In this document: positions 1 through 64,000 of the stretch, piece by piece
Layout of the letters: every line of letters starts with the position of its first letter
Position numbering within the stretch: the stretch's first letter is position 1
From: Arthrinium phaeospermum
Lineage: Eukaryota; Ascomycota; Sordariomycetes; Amphisphaeriales; Apiosporaceae
Reading direction: 5' to 3'
Assembly (NCBI GenBank): GCA_006503535.1
Contig: QYRS01000012.1
Location: forward strand, 186,001 to 250,000
DNA: 64,000 nt
Notes under the pieces: model-generated
Database searches by the model: none
What the model saw: the letters and a program-made list of their open reading frames with translations, nothing else
What the model was told of the DNA's origin: nothing
Position numbers and translations under genes: made by a program

Positions 1-3000
1 GCGTGGAACCCCCAATGGTTTTATATATACAGATGCAAGCCGAGATCGCGTGGCAATCTCTCGTTCTGGGCCATAGTGCTGCTACAATATTGGTCCAATC
101 TCTTCTCCAATCCCAAAACGGGGATTGATAGAGCAATCAATGCTGGCTGCCAAGGATGGAAGAGGGACGATTAGAGGGTGAAGATCCCTGTCGCTCGTAT
201 CCTAGAGGTCACTTCAGGTTAACCCCCCATGGCCGGCCAGGGCCCCCTAAGGCGACCCCCCCTCTTCATCCTTCCGGCGTCCAACCCGCATGGTGGCCCC
301 AATCTGAAAGGGCCCATGTGGAACTTGCCCCGATGGGGAAGGTCTTCTAAGTCGCCCATGATTCTTAGCGATTGGAGGTCTTGGCCCGCCGCTGGCATGC
401 GGCGGCGATTGAGGCACCGATTGCTTTTGGAAGATTCGGTGCAGGAGAATCGAGACACGAGAAGAGACGGAACAAGTCGATCGTCTCGTTGCATCACAGC
501 CTGTGTCGCACCACCTAAGCAATTAAGCAGAAAGGTGCGTGCTACATGGCGCATGTGGGATGCAGGGGACTGGAGTCTCGGTAAGTGGGTGTGGTTTGGC
601 CGTGCACAGTGTTGTTCAGCTGGTCGTCTTTGCGTCTCCTCTTCAACCGTGCTTCAGCCTTTTTCGATGGCGCGGGGAGACGCAGGAGACGCAGGAAACA
701 AGACGCTGTACAACGCGAGCGAAGCTGGTTTTCGCTGCCATTTATTAATATGACGAGCTTCATTGGTCACATCCGCCCTTTCGCGCCGGGACTTGCTTGC
801 TACATTCCTTCAAGCGCAGCCCTTGACTCAGCTGGGAACGCCACAGCAGGTCACCGGTCAGTAACGCCCTCGCGACAGCCGCTGCCGCCGCGAATGGGGT
901 GTGTGGGTGGCTGCACTCCTATGCATGCATCTTGTAACATAAATAAGTATCATGTTATTCCATCCAAGTAAAGCCTTCAATGCGATGCGATGCCCGGGGG
1001 AGCATCCTGCAAACAAGCAAATTGCAGTTGGATTTGAGATGGTGCCTGGGGTGTGGGATAGGTCAGTTGGATTGATTGACTGCATCCACTAAATGGGGAC
1101 CGGCCGGACTCTTCCTGAACCAGAGCCAGGTCCAAGTGGGCGAGGGTGGGCATGGGAAGCGGGACAAACCGTAACCTACATGGTGCAGCAGTTGGTCAGC
1201 AACAGCGGCACCTTCCTCCCTCGCCCGTTCCCGCTGTAATGCTGTAGGTAGGTACTGGAAATACTACCACAACCCCTACAGCACTAACGCCCTACTAACG
1301 AGTATGCCCGGAGGGTTGACATCCAACGACTTCAAGTCATCGTGCTCTCTACTGCTCCAGATCCTGCCCCCCTTGGAAGACGAAACGAGCTTCGATAGGT
1401 GGCTGTTTCAAAGGACGCCTCTTTCGATTGCTAGTAGCAGGCCTACATCCCTTCGTTCTCTGTTGGCGCACGTCGCTGACTGTAGTAAGTATCAATGTAT
1501 GAAATAGGATTTTAGGTAGATGGTATCACAGATCGCAAAACCACCGTCTGGCCCTAGATTTCTTCATGGCGCGATTGAGAGGGCGTGAACGGACTCCACC
1601 GGTCCACTAACGTCCCTCGAACTGCCAAAACCAGGGCGCGCCGCTTTCTGCATCAGGGAGCAAGGGAGCTGGGGGCAAGGAACATGAAGCTATGACCGAT
1701 TCGATCAGTGCACGTTGGGACCCGGCCACGGCCAATGCATGCTTGCTCCAAGCAATTAATCATTAATCAATCTTGATCCTTGATTTCTTGCCATCCGTTA
1801 TCACATCAGCGGATCGTAGCAACCCGAAGACGGAGTTCTGGACTGGGTACGACTCAGTTACCTACCTAGGGGGCCGGACAAGATGCCTCTTTTCGAACAA
1901 GTAGGCCATTTGGCTTATCTCTGCTACCTGCTGTTATCGGCAAGCGCGAAGTCGCTATTGGGCGCAACGGGACGGCCATCGTAGCCGCCCAGGAACTTGG
2001 CTCGACTCTAATAACTGCAGCTGCCTTGGCGTCTAACCCATGGCTTCGTCAAGGGGGGCATCGCCTTCTACTTCTTGCTCTCCCTTGCGTCGGGGTCACC
2101 TTGAGCCACGAGACATTTTTCAGTCGAGCGGTACGGAGTAGTGGCCCTCCTTCCTCCCTATCCCAAGCAGGTCGACATCCATCTGGCATAAGCCAGCAGT
2201 GATAGCTGATAGGTAGCGCCCTCCGTTGCATTTCGGCACCAAGTTTCGTTGCTTTCAAGAATGCGACACCCATCATATCACCTCTCCCCATCGGGAAAGT
2301 CAAGCACCCGAGGCTGCAAGGTCTCACAACCGTCCCGTCGGTTTGGTTCGAAATCCTCCCAACAGATAAACACCACGAGCCGAAACGGAAGGTAGTTTTG
2401 TTTTTGACGTTTCATTGTTTCATCATGAAAGCCTGACATACGTGCGCGATCGACAGATGAGCATGGGATTCCGACGGAGGATGCAGGTCGGCTGTCTGGC
2501 TGTCAGCATGTCAGATGTTTATCTTCATCTTTGTGATACATACCGTGGCACGGCCGCCGGAGGATCCAAACGAAAATTGGGGGTTGCTTCTCTCCAAAGA
2601 GTTTTGCTTCTTATCAGCTCTTACCGGATCGTATCTCATTAGGTAGGTGGTGAACGGCACTGAATGCGGTTGGCAGTTGGTGTTCCCATCGCTCTGTCGC
2701 GTAATCAGCAAGAGACCTCAATGGTATGGTGAATTGACCTCGGCTTGTGGCTCGTTACGTAGCGTACGGAGTAGCTACCGGGTAATATCTGTCCGCCAAC
2801 CATCTATCATCTACTACCTGACAGGTATGCACTACATCGCGCACTATGTCGCTCGAACACGTTGTCACTTCCCGCAGCTACCGTCACAAGCTGCCGTCTG
2901 GTTGGATTGAAATGATGCAACGTCTATCTACCTACTCTTTAGCCTACCACCTAGCTGCTTGCTGCTTGCTGCACCGGGGCTTTCTTCTAACATTAGTTTA

Positions 3001-4810
3001 AAGGGTCCTCACAAAAAACCAAGCTGAAGCAATTGTTGGAGCCAGCAATAGGTGTGGATTGTGCCGCCTCCATCTTCCGAGTTCCCGCGAGCCCACGCAT
3101 GCCCACGCTGCCCACTCAATTCGGGCCACCAACGGCAAAACCATTGGCCATGCAGGGTATGTGCATATGTGCGCAATCGATGTTGGAGATGACCATCTTG
3201 CCCTGTCAGCACTTGTACGAAACAGACACAGCACCACCAAAATTCGCCCATTCACTGCCCATTCAGCTTCCCGAGACCCCCCGAGCCGTGCCGGGAGCCT
3301 GGATGGACAGGCGCAGAAGGAAGATCCCCATGAGACAGCAGTGTCTTATAAGTAAGCATGTGATTGACTGGGAGCAAGCCCCGCCAGGCGACCAAGTTTG
3401 GTTTGTTTGGCCAGTGATATTCTGAGCGATAGACGCCGGGGCTTTACCCACATTCATCTCGTCTACTAGTACATATTTACGGGCCCGTAATCCTGCCTAC
3501 CAGCTTTCGTACCGTGCACCGAGGAGTTCTGCGAGGAGTTGCCAGCCTTCGAATCTGCGAACAGTCTAACTGGGCACCGGCTATGCCATCCGGCCGATAG
3601 AAGATCGCCACTCTGAATCCGGACATGTCACTCAGCTTCCCCTACTACTAGGCCAGCACTAGCCCCGGCGACCGATGTAACGAGCAACAGCAGGGCGAGC
3701 AGGGCTGGCAGGCTTAGCTGTATTGAGAAGGCGCCGCAATAGGCGGGTCGCAAGCAGTGCAACCAGTAGTGCAACCACCACCCCATTCCTGAGCATCCGA
3801 TCAGCCGCAGCAATTGAGCATGGCGTTATCAGGACATGATGGCCCAGACTTGCATCGACGCCGCTATGAAGAGGATTGGTGCAGAGGTCAAAACGATACT
3901 GGACGAAGCCGCGAAACGGCCATGAAACAGGACAGCATCCATCAAAGTACTCGAATCATCTGTGAACTTGTTGTCGTAGCGTTGCTTCCTGTGCGTCACG
4001 GATACCGTCGGGTGAACGAGGTATGTAGCCAAACCCGTTTGGCAAGCAAGGTGCGGTTGCCAGCACATTCGCATTGCAGCTGATATATTCATTGGCAGTG
4101 AGTACACCAATGAAATCCCCGCGGGTAACAATCAGGCTCTACCAATATGAGTCGTCTCTCACGTAATACGGTTACCGGCGCGGCCCCCAAACCGAGCGCA
4201 GTTGATCGATCACGAAGTACCTACTCATGCTTGAAGCCTTGTCGAGTGACAGGCAATGAAAACCCCAATGACTATTCTCCGTACGGCCTGGCTGCGTATT
4301 TGTGACGAGCTTCATGCGTTCAAATGTGCCGGCCGGATGACTTCATGGGGAGCGCTGCGCAAGCAACGGGTTGGCAATTGATGTTTGGGTGGAAAGGTCA
4401 ACGTCTTCATGCGTACAAGACGACATGGCAATGATAATCCAGCTTTTCGGGCTTATATTGATGTGAGGTCAGGTGGCGCGACCTGCACATCTTTCTGGGA
4501 CAACCACTCAATGTCCTCAGTTGTGATATGCATACCACCGTGACTCAAACTTCAGAGGTCCCGCGAGCGTCAATGGCCGACAACATTGCTTTGCAGGCTG
4601 CATCACAGTTGCACCACAGTCATTTCTTTGCTTCAATTCACAATTTGTACCATTGCTTCACTTGGCTACCTAGTGGGCTCTCATCAACTCTTCTGCCCAA
4701 CACCAAACATTGACGGCTACCCGCCGCCCGTAAAAACGCATGTACACACGCGCATCGCACAGCTCCGACGTCCTCATGACACCCCACCAGCCCCTATGAA
4801 ACGAAACCCG
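1..4810. other. Intergenic stretch, no supported gene
   Basis: Only short, overlapping, low-quality open frames occur here on both strands, and none has a recognisable motif, a splice pattern joining exons, or a signal peptide followed by a plausible body. A hydrophobic 61-codon frame at 3628-3813 (minus) is leucine-rich but has no context. I see no gene, tRNA or clear repeat. Confidence 0.6.
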
Positions 4811-5668
4811 CTACTCCTGCTTGAACTGCTGGAAGAAGGCCCAGCTCTCGTCGGCCGAGAAGGTGGTGCTGCTCCCCTTGTCCATTGGCTGGGGCGTATG
4901 GGGCCCGTCAAACGCGACAAAGGTCGTGGGGTACTTGCAGTCATCGTAGACCGTCTTGATGTGGGTACCGGACCCTTTGGCGGGCTCCGGGGCCGTCTTC
5001 TTGGTGCAGCCGTTGTTGGTGACGAACTGGTCGCGCATCTGGCGGCCGAGGGCGAACGGCAGCACCTGGTCGCTCACGCCGTGCTGGTTGTACCAGGCGA
5101 TGGGGTCCTTGCCGCCGGTGCAGCCCGACATGGGCCCGCCGCTGAGCACGGCGACGGCCTTGAAGTCCTTGGCGCGCGCGCACGCGATGGCGTACGACAT
5201 GGACGCGCCGTAGCTGAAGCCGGTCGAGTACCGGTGCGCCGTGTCGACGCACAGGTCCGCCTCGACCGTCTTGAGCATGGCGTCGGTGAAGCTCAGGTCC
5301 TCGCCGCCCGCGTTGCCCCAGCCCTGGTTCAGCCCGTTGGGCGCAATGTAGATGGCCGTGTTGTCCGTGTCGAGCGCCGGCAGGCCGTACCACGGCAGGT
5401 ACCCGCCCGTGCCCGCGACCACCTGCGAGGCCTGCCCGCCGAGCGCGTGGAACGTGAACATGAGCTTGTACGGGTGCGTGTTGTTGTACGACGGCGGCAG
5501 CTTGATGTAGTACTGCCGCTGCTTGTTGTTCACTGTCAGGCTGTACGGCGACGTGCCTGTCAGCGTCGGCTCCTTGCCGCAGCCCGCCGACGCAGCGGCC
5601 GACGCGGTCTGGGCGAGCAGAGAGGCAGTCACTGCCACGAGGGCGAGCAGGCTCTTGAGGAAGGCCAT
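4811..5668 (-). CDS. Secreted feruloyl esterase, CE1/FaeB-like
   Basis: Single-exon gene for a 285-residue secreted alpha/beta-hydrolase of the feruloyl esterase B type, which releases ferulic and p-coumaric acid from plant cell-wall arabinoxylan. The start is the ATG preceding a hydrophobic signal peptide (residues 1 to about 24, ending TASA); the open frame extends 50 codons further upstream, but that part is not signal-like. The nucleophile lies in GFSYGAS (Ser152), the acid is probably Asp200 (GVSDQ) and the base His257 (DGPHTP). Cysteines at 30, 140, 163, 183, 221 and 244 suggest disulfides, as in the family. No CBM1 is attached. An AA9 monooxygenase gene lies upstream in the same orientation, fitting lignocellulose degradation. 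Length and triad match the family. Confidence 0.9.
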   Translation of the reverse strand: MAFLKSLLALVAVTASLLAQTASAAASAGCGKEPTLTGTSPYSLTVNNKQRQYYIKLPPSYNNTHPYKLMFTFHALGGQASQVVAGTGGYLPWYGLPALDTDNTAIYIAPNGLNQGWGNAGGEDLSFTDAMLKTVEADLCVDTAHRYSTGFSYGASMSYAIACARAKDFKAVAVLSGGPMSGCTGGKDPIAWYNQHGVSDQVLPFALGRQMRDQFVTNNGCTKKTAPEPAKGSGTHIKTVYDDCKYPTTFVAFDGPHTPQPMDKGSSTTFSADESWAFFQQFKQE

Positions 5669-6362
5669 GGTTGTTCGTCGTTGACCAAGTGAGGAGTCGT
5701 CCAGGGTAGCGCGATCTCTTGGTGTCCGGTGGCGATGCGATTGGGATGAGATGCAACAGAGCAATAGGTTATCGTCGTCGTCTCGCCATCCCATATATAC
5801 ACACACTGAAGTTCTCATCTATATGAGTGTGTCCCCGGTAGACTGCTGCGGCAAAGTCCCATCCGACATGGGGGATTCTGCCGATTGGCTGCGATGGGGT
5901 CCCGCTGACCAGATTTGGCGAAAGGAACCAACCTTGGGACACCCCGGAAGATGAAGCGGCAACTGTCCACGCACCAGGTGAATAAATTGCCAATATGCAC
6001 CCCGCATGGGCAGGGGCGAGGGCTAAGTCGGCTTAATAAGTTATATGTGCCGCTATGGGGTTATCGGTAACATCCCGCTGCAGTGGACCTGAGATAGAGT
6101 GCGAGGCGAAGTGTCACGGCATGCTACATCGGCTCTCGATGGAAACCGTGAAAATTGACAGGTCTACTACTGCATATGGTGAACCGTTGTACCCTACTTG
6201 CGTGGGGCGGTAGGCCAGATCCGACTGATCTTTTAGCAAAGCAAGCGATATGATATATACAATGTGAGTAAAACGGTGAACTATGTACACGAATCATCGT
6301 ACGCTGCCCTACTGGGGGCAGACACAGGTGTCGAAGCTTGTGTTATGGCACACACGGGTATT
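5669..6362. other. Intergenic region between esterase and LPMO genes
   Basis: Holds the esterase promoter and leader and the 3' region of the LPMO gene. No further gene is visible. Confidence 0.6.
5789..5800 (-). promoter_or_regulatory. Putative TATA box of the feruloyl esterase gene
   Basis: Reading the minus strand, TATATATGG lies about 125 nt upstream of the esterase ATG, a normal place for a TATA element of a strongly induced fungal hydrolase gene. This is inferred from motif and position only. Confidence 0.4.
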
Positions 6363-7331
6363 CTAGAAGCCCTGTCCTTGATGGTACCAACGTCGACCCA
6401 CGTCTCTTGTGCGGCCCTTGACACCATCGGCGGCAGCTGCATCTGTTGGCCTCGCAATCACATTATATCTGGGAGCGGGAGTTTTGCGGACGAGGTCGTC
6501 GACTGTGATGGGTGTTCCCGACGCCGTTGGAACAGGATGGCTGAGTGATGCTGTCACCGCATCGCCGATCAAAGTCGGCCCTGGGATCGGATAGCTCTGG
6601 ACCCCCGTGGTGATGTTGAGCTGGATGCCGGGGTCACTCGCCCGGTATAGGTTCTCCCCGGGAGTTCCTGCGGGAAGTTCGGCACCGGAACCCTGGATCT
6701 CCAGATTGAAGCACTGGGGATAGTTCTGGATACCGTCCGCGTAGGACGCGTTGTGCAGCGCGATGATCTCGGTGCGCAGGACATAGAATCCCGGCTTGAT
6801 CCGAGGCGGGATCTCCACGACCCACGAGTTGTTGTTGGCGATGAGCTGGTCGCTGGCCCAGTATCCGAAGGACGGCGCAGCGCCCTTCTCTTTCGTTGCC
6901 GGCGTCACCAGGCCAGCCTGGCTGATCTTGAAGAACTCGAGCTTAGTCTTGTCGACCGCCTCGCAGCCCGAGTCGCCGCAATCGGCCAGGTAGTCCAAGA
7001 CGGGCCCACGGTGGTTCTGCGGCCATCCGTTCCACTGGACGTGGATCTGGCCGCCGGCCTTGACCGGGGCGTGGCCGTGGCCGTTCGCGCCGCCGCGGTG
7101 GCAGATGATGTCGGGGCTCTGGTAGCTCGTCTGATTGACGTAGCCTTGATCCTCAGCCGTCGTCGACCAGGCCGTTAGGAGGGAAGGGTTTTGGTACCCG
7201 GGCAATGGGCGGAAGCCTTGGTAGGAGCGCCCGTCGATGTTGATGTTGGAAACGAAACTGTGCGCAGAGACCCAGGTTGATCCTACACTAAGCAGAGCTG
7301 CGAGGAGCTGGGTGGGAGTGGACGGGGACAT
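6363..7331 (-). CDS. AA9 lytic polysaccharide monooxygenase
   Basis: Single-exon gene, 322 residues, for a secreted copper-dependent LPMO that oxidatively cleaves cellulose or related glucans. The signal peptide (1-23, ending VSA) places His24 (HSF) at the mature N terminus, as the copper histidine brace needs. The second copper His is His107 in NHRGPVLDYLADCG; the axial Tyr204 and second-sphere Gln202 lie in QNYPQCFNLEI. Two usual second-sphere features differ: the common SHHGP is NHRGP, and the His of the common LRHEIIALH is Thr187 (LRTEIIALH). The tail after about residue 250 is a Pro/Ala-rich low-complexity extension without a CBM1. The start was chosen at the ATG before the signal peptide, 22 codons inside the open frame. 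It lies in tandem with the feruloyl esterase gene. Confidence 0.93.
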   Translation of the reverse strand: MSPSTPTQLLAALLSVGSTWVSAHSFVSNINIDGRSYQGFRPLPGYQNPSLLTAWSTTAEDQGYVNQTSYQSPDIICHRGGANGHGHAPVKAGGQIHVQWNGWPQNHRGPVLDYLADCGDSGCEAVDKTKLEFFKISQAGLVTPATKEKGAAPSFGYWASDQLIANNNSWVVEIPPRIKPGFYVLRTEIIALHNASYADGIQNYPQCFNLEIQGSGAELPAGTPGENLYRASDPGIQLNITTGVQSYPIPGPTLIGDAVTASLSHPVPTASGTPITVDDLVRKTPAPRYNVIARPTDAAAADGVKGRTRDVGRRWYHQGQGF

Positions 7332-9209
7332 GATGTCCTTGAATGGTGAATTCACCCTAAAGTTTCGAGCTGGATAGACTGAAGGGGAACACAGCATGTA
7401 GGTGATCCAGGGTTCTTCAGGGCCACAGACGAGGAGTCAAGTACATGCCTAAGATATAAGAAGCGCCAACAACCCGGTTGGAAATATTGGCATATGAGGG
7501 ATCAACGACAAAAGCAACGAAACAAGTAATCCGCCCCGTCGTGCGACCATGGGCGAAGGACATAATTAAGCCACCTGTATAAAGATGTCTCATGAACCTT
7601 GGAATGGGGCCTGCTGAGTCCATTTTGCCTAATAGCCTCATCTATATGAAAGCGGGCTGCTGGTCGTTTTCCAGCACGCTAACCAGTGCAGATCCTACAT
7701 TGCTTACGGCAATGGGCCTCTGAAGTTCTCATGGGAGAGACGTCGCTGCATTGGCGTATTGCGGCCACCGGGCCTTTGCAGACGGAGAGCTCCATGATCT
7801 CCACGATTTGAGCACGATTTGGGTGGATTGGCCGGCTATGTTTCTTTATATGTACCTTGGCGCGAGACTTCCAGAGACAGAGACAGCGAGGATCTGCAGG
7901 ACCATCTGGCCGTCGGATCTCATCTTCTCGTGGCCTGCGGTCAAGTCGGCCGAAACCCTAGGCTTGGCAGCATAGTCCACATTTCAACGGTTTCTCCATG
8001 GTGAAAACCGGGACTGAGTGATGGGTCTCCCCTTGATGATCGCGAGGCATGCAGCAGCATGCCCGGGTTCACATTGATATGTAAGAAACCTGACAACGGA
8101 AGTCGTATTGATCTCCCAACCAAGACTGCGTCAGATGCAAGTTGCACCACGATATTGGCGAGCTGGGCCAGCCCAGCGCATTGCGCAAACGGGGACGATA
8201 GAGGACTTGTAGGGGCCTGGTAAATGAAGGTCAATCTATCCGAGGTGCCGTCTACGCCAGTTGGTTGGAGAAGTGCCGGTTTTACGTCTGGCTTTACAGG
8301 GGGGTTCCTGACAAGTCGCATTCCCCTCTTGGTGGTTCGCGGGTCTCTCCTCCGCAACCTCTTTCTGGGGAGATCTTCGTCAGGTTCCCTCGACGTGCAG
8401 TGATTGATTGACTCGCTAAGCCGCGCTCCATGGCCCAAGGGTCTTACATAAGTTTTGAACCCCTAATGTGGCAGATTCCATCCGTCGTTGTGGCTGCCAC
8501 CGAATGCGGAACATCTCCAGCGGCAGTTCAGTGGCATTTTTGTGGCTTAAACCGCCGCAACCTCAGCTGTCAGCTTCTAGTGCCCGTTCGCTGCTGCATG
8601 GCTGCTGCTTCCTTTAGCGGCTCCAGGTGCCCAAGCTCGCCCAAAAAAACGCGCCTCAGCCAGGGCGTTTGCACGGGAGGGAAGGAAAAAAAAATAGGGC
8701 GGGCGGGAAACAGCGCCCCCTTCTAGCCAATGACAGCGGTTTGACGTCAATTGTTGACATTTTGGCTGTCGCATGGAGCTCTCCCCAAGCTAGACGCGTC
8801 CCCGGCCACTAGAGCGAGCTCCAGTTTGCAGTTGCTGCTTCCTGGACGTACGTCAAGTCTGTTTGCACTTGCTCTTTGCGATAGAAGTTCTTGAGGGGAC
8901 AAGACAGAAAAAAAATAGTCCTCGTGCGCGTCTGCCTATTCTCATCCAGTCTGTATCTCGACTTCCATTTCAATTGCATCCCGCCAAACACAACTGTAGT
9001 GACACGATTTGCAATCCTTTTCAATTAAAGATAGCTCCCGATTTCACTGTCTGTCTCTGTCTCTCTTTCCAATCTGAGACCTGGTTCTCCTTCAACTTAT
9101 ACAGGGTTGGACAATTGGATGCACGCGGCAGCGCAATCAGCAGGCAAATCGATTTGACTCCCACAACCCAATTCCGGAAGCAAACCAACAAACAGGAACA
9201 CAGTCAGCC
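7332..9209. other. Intergenic stretch, no supported gene
   Basis: No motif-bearing frame is visible. The part next to 9210 (about 8700-9200) is pyrimidine-rich with CT tracts, typical of a fungal promoter and 5' leader for the plus-strand gene that follows. Confidence 0.55.
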
Positions 9210-10455
9210 ATGTCTTCTTCCGGCTGGTCCTGGGACCCGGCCCGACCTCTAGGCGACGGAGACGTCAATCGCCTGTGGCCGAGCTTGATGCCGACGGCTC
9301 AGAACTCTGCCAACGGCATCAACGCTACCAACGGCACAAACGGCATCAACGGCCATCATTATTCCTTCTCCGCACCCGTGCGTCTTCATCACATCCCTTG
9401 CTCCCCGAATGTCTCACTGACACGCACCCCCCATACAGCCGCCACCCCAGCCCTATCCCGACAACGGCAATGAAAACCAATGTGCCGTGGCTCAATCTCC
9501 CAATGGCGCCAAGCCGGCAGAAAGCCCCCAGCAGAGCCCTGACTCCGACTCCAAACCAGCCAAGGCTCCCGCCCCCAGAAAGCGCAAGTCCGACGCCGTC
9601 GTCATCGAGGAGCCCAGCCCCGAAGACCTCCCCGAAATTCCCGACGATGATCCACGCCTCGAAGAGGTCGACCAATCATGCAACCAGATCCGCAGCAAGA
9701 TCCGCCGCTTCATCGATTCGGGCGTCATGAAGGTCGGCGAGTTCCAGACCGCCATCGATGTATCGGCTGCTTCCTATCGTCGCTTCATGAACCAGACGGG
9801 CGTCCGCCAGGGAGAGGGGTCCGATGCGTACCTGAACGCGTGCCGATTCTTCAAGAAGCGCGAGCTGCAGGGCCTGAAGGCCGTTCCGCCCAAGAAGAAG
9901 GCGCGATCCTCGGTAGGGGGCAAGGACGCCGGCAAGACGGATAAACAGAAGGCTGCCGACGCCGTTGACACGGGCGACATCAAGCTCGAAGGCGAGGACG
10001 AGGGCGACGTGCCAGTCTACGAAACCTGCGACGAGTTGCGCAAGAAGATTCGTGCATTCCTGAAGAAGGACGGAATCACACAGGCAGCTCTCTGCCGAGC
10101 CATCAGCGCATGTCTCCCCGGCGATCAAGTCGTGCAGGCCCGTCAGCTGAGTACCTTCATGGGCAAGAGCGGGCCCAGCGTGGGAAACAGCAGCCCCGCC
10201 TTCTACGGCGGCTACGTCTTCTTTGAAAAGCTGCGCATCAAGGAGGACAAGCCCAAGAGCAAATTCCGTCTCGAGATGGAGGACATCTTTGGCCCGGGGC
10301 GAGGTGGTAAGAAGAAGTCGCTTAGCCACCGTGAAGATGGCAAGCCTGGATTCGAGACCAAACACGATCTCAATGCTCCCATGTTCATGATGGACAACGA
10401 GCGCCTGAGCGAGGACAAGCATGGGCAGCTTCACCTCATCACAGTGGGACGGTAA
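9210..10455 (+). CDS. Nuclear protein with two DUF7726-like helical domains
   Basis: Two exons, 9210-9377 and 9439-10455, joined in phase 0 across a 61-nt intron (GTGCGT donor, CTGAC branch, ATACAG acceptor); 394 residues. The N terminus is Asn/Gly/Pro-rich and disordered. Basic stretches PRKRKSD and PPKKKARSS look like nuclear localisation signals. Two related helical units follow, one starting SCNQIRSKIRRFI and one starting CDELRKKIRAFLKKDGI, each ending near an aromatic FF-(E/K)K-(L/R) segment. This matches my memory of the fungal DUF7726 repeat, thought to be a DNA-binding-like helical fold. The function is unknown and the family name is from memory, so the structure is firmer than the label. 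Confidence 0.8.
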
Positions 10456-10860
10456 AAGGTGAGTGATTTTCCACTGGCGGCGCAATCGGGTTCTGGGTGT
10501 TATAAGTGTCGAAAAAGCGTTTAAGCGCGCATGTGCTATTGCTGCTCAACTTCATTATTGTACGATACCTGCACGAATATCGCTGCTGTAGACGATACAT
10601 GGGCCGGAAGGTTATTTCAACGCAATAGGGCCGTCTCACATCTTACGTGGTGCCCAGCACTCTAGCTGGGCCACAACAGACTGGGTCAGAAAATTCAAAA
10701 GTGTGCTGTTCACAACCTGCGCTCCTGGAGGCATGCTCAACTGATATACGTCCAATTTATGCGTGATGCAGATACAAGATGTTCGACCGTTTACCCTCAG
10801 TGTATGTAGGAAAGGATTGTGAGCCAGCCAGTCCATTATTGATCCGTGGCCAACCTCAGA
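10456..10860. other. Convergent intergenic region
   Basis: Lies between two convergent genes and probably holds both 3' untranslated regions. Nothing else is visible. Confidence 0.5.
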
Positions 10861-11547
10861 TCAGTCGAAGTACGACGTCTTGGTATCTGGGTTGGCACCG
10901 GGTGTCGGGGTCGCGGGAAGGGCGCGTAGGCCTACTACAAAGCCCATGTTGCTGAGGACGCGCATCTGCCGGTCACGCGGGATGGCTTCAGTCGCGACGC
11001 ACCCTTTGCTCGCGGTGCCGTCGGAGCCGCAGCACGTCCAGTTGTAGCGTCCTAGGACGGAGCCGTCGACGTTGATGGAGTCGGGGAAGAAGACGGCTTC
11101 TCCTGTGGGAGTGCGCGTGGGACAGGTTCAGTGAGTGCGCGTGGCCAAGGCAGAGAGGCTCATGGCTGGGGGTGGAGACAAAGACGGAAGTTCGACCAAG
11201 AAAACATACAAGTACTTACCAGTGTGGTAGACGAACTTGCCATCCGCGTCGCGGTATTGTTCGAGGCCCCCGTCAGAAGTGGCACCCTTGGGCAGCTCGT
11301 GGAAGCCGGCCGAGGCCACCTTGGGCAGCGGTGTGGACAGCTTGAGCCGCATGAATCGGGCGCCCGACTGATGTGCCCGGTCCTGTTCCTCTGCCTGCTC
11401 GGCGCGGTTGCGCTCGAGAATCGCCAGGGCTAGTTGGTGGGCCGAAGCCAGTAGGGCTTTGCTCTTGTCTTGGCTTGCCAGTTTGAGGACCAGCTCCCGC
11501 AGGTCGCCTTCGGTCAGCTTTTCCAGGTCGGCGGTGATGGAGGTCAT
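10861..11547 (-). CDS. Small CHORD-like zinc-binding protein
   Basis: Two exons, 11547-11220 and 11102-10861, joined through a split Gly codon across a 117-nt intron with a GTAAGT donor and CCACAG acceptor; 189 residues. The N-terminal half (LEKLTEGDLRELVLKLASQ onward) is helical and charged. The C-terminal half contains KFVYHTGE, then RYNWTCCGSDGTASKGC, which is the layout of the second part of a CHORD zinc module (YHPG ... WSCC ... GC). The upstream Cys pair of a full CHORD is not obvious, so zinc binding may be partial. A second protein with the same helical N terminus and WTCCG signature lies at 21989-22621. Function unknown; a stress or chaperone-linked role can only be inferred from CHORD proteins in general. 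Confidence 0.75.
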
Positions 11548-12365
11548 GGTGACTGGTGGTTCCTGGGGAGGAGCCGGTGCCAAAGATTAGGAAGAGGGTA
11601 TTGATTCGACCGTGGCTCACCAATATGCGAGCTGCTGGTGTTGTTGGTCGTGGGCTTGGTTATGGGGTTGAGGTATTGATGTCGTTGGGTTGGAATCGCT
11701 TTTGCCCTCGGACATCATCTGGGCACCATCTAACAGTCATAGGGACACATGCTGATACAACTCGACGACTCTTATCTAGAGAGAGGTCGCAGCAATTGTC
11801 AGTACTTGCGTCACATTCATTCCAGTCACGATTGCTTGTCGTGACTCCCCGGGCAGAACCCGCATGAAATCAGAATGTGATGCGCACACATCGTTTCTCG
11901 CCGCGGAACAGTCTCTGAACAAGATCATTACATTACGACTCTGATACAATTATGATTCAATATTTCGTTTATCAAGTATGGTCAATTATGTCGCTCTATA
12001 TATACAAAGAAAAGGATACCGGCCATGACTTGGCCAGCGATCGCTGGAATAAGCTGTACTCTGCCTAGTAGCAGCACCTATGTTTCTCTGATCATTCCAC
12101 CTTGATCATTCCGATTATTCCCAGCCACGCCAGGAAAGTGCCGCGTGTCAATCCGACATTTCTCTGCTGTTGTCTGTCGTACCAAAGCATGCCCCACTCC
12201 CAGTCACCTCCCACGCACAAGGACGCGAAATTCCAGATCAAGCATCTGGACTCAACTCGAGTCATGTCAGCCATCTCATCGCGTTTTGATAGAATTCTGG
12301 ATTCTCGAGATACCGAAGACTTGGTCGATGGATTGTCGTATGGGCTTGCCGGGCACTGGTTCTGT
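11548..12365. other. Intergenic region
   Basis: Contains the upstream region of the CHORD-like gene and the 3' region of the chitinase gene; AT-rich around 11900-12060. No gene is seen. Confidence 0.55.
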
Positions 12366-15300
12366 CTAGTAGATGCCCCACTTGACAGCCTGTTGCTTGA
12401 CGTTGCCGTTGCAGTCCATGTCGCCCTTGGCTCCGACGCGGCCATCACCACCAAACTGTTTAATGGCCTCGTTGATGATATCGATGACGTCCTGTCCACC
12501 CACAACGAAGTTCACGTTGCCGTTGACCTTCGTGGCCTCGACGCCGAAGTGGCAGGTGCCTGACTTGGCAATCTCGCGCTGGTTCTTTCCAACCACCTGC
12601 GTGGTCCAGTCGGTGCTGCCATCGCCCTGGATGTTGCGGATAATCTGCAGGCAGTCCTCGACCTTGGGGGATCCGCCACTGGACTGGTTCTCGAAGGAAG
12701 AATCGCCGCACGTATCGCGTCCGGGAGGGATATCGCAGGGGTAGTTGGCGCTGGACCCCTTCTTGGTGGTGTCCCAGGATTGGAAGGCACGCTCGGGGCT
12801 GCAGACGGGCAGGCGCATGAAGCCTGGGGTAGTCACATCAACCTATCGATTCGGCGTGAGCAATTACCCTCCTTTGGAATGAACACTTGAAGGGGAGGGA
12901 ATAATCAGTGCAAGTCACTTACCTCGAGCAGGTTGTCGATGGTGCCGCCGTCGGTGGGGTCAGCGAAGCCGCCGCCATTGGCCTTGCCATTCTGGAGGTA
13001 GGTGCGGACGGAGCCGGTGATGAGGTCCTCCTTGGTGATCCTGCCGAAGATGTTGCCGTCGAGGGAGTCGAGCCCCGGGGGCGCCGAGAACTTCTGGTCG
13101 CGGCAGACGCGCTCGCAGTGGCCGTTGTCGTAGTAGTGGCACTCGCACTTGTTGGCGTCGCCGTCGGGGTAGGCGAGGTAGTAGCGGCGGCCGTCGACGC
13201 AGGCGCCCGTGGCCTCCATGGTGTCGTCCTCGAGGTAGTCGCCGAGCGGCTTGTCGTCGTCGCAGGCGTAGCCCGAGTCGATGACGAAGGCGTACGACTT
13301 GGACACCTGCCAGAGGGCGGGGATGGCGTAGCCGAAGAAGGACTTGGCGATGTTCTGGCGCAGCTCGTTCTCGGCGTTCTCCTCGTCCTTCTTCTTGTCC
13401 GCCGCCGTCTTGCCGCCGTTGGAGGTGTCGGTGCCGTCCCAGCCCTTGACCAGCTTGCCGTCCGAGATGACGTCCCAGATGATGTCGAGCGACTCGTCGC
13501 TGCCGTCAAAGACCCGCGAGAGGCCGATCGAGGTCACGTTGCCCCAGCCCGTGATGGTCTGGCCCATGTAGTTGGTGAAGGAGTCCTGCTTCTCGGCCGT
13601 CCACTCTGAATCGTCCGTGCTCAACAGGTCTTTGGCGATGGTGGTACTTTGGCCGATCAAGTTCATGGTCGTGTCCTTGATGTTGTCAAAGGCGCTGCTC
13701 CCTGCAGCCTCCTTGGCGATAAAGTACGGCAGTCTCTTCAGGAACGTGTTGAAAAAGGGGCCGGCAGCTGAAAGGGTGCCGACGGTGATGAGATCGATGA
13801 GCAGGAGAAGCCACGTGTTGTCCTCCTCAGGGGGAATCGGCGCGAACTTGTTCTCCAGGTCGTCCAGCGCATTGCTGATCTCCGAGCCGGCCACGTCGAA
13901 CAGCGCCGTGTGGTAGTTGGCGTACATCTGGTGGATCGTGACGAGGGAGTTGTAGATGAGCTGCGCCGCCGGTCCCGACAACGGGCCGTCTAGAGCTTTG
14001 TCGCACATCTCGGCTTCGTTGCAGTTTGAGGAGATCAAGGAGCCACAGTCGACATCGGCCCCCTCCTTGAGCGTTTGCTCGACCGACTGCATGAAAGTGC
14101 GACCATACTTCTTATCCGTGTCTTTCCAGATCCGGACCTATTCATTCTCGGCGTTAGTATAGTCTCTTTTTGGAGTAAACAGGATGAATAGAGATTGTTC
14201 GAATAAACGGTTATTTCCTCCCTAGGGACACTAGGGGACACTAGGGAACACTGGGATAACGGGGAATAAACACTGGAACGGGGGAATAAACACTAGAACC
14301 GGGCTGAATAAACAACGGAACGGGGGAATAAACACTGGGACGGGGCGGAATAAACATTGGAATGTGGCGGTATGAACACCCAAAGTTGCTTACCAAGTCT
14401 TCCCAGGCCGCATCGGCGCGCAGCTTCTCCCAGCGCTCAGATGGATAGTGGGCATACTTATGGACGATCATCTCATCTGTACAGTCCAGGTCGGTCCAGG
14501 TGTGGTTACGCGAGTCGTCATACTTGGGGTCATTTCCTGCCTTAGCACGTTGCTTGAATGTGGCCCAGTCCTTAGAAGGCATCGGCACTTCATGGTACTC
14601 CTGCAGATCAGTCGCCCAGTCCGAAGTGCCACCCATGCCCCATGCCTTATAAAGGGAGGTGCGGGTCTTTTTGGTAGAGGCGCTCATATAGCTGACCCAC
14701 TGGAGGTCGTCATAAACGAGGATATCGCTGTTGCTGCTCGAGTCGACGAAGCTCTTGGTGACTCGACTCCCGGCCCGTTTCGAGCCTTTGCCTATTAACC
14801 GTCGGCGTTAGTATAGTTGCCCCTTTAGGAATAAAGAGGATGTCCCAGGAGGTAGTAAACGTATCTCCTACGCTAAGACATAGGAATGATAAGGGATAGC
14901 CACTGGGGTAGGAAGGAATAACCACTAAGGCTGGGAGGAATAACCACCCGAATAAGGGGATAACCACCCGAATAAAAATGTATAACCATCCGAATAAGAA
15001 TGAATCAAAACCGAAATAAAACGGATAACCACCCGAATAAGAATGTATAACCATTCGAATAAGAACGAATAAAAACCGGAATAGAGACAATAGGAACGGA
15101 AAAACACCGAAAATTACTTACCGGACATAACCTCGGCGATCTCGGCGTCAGCAATGTAGCCTGCAGTGCCGGTGCATTTTCCTGGAGTGGCGTCCGACTT
15201 CTCGCGGGAGCCCGTGTAGATGCAGTCCGGGCCCCAGCAGCCGGCCTCGGCCATGCTGTAGGAGCGGCCGTAGCTGGTGACGCCGACGACGACCTTGTTG

Positions 15301-17625
15301 CCGGGGACGCCGGCCTTGGTGATCATGGCGAGGGACTGCTTGGTCTCGGTCAGGTTGACCTGGCTGCGCAGGCAGTTGCCGTTGGCGCAGCCCTCCTGCG
15401 AGTTGGCGTTGTCCGTGTCCCACTGGCCGTGCAGGTCGTACGTCATGTAGACGATGTAGTCGACCACCTTGGCGATGTCCTTGATGGGGTACTGCTTGAG
15501 GTACCAGTACGACGAGGGCGCCGCGATCGAGACGGACTTGCCGGGAAGCAGGTTCTTGAGCACCGCCAGGAAGGCCAGGTAGTTCTTGCCGTCGTCCTTG
15601 CTGGCCGCCGGGATGCCCGGGATGTCGGGGGCGCCCGGGTACTCCCAGTCGATGTCGACGCCGTCGAGGTCGTGCTGCTTGATGAAGTCGGCGATGTTGG
15701 TGGCCATCTGGAGGCGGTTGGCCGGCGTCACGCCGTTGCGGAAGATGGAGTACGTCGCGGGCTCGGTCGAGAAGGCCCAGCCGCCAAACGAGAGGACCCG
15801 CTTCGTGCCGGTGATCTCCTTGAACTGGCTGAACTGGTACGTCGACAGGACGTCGCCGACCTCGACCTGGTAGTCGGCGGTGAGGGTGCCGAAGCCGAAG
15901 TGGACGTGCGTGTACTTGGAAGTGTCGACCTGCGAGGCGTCCTGGAAGAGACAGTCGCGGCCCATGCCGTAGCCCTCGAAGTAGCCAATGCTGATGGCAC
16001 CGCTGCCGTCACCCTTGACGACGTCGGTACCGCAGTTGGAGATACAACCGTAGGTGCCGGGCTTGGCGGTGCCCGGAGCGCCCGTGTTGGTGTCGACGCA
16101 GAAGTCTTTGGTGATGCCACACTGGCCCCAGATGTTGCAGCAAGCGTTCAGGGGGCAGGGGTTCATGTCGGCAATGTCGGAACCGTCGGTAGGGGGCGTG
16201 GAGCCGGGCTTCTGGGGCCCGCACAGGGCGTTGGCGATGGGGGCGGGGAACGGGGCCCGGCCCTTGCTCAGGCACATGACGGTGTCGACGAACAGGAGCT
16301 TGCAGCCGTTCCAGCCCCAGGTGTTCTTGTTGAACTCCTCGAGGTCCTTCTTGGTGAGGCTGTACTCGGCCGCCAGGTTGTCGCAGTTGTCGTCCGTCTT
16401 GACCTGGTAGCTGTTGCAGGAGCCGTCGGCATTGGGTTTGGGGCTGAAGTCGGGCATGGTCCCCATGGAACAGCAGACGTGCTGCTTGGGCTTCAAGTTG
16501 GCACAGAAGCCCGAGTCCGGGTTCACCTTGGTGAAGGCGGCAGGCGGGATGCCGCACTTGCCAGCCAGCTTCTCGCAGGTGTCGTCGGGCTCTACCTGGA
16601 CGGTCCGGCATTCGGCACGCGCGACCAAGGTACTGTCGAGCGCGGTGGCGTTGGCGGTGCCGTTCGCGTGCGTCGGCGGGTTGAGCGGTGTGGTGAAGGA
16701 GGCCCGGCCCGTCAAGTTGGTGGAGCCGGCGAACTCGAGGCAGCTTGCTTTGCCCCAGGACTTGATGGCGTCCTGGATGGGGCCAAAGGTGCCGTTGCTG
16801 GTCACCATGACACCAAAGGTGTGGCTGCTGTCATAGTCTGGACCGCAAAGCTGCATGGCGAGGCTGGGCGTCGAGACGTTGACATTGGCCAAGTTGTCCT
16901 GGAAGATCTTGAGAGCCGACTCACTGAGGCCTTGGTTCAGCAGACCTTGGCCGATGTAGAGACCGATGGCGGCTTGGCCAGACTGGCCGAACATGATGAA
17001 GGGCCTGTCGGTGGCGCCGTGCCCGTGGTCCGCGTACTTGCGGATCTGCTTGGTCAGGGAACGGAGGCTGCCGGCCGCGAGACCAAAGCCCTCCTCCCAC
17101 CATCCCATCTCGAACTTGACTTGGACGGACGCGGCGACATTGACCCTGGTGTCGTTGCTGGGGAGCTTGGCAAAGTCGGGGCCGAACGACGAGCAAGCGT
17201 GGATACGGTGGGCCTTTCCCGCCTCATCCACCTGGTCATCCAGAGCGAAGTCGTAGAACATGGTCTCCTTGCATCTCTTGATCTGTTGGAAGTCCGGGTA
17301 GACGGACCAGTTGCCTGGGTTGGGGCCGGCGACGCTGCATCGCTCGGGACAGTTGCCCGAGCTGCGGTACGTGGGACTGGCCGACTTTCTGAAAAAGGGG
17401 GACCCGGACTTGGCCGCCACCTATCGAGTCACGGTATTAGTATCACTCTCTCAAGGTAAATATGCTATATTAAGAGAGATGGGTGATGTATGAAACATCG
17501 GAATCGTGGGGGATAAACACGTGAAGGGAAGGGAACAGACGTAGAATATCACTTACAGCGCCATCAGGAGCGAGCGAGAGGCCGACGGCGAGGGTCGCCG
17601 TGAGCCACGAGGGAAGTGCGACCAT
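12366..17625 (-). CDS. Killer-toxin-like chitinase: LysM x2, CBM18, GH18, C-terminal Hce2
   Basis: Five exons: 17625-17557, 17420-15122, 14791-14394, 14137-12923 and 12842-12366. All junctions are in frame with GTAAG donors, giving 1485 residues. After a signal peptide (about 1-20) comes an N-terminal extracellular region. Two LysM motifs follow (about 293-340 and 358-405), then a CBM18 chitin-binding hevein-type module (about 443-465, LNACCNIWGQCG). A GH18 domain (about 498-900) carries the complete catalytic motif DGVDIDWE (acid Glu616) and ends in GMGGTSDWATDL. A long region of unknown fold comes next. The C terminus (about 1370-1480) is an Hce2 domain, with CGDSSF, a central GTCHFGV and a GDMDC end. 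Subgroup C chitinases resembling yeast killer-toxin alpha/beta subunits are known to carry such modules; secretion and action on chitin of competitor or own walls is inferred. Introns 2 and 3 are unusually long and repeat-filled. Confidence 0.93.
14225..14370. repeat. Intronic minisatellite in chitinase intron 3
   Basis: About five imperfect copies of a 20-nt unit close to GGGGGAATAAACACTGGAAC (plus strand) fill the middle of intron 3 (14138-14393). The repeats do not enter the flanking exons. Confidence 0.85.
14890..15085. repeat. Intronic minisatellite in chitinase intron 2
   Basis: Six or more imperfect copies of a unit near ATAACCACCCGAATAA (plus strand) fill intron 2 (14792-15121). The unit shares the GAATAA...AACCA/AACAC theme with the intron 3 repeat. 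Confidence 0.85.
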
Positions 17626-19150
17626 GGTCACAAGAATGAATAAATGAGTGTGCAGAAGCGTGGCGTGAGCTTCATGGAGATAATCATGCTGCTCTCGAGG
17701 CACGGCGATATTGTCTTTATAGTCGTCGAGGATTGCTCACTTTTCCTTGGCCTCCCCCCGCCTCGTCCGCTTGCGGTCCATGGCCCCTGAACCAAGAGCT
17801 TGAACCGACAAAGCAATGCTCACCAGCTTACAGACTGCAGTGCGGGAATCGGCCATATCGCCACCGGGTCGATAGGAGCCTGGGTCAGCAAACCCTCTGT
17901 AGCAATTTCCCGAATCTGTGACTTGTGTCTAAAAATAAGCACTAGCAGCATATCATTAGGCCCGTAAAGGCATCGTGCCAGGCTGACTGTGTTCAGCCCT
18001 GGCTCTTTGGGTGACTGCGTGCCGGTAGCCGCGTGAAGGAGGTGATTGACATGCGATGGGCCATCAGTCAGTCTTTTCTTTTTACTAGGGACACTTGATA
18101 TGGATCGAGAAAAGTAAAAACCAAACAATGCCTGTTGCCGGAAAATGACGATTTCCGGCGGCGCAGCAATGAGGCCTGATATGCTACCTAGTGGTCGAGG
18201 ACATGGGGAATACGTACGGGGGTAGATTCAGATTTGCACAGCCCCAAAGAGAGATTCGTTGATGATCAGGTATACTCTCATACCGAATAGCGCTCTCAGT
18301 TGGTAGGAAGCTATGCTCTTATGCTCAATGCCAGCTCTGGCCGTTAGGATAGGCGTCGACTCGTCTGAATACCAACAGCGCCAAAGTGGCGATTCGTCTC
18401 AAAAGTTGTCGTCGGGGATTTATCCGACGTCAGGTACCACAGATCTAAGCAATTCCAAGCTCTCGCTTAGCGGGAACTAAGTATAGCGCCACAGCCGTAG
18501 GGCAGGGTGGCACCCAATCAAGGAGAGAGAGATAATGTGGGCGCACCGGTGATTGGCGAGGGGAGAACTTTCCGCCTCCCGTGCTGCTCTTTTCTTTTAG
18601 CTTCCGCTTTTGGCCTAACGCTTATTTCTGGACCCTCCCACTCTTCGCTTCGACCCGCACGCGTTCATGCACCCGCAAGCCGTGAGACGACTAATACCTA
18701 CTGCAGGCCAAGCATATTGCATACATGCAGAACTCGTTGAGGCAAATGAACATTATCATCACTTATCCTAGGGTTGAGAAGCCTGCTTACTGTGCTAACA
18801 CAACCAATATTCCAATGGTGTAGTGGGCTTGACAAGGCACAAACGCTCCACAGCGAGGGACCTTTTCTGCTTCCGGCACGCTGTCTCCATCAGAATCAGC
18901 CCAACTGTCACCTGTGCTACATGACCCCTGAGGGTATCTGAGATGGACTTGATCTAATCGGGCTGGCAGTGGGCCCGGGGCGCCCCAGAAAGGCAACCAG
19001 ATCACTTTGCTGACAGGATACCGGCAAAACGATGCATGCAATTTCAGGTGCTGCTCTCTCTTTTTATTGATTACAAACTTCTACTATAGGTATTTGATCA
19101 GGTCCAAACTAAGCAATTTATAGGATACAGAAATAGATACACCCCCACAA
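17626..19150. other. Intergenic region, no supported gene
   Basis: Promoter side of the chitinase gene and 3' side of the DUF7136 gene. Open frames are short and lack motifs. Confidence 0.55.
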
Positions 19151-19984
19151 TCAAACCATCAGAACAAACCCGAACGCCCCCACGGTGGCGGCCAAGCATG
19201 CAAGGCCCGTCACAACCAGCTTCTGCGCGGAGCTTTTCTCGTCTGCGGGACAATCGACTCCCTTCGGTGGGGCCACATCCTTGTTTGCGCACGCTTTGGC
19301 AGTCATGGAGGCGGCCATGCTGGACGCGGCTGCAGAATCGATCTGGACCCGGCAGGGACTGGGCTTGGGCTCCTTCTCGGCCACTTTGGCGCAGTGGTCA
19401 CCGCCAGACCAGTCCACCCAGGAGGGCACCTTCAGGGTGTCCTCCACGTCGAAAGCCAGGCCCAGCTCCTGGGGACAGTCCTTGTTGTCCGTCGCCGCCG
19501 CGAGGTCGATTTCGGGCGCCGAGCGGTTGGTGGTGAACTGAATAGACTGGGTGGTGGTCCGGTGGGTGATGCGCTTGCCCGTGTTGGTCAACTCGAGCGA
19601 GGCCTCGGTACAGTTGTCCCAGCCCACGGTCCACGTGAGGAGCCAGCGGCCGTCGGCCTCGAACCCCTCGAAGTAGCCGTACTGCAGGAAGGGGTCGCGG
19701 CTGGTGAGGTTGGCCTGGCGCACGTTGAAGCTCGAGCTGACGACGCTGTTGCCCATGTCGTCCAGGTTCCAGACGGTGAAGGAAACTTGCGCGTTGAGCG
19801 CCGCCGCCAGCTCGGGGTTCTGGTAGCCGAAGACGATGGGCAGGCGCGCCGTGGGCGCAAAGGTCTGGTTGCGCGGGAAGGCCAGATCCAGCTCCATGAT
19901 TCCTGAGGTCGGGCTCGCGGCCTGGACGCCGCTGCCCACCGCGCAGGCGGCGAGCAGCGCGGTCGTCTGCGAACGGATGCGCAT
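19151..19984 (-). CDS. Secreted, probably GPI-anchored DUF7136-type protein
   Basis: Single-exon gene, 277 residues. The start at MRIRSQTT precedes a signal peptide (about 1-22, ending VQAA); the open frame reaches 97 codons further upstream but without secretory character. The body begins MELDLAFPRNQTFAPTARLP and runs through an extracellular beta-rich region with several N-glycosylation sequons (NQT, NLT, NCT, NRS) and six or more cysteines. It ends in a hydrophobic tail (LVVTGLACLAATVGAFGFVLMV) preceded by small residues, typical of a GPI-attachment signal. The layout matches fungal DUF7136 proteins as I recall them. Function unknown. It lies between the chitinase and the LysM protein, so a cell-surface role is plausible. 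Confidence 0.82.
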   Translation of the reverse strand: MRIRSQTTALLAACAVGSGVQAASPTSGIMELDLAFPRNQTFAPTARLPIVFGYQNPELAAALNAQVSFTVWNLDDMGNSVVSSSFNVRQANLTSRDPFLQYGYFEGFEADGRWLLTWTVGWDNCTEASLELTNTGKRITHRTTTQSIQFTTNRSAPEIDLAAATDNKDCPQELGLAFDVEDTLKVPSWVDWSGGDHCAKVAEKEPKPSPCRVQIDSAAASSMAASMTAKACANKDVAPPKGVDCPADEKSSAQKLVVTGLACLAATVGAFGFVLMV

Positions 19985-20754
19985 TCTGGATTGCTGACGC
20001 CAAGTAATACTAGTCAGGGGTAAGGGAACTATTAAGTGGCCCTGTCTGCGGCGCGGTGGTGAGAGCTGAACAGAGATAACTGGAGTGCAGGAGGCAAGCT
20101 CGTCAATGAAGAAGTAAGCGAGTGACAGCTGATTGACGAGAAGAAAAAGTGTGACACGAGGAGGATGCTTCTTGTAGTGGGATGAGTGAGGGCGGGAAAA
20201 GGAAGGAAAGGGATTCCAGGCGTGCTTTTTCGCAGGGGCCAATAGACAGGCATTCATGCGTTGGGCCAATGGCACGATCTCGGCTCCACCCTTTCCAATC
20301 TGTGGTGCCAGGAGGGCGGTGCCGATGTGCCGCTGAGCCAGTCAGACCTCCCTTGCTGCGCTTGGTGGGCCGCTGACAGCCTATACTGTACTAGCGTCGG
20401 CCCTATGCCCGCCTTCCCTAACGGGCCGGCGTCTAGATTCATGATAATCTCCCGTGCCTCGAGGCTAGCCATGCTGTCAGCAACATAGTCCTTTTTGTTA
20501 CTGCTCGCGCTTTCGGGATCTTGTACAGAGGCAGGCACATGGCTCGTCTGCCTGGCGACAGGACCATCGGGATTAGGCCGGCGGTCGAGGTATAGAAGGA
20601 AGCTGACGAGATGTATATAATGTGCCATCCTGCGTCTGCCTCATAGACAATTCCTCTTGTTGTCGCCAGTGCACCAGACTTCCTCCATACACTCCCTCCT
20701 CTTACACTAATAGTAATCTAATTCTCCAACCAACTCTCATTACAATCCAACAAG
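19985..20754. other. Divergent promoter region, DUF7136 and LysM genes
   Basis: The two genes are transcribed away from each other across 770 nt. A TATATAAT element at about 20612-20619, some 140 nt before the LysM ATG, is a likely TATA box for the plus-strand gene. A pyrimidine-rich leader follows. Confidence 0.5.
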
Positions 20755-21569
20755 ATGCAGCTCACTCACATGCTTGCCGCCGGCCTCGTTCCCGGCCTGG
20801 TCTCTGCCGCCGTCGAGTGCGACTTCGCCACCTCAGCCGACAGCGGTGACACGTGCGAGAGCTTCGCCGACAGCTGGGGGTTGTCGGTCACAGATCTCCA
20901 GAACCTGAACCCCGGCATCAGCTGCCCCAGCCTCGACACGAGCAAGTCGTACTGCGTCATCGGCACCGTGACCGACGCCCCGCCTGCCACCACGGCCCCC
21001 ACCACCACCTTCAAGACCACCACCAAGGCCCCTGCCCCCACCGCTGACCCGAGCAACTCCCCCAAGATGCCGGGTTTGGCCGGCAACTGCGACCGCTTCT
21101 ACAAGGTGTCGTCGGGCGACAGCTGCGACGCTATTGCCAAGAAGAACGGCATCAGCACCGCCCAGTTCAAGAGCTGGAACAGCGAGATCGACGACAGTAC
21201 GTAACCCTCCTCACTTACCCAACCCCTTCGACCTGCCCGTGAGTGATGAACCTGAAAGCTGACGCGCGCCCCGTGACAGAATGCAGCAACCTCTGGCTCG
21301 ACTTCTACGTCTGCGTCCACGTGCCCGGCGCGGCCACCACGACGGAGGCACCGTCGCAGCCGACCAAGACGCCCTCGGGCCCCACGCCCCAGATGCCCGA
21401 CATTGTCAGCAACTGCAAGTCGTACCACCAGGTCCAGTCGGGCGACAGCTGCTGGTCCATCTACACGGACGCCGGCATCACCCTCGACCAGTTTCGCTCC
21501 TACAACAAGAAGATCGACTCTAGCTGCAGCAACCTGTGGCTGGGCTACTACGTCTGCACCGGTGTCTAA
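20755..21569 (+). CDS. Secreted three-LysM protein, effector-like
   Basis: Two exons, 20755-21196 and 21280-21569, joined through a split Lys codon across an 83-nt intron (GTACGT donor, GTGACAG acceptor); 243 residues. A signal peptide (about 1-18) is followed by three LysM modules: one starting at CDFATSADSGDTC, one at CDRFYKVSSGDSC and one at CKSYHQVQSGDSC. The second and third end in near-identical CSNLWL(D/G)(F/Y)YVC. Modules are joined by Thr/Pro-rich linkers. There is no catalytic domain, so it belongs with LysM effectors (Ecp6/Slp1/TAL6 type) that bind chitin and may hide it from host or self recognition. The chitinase gene with its own LysM motifs lies 3.1 kb away, an arrangement known for LysM effectors and subgroup C chitinases. 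Confidence 0.92.
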
Positions 21570-21988
21570 GCGGTGTATAGAGAGAGAGAGAAGACAGTGG
21601 GAGAACATCGTAATGCAGGATGCCATAAACGAGGCCTTGGCTTTCAGGGGTGATGAAATTGTGAATGGAAAGTGAATTACCAGTTCTAAACTAGTTTTAA
21701 TAATAATAACCCCTATTATCACAAACGCCAATGGTCCCTGATCAAATGCAGACGCTTGATCTGTATCAAGTTAAGAGATGCAATTTGCAATCATACCTTA
21801 CTGGGCGTGCAATGCCACTACGCAAAGTTCTTGTTGTTATTCCCTTCAACTACTGAAGATCTCCAGTAAAACCCAACATCTCTAGCTGTTGGAGGCCCCA
21901 TCCGTCATGGCAAATGTCTGTATGACGTCTGCCGATTATGCATGTCCTTGCTGCTATTGCGGCTCAAAGCTCTTGTAAACGCCTCAAA
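21570..21988. other. Convergent intergenic region
   Basis: 3' ends of two convergent genes; nothing else is visible. Confidence 0.5.
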
Positions 21989-22621
21989 TTAGACGGCGTA
22001 GGTGTCCTTGGGTCGAGATACGTGGTACTGCGTCACGCAAGGGGAGCAGTTGGGGTTGAGGCCACCACAGCATGTCCACCGAAAGCCGTGCGGGAATAGC
22101 TTGAGGCCATTCTCGTTATCCCAATCACTGGGGACAGAACCGTCGCACAAGCTGCCCCAGACGAGGGCACACGGATCAATGACCATGTTTCCTGCAACAG
22201 TGGTCAGTCAGATAGTCTGCAGGAGGTAATGAATCACGACCCCAATTTTGAGAATCATACCTGGGTGGAATCTACAAGCCTTGTCTGCATTATCGATGGC
22301 CGTGAACCAGAAGTCGCAGTTTTCGCACTTTTGGCGGGTGTATGGCGTCGTATGCACCGAGCTTCTGCGTCTTGTGTGTTTCTTGGTGCCTTCTGGATGC
22401 GGATTCTGTACACCTGGGGCGGACTGGGCGGACTGAGCGGAACCAGTCGCCGGCTTCGGGGGCTGCGGCTGAGCTGGTTTCGTGGCACCTTCTCTAGGAA
22501 GCAGCTTGATGTGTTTGAGAACCGCTTCCTTGTTCTTCGGGTCGAGGCATAGTCCCAACACTACCTGTCGCAGCTCGGTAGCGTCGAGTTGGCAAACTCG
22601 TTCGAACAGGCCGTTCTCCAT
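21989..22621 (-). CDS. CHORD-like zinc-binding protein
   Basis: Two exons, 22621-22261 and 22191-21989, joined through a split Gly codon across a 69-nt intron; 187 residues. The N terminus (MENGLFERVCQLDATELRQ) is a short helical region, followed by a Pro/Ser/Gln-rich linker. The C-terminal module has CENCDFWF, ACRFHPG, then a spacer, FRWTCCGG and CSPCVTQYH. This Cys-x2-Cys ... Cys-x2-HPG ... WTCC ... Cys-x2-Cys ... His order is that of a CHORD zinc module (HPG and W-x-CC are its hallmarks). It is a clear relative of the shorter protein at 10861-11547. Partner and process are unknown. Confidence 0.82.
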
Positions 22622-24103
22622 TGTGGGCGGTTCCTTGCACGGACGTCAGGCTGATTGGAAGGCTCGTGGTGATGGATGACAGTGAATGGATATGATGAGA
22701 AATTTAGATAGTTTATATCGATTGTGTTCTGTGGATCTTGATTCTGGGAGGAAAAATTGCGTTTTGATGTGGATGGGTAACATCTGTGATGGTTGTTCTG
22801 GGTCAAGTTGCAGATGGAGTTTATTGCTTTGGGCGAGGGAGGTTAAGAGGAGGATCTAAGGGGAATCGACGAGCATGTACAAGATGTGGCTTTGACCTGA
22901 AATTACTTACTTTGAGGAAATTGGCGATATGAACGTACGCGTAGCAGAAAATACATTTGAGTAGATAAATTCAATGATGAAGGTGGGTCGGCATCACAAC
23001 CCACCTCGGTCTCTTCTGTCACATCTTTTTCACGGTTCAAGGCACCATCATTTGGAATCAATTCAATAGCATCTAGGGATATTGAACTCAGAGGAAGTGT
23101 ATTTGGAGTAACTGCTGGGCCACTAGGAAGAGTTGGTCGTGAAATATCTATACCATAGTAACGCATGCCCCCTTTTCTTTTGTAAGCTGGGTGTGTGTGT
23201 CCCTCCAATTCTTCGCAGCCTTGCGAGCATCACTGAAACCTATCATCAGAACGCGGCCTCTCCCTCATCGCCGTCGAGGGTGTGTCCTGGGCCCGGGACT
23301 ACGACCGTCACGGCGGGATAAGGCCGTCTTGTGTTTGTTATGTTGGCCATGCTGCCACTGACGAGAGTTTTCCTATTACGTCGCTGGCCTCGTCGCGGAA
23401 GCGGGCTGTCTTCCGTGGCATTTAAGCCATGCGCCCTAGTAGGGCTGTTGCTGCCAAGACCAGGGGAAAGCTGGCAGATGCGACGGTGGTCAGGCGTCGT
23501 GCTTCTCCCTCGTTGAGTATATTAACCAAGATGATGGCCAGGAGAGCTCGGGGGTGAAGTGAAAGGAGTGACCAGCTCTCAAAATAGACCAAGGCTACGT
23601 AAAAACAAGCACGTTATTTGCAGTGTAGTCGCGGGTTCCAAAATTAATAAGGTTAAGGGCGCGCTTGCACCGAGGGGGCGGGCGATGTTACAAGTACAGG
23701 GGTAGATCATCCAAGCAGGGGTCACCTGCTTGTCAACCAGTTTTCCCTATTCATATTACGTAGCACCGAGAAGCTCTTATCCCCTTTCGTTTTTTCTTCT
23801 CTTGTTTTATTTGATTGAGTATTTATCGGTCTTAATATATGATCTATCACCTTTTTCGCGCAAGAGGGGAGCTTTGCGGTCTTCCAACCCCCTGTGTGGG
23901 ATGATGTTCCAAACTCATATCCGTACAAAGATCAATGTCCGCCGGCCACGCTGCCCGCTTGCTCTTTTGGCCCTGGATGAATCCAAATAGTAACGCCTCT
24001 GTAAGTATATATAGGTGCCCATAGTTAATAATATTGAAAAGTGGTATCACAAAGTCATCAAGTCATGTCCAACGTCTCGTTTCGAAGCCCGACTTGGCTG
24101 GTA
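22622..24103. other. Intergenic stretch, no supported gene
   Basis: Mixed-composition DNA with short frames only. A 101-codon minus-strand frame at 22903-23208 ends next to a GTAAGTAATT donor-like site, but no acceptor or homologous domain can be joined to it, so it is not called. Confidence 0.5.
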
Positions 24104-25615
24104 TCATCGACTCCCTCCCGCACGGCCCTTCGTGTTCTTCTGGACCGACCAAGCTCGCTTAATGTGGATCCCTAGCGACGGTTGCCTCCGAAGATCCGTC
24201 CTCGAATCGTCGTCCGCCGCACCTGTCGCCACAGTGTCCCGCGACGGCCCGGCGCTGATCTCCGTCCGCACGCCCGCCGTCAGGCAGAGCTTGTCCACGT
24301 GGAAGGAGGGCCCCCTTTGGTGTTGGATAGGAGGACCGTATGTCGCCACCGGGGACGTCGGCTGCGAAAACGGCGATGTAGGCGCAGACGTCATCGTCGG
24401 AGATGACTCCAGGATCCCTCCCACCCCGGCACTTTTGCCGGGTGGTGGTTGGTGTTGGAGGTGAGCGGTCGCGCGGCTGGTGCCGAACATGTCGTGCAAC
24501 GTCAGTTCCTCCTCGCTCCCGTCGAGGTTCGTCGTTATCCGCTGCGTCGGGCGCGACTTCGACCGCCCTCCCGTGGACTGGAGCTTGTACGCCTCGCGGC
24601 GCCCGAACTTGGACGGGTGGCTCTGGGCCGTCCGCCCCGAGGACGGCCCGCGCGAGAGGCCCAGCATGGGGGCTACCCGCCGGAGGAGCGGCCGCAGCGT
24701 CATGAGGCAGGGGCAGATGAGGCCGGCGGTCAGCTCGGCAAGGGTCCAGGAGGCCGTGATGGCGGCGGTATAGGTCACGTCCCGGGCGCTCGGCAGGAGC
24801 ACCAGGCGGAGGATGGAGACGACGCAGGCAAAGGAGCCGACGGCGAAGATGCCCAGGGTAGCCACCTTCTGGGCCGTGCCCATGTTGAGCTGCAGGACCA
24901 CGGGGATCGGCAGGATGAGAATGACGAAGTCGGTGACGATGTTGCCAACGCTGGCGACCAGGCCGGTTGAAAAGTTGCAGGTGAAGTTGGGGATCGTCTT
25001 GTCCCAGAAGGCCGCGACCGGGTTGCACGAGAAGGCGAGGAGGCAGATGGAGATGAGGGCCCACAGCACCGAGATGGCCATGATGGCCATGTACGGGATC
25101 TTGTATTCGTCGATGAGGTAGACGAGCCGGTAGTATTGGAAAAGGAGCGTGAGCTTGATGAAGAGCAGGTTGGCGTGGTAGAGCACTTGCGTCGCGTACA
25201 GCAGCTTGAAGAAGGTGACGACAACGTCAAGCCCCGGTAGGTCCCAGCCGTGCGAGCCCATGCCGAAATGTGTTTGCGATATCACTACGGCGCAATTGGC
25301 GTAGACGAAGACCTGTTGGCGCCCATGTCAGAGCGTCCCGCCGTCTGATGGTTCGGGGACAGGGGGTGTTGCGTGGCTTACCAAAGAAACGATAGCGAAT
25401 GCGTCGTCCATACCGACTTCGCCGCGCATGATGTAGCGTCGGGTGTACAGTCTCAGCGACACGGCCAGCGACGATAGGGCGATGCAGAGGCCGGCGACGG
25501 AAAGGGGCAGGCCAGCCATGCTGTCATGAGGCAGACGAGCCCACACAGCCGCCCGCTCCTCGTCGCTCATGCCATCGAGTTCCGGTAGGGTGGGTATTGT
25601 CAACGGCGGCGGCAT
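24104..25615 (-). CDS. Seven-TM fungal rhodopsin-domain (SAT4-like) membrane protein
   Basis: Two exons, 25615-25382 and 25312-24104, joined in phase 0 across a 69-nt intron; 480 residues. The N terminus carries PELDGMSDEERAAVW, then the first membrane helix (LPLSVAGLCIALSSLAVSL), then RLYTRRY...VGMDDAFAIVSL, the helix-2 signature of this family. Further helices follow: a KLTLLFQYYRL loop, the FSCNPVAAFWD segment and LPIPVVLQLNMGTAQKVAT, all typical of the fungal rhodopsin-like domain. The last 170 residues are a Ser/Pro/Arg-rich cytoplasmic tail. Despite the family name there is no evidence for retinal binding. Ligand and role are unknown. A second member lies at 29176-30803. Confidence 0.9.
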
Positions 25616-27716
25616 GGTGCTTTTTTTGCTGCGCCGCAGAGAGTGGGCATTCGGATCTACATAGGATCTGAGTGGCCGGCAGCTGAGAGCAAAGTGAGTA
25701 AGTGATTGGAGTAAGAGAGAGAAAAACAAAACATAAAAAACGAAAAAACAAGCTACAAGAGCATGCATACGTACATGCATGCGACACGTCAAGCTGTTTC
25801 CCAGATTGGGAGCTGGGGAGTTGGGGGGCTGAGCATCTCTCTCTCCCCACGATTCGGAACTGTCGATCCAGGGTGATGCGACGACAGGCTCCACCTCGTG
25901 GGACTTGTTTATGTGAAAAGCAGCGGCTGCCAACATTGCCTGTGCGGGAAATCAGGATGGCACAGGATGGGATGGCGGCTGATGAGGGCTGCAACGTCGG
26001 ACGGGGGAGGCGAGCGACGAGGTCCAATCAAGTGGCCCGGCAGAACAGGACCAACCAGATTAGACCCCGTTCGGGTCGAGATCCGTGGCACCAGCAGCGA
26101 GGGTGGTTCCCTGACAGGCAACCTATTTCCGCGTCGGACCCGATCCCTCCCGGATTGGGCGGCAGGGAATTTGCCCGTCTCGTCACGCCCTTCCTTCAAT
26201 GCGCCATCGTAGATTGCCTGCTGCACAAAACGGCGGGCAGGGCAGAAGGCAGGGCAGTAAGTACAGGGGGTCGGCTAAGCGAGCCTGGGTGGGCGCTTGT
26301 GGGCACTAATTATGCCAGGAAAATCCAACGCCCTAAAGCCACGCTGCCTCGGACTATTAATGCCGGCCAACCCTGCTGCCCAGTAGTCTATTTGGCTTCC
26401 ATCCAATTCTTGATTTTCCATGTCAAAGTCTTGACACTTTGACAACAACAGATTATACCGCCGCCGGCCTGACAGCTGATGATTCCCATTGACGCCGGGG
26501 AACTGGTTGTGTTTTAGCCCCATCTTTTGAGTTTCGCCGACACGGCCACCAACATGGAACCATGATGGTGCGGTGTCTCATGCAACGAAAGCGAGAAACG
26601 GCCACTGACTCGCGCCACGGCCGGCGGCCGACGAACTACTGCAGGGTATTTCATTCGCTGCCAGCCTACGCTTGAATCAGAAAAACATCGGTGTTCCGCG
26701 GCCCCTAGGGCGCATACAGTATAGGCTGTACAAGTACGAAACAATGATTGCCGTCTCGAAGCTCGCCTAAAAGCCGCACTCAAATCCTCTTGTTCGGAAA
26801 TTACCAGTTCGTTGCATCAAGCTTCACTACCAGACCAACTGGTAGCGCGGGTGACCTCCGACAGCAGCGCAGCACACATTCACTCCTGCTTACTACACCG
26901 GCCTGTGTTAAATCACTGGCAGTGGCGGCAATGAGGGCCCGTCTGCTATTTCTTCGCTGATTATGTAATTTGTATCACAGATTTGCTCCTCTTCCCCCTA
27001 TTGACTGCCAAATACATCAGATTGCAAATACTCGTCATCCGCATGCGGAGCCGATTGGTACCTGACCGGCCGAGCATCCAATGTTTGTGTTGGCCCGATC
27101 TCTGTCGCTATGTAAAAGCACACTGAACAGCATCGCAAGTGTGACATAGACGTCCTGAACTAATAGATTCTATATTGCAGATACCCAGAAGATGGAAGTC
27201 TGTCGCATTGTGTACATATCCCGCTATACCGCACGGGTAGTTGGGGCTTAGATAGTGGCCGTTGTCCCGCTGCTGGAAGGCGGAGAGAACTTTCGTCGCT
27301 GTTCGGGGTAAAATTTGGAGGGATAAAACATATGTACGTGTTGTGTAGCTATACTAGACTGGTTTGTATTGGGTTAGGTGAGTTACGAAGAAGAGTTTCT
27401 GGCATCAGATAGGGCTGATCTCTTTGTGTGCGACCGCACGCTGCCCGATCCGGCAAAGCCAAGATGAGACTATTTGCTTTTCTTACCACCCTTCGCTCTA
27501 GACCTGATCCGTACTATACGGAATCCCACGCGGGGTATACCCACTCTCCATATGCAGGCTTCGTCAAGAGCTCATTGTGAAGACACTATAATAATGCCGC
27601 ACCCATTCTTGGTAGCCTGAGTGACCAGCAAGCACCATGACATCGACCTTGAGCTGATCGTTCCATCCCTATCTTTGCAACCAAGCCACACGTCACACCA
27701 CTAAGACCCATTCACC
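25616..27716. other. Intergenic stretch, no supported gene
   Basis: Divergent spacer between the membrane protein and the methyltransferase gene. The longest frame (25702-26442, plus) has no motif and crosses the likely promoter of the minus-strand gene, so it is not called. Confidence 0.5.
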
Positions 27717-29034
27717 ATGCACCGAGACACGGTAGTAGACTCACTGCTCCAGGACATCTCACAGTTGGGAGAAGCATACCAGAATGGCGAGCAGGGTTCA
27801 CGAGAGCGACTTATGAGTAGCTGCCAGTCCCTCTTCTCGACCCTCATCCTGCCGGCCGAGAGCATGCTGATGACGCAATGGGCCTATCCCACTCACAACG
27901 CCGTCATCAGGCTGGGTCTTGACATCCGTCTGTTCGAAGCACTGCAAGGAGATGGTCCCGACCGTGAGTGCCACATCGAGGAAGGCGGCGCGCCCCAGTC
28001 CCAGTCGACATCCTCCATCGCCGCGCGGACCAACCCTAAGACGGAGCCGGCGCTCGTGGGCCGCATGCTGCGACACCTGGCCGCCATGGGGACGGTGCAC
28101 GAGACGGGACCGGACGCCTTCGCGCCCACTCCTTTCGCGCGCGCCCTGACGCGCGACGACTTTCGGGACTCGGTCCTCTTCATCCAGGACGACTACCAGC
28201 CCTGCCTCAGCCAGTGGCCGGACTTCTTCCGCGCCGACGGCTACGCGGCGCCGGCGTCCAGCCTCGACACGCCCTTTACGCACGCCAACGGCTGCGGGGG
28301 CCGGCTGAACATGTTCGAGTTCTTCGGCGCGCAGGCGCCTCGCATGGGCAAGCGGTTCGCCGGGATGATGGGCGTATGGAGCCGCGACCGGCCCAAGTGG
28401 TTCGAGGACGGGTACTATCCGGTGCGGGCGCGGCTGGTGGAGGGCGCTAGTCGGGGGGTTGAAGCGGGGTTGGAGGACGACGTGTTCCTGGTCGATGTCG
28501 GCGGTGGGTCTGGGCACGATCTGCAGCAGCTGCTGGAGACGTTCCACCGCGAGATCCCCGGAAAGCTTATCCTGCAAGATCGGCCGGAGATCGTCGAGAT
28601 TGCTGATCCGGTTGCTGGCATTGAGAAAATGAGCCATGACTTTCTGACGGAACAGCCGATCAAAGGTGATGCCATGCTGCTTTCCTTATACCGTGCATCA
28701 AGTACTGACAACGAGCTGTTTCCCAGGCGCCCGAGCGTATTATTTGCACTCCATCATCCAGGACTGGGATGACAAAACCAACATCAAGATTCTTCAGTCC
28801 CTTGTCCCGGCCATGAAGAAAGGCTACTCCAAGATCCTGATCAACGACTATGTGATCCCCAACGAGGGCGCACACTGGCTCCAGACGTCTCTTGACTGTG
28901 AGCTGATGAGCACCCTGGGCGCGAGACATCGGACTGAGGCTGAAATGCGCCACATGATCGGAGAAGCAGGGTTGACGGTTGTTGCTATTTTCCGCCATCC
29001 ACTGAGCTTGGATTGCATCGTTGAGGTCGAGTGA
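27717..29034 (+). CDS. SAM-dependent O-methyltransferase, secondary-metabolism type
   Basis: Two exons, 27717-28665 and 28727-29034, joined through a split Gly codon across a 61-nt intron with a non-consensus GTGATG donor, TACTGAC branch and TTCCCAG acceptor; 418 residues, usual for fungal class II OMTs (sterigmatocystin OMT relatives). Residues 55-140 form the dimerisation/winged-helix part. The SAM-binding motif I is VFLVDVGGGSGHD (256-268), followed by LILQDRPEIV and the catalytic-loop region YYLHSIIQDWDD. In most relatives the last motif reads HDW with a catalytic His; here it is Gln328-Asp-Trp. The substrate is unknown. The neighbouring rhodopsin-type membrane proteins do not by themselves define a biosynthetic cluster. 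Confidence 0.9.
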
Positions 29035-29175
29035 TAAAGCATGACCCAAAATTGGTATGAATGTCTTTCAAGACAGCAAGGTGGTATATCGTATCATGTT
29101 TTTGAAAGAAGCTTATAGGTTCTCCGGGTATTCTGTCCCCTGTTTTGCCCGCTGGCATAAAACACACCGATCATC

Positions 29176-30803
29176 TCAGTCATACGTGACCCTGACAGAA
29201 GTAGTCTGTATAATAATGGCCTTCTCACTATCCCCATCATCATGACCCCCTTCCTCGCGTCCCAAGTCGGATTCAACGACGACGGCGAAGCGACGCCGGC
29301 CTCCGCCTTGGCCGTGTTGCCGTAGTTGCCGTCCAGGGGCGACGGCGAGCGGCCGATGGAGCTCAGCTCGTTCTCGCCCTCGAACCGCTCGTACGGGTCC
29401 CGGGGGCCGAAGGTCTGGCGCCTGGCGCTGCGGGTCGTCCCCGAGGCGTAGCCCCGCATGTAATAGGCCGAGGCGCCCTGCCCGGTCCGCCCCTTGGACC
29501 CGTCCGAGGGGTAGCCCATGACCTTGGGCGCGACGTGGCGGAAGAAGCGGCGGAGGGTGGTCATGTTGCCGCAGATGACCAAGAGGTTCGCCTCGATGAC
29601 ACTGGCTCAATGAAGTGGTTAGCAATTAAACTAGAAAGCGAGACATGTAATTAACAATCGGTAACGTAGTAGGAATACGCACATCCACATGGTGGCAAAG
29701 GAGATGGCCCAGGTCTGATCTGGGTCAGTGAGCATCCCGGGGAGGATAGCGGTTCGAATGATGGACGTGACCACGGTTCTGTTTCCAAGTAATTCAGCAA
29801 GCTGTTTCGAGCATTTCGAACTACTGAAGACTTACGTGGAGCCGATGGCAAAGACGAAGAAAAGCCCGATCTTCTGCATCTTGGGCATGTGCAACTTGAC
29901 CACGAGAGGGATCGGCAACACAAACAGAATGACATCGGAGATGATGTTGGCAACAGCCGTGGCAATATATAGCGCGGCCTGGTTGATGCATTTCCCTTCC
30001 GTCTCCAGGACGTTCCAGCTCCGGCTCATCGGATCGCAGGAGAAGAGGAAGCTGAAGAACAGGCCGATCGTGTAGGACGCGATGAGGGCCATGGTCGCTG
30101 CCACGCAGTATTGAAACGATCTTTGGGGCGAGAGGCGGATGTAGACCACGAGCAGAGACAGCTTGGCAAAGCTACCTGTGAGAGTGTAGATGATGGCGGC
30201 TACCCAGACAGCCTGAGATTCATATAAGAACGATTAGGGTCGTGGGGATAGGAATAGGATTGCAGCTGTATAGACTTACCAGCATGAATTGGTTGAACTG
30301 ATCAACGGATATCTCGTAATAGTGAACACCGCCGACTCCCTCAAAAAATATGTCTTTAACGCTGTTAAAGACCGAACGGCTTGAGAGTTATGCAGTGAGG
30401 AGATCAACGTACAGATGCAGAGGAGCTGGGTCGCTAGCCCTGTGAGCTAATCGTGATACCAATCTCCTGTCAGTTTTGTTCGCGTCTCTGGTATGAATGA
30501 GCGAAGTCGTACCCATGCAAGCAGAATGAAGACTGTATACGCCCTTGTTAGCTTTGACCGTCACGATGATCTCCGATGTATATGCAGGTATTGGAACGTA
30601 CCATCATCCAGCTGGAAACTCTTGACGATGTGAAGCTTGGTATAGAACCGCTGCGCCAGGAAGATGAGCGCCAAGAAGTTGCCGACGCCGAAACACCAAT
30701 ATGTCTGGATATCTGCCCGTCTCTGCGGGTGCTCGAAGTCGACAACGTAGTCGTCCGGTGGCTTCCCGAGGGTGATGACTTCTTGAGCCCGAGTCACCAA
30801 CAT
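29176..30803 (-). CDS. Fungal rhodopsin-domain membrane protein, C-terminal frame break
   Basis: Best exon model: 30803-30602, 30532-30513, 30446-30413, 30353-30280, 30212-29836, 29778-29683 and 29601 to the end. Joining these gives the family hallmarks KSFQLDDVFILLAW, LATQLLCI, GVGGVHYYEI, KLSLLVVYIRLSPQ, FSCDPMSRSW and LPIPLVVKLHMPKMQKIG. Exons 2 and 3 are only 20 and 34 nt. In the last exon the frame entering from exon 7 runs to 29094, but the typical family C terminus (DSEKAIIIQTTSV) is in another frame ending at 29176. One base appears missing near the C5 run at 29246-29250, or a very short intron is present. Function unknown. Confidence 0.75.
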
Positions 30804-32920
30804 GGCGCTAGAATTCGAGCCGTTCGTCAAGTTTAGGCCCGGTGGCGTTTGGGGATGGGCGGGGATGGACCTGGCGGGAGATCGTCGTGTCGGTCAACGG
30901 GCGACCGGCGGTGTATCAATGACTATTGCTTGGAACCAAACGTCCAAAAAGCAAAAGGGAGGGAAAACGGAAGAAGGCAAAGCACAGTTATGATAGAGAG
31001 TTGTCTGGATCAACATGCCTGTTGATTAATCGAACCCGTAGTATTGAAACAGCCCTGTGCATATGACACACCCCTAACAAGAGATATCAATGCCAAATCG
31101 CCTTACAACTCGGAGAGGCAGTAGAAGGAATGTAACCCTGGTGAAAGGCCGAGGCCTGACTACTGGCCTGACTTGGTGCGTACGCTCAAGATCGTTCTCG
31201 GGCCTGTACTCTGCTTGGCGAGATGACTTTCGCTAATTATAACAGCGGGTTCTGCAGCGGGTGCGGGGGATTGATCTCGGACTTGTTGACTTGCGTACCC
31301 ACTCCGAGAACTGCATTAGGATGCCATTGTCACACCCATATGCGTCTAATATCAGCAAGGGCAAGGATCTGACCGAGCAACATTCAAGCCGGTGAAAGCT
31401 CAGCATGTACTAAAGCCATTGTATGTATTGGAAATGCCAAGATTCACGGCTATCAACTTGTTTTCTCTGTTGCTATTGCTGCTATTCAATTCAGCCAAAA
31501 TCAAATTCTAAGGGGTTTCAACAAACAATCTACACTCGATATAATGTAGAACTAAGAGGGAAAGTTGTACCGAAATTTCTGCATCTGCTTTCACCCAGTT
31601 CTTCTGCCCAAGTAGGATGATGTAGACCGACAGTGTCGCTTATCTGGAATGTCAAAATATGGTTGAATCCTAAGAGTTATTACCATACTTGGTGTAGTAA
31701 CTAGGATCCTGGTCTCATTTCCCTCATCAAGTTGGCGCGGCGCAACAAGCACAAGAATGTGCCCCTGAGACTCTGGTTTGTGATTGGCTTGAAGCACATG
31801 TGATAGTGATGAACCTGCTTCTCAAACATCATGCTCGAAGTGGTAGAGGCAACAGTGGGACAAGGTAGTGACCGGCGGGAACAGGAGCTTTGGGGATGCT
31901 CGGATGTCAGGGCAGACGGGGAGAGGGCACAGTCCAGTGACGATCCGGGCCGACGGCGAGTTAGGAGAAGGCGCTATACCCCACAGATTGCGGCACAGGC
32001 GGGTCGGTCCACCCCCATAGTCCCCTTGGAGCACTCGGGTCACCCTCTATCCAACCTTGTTCCACACCGGTCAGGTGATTCTTTGGAGAGGTGCATTGTC
32101 CTGCCAGTTGTACCTAGTCCCTGAGAATTGGCAGCTGCAGGAACAGGGGGCCGAAGCAACCCCTGCTTTAGTGGTGCAACCCTGCGGGCCAAGACTACAG
32201 AAATATCATAGCTTTCTCTGCCTTACGGCTGGAATGCTACTTCAGTCCCTCTCGTGGCAGAGCTATTGAGCGATGGACCATGCAAAGTATGGGCATCTGA
32301 TCGAGTCGGTGCGTCCGGGGATTACATTCCGCCCTGGCTCGTTGTACGCGCCCCCTTGTACGTCAAACACACATTGCTCCAATTGGAAGCCCACCGCGGA
32401 TATCTGCATCGAGCCGGTGATATCTATCGCCCGACGTCTGGCTATAGTATCAATTGCTCGAGGTCATGGCATACTGGGAGTATTGAGCATTTGAAGGCCT
32501 AGACCTTGGGGATGGCTTCAGAAACCCACCCCGAGTCTCCTCCAGTGCCACTATAGCTTACGCCAAGAATGACGTCTGACTCGCGGAACATATGCCAACC
32601 ACCACGCCAATGACACCTCAAATCCCAATCCAGCAACATGGTCCCCCATTGGCCCCATCGGCCGTGGCTGCGCTCCATTAATCAGGTAGTGAGAGCGGAT
32701 TGGTCGTCATGCAGCTTTGATTGCCTAGCGTTGCAGTAGACCGCAAGCCGTACGTCGGTAAGCTACATTCGCTTGATAAAATGCTGCGTCCCCGCGGCGT
32801 AGGTTCAGTTGTTGATCCCCGCCGATCGCTACTGTCGCTCGCCTACCCTCCTTTTGTACGCTCCTCCTCCGATCGACGCTATCATTAAAGGGAAATTTTC
32901 TTTTCTCCCGTCCTGTCGCT
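30804..32920. other. Intergenic stretch, no supported gene
   Basis: 2.1 kb divergent spacer. No frame shows a domain, signal peptide or consistent splicing. A pyrimidine-rich leader precedes 32921. Confidence 0.55.
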
Positions 32921-34754
32921 ATGAAGTCAAACCAAGCTTTGCGTGCAGCTTTTGCCGTCACCATGCAGGCTGCCGTCTCCCTCTCTGCCCCGGCCACCCC
33001 AGCAGCCAATGCGTAAGTTTTTCCCCCCCCCGGTTACACTTTGGACTTTGAAGCTCTCATTTGGAACACTCGTCTGATTCAATTACTGTTCGTTGTAATG
33101 TAGTGCAATGCTCTGAAAGAAAGCTCCCTCGGGGATCGAGTCTTCCTCCCCGATGGCGCAGCTTACACCGAGAGGCTGGACACGTACTGGTCCGTCAGCG
33201 CCGCCCTGGAGCCGTGGTGCATGGTCATGCCTGCCAACGCCGAGGAGGCGTCCGAAGTCATCAAGATCCTCGCCAAGAACGAGTGCCCCTTCGGCATCCG
33301 AGGTGGTGGTCACGGCGCCGACGCTTACTCCAACGGCATTGACGAGGGTGTCACCATCGACCTTGGTAGGTTACCTATATCATTCACTTACCCCGCCTTC
33401 TGCTATATACCATGACTTACACCACCAAACCCCCTAGGTCTCATGAACGCGACCACCTACGACGCCGACCGCAAGATCGTCTCGATCCAGCCCGGCACGC
33501 ACTGGCAGCCCGTGTACGACACCCTGTCCCCGCTCGGCGTCACCGTGACGGGCGGACGCGGCGGCACCGTCGGCGCCTCCGGCTTCATCTCGGGCGGCGG
33601 CAACTCCTTCCACTCGGCGTCGCACGGCTTCGCCGCCGACAACGTCCAGAACTTCGAGGTCGTCCTAGGCGACGGCCGCATCGTCAACGCCAACGCCGAG
33701 GAGAACGCCGACCTCTGGCAGGCGATGAAGGGCGGGTCCGGCAACTTCGGCCTGATTACGCGCTACGACATGTTCGCCATCGAGTTCCCGGACCCGTCCT
33801 CCACGGATATTGTAAGTCGCATCACCAAACGACCTCTTGTAAATGGCCGTTACTGACAATCATCTCACTAGTGGGGTGGTATCGTCATCTACGACGTCGC
33901 CGAGCAGGAGGCCGTCATCGACAGCTACGTCAAGTTTGCCGAGAACAGCGGCAAGGACCAGAACAGCACCTCGATCGTCTACTGGGGCTACATCCCCGCG
34001 CTTGGCGGCATGATGCTGAACGTGGCCCTGGAGAACACCGTCAACGAGGTCGCGCCCGCGGCTTTCGACGATTACCTCAAGACCCCCGGCATCATCTCCA
34101 AGACGCTGCGCTCTGCGCCCATGGCCGAGATCACCATGGAGCTCGGCTCGGGTCAGCCCGCTGGATTCCGGTAAGAATACACCAACGAGGGTCGCGACAT
34201 GACTGAAACTGACTTCATCTTCCCGCAGCAACATCTGGTACACGGGCGCCTACGACAACGACGCGCGCATCATCAAGTTCGCCGTCGAGAAGCACGCCTC
34301 CATGGTCGCCGAGCTCGAAAAGGTCATGTCGGCGGACAGCGGCTTCAACACGCTCTGCATGTTCCAGCCCATCTCGCCCAACATGGTGCAGCACGGCCTC
34401 GAGCGGGGCGGCAACATCATGGGCCTCGAGGAGCACGTCTTCGGCAACGCCGAGGGCAGCGGGCCCGGCAAGACGGGCGTCATGTTCCTGGCCACCTTCG
34501 CCGTCAAGGGCGCCGAGAACGAGCAGAAGGCCGCCCCGCTCGTGCGGGACTGGCAGGACTCGATCGACGCCTACGCCGACTCCCTGGGCGTCAACTGGAA
34601 CTGGCGCTTCCTCAACTACGCCAACCACAACCAGAACCCGCTCGCCTCCTTTGGCGATAGGGCCATTGCCAAGATGCGCGCCGTCTCGGCCAAGTACGAT
34701 CCCGACCAGGTCTTCCAGAAGCTGCGGAGGACGGGTCACAAGATTCCGGTTTAG
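32921..34754 (+). CDS. Secreted FAD-linked oxidase, berberine-bridge-enzyme type
   Basis: Exons 32921-33012, 33104-33365, 33438-33811, 33872-34170 and 34229-34754. The last three introns (72, 60 and 58 nt) join cleanly. Exon 1 encodes a signal-peptide-like start. The FAD-binding PP-loop region has GIRGGGHGADAYSNG, whose His is the probable covalent flavin site, followed by GGRGGTVGASGFISGGGNS and the C-terminal BBE segment with NYANHNQNP and KYDPDQVFQKL. Enzymes of this family perform two-electron oxidations, often in secondary metabolism. At the first junction the canonical GTAAGT donor leaves two bases, while exon 2 (starting CNALKESS) needs none, so one base is missing from exon 1 or an atypical splice is used. 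A downstream acceptor at 33121 would restore the frame but loses conserved residues. Confidence 0.88.
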
Positions 34755-35662
34755 GTTACTTGAGATCTGTTCGTGCTTGATTAACCAATAATAACGCCTT
34801 ATCATGGTAGATGAATATGAGATATTACAATAATTCGTAGTCCAAAGTTTGCTACCCGAAACCCGGCATAGTAAGCCGACATATGACTGTTTGGTGCCTG
34901 ATGATTCGGGTGTCAGCAGAAGGAGCCGTTTCATCTTGGCCATTCGAAAATGCGTATGTTTAACATGTTCGTGTAATGGCCCGGCCCCCACGTGAATCTC
35001 CAGTGACCTATAAGGACGGGGTTTGGTTTTTGTTGGTATTACTTCACCTGCGTTGATCATCTTATAGATCATCTGTCTTCCAGCACCACAGACCATCAAA
35101 GGAATGTTTGCGTATGGCGGGTGTGAGCTTACGTGAGGTCTCGGGAATAGACCCCTCAATGCTTACGGCCGAGAGGCGATCACGCCGACTTATGGTAGTA
35201 CTGGTCCAAGCCGTCGACTTATCCCCAAGTCAGTACGACCCGGACCCCACACCCCACACTGATCATGCAAGACATAAATCACGAGAAGAGTTCTTCAAGG
35301 AGCGCCTTGGAAGGAGTTTGGGATACTCGTGAGAGTATACCAAGACTCGATGTACGACGATGGGCAAAACAGGACTCTAGCCCCCCCTAGGCTGGAATAC
35401 ACGACCCACGAGATCATTGAAACCTGTATCACCAAGGTTGGCGGAGCACAAGTCTCTTCTCACCTTCCCAGAGTATGCAAGGAAGGTGTAGTTTGAAGCT
35501 ACCGAGACGCCTATAAGATGACCACGTCGTCGCTCTCTGTAAAGGCTCTCGAATGAATTTGACAAACACACTTACCCAAAATTCAAGTTAACAGATACGC
35601 CGACTCATACTACCTACACAAACAGCAACTACTAGCCCCTTAGCTGAAGTAAGGCGCTTACG
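34755..35662. other. Intergenic region
   Basis: Spacer between two plus-strand genes; no motif-bearing frame. Confidence 0.5.
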
Positions 35663-36208
35663 ATGCAGCTTTCCAAGCTTGCCCTCAGCGCCGTGGTCAT
35701 TGCCGCTTCCATCGTGAGCAGCATGCCATCTCCAGGTCAACATGGCGATGCCCAAAGCCTCGGCATCAGGGACGATGACCCCGTTCCAGCCTCCGGGGTA
35801 CGTGCTTCCAATCCGGGCCCGGTTCTACGCGACATGGCATAATAGCTAACGTTGCGATGTCACAGAAATGCAACGGCTTCAGCTGCTACTACATGCTTCA
35901 GAATCTCGATTGTCGCTACGAAACGAGCGTAAGTTTGTACCTGTCATCCCTTTACCGGTTTCATCTTTGCAGAGTGGCCGCTTGCTGACATGACATCTTT
36001 TGCAGTGCGTAAGGGTTTCCCCATCCAACACCTGCTTTATTTTCCCATGTCTCCGTGTGGGCGATGATGCTACCACACGATGTTGCTTTGCTAACCATTG
36101 GTGTACGTTCAGGCCAAGAGCAGGGGCGGCGGCGACGGGAAGCGCTGCGACGTTTACGACTTTGGTGTGACGGGGAAGGAAGCCTACGCCATCTGCCCCG
36201 GCCATTAG
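35663..36208 (+). CDS. Small secreted cysteine-rich protein with a 3-nt microexon
   Basis: Proposed exons: 35663-35797, 35866-35928, 36005-36007 and 36113-36208, all phase 0, giving 98 residues. The first 17-20 residues form a signal peptide (MQLSKLALSAVVIAASIVSS). The mature part has KCNGFSCYYM, LDCRYETS and later KRCDVYDF and AICPGH. The third exon is a single TGC (Cys) between a GCTGAC-branch/TTTTGCAG acceptor and a GTAAGG donor followed by its own GCTAAC branch and TTCAG acceptor. With it the mature protein has six cysteines; without it five. No family was recognised; size and Cys content fit an effector or antimicrobial-like secreted protein. Skipping the microexon is the main alternative. 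Confidence 0.7.
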
Positions 36209-36390
36209 ACCAGAGGAGGTGATGTCCGGGAAACCCGGTTCTCTACATTGCAGTGATGGACAGATGCTCAGGGACCCAAGGTCGAAAAAGATTATTTCCG
36301 CACCCTTGTTCGCTCTCTATCACATTCTAGCCCCAACAAATACACATGCCTGACATGGCCTGTGTTAGAAACAGAAATAAATGATGGGTA

Positions 36391-39300
36391 TTAGTAGATA
36401 AAAACAAACGCTACGCTAATGTGGATTATATGCCACGCCCCCTCTCCCCCCGGGGCTGTCCCGGTCGTGTCTCGTACCATCGTATGCCGTGACCTGCTCC
36501 CGCAACCTCTTGTGCCGCTGCCCCCGTTCGCTACTTCCGAACCAACCTCCCCGATGGCCTCGTCCTCACCCACCGCGTAGATCCCGAATCGCCGGAACCC
36601 ATTCTCGCTCTCGCCCCCCAGCGCCCGACCCTCCAAGTCCGGCACAAGCCCCCACCCAATCCAGAACCTGGGCTCGCCTCTGCCGCCCCCGCCCCCAGCC
36701 GACGACTTGAGCGCAGCTGCGAGCTCCGACCGGCTCCGCCACTCGGCATCAGCCGGCAGCTTCTCCAGCACGTTGCCGCCGGCCACGAGTGCCGCCACCG
36801 ACGCGATGCTCGTCGGCGCCCGCGGCAGCACGTCGGTCTGGTGCATGAAGCACCAGCCCACAGCCAAGAGGACCAGCGCGGTCCCAAGCAACGCCTCGAG
36901 CGCCCTTGTCGAGGCCGCGTCCTGCACGACGCGCCGCCGCCCCGTGGCGTCCGTTGCGGTCGCCGCGTACCGGGGGTCGGCGTCGCTGGCGTTGTTGCCT
37001 TGCGACACGACATCCGGCGGCAGGGTTACGTTGGACCAGGTCGCGGGCAGGCGCTGCATGGCGAGCTTCTGCGCCTGGATGACGCCATGCTGGAAGCGGA
37101 TGGAGTCGGCGATGCGCGCGCTGGCGGACGGGTCGCCGAGGTCTTCTATCGCGACGGCGTAGCGCGAGGTGACGAGGGTGCTGAAGAAGGGGTCGAGCAG
37201 CTGCGGGGCGGTCGGGATGTCGGCCAGCCTGTAGTAGATGTGAAACAAGGTCTCGCGCATATCGATGTCGCCGGCGCTCATGGTGGAGTCGCGCGCTGTA
37301 TTCTCGCGAGGTCGGGGCGCTTTCCCGGGCGACGTGTCGATCTTGAGGTCGGCTCCGATGAAGTTGACGTCGACATCGACGCTCTCGAACGTCACGTTGC
37401 AGCCCAGCGAGGAGAGGTGCTGCACGACGGGCGTGGCGGAGTAGTCGATCTTGCCCCAGGAGTACATCATTTCACTACAGCCCAGGATCGGGGTAGCGAC
37501 TTGATTCTAGGAGACCACATATCAGTCTATCATCCGTAAGATACACGGAATGAGGATGTGAGACTCGGCATCAGAACCCAGAGGAAGTGTGACCAGGTGG
37601 TAGGAAAGCTGTCGGAATTGGATGCTGGTGCTCTGAGATTGATACGGGACTGGGGGAAACTCACCTGTCGATCTCCCTTTCCGATATATGTGGTATTGGA
37701 GTAAGTCTGGAAGCGAATATTGTATTTCTTTTCTTCATCACTGCTTTTTAGGTTGCACTCTTCACCCTCAATCCATACACCAAGAGGATTCTGATCCTCT
37801 GCGATTGTATAGTTGAGGGTCAGATTGGTGCGGTGCTTGGCGAAGTCGTAGAGACGACAGTCCAATCTGCTTCGGACCGCCGGGATCACAGTCTTGATGG
37901 CCGCAGTCGATGGGTCAAACGAAGGACGCGACTCCATCGCGACGTCCGGTAAGAACTGCGGGAAAGCCAAGTTCTCGTGCGTGAAACTGGGATAAGAGAG
38001 GTTGCTGTCGAGGATCAAGGATACGAAGGCGTTTTCCTTGTAGATGGAGCCTTTGGGGAGGGGGTCGAACGACTGGTCGGCTCGTAATGCGATCGGGATG
38101 GTATTGGGAACGGCTAGTGCTTGGAATAGGGAGCCAGAAAAGATGGTAAAGAGGGAAGAGACTAATAACACCGTAGTGGTTGCGAGTGCCCTATGTTGCC
38201 GGATCTGGCTTCTTTGTAGATGGTGCGAGGAATCGACATATTCTATCGATGTTTAAAGTCAGTTCTTACTACGATTATAAAGCGATTAAAATAAAATCGT
38301 AGTAAGGTACTTACCAGATGGTCGAGGCCCATAAACTCATCAGTTGACACCGTCCTTTTCAGCATCATGTACGGCGCTAGGGATCGCATCTGGAAATCCA
38401 TCGAGGAAAAGGCCATCGCTGTCAGACCGAACGTGAGTGCCGGCAATGTTGTCCACAAGTAGTGTATATAAGTATCGTTCCCCACGTCACCCAAGCCATC
38501 CTCTCTGTTGGACTTCTGCAGCAACAGCTCCAGCGTGATAATGAGACCGATGAGGATCAAACACAGCGTCGATCGAGTGACAGGGTGAAGGATACCTGGG
38601 TAAATTGTTTCTGGCTCGGACCAAGATATGATTTCGCGTCCGAGACGCATCTTCAGCGTGTAGCTGTTGATCAAGGACGGCGAACTCCGCCTGGCCTGTC
38701 ACGGGGTTCTGAGTGACCCCGGACTGGAAGACATGCTGATCCAGGCCTCGTACAAGGGACTTCTCATCAGCGGCGCCGAGGTCACGCACCCTGGATTGCA
38801 GATCATGGCTGTGGAGAAGGAGTGATGCCGCATCGGGAATGTTGCTCGGGTTTCGTGGCAGGATGCCTTGCTTCGGGACGGTGAACAAGAGGACGACCGA
38901 GAGGACCAAGCAGGCCGCAGTCAGACCAGCCATCCATTGAGCAGACCATTCGCGCACCACGAGCCGGTTGGCCATGAACACTGCACTTCCCGAGATGTCG
39001 ATCGAGGCCGGCTCCATGAGCGACTGCTTGGCCACGATGGCACCAAATTGGCGGTAATAGCTCTCCGCAAACTGCTTCAAGAAGCCTGGGTTGAACATAT
39101 CGGATACCTGAGTAGTCGTATTAGGATCCAACTGGCTGTCTATAGCAACGCCAAAGTATTCGTCTACGTCCACTTCAGCCGTCGATATATTGGTCTTGGT
39201 TCCATATATGGACGTGGACGAGCCTTCGACCGTGTTATGGTACTAGAACATAGAGTTAGTACCTTTCATAGAGAAGCATTGGGGGGTACGAGAATCTTAC

Positions 39301-40487
39301 CGCACTATAATGAGCGTTCATGATTGCCCAGGCAGGAATGCCATCCAGGGTCCTGTTTTCCCCGCCAGGAGCCAACTCAACGTTCCGCGTGCGAGTGCCA
39401 TTTCGGACCACATCTACACGTTTATAGCATAGGTAGGGACACAAAGCATCTGTGTGCTCTGAGGTAGTTTTGCCACCAGAGGGTGCGTTGGGTTTCGGCC
39501 CGTGTAGTCAGTGTTCCTGGAATAGTCCCTTGTATAGGTAATATTACCAAACATGAGGAGCACTCTAGCCCCTTCGTCGTCTCTGGTACCGTCACACTGA
39601 ACTTTGGCGAATCTGCCAAACACGCAACTAGACCAGTTTCCGCTAGACCCAGGGCAATTCGGACTCCCAAGCTGGAGGTTGCTGATGCTGCACCCGGGGG
39701 ACGTGACAGTGAGATTCATCTTGGTATCTGCGTAGTGAGGGTCCGGTGGAAGCGCTCCCGTCAGAACGACGTCGACCGGAACGCAGTCAAGGCCATTCCT
39801 AAGGCCGTCGACGGTGACTCTTGTCTCGGCGGGGTCGGGAAGATTCGTTACCACCGACTGGAAGGCGTAGTCTTTGGACATGCCCTCCTGGTAGGTGAGA
39901 TTTCCTCCAATCAGCCCCTTCATGACGTGGTAAGACAGCGATCCCGCATTGGACAGCCGGGCGCTGTTGGTCGAGAAAGTATCTTGCGCTACCATCGGAT
40001 GATTGTCTAATTGGACTCCGGTCCATGAGAGCGTGATCAAGCCTGTGGAAATGACGATCAGGATCTTCACCAGGAGCGAGACTGTGCAGGTGATCGAGAC
40101 GGTCCAGTCCTTGTTGCGAAGGGCCTGGAACACGACCAATAGCGGGAAGCCTGACACGTAGTCCAACAGCAGTGTATGCTTCGAGTCCACAGACGGCTGC
40201 ATCAGTCGTTGCCAGGGGGCGACGAGTTTGCTTTGGTATTCGGCTCGACCCAAAGGGCGCCCACCAAGGTGAGGAAGGCGATTGGTCCGTACGTCCATAG
40301 GTAGTGCTCGTCGGGCTGGCTTGTGGCGATTCCATCACGCCTGGTCGACACAGCAAGTAGGACCTCTATCGCAGCAATGATGGCGGCGAAGATGCCAATG
40401 AAGCCCAGGATGACTGTGCGCCGGAGGTAAATGGGACGCCATGGTAGTTGTGCGGGAGTAAAAGGCTGATTGGCATGCTTTGCATGG
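36391..40487 (-). CDS. Large DUF3433 multi-pass membrane protein, frame-broken
   Basis: Exons as read: about 40487-39301, 39242-38315, 38242-37665 and 37506-36391, with introns of 58, 72 and 158 nt. The DUF3433 signature occurs twice. Early: QLPWRPIYLRRTVILGF, HYLWTYGPIAFLTLVGALW and LLLDYVSGFPLLVVFQALRN. Later: YIHYLWTTLPALTFGLTAMAFSS, NMSIPRTIYKEARSGN and SLFTIFSGSLF. The product (over 1200 residues) alternates membrane-helix pairs with large extracellular N-glycosylated regions. The coding sequence changes frame near 40250 and 39421 and again at the GGG run at 38189-38191, each as if one base were missing; a fourth change near 38665 is of the opposite type. The exact start is uncertain because no ATG is in frame with the first domain. 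Function of the family is unknown. Confidence 0.8.
38265..38306. repeat. 12-bp inverted repeat inside a DUF3433 intron
   Basis: CTTACTACGATT (38265-38276) and its exact complement AATCGTAGTAAG (38295-38306) lie within intron 38243-38314, with an 18-nt AT-rich loop. The stem would sit just inside the 5' splice site of the minus-strand intron. Confidence 0.85.
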
Positions 40488-41601
40488 AGTGTTTGAGACG
40501 GTGAGTATGTTGATTGAAGATGAGTTTGCACTGATTCGTATGGGACGGTCCATGAGCCTTTCTTGAAAGTGTGGTGTCACTGGGTCCGCACAGGGTCGGC
40601 CTCTGTCGGCCTCCATTATTCCCCAAATTATGGCGTTCGCTCGTCACGGCGCTCAGACTATTGGTAGATGAGTCTCAAGTTTGGGAGCCGCGCTTGATTT
40701 ATCAGTTTAGGGTATTCTCTCCTCATTAACGATTCCATGTGGATAAGAGATAAGGAAGCGCGAGATGGGCCTCGACGTTAGGAGGGACCCAAGCGGCCGC
40801 AGAAATAAACCGTCTTGGTTATTCCACTTACTCCCAGGGAATAACAGTGGAATAAGCTGGTGCTATCGGAATGTAGGTGTTCTGTAGACCTGCTTATTCG
40901 TGAGGAGACTCGGCCGGTTTATTCTCGCAGGGGCTTGGGACCCGGGACGGCGATAGAATTGGCGGGAACGCCTACTGAAACACCCAAGTTTGCAGTTAGC
41001 TCATTGGGCCCAAGTGCACGCATTTCCAGCCCGGATGCAAGTCGATTGGTTGCGACGGCCAACGCACAGGAGGGGCGCAGAGTAAGCACTAGCCCGGCTG
41101 GAGGAACTTGTAGGCCAGATGGAGAAACTCTTGAGCCATCCGGTCATGCCAGACGCCAGTGTCGCCTTCTGTGCCGCACTCGCCACCTCCAGCAAGTGTT
41201 TGATCAACCAAATCCTTCGGGTCTTCTACGTCTGGTTAGTAGCAAGAACCTGGGTCGGGCAATGCGACAGATGAGAGCTGCCATGTTCTCTAACTAGACG
41301 AGCTCCAGCGTTGTGCATCGCGGCGCGTAGTCTTGCCAATGACAGACGTGTGGTAGAGTTGAGTACCTTTTAGTATGGAGCACAGGACCCCTTGTGGGGT
41401 CACTACCTAAATCACTAGCCCTGTGGATTTCGCAGGGAAGTGAACCTAAAGTTGGCGCGCGCATCTGCAGAGGACCGCCAAGTCAATCTGCACCAAGCTC
41501 GCGCTCAAGCGCGGAGTGACCGTTTGGAGATTCGCGTGTTGCAACTGATGCAGAACAGCTGGTGGATGCGGGCCATGCCTTTACCATCAGCTGAAAACCA
41601 G
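40488..41601. other. Intergenic region with a short inverted repeat
   Basis: No gene. TTATTCCAC (40819-40827) is repeated inverted as GTGGAATAA (40847-40855) around TTACTCCCAGGGAATAAC. The sequence resembles the GAATAA units of the chitinase introns, but the resemblance is short. Confidence 0.5.
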
Positions 41602-42611
41602 TTAGAGCTTGGGATCCGATCCCTTCAGTCGGATCAGAGCTTCCTGTTCGCACGTCATGACGAGCCGGCCCGTGTTCAAATCCCACGTGCGCTGGTGCAT
41701 CATCACCCTCCCGTCGCCGCCCCACGATGTCTCCCGCTCCAGCACCATCCACGCGTCGGCTTGAGGCACCGTCGGATCATGAAAGGAAATTCGATGGTTG
41801 AGACTGGCGGCCATGGCTAGGTTGCGGACTCGGTCCCCGAGCTCGTCCGGGCTCGCGAGGATGGCGATGGCCAACATCCCCTCGTCCGACATGTAGGCCA
41901 GCGCCGCGGCGTGCGTGACAGCTGTGGCGCGCGAAGACAAGGGTTCCGCGGTTCGCACGAAGCTGCGGACGCGGTACTCTGTCGGATGGTCCGCAGCGAT
42001 GACGCTGAAGAGCCGATAATCGAACGCCTCGACCTGGGAGCCGAGTGCCTGCAGGGGCGAGTCCGGGCTAGAGCTGTCCTCGACCATTTTGCGGTTCAGG
42101 TCCGCGGGCACATCCGAAGGCTCAAGACCATTGAGGTCTGGCACTGGCGGGCTGTACTTCAGGACGTTTCCAGTGGCTGCATCGCTGCGCTGGTACGCGA
42201 TGGTGGCCATGTACACGCATGCGTCCCGGTCGTCGCCCTGGGTCGCGCGGACTACGCGGGTGGCGTAAGAGCGGCCGTCCGCGACGCGGTCTACATGGTA
42301 CAGCACCCGACCTCTGACGCTGGCCGTGACGGGACGGAGGAAGGTAGAGTGGGACGAGTAAGCATGGAAGTCTGACAGCACTGTCGCGCTGGCTGCGGAT
42401 ATTGCTTGCGAAACCAGCAAGCCGCCGAAGACGGCACGACCGGTTGGCTGGTGAGTGAATGGTTTGCGAGTTCAACAAATGGTTAGGATCACTTTATTGT
42501 AGCCAGTCCTGCTGAACGGATCACGTACTGTTCGTTCGTGTACGTATCAGGGCCGACATCCGGTAGAGGTTGAACACCGACGCGCCCCTCTATCGTTGCA
42601 GCTGGCTCCAT
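41602..42611 (-). CDS. Acyl-CoA thioesterase II (TesB-like, double hot-dog)
   Basis: Two exons, 42611-42525 and 42447-41602, phase 0 across a 77-nt intron if the donor is GTGATC (an overlapping GTACGT donor at 42527 would not join in frame); 310 residues. The first hot-dog has TGRAVFGGLLVSQAISAA and SSHSTFLRPV, with VTASVRGRVLYHVDRVADGR after it. The second has AALAYMSDEGMLAIA, LNHRISFHDP, DAWMVLERETSWGGDGR and MHQRTWDLNTGRLVMTCEQEALIR, with the catalytic Asp/Ser/Gln region of TesB/ACOT8 enzymes. It hydrolyses acyl-CoA to free acid and CoA. The C terminus SDPKL may be a weak peroxisomal PTS1 (PKL). It is divergent from the amidase gene 383 nt away. Confidence 0.88.
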
Positions 42612-42994
42612 TGCGGATGCGATGGAATAAGGGTTTGAGATCTTTGAGTTTCTACTTTCCCTTGACGGTAGCTCGTTGTCTGATCTTGAAATTCGTCCGT
42701 TTATTTCGCCTCGGCTCGGTGCTGCAGTTGGGCCCGAGTTGTTGGTTCGTATCTACCCCTTGCATGCGGGAGTGTTTTGGGTAAGGATCGCAGCTTCAAA
42801 CCCAACAAAGCTGCTGAAGTGGAAGCAAACTGCTACCTTCCCCGCTTCCTTCTAACACGACAGACTGGTGCGTCGGATGATTCTGATCATATTAGCCCGG
42901 AACCCTGGCAGTACCACTAACCATTGCGAAGCATAAAAACCTCATCATTGCACGACCTAACGACCCGTACCTTAACGTCGCGACGGACGCTTTC
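42612..42994. promoter_or_regulatory. Shared divergent promoter region, thioesterase and amidase
   Basis: 383 nt separate two divergently transcribed genes, so both promoters must lie here. No specific operator was identified. Confidence 0.45.
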
Positions 42995-44951
42995 ATGACC
43001 AAGGCCGGACTGAGTCCCCGGGAGCTGGACCTTACCTCCAAGACGAGCATTCCTGGGATCCTCGCCAGCTACGAATCCCTTGAGGTCTCGGCCGAGGAAC
43101 TTGTCACCGCCTTCTGCCACCGAGCCGCCATCAATCACCAGACGACCGAGTCTCTGGCCGAAATCCGCTTTGCGGAGGCCATTGCCGAGGCGAAAGCGCA
43201 GGACGAGTACCTGCGCACGAACAAGAAGCATCGGACCTCTGCACGGCATCCGGTCAGTTTGAAAGACCAATATCGCGTGGAAGGGCTGGAGTCCGCCATC
43301 GGCTTTGTCGGGTGGCTGGCAAGGTCGATACTGCCGAGTCTGAGAGCTTGGTCACCCGACAGATCAAGGAGCTCGGAGGGATTGTCATTGCCAAGGTAAG
43401 TTCCTCCGGCTAGTGAGATGCCCAGCTGAGCCAACCAATCCTTTCCAGACCCATGTTCCGCAGACTTTGTTGCTGTGCGAACTGCAGTCCAACATGCATC
43501 GTTCAGGCATGAATCCCCACAACCGACTGCTGTCGCCTGGGGGCAGTTCCGGTGGCGAGGGGTCTTTACTCGCAGCCCGTGGCTCCGTCATGGGATGGGC
43601 ACCGATATGGGGGGCTCGATCCGGGTGCCCTCCGCCTACACGCACCTCTTCGGACTGAAGCCGAGCTCCGGCCGGATCTCATACCGAGACCTGAACTCGT
43701 CGCTCGACGGGAAGCCCGTCGTACCCAGCGTCGCCGGGCCCATGTCCGCCACCCTCGAGAACGTCGTCCACATCACGGGCCCTCGTCGAAACCGAAGGGT
43801 GGCGCCGCGACCGGGGCTGGTTCCACTGCCGTGGCGCGCGCCGGTCCTGGACCAAGTGCGCGCCGATGCCGCGACCCCGGGGAGAGGTCTCTGTTTCGCG
43901 ACCTTCCCGGGCGGCGACGACGGCATCATGCGCTTGCACCCGCCCGTCGCCCGCGGCGTGGACATGCGAAGGGTGGCGCCGCGACCCGGGGCTGGTTCCA
44001 CTGCCGTGGCGCGCCGGTCCTGGACCAAGTGCGCGCCGATGCCGCGACCGGGGAGAGGTCTCTGTTTCGCGACCTTCCCGGGCGGCGACGACGGCATCAT
44101 GCGCTTGCACCCGCCCGTCGCCCGCGGCGTGGACATGGCCGTGCGCGCCGCTCGCCAGGCGGGGCACCGGGTCATCGACTGGAAGCCGCCCAGCCACCTG
44201 GAGGCGGCGTTCCTCTACGGCGGCTTGTGCTTCCCCACGCTCTACGATATCGAGGACGCCCTGAAGTTGAGCGGGGAGCCGATGGTGGCGCCGGCCCAGG
44301 CCCTCTTCCGCCAGGCCGAGGAGTACAAGCCCAAGGACTTCCGGAGTACTACGAGCTGGTCAAGAAGCTCAAGAAGTACCAGCAAGACTATGCCGACTAC
44401 TGGGAGTCGACAAAGGCTCTTACTGGGACTGGTAAGCTCTGATCAATGATCGGCGAAGTCACAGGGATTTTGCATACTAATTGCTCGTTATTTAGGCCGA
44501 CCTGTAGATGGGATCATTGTTCCGGTAACTGCGACGGCGGCGTCCGACACAATTCGTTCTATGCCTTCAGTAAGTACAAAACATCGAGATGCGAAAACAT
44601 GGTGATGGGCGTGTGTCTAACCTCACAGCTTACTCAATCGTGTACAACGTCCTCGATTATTCGTCCCTGGCCGTGCCGGTGACCTTTGCCGACAAGAGCA
44701 TTGACGTGGCCGATCCGCACGATGCCCCTCGAAGCCCCATCGACAGGCCAGCTGGATCCCCTGTAAGGACTGTTCTGCTCCTACACTCCATGACCATCAT
44801 GACAAGAATCCCTTGTTGTTGTAGACGATGCAAATGTCTACCATGGCGCGCCCGTCGGAGTGCAGATCGTAGGTCGACGATTGGAAGAGGAGAAGGTCCT
44901 CGCGCTCGGCGAAGTGTGTCCAACGCATTGAAGACGCTGAGCGACAAATGA
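42995..44951 (+). pseudogene. Acetamidase-type amidase, frame-broken and internally duplicated
   Basis: Amidase-signature family (AmdS-like), which hydrolyses amides to acid and ammonia. Recognisable parts in order: VSLKDQYRVEGLESAIGF (Lys of the Ser-cisSer-Lys triad), HNRLLSPGGSSGGEGSLLAARGS (nucleophile region), GGSIRVPSAYTHLFGLKPSSGR, DGIMRLHPPVARGVDMAV, GLCFPTLYDIEDALK, YYELVKKLKKYQQDYADYW, GIIVPVTATAASD and HGAPVGVQIVGRRLEEEKVL. Introns are 43396-43448, 44432-44495 and two further ones near 44570 and 44765. The frame breaks at about 43230, 43318, 43592, 43780, 44341 and 44925. A 174-bp segment encoding the middle is present twice. As read, no full enzyme can be made. Confidence 0.85.
43793..44137 (+). 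repeat. Tandem duplication (174 and 171 bp) inside the amidase
   Basis: Copy 1 is 43793-43966 and copy 2 is 43967-44137. They differ only by small indels at G/C runs (ACCGGGG versus ACCCGGGG, GCGCGCGCC versus GCGCGCC, ACCCCGGGG versus ACCGGGG). Normal amidases have this segment once. Confidence 0.92.
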
Positions 44952-45132
44952 AAACAGTCGGAGCCTGGCAAATGACTAGATCTATAATCGATTTCACAAA
45001 ATATCGAATTGCTTTCCTAAAAATGCAAGATTAAGTTACATTGCTACATGGTGACCGATCTCCGGTGGGTCGTTTCCACTGTCGTTGCCGGCGGGCTAAA
45101 AATGGGGGCGGATGAAGCAAAAAGTAATTTCG

Positions 45133-45240
45133 TGACAAGAGTGGGATTCGAACCCACGCCAGTTTCCTGACTACGATGCTCGTAAACTCGGATGAGTTTT
45201 CCTGAACGTAGCGCCTTTTAGACCGCTCGGCCATCTTGCC
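45133..45240 (-). tRNA. tRNA-Leu(CAG) with an intron of about 24 nt
   Basis: The minus strand folds into a type II cloverleaf. The acceptor is GGCAAGA/TCTTGTC, the D arm GCC...GGC and the anticodon stem CTACG/CGTAG. The loop TTCAGG has anticodon CAG, followed by an intron of about 24 nt at the canonical position after base 37. A long variable arm (CAG GAAA CTG) and the T arm GTGGGTTCGAATCCCAC complete it. Discriminator A is at 45133. A TTTTT run just downstream is a Pol III terminator. Confidence 0.93.
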
Positions 45241-45747
45241 TGTTACGATGCAGATTCTGTCGTTGCTGCAGGTCATACTACTGGGTGGGTGTCGTGGTGA
45301 GCACAATAGTCTCTCGTGCACTTGCGATATGAGCGTGGCGCACTCAATAGTTCGATAAAACCTCAAATGGCTTGAAGAAACGGATCGCGTTATTTGCGTT
45401 CTATGGATGGACAGAATCTTGTTAGCGAAATCTGGTTTTTTCCCCGGGTGATAGAATTCTGAATAATTTTGGTCAAACATATTAAGGGAATTATCCTCAC
45501 CTATGCCAAATTATCTTGGTGATCAACGCTCCCAAGTAAAATGGGGATTTGTTTTCGCTCATCGAACGTCTTATATGGAATCAACCCACGCCAGGTAAAC
45601 AGGCGAAGGGTTTTCACCACCGGGCGAGGAGCGTCCTCCGCACCTCGCCCCAGCGATACGAACCAATAGACGACTCGACCCAACCTTTGACGGATGACGC
45701 GCTATTTGCACATGACCACGCCCAAATATCGTTGTCCCTAAATCGGC
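45241..45747. other. Intergenic region upstream of tRNA
   Basis: No gene seen. Confidence 0.5.
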
Positions 45748-46440
45748 TTGTCCCAACAACAAGGGCTCCAAGAATCTTCGAGCGAGGCACTGATACACGT
45801 AGATGTATTCAGTGAGGGCAAATTCAAGCGAGTCTATCGAGGCCAATACATTGCCGGACCGAGAAGAGGCCAGCCCTGCGTCGCCAAGACGTTCAAGCCG
45901 GGCCGTGGGTCCTTCCAGCAGAAACTGGTGGCAGAGCTCCGGGTCAGCTCCGGGTCATCGGCAAGGCCGAGTCCATCGTCGACGCCTGGAATGAGGCCAG
46001 AATCATTGCACCATCGGTGCACCTGCTCGTCCCCGAGCTGATGGTTGACGAGCACGGCCAGGGTGAGCATTGCCTGGGAGCCCCTGATCGTCAGGTACCG
46101 AAAGCACAACAACAACGCCGGCTGGACTGACCCCGCAATGGACACTTGGAACGAGATCATGCAGGCCCTGAGCCACTTTTCATACCATCATTGCCGTGGC
46201 ATTTATCTGCTGTGCGACATCCAAGGCGGTATCGGATGTCGGTCTTAGTGAGTCCGGTCTTTATGCAAACGGCGCTTCCGCATATCAAACGCCTCGAAGA
46301 ATGTGCTTCGCTAACGTTCGCCGCAGTATCATCACGGATCCGGTGATTCATTCAACTACCAATGGCCAATTCGGCCGAACGGACCTTGGACAGGGGGGTA
46401 TTCTCAAGTTTTGCAAGCCATCAGTGCAATGGGTTCTGCT
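45748..46440 (+). pseudogene. Alpha-kinase (MHCK/eEF2K family) relic
   Basis: Pieces of a fungal alpha-type protein kinase in the right order but in different frames: FSEGKFKRVYRGQYIAGPRRGQPCVAKTFKPG (ATP-binding lobe, invariant Lys in VAK), then IVDAWNEARIIAPSVHLLVPEL, EPLIVRYRKHNNNAGWTDP, QALSHFSYHH, LLCDIQGG, ITDPVIHSTTNGQFGRTDLG and CKPSVQW. An 11-bp tandem duplication (AGCTCCGGGTC at 45935-45945 and 45946-45956) shifts the frame after VAELRV. Further breaks occur near 46080 and around a candidate intron (46230-46326). As it stands it cannot encode a full kinase. Confidence 0.75.
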
Positions 46441-47194
46441 TGCCCGATTGGATGTGGCCGGCGGAGCTTGCCAGGTGCCCAGACCCGATTCCGCGTGTTC
46501 CAAATCAACCGCGTTGGAGGGCGCCCCATCGACGTTAGGATGAGTCGGTGTCAGACAGTCAGGGCAGCATTTCAGTTCACATGGCATGATAAAGGCGTTA
46601 GATCTATGAGAATTGTTGAGCATTGTATCCATTTCGAAATGGGCCTCCCAAACGCCATAGCCCCTGGAGATGTATATATCATCGTCGATGAGTAAGCACT
46701 TACGGCAATTAAGTAGCCTCTTCAAAGCTCAGGAACCCCGGCTTCTGGGCAACAGTGACTACATTGGCAGCGAGGACATCATGAAAGGCACCGTTGAATT
46801 TGGGTTGAACTCGGAAACAGGAATAGCGTGTTTCTTGGCTCCAAGATACTGCACTCTCAGACATTTCCTGCCTCATTTATGGGTGGTGTAAGAGAGCGAA
46901 GCGGAAGGAGACGCGGAGATAAGACGTCGGGCTTTAGCATTGAGGCGTTGATCGCCGTGATTGGCCCGCAAGTTCGGTACCTCACGCCCGTCGCGTCAGA
47001 CGATACGCGAAGACGCCTTAAATCCGTTACGCTCCCGAATTGACTGATCAGTTAAATACGAGAGTCGCAGTGAATACTTCTCTTCTACCTCCGAGGATCA
47101 ACAAGAACCGTTCATGCACGCCAATTAAAATTTGCTGACATTTTCTTTTCTTCATCAATCTCAAGCCACAACAGCTGTCTTGAACACCAACACG
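46441..47194. other. No supported gene
   Basis: Short frames without recognisable domains; possibly the decayed 3' part of the alpha-kinase locus. Confidence 0.45.
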
Positions 47195-47805
47195 ATGGCG
47201 CAGGATCAAACTGTCCCAAATGACCACGTTCCATCATCCTCTGTGGGAAGACGTTTGAAGTTGGCGAAAAGGTCGCACCTTTGATCCAACCGGAGATGGA
47301 TGGTACGTGGTTACGTCTTCCTCGACTCAACCTTGTTCAGAAAGAACCCTTCACCGCTTGAAAGGACATTGGTAGTTGCTGACTTCTATATCCCATTCAG
47401 TCATGCACTTCATCAACTCATACGACGACGCCAAGTCCGACCTGGGCCATCTCCTCGCCGGCCACGGGCCCAAGTCGTCGGCCCCCAACCACATTGGGAC
47501 TCACGACTACAGTCAACCGCCACGGGCCGTCATTTTCGGACGCGCGTTCCAGGCCGACGATGTCAAGGAGATGCACCGCTCCACGTGGTAGCGGCGTCGG
47601 CCCCGTCGCCTGGATTGCAGGGGACCCGTCCATCGTGCCGCCGCCGAACCCGGGGCCTGGCTACGCGGAAAAGGGGGCCGATAATGTCAAGAGGGCGTTC
47701 TTGAAGTGGAAGGAGGACGGGGCTGATAGCGAGGAGATCATTGGTATTGATGGACAGTCACTGATAGGATATGATTGCTTGGTCAGAGTATCGATACTGT
47801 CCTGA
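47195..47805 (+). pseudogene. Unrecognised protein, frame-broken
   Basis: From the ATG at 47195 the frame begins MAQDQTVPNDHVPSSSVG. A second frame gives TFEVGEKVAPLIQPEMD up to a GTACGTGG donor at about 47302, with a CATTCAG acceptor at about 47399. The next exon reads VMHFINSYDDAKSDLGHLLAGHG, HIGTHDY and PPRAVIFGRAFQADDVKEMH, then changes frame to VGPVAWIAGDPS, PPPNPGPGYAEKGADNVKRAF and LKWKEDGADSEEI. The pieces read like one conserved soluble protein of about 170 residues with two frame breaks. I do not recognise the family. Confidence 0.45.
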
Positions 47806-48180
47806 CTTTTGATGTGGATCGGTACTGGTCGCGTTGCAATACGAAGCTTTTCCACTTCTTGATATAATACATGACAAGACATTAGAAACACTCTATTCAG
47901 AAATGGTTGAATAGTTTAATATGATATTGGTCAGTGTGCTGTCGGCTAATGCTTTGCGCCATGAATCTAACTCGTGTGGGCGTCAGGGGCCATCGCAACT
48001 TCGATGATGAAATGCTGGCACCGTCTGGTTTTGATTTAACCAGCCATAATGTAACATTAGGTCTGATTCCAATGATGGCGGCATCAAGAGACAAACGGGT
48101 CAGGAAGTATTGCCTAAACTCTCATAGCCATAAATTATCTAGGTTTGGCGAATTGTAACTTCATCCATAACATTTCATAG
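47806..48180. other. Convergent intergenic region
   Basis: Nothing visible beyond likely 3' untranslated regions. Confidence 0.45.
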
Positions 48181-49302
48181 TCATCCACCCGCGTTCCCAA
48201 TTTGCAGGAAAACAACCAATACCGCAGAATACCTGTATATGTTGTGTCAGCTCCCCTTAGAATCACCTGGATATGACCTACTTACCCTGCTGTTGCCGCC
48301 AGAATTTCGAAAGGCTTCGCCAGGGTCGCTGATGTGAGAACAGCCAGCAAGACTGCAATGAATGTCGTGATGATCCCTAGTCGCTTATTCATGTTGTGCG
48401 TATTGGCGAGAATCCACAGAGGTGCGATGAGCAAGAAAATGCCCACCGCAAAGATGGTTACAGCAGCCATGGCGTCCACTGGCTCGTCACGGCCGTACAC
48501 GTTGGTTCCGTCGGGCCCGTCGCGTGAGCCCAGAACCGAATAACCCTTCGTTGGGATGAGAACATACATCTCAAACACCTTCCGCGAAACGACTTTCGTG
48601 AGGGGGACGGTGATCAGGTCCCCGGCCTTCAGAAACTCTACTTCCTTCTCCTCTATAGATAATTGGTATTGTATAGCCACGTGTTGATATCTTGATGCTC
48701 CCCTTGGGAGCACTTGGTACCGACTTCAGCTCCCGGTAGCTCAGCACCATGTCGGCTAGATTCCTTAGTAAAGCCCCAGGACATATTTGTCATAAGTAGC
48801 GAGCAATTACCTACCGTATGTCTTCAGCTCCCTCGTAATCTCCTCCACTAGCTTTTTCCTCTCTGGCTGGTCTTCACGTACTGTCCCATTGTCGACATCG
48901 GGTGTTGTGCGGCAAAGCTTCTCATCCAGTGCGTCTAGGCTATCCCAGAACAGCAATCCGCTGCTGTAGAGTGACGAGTACTCTGCAGTGAAGCCGGTCA
49001 TACCTTCGGAGAACAAAGTAGTCGTCCGCCGATGAGGAATACTTGGCGAATTCCTTGTATCCAATGTATTTCCTGTACCCAATAGATGAGACTCGTCAAC
49101 CTCAATGAATGAGGTCTGTTTGACAATTGCTTACCATGGCCTTCGATCCAACTCCTCTTGGCTGATGTTGCTTAATTCAATGTCCCTATCTCCAGGGTCC
49201 TGTAGGGCCCCATTATTCGCTGGACCTAGAGCAAAGATTCTAGCTTGAGGGGTCGACGCAATCTTTCGGGCAGAAGGGCAAGCGGCGCTTTGTGGAAGAC
49301 AT
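48181..49302 (-). CDS. DUF6594 membrane protein, frame-broken
   Basis: Exons as read: 49302-49135, 49072-48815, 48755-48286 and 48232-48181 (introns 62, 59 and 53 nt). The pieces match the fungal DUF6594 layout: GYKEFAKYSSSADDYFVLRRYDRL, then SLDALDEKLCRTTPD, KKLVEEITRELKTYADMVLSYRELKS, INTWLYNTN and EEKEVEFLKAGDLITV. Three C-terminal membrane helices follow (AVTIFAVGIFLLIAPLWIL, LGIITTFIAVLLAVLTSA and AATAGYSAVLVVFLQ). The frame changes near 48665, 48690 and 48950 and again near 49255. Function unknown; the family is common in plant-associated ascomycetes. Confidence 0.72.
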
Positions 49303-49724
49303 CAGGCTGCGCGCGTAGAATGAAAAAGTCTGCTGCGCGCGGACGGCCCCACGTGGCGCCCAGGTGTGGTAGCACAGCAGACACAAAAGCCCGATATTAT
49401 GCACCATCTGCACCTCCAGGTCCAACCATTTCCCGCCCTTATGCAATTCTGCCTAACCACGAGGCTCTGCCTACACACCTCAAGAGCCTGCTCGGTAACG
49501 GCGAGACACCCCGAACCTTGTCGCCAATGCCATCCATTTTCAAACTTTACACTTTGGCAGGCGACACTTACGACCCATCGTCTGGCAACCAACAACCTTA
49601 CTGTTGGTTGTACACTCTATATTAAGATCGTCGTTATCGTTTCAGATACTGTTGCCGCCCTGGACCCAGCAAAAACAATCTACTGCATCCAGATAAGCAT
49701 GTTTTGAGAAACCTGCGATAGAGA
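49303..49724. other. Divergent spacer
   Basis: Lies between two divergent genes; short frames only. Confidence 0.45.
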
Positions 49725-50589
49725 ATGGGGTCAAGCGGGAATGGAAACAAGGGCAAGGATCAAGGCTCAAAGTACAGTGACAAGAGAACCCCAGAAGGGC
49801 CAAATCCCGATCTACTTTGGGGGCAGACGAAACCTCGGCCAACTCCGCCTACAAAGCCTGATGGCCGACCTAAGCCGACGCGGGCTGCACAGCAGTCTCA
49901 GGAGAGCTCACACAAGAAGAAAAAGCAACACAGCAGCGCGTCTATAGAAACCAGCAACGAGGATAGCTCAAGCCGGGGCAAGAGCAGGACTGCTGAAAAG
50001 TCACAAAGGGACAATTGCTGGACATGTGTAAGTATCATGAGTCTCTGACACTGTGACAAGAACAACTGGTTGACCTAATCAAAGTCGAATTGCAACGTCT
50101 CCAATCTGAGTCAAGCGTGATGCTATCTGTCCCGCTTGCCACGTACGACGCAGCGGAGACGCTGTAACGTACTTCGCAGCACCCGATATATCCGAAAGAA
50201 CGGTTGGTATGGGAAACAGCGACGATTATAATTCACCTTTTGGTCATCCAGCCGGGCTGTTGCCTGGTGTCGATGACCATGGCAGTATATATCCGCCCAC
50301 TCCACCAATAAGTGTCGGGAAGTATAATCAGTCAGGGTGATCACTACCAAGCTTCGGACCCATGGGAATACGGTTGATACGGCTGGTTTCCACCAATGCG
50401 GGTATTACAAGAACCCCAACAACCCGCTGCAGGCTATCAAACGCCATCAGATAAAGGCAGGCCAGTCCGGTTGCCGACAACAACAACGCATACTACGCCC
50501 AGCCATTGGACGAAACCGAAGATACGTTCGATCAGGGCAGTTATGATTACGGTGACACTTCTCACGGGACGCATTACGACGACTATTGA
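49725..50589 (+). CDS. Zinc-ribbon/disordered protein, frame-broken
   Basis: Starts MGSSGNGNKGKDQGSKYSDK and continues as a Lys/Ser/Pro-rich disordered region to NCWTC. A GTAAGTATC intron (about 50028-50083) joins this to SNCNV. A second frame then gives DAICPACHVRRSGDAVTYF. Together W-x-C-x2-C ... C-x2-C resembles a RanBP2-type or similar small zinc ribbon. The rest is Gln/Tyr/Pro/Asp-rich (HPAGLLPGVDDHGSIYPP, QPLDETEDTFDQGSYDYGD) and ends HYDDY and a stop at 50587-50589, again over more than one frame. No family recognised; it could be an RNA- or protein-binding disordered factor. Confidence 0.5.
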
Positions 50590-52620
50590 GACCGCATATT
50601 ATGATCCTGGGGTTGTTCTGCGCTCATTGTGTGTGCTATCTATTGTGTTCAACTCATCACGCGAGCATACTATGTTACTTTGCCTTGTTATGGGCGTTTT
50701 ACGGATTTGATTTGCTGGCGGAAGGAGCGGAAGACCATATGTTCCGCAACTGAAAAACAGCTCCTTGAGGTTTGATATGGACGGATGCTGTTTTAAAGAG
50801 TTGCGTCTTGTGGTATGGCTGCGCTTTTGCTAGTGTGCGTCTCGGCTCTCACGGACCACGTATAAACGGTCGTTCTCCACGAGTTGGGAATATTACTGTG
50901 CAGTGTTTGATGCCTTGAATACAGATAGATGTACAAAAGATTACCTGTGAAAACCTAGGCGTGACATTGGTTCGACTGGCGGTTGTACGCTGTTGTTTGG
51001 TGAACTACCTCGAGCAAAGCAGTTTGGCCTGATTCAATGACAGGAAATCACCACGACGTGGCAATTGAAAATCAATTCTTCGATCTGTGCTTACTCCGGT
51101 AGTCATGTTGATTTAGACTGAATGGGTTGGTAATCCAGGCTGGGCTAGATTCTGGCCGTGAAAGTGATAATGTCGTCTAGCGGTAATGAGGTTTGCCGGG
51201 ATTTTTGCCGTTATTCGGGTTTATCAAGCCTCCGTTGGATGCGAGGAGTTTAGGAAACTTCATACCGGCAGATCTGCCTAGGCACTTTCGCCAAAGCTTC
51301 CGTATTGAGTTACCCGAGAATAACCCCACTCTGTGGCCACCGACTCCAACTCACCATTTCTATTAAAAGGGGCAAAAGTACCTACTTACTTACTGCACGT
51401 AGGCCTGTATCACCTTTGATTCTCACCCCTTATAGCCACCCAGAACAGCTCAGCAACAACCAAGGTACTGATCCTGGCAAAGCAAAAGCAACCGCTCACC
51501 CCTGGAACACCCACTCGAGCCCAAGGCCCTTCTCTTCTGGATGTACGTAATCATGCATTCAGGGGAAAACATTGGAAACAATCCAATTGGTTGATCCAGA
51601 CAAGTCAGATATTCTGAACAATGGTGGGACAGGCTATCCGGGGAGCCAGCTTGGGGTGGGACAAAGCCTCGATCCTCAAACCAACCAAACCGGTTGCGCG
51701 AGCGAGCGCCCCAGGGCCTCAGCATTAGATGGACGCGCGTGAGTCTAATTGACAGCTCAATCAGTTTGACATTTCGCCTTGATTTGCTGATTGTGTACTA
51801 GGCAAGACGCAGACTATGAATCCCAGCTTCACGGTCAATAAACCCTGTCTGTCCATTCTGCCTGTCGTTGCGCGGCAAGGCGGAGGCCAGCCACCATCAC
51901 CAAACATGAGCTTCGCAATGGTTACATGTTTCCAGACACATAGTATCTCTTCTTGGAGATACTTGGCAACCATTTTCGAATTAAAGTTGGACTTTCAATT
52001 CAAAGCTCGTTCTCTATTTGGGACAGCCCGCGGTTTTGAACAGCAGATGAGAAGTCGTATCCATGGCTGTGGCGTCATGAATCAAACCGCATCACATATT
52101 TGGAGATGTACATCAGACACATAGTATCTCTTCTTGGAGATACTTGGCAACCATTTTCGAATTAAAGTTGGACTTTCAATTCAAAGCTCGTTCTCTATTT
52201 GGGACAGCCCGCGGTTTTGAACAGCAGATGAGAAGTCGTATCCATGGCTGTGGCGTCATGAATCAAACCGCATCACATATTTGGAGATGTACATAAGACT
52301 GATATCGTACCTTTATGACTAATACTTCCTATTGTACCTTGCAGTCCGACATGTGCCAATTGAATTGCCATATGTTATTGATAGTTGGTGTGAAGTGGAA
52401 GAGTGCAGCGTTGCTTGGGAAAGTGGTCACCTGCCGTAAGCCCTGACAGCCTGACTGGCTGGCTCTCGCACTTCAGCAGCTCCAAACGCGGGGACCTAAC
52501 TCGCTTAGCTCTTCCATGAGCCAACCACACCTATCTTGCGTGCAGAGCATTCAAATACGTATGTTCTCTGCGCATGAGAAATCTGCAACATCGTCCAGAT
52601 TGGCACTTGTTCGCCCTACA
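50590..52620. other. Gene-poor stretch with a 181-bp tandem duplication
   Basis: No supported gene. It contains the exact tandem repeat 51933-52294 and otherwise mixed-composition DNA. Confidence 0.5.
51933..52294. repeat. Exact 181-bp tandem duplication
   Basis: Positions 51933-52113 and 52114-52294 appear identical base for base, beginning CAGACACATAGTATCTC and ending GGAGATGTACAT. No open frame or RNA motif explains it. Confidence 0.92.
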
Positions 52621-53323
52621 ATGAAGACACTGGGCCTCCTCGGAGGCATGAGTTGGGAGTCGACAGTCACCTATTACCAGGAAATCAATCGGCGCGTGCG
52701 CTCCGTGAAAGGCGGCCTGCACTCCGCGCCGTGGTCTACTCTTTCGACTTCGCCCATATCGAAGCGCTCCAACACGCCGGCGAATGGACCGAAGCGGGCC
52801 GACTGCTGGAAGAGGCGGCGGCGTCCCTCCAACGCGCGGGCGCCGAGGGCATCGTCCTGTGCACCAACACATGCACTCGGTCTCGCAAGGCATTGAGGCT
52901 GCTGCACATCGATCCGACCGCCCAGCGCATCGTTGGTGCGGGTTTCCGGACCGTGGGCTTGCTGGGTACCCGGTTCACCATGGAGCAGGACTTCTATGTG
53001 GCGCGCCTGCGCGACAAGTTCGGTCTTACGGTGGTGCCGGACGAAGCGGGGCGCGGGGTGGTGCACGACATCATCTACCAGGAGCTGTGCAACGGCATCG
53101 TCCAGGAACCCTCGCGCGAGACGTACTACCGGTTATCGCGAGCCTCAAGTCGGCGGGCGCCGAATGTTTGATCCTCGGTTGCACCGAGATTGGACTGCTG
53201 CTGGATGAGAAAGAGGTCGAGCAGCGCTGTGGATTGCCCCTCTTTGATACTACCAAGATTCATGCCGTGGCGGCCGCAGACTGGGCGATGGAGGCTGGTG
53301 ACCAACAGAGACAGAGAGGCTGA
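52621..53323 (+). pseudogene. Aspartate/glutamate racemase family (YgeA-like), frame-broken
   Basis: The protein starts MKTLGLLGGMSWESTVTYYQ, the canonical N terminus of the bacterial-type Asp/Glu racemase family. It continues in other frames with YSFDFAHIEALQHAGEW, GRLLEEAAASLQRAGAEGIVLCTNT (first catalytic Cys), GLLGTRFTMEQDFYVARL, AGAECLILGCTEIGLLL (second catalytic Cys) and LPLFDTTKIHA. About 235 residues would be expected, as in YgeA. Frame changes occur near 52729 and 53130. Just after CTNT the segment following the first Cys is in another frame for about ten codons (MHSVSQGIEA is visible there) before returning. The two catalytic cysteines are still present. Possible bacterial origin. 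Confidence 0.8.
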
Positions 53324-53874
53324 TGTGAGCAACACAAAGACAAAATACGCCTGATCGATGTGGTCGGGTCTAGCTTTTGACTTGAGAAACGAAACAAATC
53401 TTGAGTTTATTTTCCCATGCCTAAAGATCAGCCTGCTTCTTGATGCTGATTGGCGTTTTGTTGCCTCGAGGAATTCTTCGGATGTTCCTCTGACAGCTAG
53501 AGTGGAACAGGGGGTTGCAGTACGGTGGGTTGGGGGCTCTCTAGCGCCCGTCAAAGTAATGCGCCCAGCAGCGCGGGCGGCTGTGCAAGGGGGGTTTAAA
53601 CTCCACTGGCCAGCCCGCGACCCCCTGACGCAGAGTGTCTCAGGACATCAAAAACAGAATGCGCTGGCCGACCTTTTCCTTTTCTTCCCTTTCCTCTTCT
53701 TTCCCACCTCCATTCCAAGCAGCACCGTTGACGGTTGAATTGATTTCAATACTCAACTTCTTTTCTTTAACCCCTCTTTTTTCCCCTTTTCAATTCTCAC
53801 GTTCTCTTCTTGACTCCGCCAGTCGGTAGTTCTCCCTCCCTCCACCCCTGTTCATTCACTTTACCAGCAAAATC
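53324..53874. other. Intergenic region
   Basis: Ends in a long pyrimidine-rich tract (53680-53860) typical of a fungal promoter/5' leader for the gene at 53875. Confidence 0.5.
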
Positions 53875-54628
53875 ATGGATCCCCCTTCTGCCGCCATGCC
53901 GATAGCTCGCTCGGCCCCGTCATTCCCGCCGGCTGCCGGATGGCCACGGGCGAGAGCTTCGACTTCACCCTCCTGTTCGAGCAGGTCGCCCTCACCATCG
54001 TGCCCTGCGGCTTGTTCCTGACCGGCGCGCTTCTGCGCGTTGGGTACCTGCACGAGGCCCGCCGCGTCTGCGAGGCCGACTGGAAGCACCAAGCCAAGCT
54101 GACCGCGGCGTCGTTCTACGCCCTCCTCAAGGCGGCCGTCCTCGTGCTCTGGTGCCTGCCCTCCGCCTCGTCGGGCCTCCTCTCGGGCGCCTCGGTGACG
54201 TCGGCCGTCTTCGCCCTCCTCGTCGCCGTCACGCTGCCGGCCGTCTCCCACTACGAGCACACCCGCACCGCCCAGCCGTCCATCCTGCTGTCGGCCTACC
54301 TCAACTTCACCTTCATGTTCGACGCCGCGATCGCCAGGACGCTCTGGCTGACGCAGACGTCTCCGCAGCTGCCCGCCGTCTTCACGGCCGCCTGGCCGTC
54401 AAGGGCGCGCTGCTCCTGCTCGAGGCGGCCGCCAAGACGCCCCTGACGGCGGCGCGCGGAAAGGCTGCGCCGCCCGAGTCCCTGGGCTCCGTCTACTTCC
54501 AGGGCTTCTTCGGCTGGACTACTCCCCTGGTTTGGTCGCGGTCCCGGGGCGCCATTGACCTCGAGGACCTCGAGGCTTTGGACGGGGCATCTGAGAAATC
54601 AGGCCGTCCTGTGTCGCCGAAGGCGTGA
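53875..54628 (+). pseudogene. N-terminal TMD0 piece of an ABCC (MRP-type) transporter
   Basis: Reads, across frame changes near 53888 and 54391, as the N terminus of a fungal ABCC multidrug transporter. It has the conserved ADSSLGPVIPAGCR ... FDFTLLFEQ start, then five membrane helices (ALTIVPCGLFLTGALLRVGYL, FYALLKAAVLVLWCL, AVFALLVAVTLPAVSHYEH, ILLSAYLNFTFMFDAA and LAVKGALLLLEAAAK). The linker GSVYFQGFFGWTTPLVW and DLEDLEALD is the usual entry to TMD1. The frame then stops (54626-54628). About 1200 residues with TMD1, both nucleotide-binding domains and TMD2 are absent downstream. Either a truncated relic or a TMD0-only protein. Confidence 0.75.
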
Positions 54629-55167
54629 GCAGCGTACAATGCCAGCCCCATCTTTGACTAATGGTGATTCTCTGTTCGGATCACGGTTGAGTCTCTTCAG
54701 GCCCCTGTAGCACGGCCATGTGCATCGGGTCGAGCTCGACGCCGCAGTCTCCAATAATGTGGATGCGTTATGGGACTTCGTTTGGATATGAGATACCGCC
54801 ATATCCCACAGCGAAAGCCGGCACGTACAATCAGATAGCTGTGGGTCTAGCCCCCATCTGCTATCGCGGGTATCAAGCCCTACCAGCCTAGCTAGATGAT
54901 GCCAATGACATTGCTTTTTCCAAGTTCTTCAATGTGTTCCTGCCTGTCTTCCCTCTTGCATGTTCTATAAATAGGAGCGACCACTTATCTGGTCTCCTCC
55001 AAGCGACGGGTTCATTTGGCGTTGAAGTCGACTCGATTCGAATTGACCACCGTCTGCTTTCGTGACGGCACCGTCTAGTTCAGTCTCTCGTTTCTTTGCC
55101 TGTGTCTGAGGTCTATCAACCACACAAGTATTCCCTTCCCCAGGCCGAAGCCACTTCGCCAATTGAG
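54629..55167. other. Intergenic region
   Basis: No remnant of the missing ABC transporter domains was found here. Nothing else is visible. Confidence 0.5.
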
Positions 55168-55480
55168 ATGGCAGACAACCGTGAAGAGGAAGACGAAGAT
55201 AAGGCGGACAGCGTCACTCTACTCGGATCTGCCCAGTCACAACCAATGCCCCGCCCTGCAAAGTAACGGTCAAGTGCCGCATCTAAAGCCGATTGACTGC
55301 CAGTCCCGTCACCTAGTCCACGCCGCACCGTGGGACCCATTCGTGGCCCTGAACTACCTCTGGGGCAAAGACACGACTGATTTCGCGGAAGCGAATCGCG
55401 CCTACCCAGCCTTACCAGAAAGCCCCCCACGGTTGGTTCAGGACTCCACCACAGCGGTTATCGGACTGAGTATCAGGTAA
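55168..55480 (+). pseudogene. HET-domain fragment
   Basis: WDPFVALNYLWG, DFAEANRAYPALPESPPRLVQDSTTAVIGLS matches the beginning of a heterokaryon-incompatibility (HET) domain, with the usual ALSYxWG-like and LP..P..I.D...V...L blocks. An upstream frame in a different register begins MADNREEEDEDKAD. The domain stops after LSIR at a GTAAGG donor-like site with no continuation in the following DNA. Likely a truncated copy. Confidence 0.6.
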
Positions 55481-55558
55481 GGTTTCATTTTCAATACGTT
55501 TATATGAAGCGGGCTATGCGAGTGAGTTGAAAAAGAGTCCATATCGCGGAAGTAACCT

Positions 55559-56682
55559 TTACATGACTGTTGCAGGCAGATCCGCCACTGCCGCAGCAGA
55601 GGCTCCCTCGATCTTGACAGGCACTGCTTCCGTAGCCACCGCTATGGCCTTCGAACCCTTCATATCTTTTTGCAGCCTCCTCTCGGCCATCGTGACCGCT
55701 ACATCAAACGCATTCTGCATGCTCTTGACCGACGCCAAGTTCTTCCCGACAATATCAAACGCCGTCCCGTGCGCCGGCGTGGCCACGGGGATGGGCAAGC
55801 CGCCCTGCACCGTGACGCCCCCGTCGAAGCCCAGCAGCTTCATGGCGATCTGGCCCTGGTCGTGGTACATGGTGACGATGGCGTCGAACCGCTCGCGCTT
55901 GAGGAAGATGGTGTCGCAGGGGAAGGGCCCTTCGACGTCGATGCCCCGGGCGCGCGCCAGTCCCACGGCGGGCCCGATGTGGTCGAGCTCGTGGCGGCCA
56001 AAGGCCCCCGCCTCGCCGGCGTGCGGGTTCAGCGCGCACACCCCCAGGCGGGGCTTCGCGATTCCGGACTCCCAGCGCAGCCGGTGCGTCAGCTCGAGGG
56101 TCTCGAGGACCGAGGCCATGGTGACGCGCGCCGCGACGTCTTCGAGGCCGACGTGGCTCGTCACGCGGCTCGTCCACAGGTCTGGGCCTGCGATGTTGAT
56201 CTCGCTCGTGCGGCCTTTGAAGCCCAGCTGGTTCGTGAACCAGCGCAACTCGTCCTCTTCCGCCATCCCGCCTGCTTCAGGGAACTCTTGTTCAAGGGCG
56301 CGAACACGATGGCGTCGACCTCGCCCGCCTGCGCCAGCTCGAGGGCCCGTTTCAGTTGGTGCAGGGAGCGCGCGCCGCTGTCTTTGGAGACCTCGCCCCG
56401 CGTCACGTCGGGGTACTCGGGTGCGCTGCCGTCGTCCAGGACCTTCACACCTCCCTGGGGTTTTGCCACCGCGCCACCTTCTTCGCACAGGGCGATGTCT
56501 ACGCCGCCAGCCTCTTGCATGGCCGAAACCAGTTCGGACTTGTCGGCCAGCACCACGATGTCGGCCCGTTGCTGATTGGCTGGATTGCTGAGAAGTTTGG
56601 CGGCGACTTCGGGCCCGATACCTGACGGGTCGCCGAGCGTGACGGCGATCCGCGGTCTGCGTGGCTGCAACTCCGAGTCCAT
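55559..56682 (-). CDS. PdxA2-like 4-phospho-threonate/erythronate dehydrogenase, one frame break
   Basis: About 374 residues once one base is allowed for near 56268. The N-terminal part has IAVTLGDPSGIGPEVAAKLL, then VDAIVFAPLNKSSLKQAG. The frame then changes to MAEEDELRWFTNQLGF, SRVTSHVGLEDVAARVT, ALNPHAGEAGAFGRHE, MYHDQGQIAMKLLGFDGGVTVQGGLPIPVATPAHGTAFDIVG. These are the PdxA-family NAD- and metal-binding motifs (GDPxGIGPE, NPHAGExG, YHDQG, HGTAxDI). Bacterial PdxA acts in pyridoxal phosphate synthesis, but fungi use the PDX1/PDX2 route, so a PdxA2-type sugar-acid phosphate catabolic role is more likely. The start is the ATG at 56682; the longer frame starts with GTG. It diverges from the MFS transporter gene. 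Confidence 0.85.
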
Positions 56683-57335
56683 TGTGTTTCTGGTTGCAAT
56701 TGAGTCGAGTGTGGTGCGAGCCGAAAGTTTCTCCACCGATGTGGCAATTGGGACGTCACCAGGCGAATACGGTCGTATGGTTCAGCAAATATCTCGTTCC
56801 GATACTAAGCAGCTAGTTGAGATTCGAAATCGGACGAAGATCTCAGTGGCGCCGGCACTTTCACCGACGAATGCACAACACCGCCCTTTTAATAACGAAT
56901 GTCCATCTCTTGGAGCACCCCAATGGCAATGACATAAGCATTCTGCATGAGAAAAATGGTTTGCATGCGGATGATTGGCCGATACCCCTCAGTAAGCTCT
57001 CCCCATGCATTGGGTGTTGGTGATACAGCGGCTTTCTCCAGCAAACCCAGAGATATGGCGGCCTCTGAAAACAGCCGACAACCGGTCCCTCTCCAGCGCC
57101 AAGAGCTTGGTCGAACGTTGCACTGCCTCTCCCCGGCATACACCATGATGCATGGGCAATACCCCACAGTCAAGGGGAGCGCAAAGTGTTACCACGACTA
57201 AGTAGATAGCGAAGGCTTGCATTCTCCAAGCAGCCGAGATTGGAAGGACCGTCACTCCTGATAGACAATATTGACTGCTGAATTGACCCCCAACCAATCA
57301 AGGTCACTCGCCAATATCGCATCAATTCGATCACC
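56683..57335. promoter_or_regulatory. Divergent spacer, PdxA2-like and MFS genes
   Basis: 653 nt between divergently transcribed genes, so both promoters are expected here. Frames in this spacer lack motifs. Confidence 0.45.
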
Positions 57336-59044
57336 ATGACAGCGTATGTTGACCCCAGTCATGATAAGAGTATTGGGGGGCAAATTGAAGATGCTGTTGC
57401 ACTCGAAGTGAGTGAAGCCTCCGCCGACGCGGATCATGCCCAAAGACTCGCTGCTCAATGGGTCGAGGGAACGGCCGAGGAAGAGAGATTGAGACGGAGG
57501 CTGGACTGGCGCATCATCCCATGCACATGGATTCTCTATCTGCTCGGGTATCTCGACAGATCAAATATCGGGTACGTATACTCCACGGTTTTCACATGGT
57601 GTGAGAATCGCAATCCGCTAACCATGGCCTATCCTGCCATCAGAAACGCGAAGACGGGCGGTCTGGCACGAGACTACGACATGAGCTCGGGTCAGTACTC
57701 CATCATCGTTTTGGTCTTTTTCATCTCCTACCTGATCTTCGAAGTCCCCGCCAACATGATCATCATGCGTGTCCGACCGAGTGTATTCCTTCCCGGGCTC
57801 GGCGTCATTTGGGGCACATTCGCAGCTCTGATGGGTGCCACCCAGTCTTGGAGCCAACTGGCGGGTCTACGGTTCCTCATGGGTGTTGCCGAGGTATGTA
57901 TCGCGCCAGAGGGCACTGTTGTTCCACCACGGTGACGATATTTGACGATTGACCAGGCTGGATTTGCACCGGGCTCTACCTTCTATCTCAGCTGCTGGTA
58001 TCGCCGGTACGAGCTCGCAACGCGCTACGCGCTCCTCTACACCGCGGTGCCCATTGCGGGAGCCATATCAGGTTTGCTGGCCGGCCTCATCACCCAATAC
58101 ATGGATGGCAGTGCTGGACTGGCTGGTTGGCGTTGGCTTTTCGTAGGTGCACGAATCGAATCGGCGTGAGGAGCACTGGTATGCTAAACAAGACTCCAGA
58201 TTCTTGAAGGCGTTGCATCAGTCATCGCTTCCATAATAATCTTTCTTCTGATGCCCGACTTCCCCTCCAACAGCAAGAGATTCCTGTCCCAACAAGAGTC
58301 ACTCCTAGCTTGTAACCGTCTGGCGGTCGACGGTATCGCTCTGGCTCAGGGTGCCGGGGGCGAAAGAATCCCCACTGGGAGGCTTTCAAGATGACATGCA
58401 GCGATTGGCGAGTCTGGGTGCAGTGCTTCCTCTTCGTGCTCGTCACCGGCGCGCAAACCATGCAGTACTTCATCCCCACCTTGGTGGAAAGCTTCGGGTG
58501 GACTGGGCATACCGGCCAATACTACACCATCCCCGCCTACATGGCCGCGCTCGTGTACGTTCTGGCCTTCTGCTGGCTGGCCGACAGGTACAAGACCAAG
58601 TGGCAGTTCATCTGCGGCCTGTCGGGTCTGGGCTGCATCCTCTTCATCGCGGTTACGACGACGCCGCACAGCAAGGTGGCGCAGTACGTGCTGACCATCT
58701 TCGCCTTCGGGACCATCTATGGGTGCTCCCCTCTGGTCAAGACGTGGGTATCGGACGTGATTCCCCAGCCGGCGGCGAAAAGGGCCGTGGCCATTGCACT
58801 CATCAATGCCATTGGCAATGCTTCGTCCATCTACTCGACCTGGCTGTGGCCCGACAAGGACGCGCCTCGCTATATCCCTGGCTTTGTCACCACTACCACC
58901 TGGCTGGGAGTCCTGAGCCTCAGTACCGTTGGTGCGGCGTACTTCTTCAACAATCATCCCGTCCAGCGCGCGAGTCACTTGGACACCATGTCCGCGGAGC
59001 TCAAAGCGCGCAGAGAAGCCGGTACGAGGACCCTGCGAGTTTAG
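57336..59044 (+). CDS. MFS transporter, anion:cation symporter (Dal5-like), one frame break
   Basis: Exons 57336-57571, 57644-57893, 57957-58142 and 58201-59044 join in frame (introns 72, 63 and 58 nt); about 505 residues. LDWRIIPCTWILYLLGYLDRSNIGNAK is the helix-1 signature of the allantoate/nicotinate (ACS) family. It is followed by YDMSSGQYSIIVLVFFISYLIFEVPAN, LRFLMGVAEAGFAPGSTFYLSCWYRRYELATRYAL, GWRWLFILEG and, after a one-base frame change near 58369, HWEAFKMTCSDWRVW and six further helices. Such carriers import organic acids, vitamins or amides with protons. Divergence from the PdxA2-like gene suggests uptake of the sugar acid that pathway uses. Confidence 0.85.
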
Positions 59045-59086
59045 AGTACCGGTAGCGGTCGTAGGAAACGTGATGGCATTGGCAGT

Positions 59087-59926
59087 TTGAATAAAGATAG
59101 AGTTTCCCGGGAGTATGAGCGTGGCTTTGGCGTATCTTGGTGCACGGCTGCAATCGAGGGGCGTTTTGCTGGCTTCCTCCGCCCCGTGTCGGGAATGAAG
59201 GGACAAGGATCCGTGGCAACCTCGATGTTGGGCTTACAGTTTGAGCAGGCAATGGCCTCCTATCCGGCAGGACTCGAGGACAGCCACAGTCATCATCGGG
59301 TATTGCGGTATAAGCTGGGGCCTGTGGAGTGCGTGGTCCACTACGAGGCGGATGCGACAACCGAGCCTTACTCGTGCACTACCTGTTCTTCCTTGGTGGC
59401 CCAGAGCTCTGTGTCAGCGGAGGGAGATACGGCCGAGACTATTGCTGGGGTCGAAAGGCCAGTCGCCGATGCATTGGTCGTTCGACGAGGTTGCTTGACA
59501 AAGCAGGAGCATGCGGCCGAGATAAAACTTAAAACCACAAAGAACAATATCGCTCACTCTGCGACGTACTTGAAGCTGTGGGCCGGGTGCACCAGCCATT
59601 CAGTCTTGGCCGATTACTATGACGACGACGGTGGTGGCAGCATCAAGACTGTAAGTATACGAGACGTACGAAAGCGCATCGCGAAATGGAATAGCAACAA
59701 CTCAGAGAAGCAAGAGGCTCTAGGTAGGTTGTCGCCTCTCGTCTCCGCGCTCAAGGATACCGTGCGGGCGACCCCAAACGGCCAGGCGGCCCTCGTGTTT
59801 CGTGGAGGGGGCACCAACGCCGACGGGGCCGAGGTCGATGTGTATCCTAGGGGACAAGGAGATGGCCTGGAGATACCCCAAGCTACCGTCGAGAAGTTCT
59901 GGACTGCCTCGAGGAAGAAGCTCTGA
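59087..59926 (+). CDS. C-terminal part of an unnamed fungal protein family
   Basis: Open frame of 279 codons starting at TTG with no good ATG before residue 37, so the N terminus is missing or in unrecognised exons. Readable segments: LQFEQAMASYPAGLEDSHSHHRVLRYKLGPVECVVHYEAD, then AAEIKLKTTKN, LKLWAGCTSHSVLADY, VRKRIAKWNSNNSEKQEALGRLSPLVSAL and PQATVEKFWTA. I recall similar C termini in fungal proteins often mislabelled geranylgeranyl pyrophosphate synthetase, but no prenyltransferase motif (DDxxD) is present. Function unknown. Confidence 0.55.
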   Translation: MNKDRVSREYERGFGVSWCTAAIEGRFAGFLRPVSGMKGQGSVATSMLGLQFEQAMASYPAGLEDSHSHHRVLRYKLGPVECVVHYEADATTEPYSCTTCSSLVAQSSVSAEGDTAETIAGVERPVADALVVRRGCLTKQEHAAEIKLKTTKNNIAHSATYLKLWAGCTSHSVLADYYDDDGGGSIKTVSIRDVRKRIAKWNSNNSEKQEALGRLSPLVSALKDTVRATPNGQAALVFRGGGTNADGAEVDVYPRGQGDGLEIPQATVEKFWTASRKKL

Positions 59927-61037
59927 AAAGCATGAAAGCATGGCCCCGAGCTTCGAAGCTGTGTATACCGGACAGCGGGTAGCCGCCGGTGGTACCAGTG
60001 TGTCGACGCCGGGATGTGCGGCTGTTGTGAGCCTCGCAAACGACGCACGCCTCACGGTGGTCAGTTGGAGATCAGATTCTAGAGTTTAAGAAAGCAACGC
60101 TATCACCATCAAGGGGGCGTACTTTGAATGTAAATCAAGATGCTTGGCTACTCCACGCAAATATGGATGAGATTCGTGTCACGTGTCCGTGGCAGAAACC
60201 GCCCTGGATGTATTGATCGATGCGGTGAAATTATGCCGCATGGGGGATCGACAGAGCAGAAGAGGGGTAGTCAAAGTCAACAAATAGGATACGAAGCCAT
60301 CTTCGGGTGTTGGCTGATGTGGTTCGAAGTTCCTCTGGGCCATTGCATCCTGGTGTCACGTCGGATACTTTCATTCCAGCGCAATGATCAGTTGCTTTTG
60401 GCACTTTAAACATGATGCATCGCTATTGCCTAAAGCTTACCAGATAAGAGGTCGAACTTCTTCGCATTACAGCTCCCTCTGCCTTGGCGATGTAGTTGGT
60501 TCCTTTGTGTTGGGTTCTCTCCTTGACAACAGCCAATGGACTCGCCGAACCCTACACCGATCACGTAGTCAGACCCAGATACGTCTACGATCTGCACATG
60601 GCCCTACTCCCAACATCATGCCGAGCAGGTTAAGCTATCGATTTTGGTGCCTATTCATCTGGCGTCGCTTAGCTGCTTGTTGGAATCCAATCGTGTTTTT
60701 GCATCTCGACACCCTTTTTTTTCCACTCCTCCAGAAACGTATCAGGATCGCCGTGTCATAGGTAGCACTAACCGGTTTTCCCGTTTGCGTCGCAACGAGT
60801 TGGGAAACACATTGTCTACATGTACCTCAAGTGGTATGCGTCTCCCCCATCCTGGAGCCATGGTGCCAGAAGTTAAATTCAAATAGAACGCACATCAACA
60901 AAGATACGCGGCCCCAAGAAAATTCTAAGTTGCTCACCTTTTCATCTCTCATCTCCATCATCGCATTCTTTCGTGATTGGGCCAGATACATCCGACTTCA
61001 AACATTAAACCAACCGTCAGGTCATCTCTCAGCAAAT
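59927..61037. other. Intergenic region upstream of the peptide precursor
   Basis: No supported gene. Holds the promoter of the repeat-peptide precursor; the last 150 nt are pyrimidine-rich. Confidence 0.5.
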
Positions 61038-61452
61038 ATGAAGGGTCTATTCGCCTTGGCACTCCTCTCGGCTTTCGCAGGCCTTGGGCTGGCTTCGCCT
61101 TTGCAGCAACGCGTATGACCCTGTATTGTAATACTGAGAGACATTCTGGTTGCTTACGATGTGTTGCCAGGGCACCGTTGATGTCCTCAACGGCAACGCT
61201 GGTTGGACACCTCCTCCAGACAAACGAGCAAGTGCACCACGTCCTATCTGACATGGCTTCCAAGTCTTATTGGGATATAGGGAACCGTTGATGTTCTGAA
61301 TGGCAATGCCGGCTGGACCCCGCCACCTGATAAGCGTGTAAGTCGATTGACGCCCCCGAATTGTCACTGTAATGATGCTCACTGGGACCTAGGGTGCTGT
61401 CGATGTGCTCAATGGCAATGCTGGCTGGACCCCTCCCCCAGACAAGTCCTAA
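61038..61452 (+). CDS. Kexin-processed repeat peptide precursor (RiPP precursor)
   Basis: Four exons, all phase 0: 61038-61112, 61171-61227, 61281-61337 and 61393-61452; 82 residues. Exon 1 encodes exactly a signal peptide and short propeptide ending SPLQQR. Each following exon encodes exactly one repeat: GTVDVLNGNAGWTPPPDKR, the same again, and GAVDVLNGNAGWTPPPDKS with stop. The Lys-Arg ends of the first two repeats are kexin sites. Intron 1 has a GTATGA donor, intron 2 a GC-AG pair with the typical GCAAGT donor, intron 3 GTAAGT. Two UstYa-family oxidase genes follow within 0.4 and 1.8 kb, so the released peptides (about 17 residues after Lys-Arg trimming) are probably modified oxidatively, as in ustiloxin, phomopsin and epichloecyclin pathways. 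There is no Tyr or Cys in the repeat; Trp is the only aromatic residue. Confidence 0.9.
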
Positions 61453-61821
61453 AGACCAGACAGAAACGTGGCAAGGACTGATTCTTCAATTCTCCTCTTA
61501 GTTTACTGGATGGAAAAGTTGATAAGAGGCTCTATTCGTTAGGCTTTTGCTGCCACTGGGGTAAACACTCGTTTATGAAAAGTCTCATTATGCTAGTCGA
61601 ATAATCAACATGATGCTTCAACTAAGGCTACCTAGTCGCATGTACTATGACTCCTGGCCTTGCACTTACCGTCATATCTGTTGAAATAATACCGTTGCTA
61701 CCATTGTTACAACTAAGCAGAACCAAAATGCAGGAACACGGGTCTCATAACGACTGTCTATTACCCAGTGACTAACAAGACCAAAATGATACGATTGGCA
61801 AGCCATTGGTATGAGGTGTGT
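61453..61821. other. Convergent intergenic region
   Basis: 3' regions of the precursor and the first UstYa-family gene. Confidence 0.5.
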
Positions 61822-62810
61822 TTAATCTGATGGGTCACTCAGCTCATCTTCGACAAGGACGTCTGCTTGGAAGTCCACGACTGCCTTATGTTCCATAGAC
61901 CATTCCTGGATCTTTTCAAAGTTCCGACAAGAGTGCACGATATCCCCGTGCCCTAGTGCCCGTTGGGCCTTGTTGTTCCACTTCCAAGTGATGACGCTGA
62001 TATCCGAGGCGCACATTATGGCTTCTCGAAGAGCGTCGAGGCAATGGCTGATGTGGTCCCTCCCGTAGGAGCCTTCAACAGGATCGAAGTCGGACGGGTC
62101 TAAGATCGTACGGTAGTGGTCCTGGGCGAGAGAGATTCTAATAGCATTCTGCACAGTGCTTTTAGTAGATATAGGGGCGTACCGAACACAGAAAAGCCAC
62201 AAGACTGTTCCTTACCAGGCAGTGCAGTTGATGAAAGACTGCGAGTTCCCCGATGTAATATCCGTCATCTCCAACGTACGGATATGTATTGTTCGGGAGA
62301 CTTGCTGCTTGCGACTTAGTCAATCGAATGATTCCCATCGCTTGAGAGAATCAGCATCATGTACATAAAAACTGATATTTTGAGGGACGCACAGTCATAC
62401 AGAGCCTTCCATTCAGCATCCAGCTCCGGAGAAGGATCCCCTTGGTACATGGTTTTGTCTTTACCAAATCCCCTGTGAAACTTCTTGATCTCGTACTGGA
62501 TAGCATCTTGAGCGGGCGCTGGTGGTTGACATTCATTTAGCAGGGACAAGTCGAGTAGAAAACGGTCCAGGACATACTCACAGTAGAGTAGCTGAGTTTG
62601 TCCCAAGTCCGTTGATGAATGCCGTATAATAGCTATTGAGAAGAAGATAAGGTTCATAAGAACAGAAACCAGTAGAGTGACTTTAGCCCACAGAGGCAGA
62701 GCCCGCGTTGGGATAGCAGTCGTTCCGTCTTCGATCAGCTTGCATTCCTCTTCTTCTTCGCGGCTCTTGAAGGCCACAAACGGCAGTTTTGGAAAGGCAA
62801 TCGTCCACAT
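61822..62810 (-). CDS. UstYa-family (DUF3328) RiPP oxidase
   Basis: Exons 62810-62393, 62340-62216 and 62148-61822; 289 residues. An acidic cytoplasmic start (SREEEEECKLIEDG) precedes one membrane helix (about 41-62). Then comes the family body: PAQDAIQYEIKKFHRGFGKD, YQGDPSPELDAEW, MGIIRLTKSQAASLPNNTYP and VGDDGYYIGELAVFHQLHCL. Both defining HxxHC motifs are present: HQLHC (176-180) and HISHC (213-217), followed by LREAIMCASDISVITWKWN and HSCRNFEKIQEW. UstYa/UstYb proteins catalyse macrocyclisation and other oxidations of dikaritin cores. The start ATG is the one in frame with this body; an overlapping out-of-frame ATG lies 10 nt upstream. The donor GTGCGT and acceptor TCTCAAG of intron 1 were chosen because they restore the conserved sequence. 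Confidence 0.92.
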
Positions 62811-63239
62811 GTTCACGCATCAATAGGAAAGGAAACTTGGTAGTAGTATGATCCAAGAGATAAGCTCTCTGTATCAAACATTATTTGTCGATGCTGTACA
62901 TGACAGTCCAGAGATGCATCAAACAACTGTGCCATCGCTCGAACAACACAGGGAAGGGGCAGATAGTCTGCACATGCAACCTCTTGAGTCGCCTGCGTCA
63001 ATCAATGGTCATGCGTCGCGTTGTTATATGCAGTTGGCTTCAGCTGCATCGGCTAAATATTGTTTTCTGCAGTTGGCTTTGGCAGACCTCCAACACACCC
63101 CTGCGAGAGGGCTTGACGTCATTTACATGATGCACCGTCAAAGTCGGCAAACTGAGAGTTGAGTCCATCAAGATAGGTAGCTTGAGCAACTTGGGCCTTG
63201 AGATTCAAACAACATCCACACCACGATAAGACAGACAAA
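62811..63239. promoter_or_regulatory. Divergent promoter region of the two UstYa-family genes
   Basis: 429 nt between divergently transcribed oxidase genes, fitting co-regulation. GCAGTTGGCTT occurs twice at about 63030 and 63071 (TGCAGTTGGCTT), a possible direct-repeat site, but no known factor site was recognised. Confidence 0.45.
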
Positions 63240-63961
63240 ATGAACTGTTATTATTCGATTCTTATCCGCTCTATTGTCGTGTTCGCGATCATTGCCACTG
63301 CTCTTCTTGTGGCCTTCAGCACCCACTACGACGTCTCTCGACATGTGTGCAAGACCCTGGGCAAGTCAGCTAATTACGATCAATGTGGCCGGCGTGTCAC
63401 CAAGACCTTTGGCCATGTGGAAGCGCTCGAGGATCTGACCCACGAGGGAGACAAGGCCTGGACGTCAACTCTTATGCCGCCAAACGACGGTTTCATACTC
63501 GTCAAGCATAACGAGACCATGGACCTCAGAGTCGGGATATCCATGTTTCACGCTTTGCATTGCCTCTCATTAGTCAGAGCCGTCCTACAAGACGTCTCTA
63601 GCGAAGACGTGTCGTCGACACATCACCGTGGCCATCACGACCACTTTCTACACCAGACCCACCTGCCACACTGCCTGATGTATATTGCCCAGGTCCGGTC
63701 TACCTCTTACCCGCTATCATCTACAAAATATCTAATACTCTATAGTCGATCATGTGTGCTGGAGACAGCACCCTCGAGCCATCTTGGCTCAGAACTGACA
63801 AGCAAGGCAACATTGTCCTACATGGTGTGGATGGTCTTGGAGTTCAACACCAATGCAAAGACACATCGTTGCTTTGGGATGCTGCCCGGAGGTCGAGTCA
63901 CGGTTCTATACCGTCGTGGGACTTGAAAGCGGGCGATACAGTTGAAAGTGTGTTTGGGTGA
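63240..63961 (+). CDS. Second UstYa-family (DUF3328) RiPP oxidase
   Basis: Exons 63240-63692 and 63746-63961, phase 0; 222 residues, the shorter UstYb-like form. One N-terminal membrane helix (about 8-27) is followed by a lumenal domain with ISMFHALHCLSLVRAVLQ (HALHC, 104-108) and HQTHLPHCLMYIAQSIMCAGDSTLEP (HLPHC, 141-145). A GVQHQCKDTSLLWD segment comes next, with the usual C-terminal WD...W region. The intron (53 nt) has an unusual GTCCGG donor; without splicing the conserved SIMCAGD is lost. Paired with the first DUF3328 protein and the precursor it completes a minimal oxidative RiPP cassette. The window ends 39 nt later, so further cluster genes may lie beyond. Confidence 0.9.
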
Positions 63962-64000
63962 AATGCTCTGCTTTCGAACCGGATGTTCTTTTCTTCTTCT

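Follow-up and report, generated by a model that had tools for sequence, protein, structure and literature searches.

Structure of the precursor gene

The analysed window, a 64,000-nucleotide stretch of Arthrinium phaeospermum DNA, carries a gene for a repeat-containing precursor peptide followed by two oxidase genes of the UstYa (DUF3328) family. The source mould is known from bamboo. The precursor gene (61038–61452, + strand) consists of four exons in phase 0 and encodes 82 amino acids after splicing: MKGLFALALLSAFAGLGLASPLQQR, two copies of GTVDVLNGNAGWTPPPDKR and one of GAVDVLNGNAGWTPPPDKS. Exon 1 (61038–61112) translates into the leader, which is hydrophobic and ends in SPLQQR (LAS-PLQQR, judged by eye from the translation) and thus in a single Arg. 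Exon 2 (61171–61227), identified by translation and as part of a DNA repeat family, encodes repeat 1 with a Kex2-type KR at 61222–61227; exon 3 (61281–61337) encodes repeat 2, identical to repeat 1 at the protein level, with KR at 61332–61337; and exon 4 (61393–61452) encodes repeat 3, followed by the stop codon. The three repeats are each 19 residues long and are separated by dibasic Kex2 sites, with KR closing the first two and KS-stop the last. The first-pass annotation had described a signal-peptide-type protein with three 19-residue repeats, two of them ending in Lys-Arg; the spliced precursor bears out the repeats, and its hydrophobic leader is a candidate secretion signal.

We deduced the splicing from homologous proteins and intron signals. 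All three introns are in phase 0, measure 53–58 bases and have the ends gt..ag, gc..ag and gt..ag, the second thus being of the GC-AG type. The repeat copies were also detected as DNA repeats, with spacings of 110 and 112 nt. Since one exon corresponds to one repeat, the duplicated unit is an intron plus an exon. The introns are 52–57% alike; 103, 20 and 14 of 500 shuffles score equally high, and the similarity thus exceeds the shuffled controls weakly at most.

Repeats 1 and 2 differ in 14 of 57 bases, and all 14 differences are synonymous; under equal rates this has a P of about 8e-9. Between repeat 3 and either of the other two, 14 bases differ, nine in synonymous codons and five in changed codons (P about 0.003). 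In the 48.45 Mb genome a degenerate GWTPPP[D/E] pattern occurs three times, each time within the precursor, and the reversed pattern does not occur; querying the genome with the full-length precursor at E-values up to 1 recovered four matches, which are the four exons. Because both searches match this locus alone, the repeats are more than chance. It is scarcely credible that the exons are a pseudogene or a chance repeat and form no gene at all. The GC-AG intron would suit such an explanation, but the exclusively synonymous differences between repeats 1 and 2, the confinement of the core pattern to this locus and the annotated homologous proteins in two further species (see below) argue against it. 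The synonymous differences, together with the identity across species, point to selection on the precursor core.

Two divergent UstYa-family genes

UstYa1 (PF11807; 61822–62810, − strand) has four exons (62810–62582, 62518–62393, 62340–62216 and 62148–61822) and encodes 268 amino acids. This model replaces a three-exon, 289-aa version in which, judging from the homologs, one intron had been left in. UstYa2 (PF11807; 63240–63961, + strand) has two exons (63240–63692 and 63746–63961) and encodes 222 amino acids. UstYa1 lies tail-to-tail with the precursor gene and head-to-head with UstYa2. According to the gene coordinates, the two oxidase genes are separated by a 429-base gap (62811–63239), a possible shared promoter region.

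Both proteins score above the PF11807 cut-off. UstYa1 matches the Pfam UstYa profile with an E-value of 4.2e-49 (profile 3–220; 289-aa preliminary model), and UstYa2 with 9.4e-17 over profile positions 123–215 of 220 only. Each protein has two HxxHC motifs, HQLHC and HISHC in UstYa1 and HALHC and HLPHC in UstYa2, so the pair is as first annotated, namely two divergent UstYa-family genes that both carry the two motifs. In an alignment of 18 UstYa sequences, the H, H and C of the second motif are invariant and those of the first are nearly so. The structure model of a UstYa1 homolog contains a long N-terminal hydrophobic helix; that of a UstYa2 homolog was too poor in quality for use.

The genome holds at least 24 exon-level UstYa matches, which we grouped by hand into about 18 genes. 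With about 18 such genes in the genome, chance is an unlikely reason for finding two of them no more than about 2.5 kb from the precursor. A second close pair of UstYa matches lies at C1:5149100–5151316; a scan of 20 kb around that pair flagged no repeat of the Kex2 type.

Homologs and linkage

All homolog searches depend on shared 5-residue words. The protein search with the precursor narrowed 1449 candidates to two proteins, PG988_001397 of Apiospora saccharicola and QQS21_008246 of Conoideocrella luteorostrata. Both have two repeats, and the dibasic sites in these homologs are RR and RKR, with RKR in the Conoideocrella protein. The leader of the A. saccharicola protein is identical to that in the window at 18 of 25 positions, and the single Arg ahead of repeat 1 recurs in both homologs (QQR and VER). 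In the motif DVLNGN[A/S]GWTPPP, 12 of the 13 positions are identical in all seven repeats of the three species, and none of the seven core repeats contains Tyr. That the core hardly varies between two fungal orders points to a conserved role.

The UstYa1 search gave 38 matches, the best being A. saccharicola PG988_001398 (76% identity with the 289-aa query, 82% with the 268-aa model). Further homologs, 49–69% identical over the aligned part, come from A. aurea, Purpureocillium takamizusanense, three Metarhizium species and Cladobotryum mycophilum. There are also basidiomycete relatives in Gymnopilus, Pleurotus, Cyathus, Suillus and Mycena (about 31–42% over the aligned part), a wider range than that known for the precursor. 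UstYa2 gave 11 matches, with 77–79% identity in A. saccharicola, A. aurea and one further entry and 44% in Trichoderma evansii. Homologs of both oxidases lie on contigs of equal length in A. aurea (5,303,461) and in another source (350,271).

The first-pass annotation had named close precursor homologs lacking a DUF3328 neighbor as one observation that would speak against it. By locus tag, the A. saccharicola precursor and UstYa1 homologs are adjacent, and the contigs recorded for the two are equally long. For Conoideocrella no UstYa gene was seen: none of the 49 UstYa1 and UstYa2 matches, 11 of which carry no organism label, is labelled with this genus, and none lies on a contig of the size of that bearing its precursor (88,050). 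An excerpt of the Conoideocrella genome note gives fungal-RIPP only inside a pooled 'Other' class (PMC12352038). Conversely, the precursor search returned no match in Metarhizium, Purpureocillium or Cladobotryum, genera that do have UstYa1 homologs; precursors this short may be unannotated there. The linkage within Apiospora could in part be plain synteny of related genomes.

Comparison with known KEP and DUF3328 systems

In the excerpted sections of the survey by Umemura (2020), 7,878 KEPs are reported, of which 1,758 lie near DUF3328 genes with a peak at the adjacent gene (PMC7329392). Tyr occurs in 65.6% of the repeats of KEPs with DUF3328 versus 38.2% of those without, and W in 20.5% and 24.5%, respectively; three of the seven abundant DUF3328-linked types lack Tyr, among them P-3, which has W and P (PMC7329392). 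These counts establish that the gene-set class is already known and that Tyr-less members are common. The same sections list 2,560 of the 7,878 KEPs as having no homolog, and 769 of 838 types as having at most 14 members (PMC7329392). Like the KEPs that are described there as accompanied by DUF3328, the present locus combines a leader of putative secretory type and KR repeats with UstYa-family genes directly next to them. Compared by description only, its W- and P-containing repeat also resembles type P-3 (#165), 'W accompanied by P', which stands apart from the Tyr types and has DUF3328 nearby in some members (four of seven; PMC7329392). The five P-3 genera given in the survey (Fonsecaea, Cladophialophora, Galerina, Psilocybe and Coprinellus) are, however, absent from our two precursor matches.

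The product had been announced as a new oxidized peptide class with an unfamiliar core. None of the papers searched contains the core strings in its main text, in line with the second part of that claim. As to the first, neighborhoods of KEP and DUF3328 genes are a class that the survey already describes (PMC7329392), and the product would not be new by kind. The peptide sequence appears to be new, and such gene sets are already known from many fungi.

The survey also bears on whether the peptide is oxidized at all. It could instead be a linear, Kex2-processed secreted signal, pheromone-like or serving in interaction, with the UstYa genes as unrelated neighbors. Many KEPs are released as linear peptides (PMC9769878, PMC7329392; excerpts), 78% lack any DUF3328 gene at a distance of up to 15 genes (PMC7329392), a W- and P-containing core so highly conserved in all seven repeats would suit a signal, and the Conoideocrella precursor is without a visible UstYa partner among the 49 matches. 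Against this, two UstYa genes directly adjoin the precursor here and the first is its neighbor in A. saccharicola too, DUF3328 neighbors are absent from pheromone KEPs with three exceptions in the sections cited (PMC7329392), and no pheromone family appears among the Pfam matches. We consider a linear product improbable.

Comparison with dikaritins, victorin and epichloecyclins

With its UstYa genes, each bearing two HxxHC motifs, beside the precursor, the locus fits a UstYa-type fungal RiPP, a dikaritin in the wide sense, as far as gene content goes. It shares a Kex2-type precursor and UstYa homologs with the dikaritins (ustiloxin, phomopsin and asperipin-2a) and with victorin. In ustiloxins, phomopsins and asperipin the bridged residue is Tyr, which is absent from the core described here, and the 17-residue unit contrasts with short dikaritin cores such as YAIG or YVIP (excerpts of PMC7329392). 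In the strict sense, a dikaritin has a Tyr ring that carries an ether bond, and a Tyr-less core does not qualify. The dikaritin-type signature assigned at first pass thus holds for the repeat precursor beside two UstYa-family oxidases and fails for the strict definition. A nearby tyrosinase or S41 peptidase match, as in the ustiloxin/phomopsin type, is also missing; some known dikaritin clusters are likewise described as having no peptidase (PMC12048977).

Victorin, which like the present core has no Tyr bridge, is reported in an excerpt of PMC9233826 to be cyclized through Phe and Leu; Tyr is thus not essential for such rings. Epichloecyclins (gigA) resemble our system in having a repeat precursor, a DUF3328 protein in the cluster (PMC12048977, in part) and a plant-associated producer. 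They differ in their core and in their ring, which joins Tyr and Ile (PMC9233826, in part).

Neighboring genes

An S53-type peptidase gene begins 711 bases beyond UstYa2, at 64673–66665 in window numbering and hence outside the window. The assignment is based on a pro-kumamolisin activation domain (E 3.3e-33) and on the motifs EANLDAQ and SGGTSASAP, which we take to hold the catalytic residues of such peptidases; the second half of the gene has Peptidase_S8 as its sole match, just below the family cut-off. The first-pass annotation had advised a search for more cluster genes beyond 64000, which brought this peptidase gene to light and no further UstYa match near the cluster on the contig (C12), S41 peptidase or tyrosinase. 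For S41 peptidase the genome gave at least four matches, all on contigs other than C12. Tyrosinase has at least 56 exon-level matches; those on C12 all lie at 1.999 Mb, versus 0.247–0.250 Mb for the cluster. All genome match counts are lower bounds. A single kexin-type P domain was found in the genome.

Downstream, 10 of 35 ORFs of ≥150 aa in 40 kb were tested, one of them cut. Besides the peptidase gene, they matched a P450, a fungal rhodopsin-type protein and two dehydrogenases; four had no match, and no methyltransferase scored above the cut-off in these 10. Upstream, nine of 28 ORFs of ≥150 aa and one shorter ORF were tested. Consecutive ORFs for an Asp/Glu racemase, a PdxA-like protein and an MFS transporter (window 52709–59044) probably form a catabolic cluster.

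The peptidase gene raises the prospect of a larger RiPP cluster in which the S53-type enzyme (64673–66665) trims the N-terminus of the core, an extension of the proposal below and no true rival to it. A pro-kumamolisin gene with both motifs so close to UstYa2 speaks for it. The domain occurs, however, at no fewer than 12 loci in the genome including this one (15 exon-level matches, grouped by hand), and with 11 others the adjacency may be coincidence. We regard the larger cluster as possible, at somewhat less than even chances.

Proposed product and processing

The analysis shows gene structures, oxidase family membership, conservation and, in part, linkage in Apiospora. The locus is real and conserved, its product is most likely a RiPP that UstYa enzymes modify and whose core represents a new family, and we hold with good confidence that it specifies a Kex2-processed, UstYa-modified ribosomal peptide. 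Overall, what the first-pass annotation had observed is confirmed and its interpretation stands in part: the repeat precursor, the two oxidases and the new core remain, and the new class by kind does not.

The leader would direct the peptide into the secretory pathway, where Kex2 would cleave after KR between the repeats and a Kex1-type carboxypeptidase would trim KR, releasing a unit of about GTVDVLNGNAGWTPPPD. The calculated [M+H]+ of this unit is 1709.813 when unmodified, 1707.797 after loss of 2H and 1705.782 after loss of 4H; for the third repeat, GAVDVLNGNAGWTPPPDKS, it is 1894.929. A single Arg, as found ahead of repeat 1, is a poor Kex2 site, which suggests less efficient release of repeat 1 or the action of another protease. 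The two UstYa proteins, probably membrane-anchored, would oxidize the peptide inside the secretory pathway, and the S53-type peptidase next door may trim its ends. Since the core has no Tyr, oxidation would most likely fall on Trp and on unactivated carbons in Val, Leu, Asn or Pro. UstYa enzymes oxidize unactivated carbons, and their best-described rings sit on Tyr (PMC7329392, PMC9233826). The minimal trio with its conserved Tyr-less Trp/Pro core offers a small system for asking how UstYa enzymes act without Tyr. More tentatively, and with the odds rather against it, the divergent pair might introduce an oxidative crosslink centred on Trp, or oxidize the Tyr-less, Pro-rich core in some other way; the outcome would be a deeply conserved peptide family (DVLNGN[A/S]GWTPPP), common to plant-associated Apiospora and insect-pathogenic Hypocreales, that acts on a conserved target and not as a diversifying toxin.

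A second repeat precursor in the genome

The main text of an A. phaeospermum transcriptome paper contains no match to DUF3328, ustiloxin or RiPP (PMC8705590). In excerpts of two other reports, two RiPP clusters are predicted in A. arundinis (PMC10999098) and some in A. malaysiana (PMC12202052).

A scan of 10 of the 15 other UstYa loci revealed a second repeat precursor at about C8:1,171,873–1,172,919, with a candidate start codon at a distance of about 2.8 kb from the UstYa match (C8:1168727–1169107); the scan is thus able to detect KEPs. Eight CACCACAAGG (HHK) sites occur in this precursor, in repeats of which REPHHKGVKGGKKNNKR is an example, and by description it is similar to two di-histidine types, G-3 and G-8, in the excerpted survey (PMC7329392). 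Its repeats seem to be interrupted by introns, as judged by eye from frame changes and gt/ag signals in two copies, and intron-split repeats are therefore apparently not unique to the GTVDVLNGNAGWTPPPDKR precursor.
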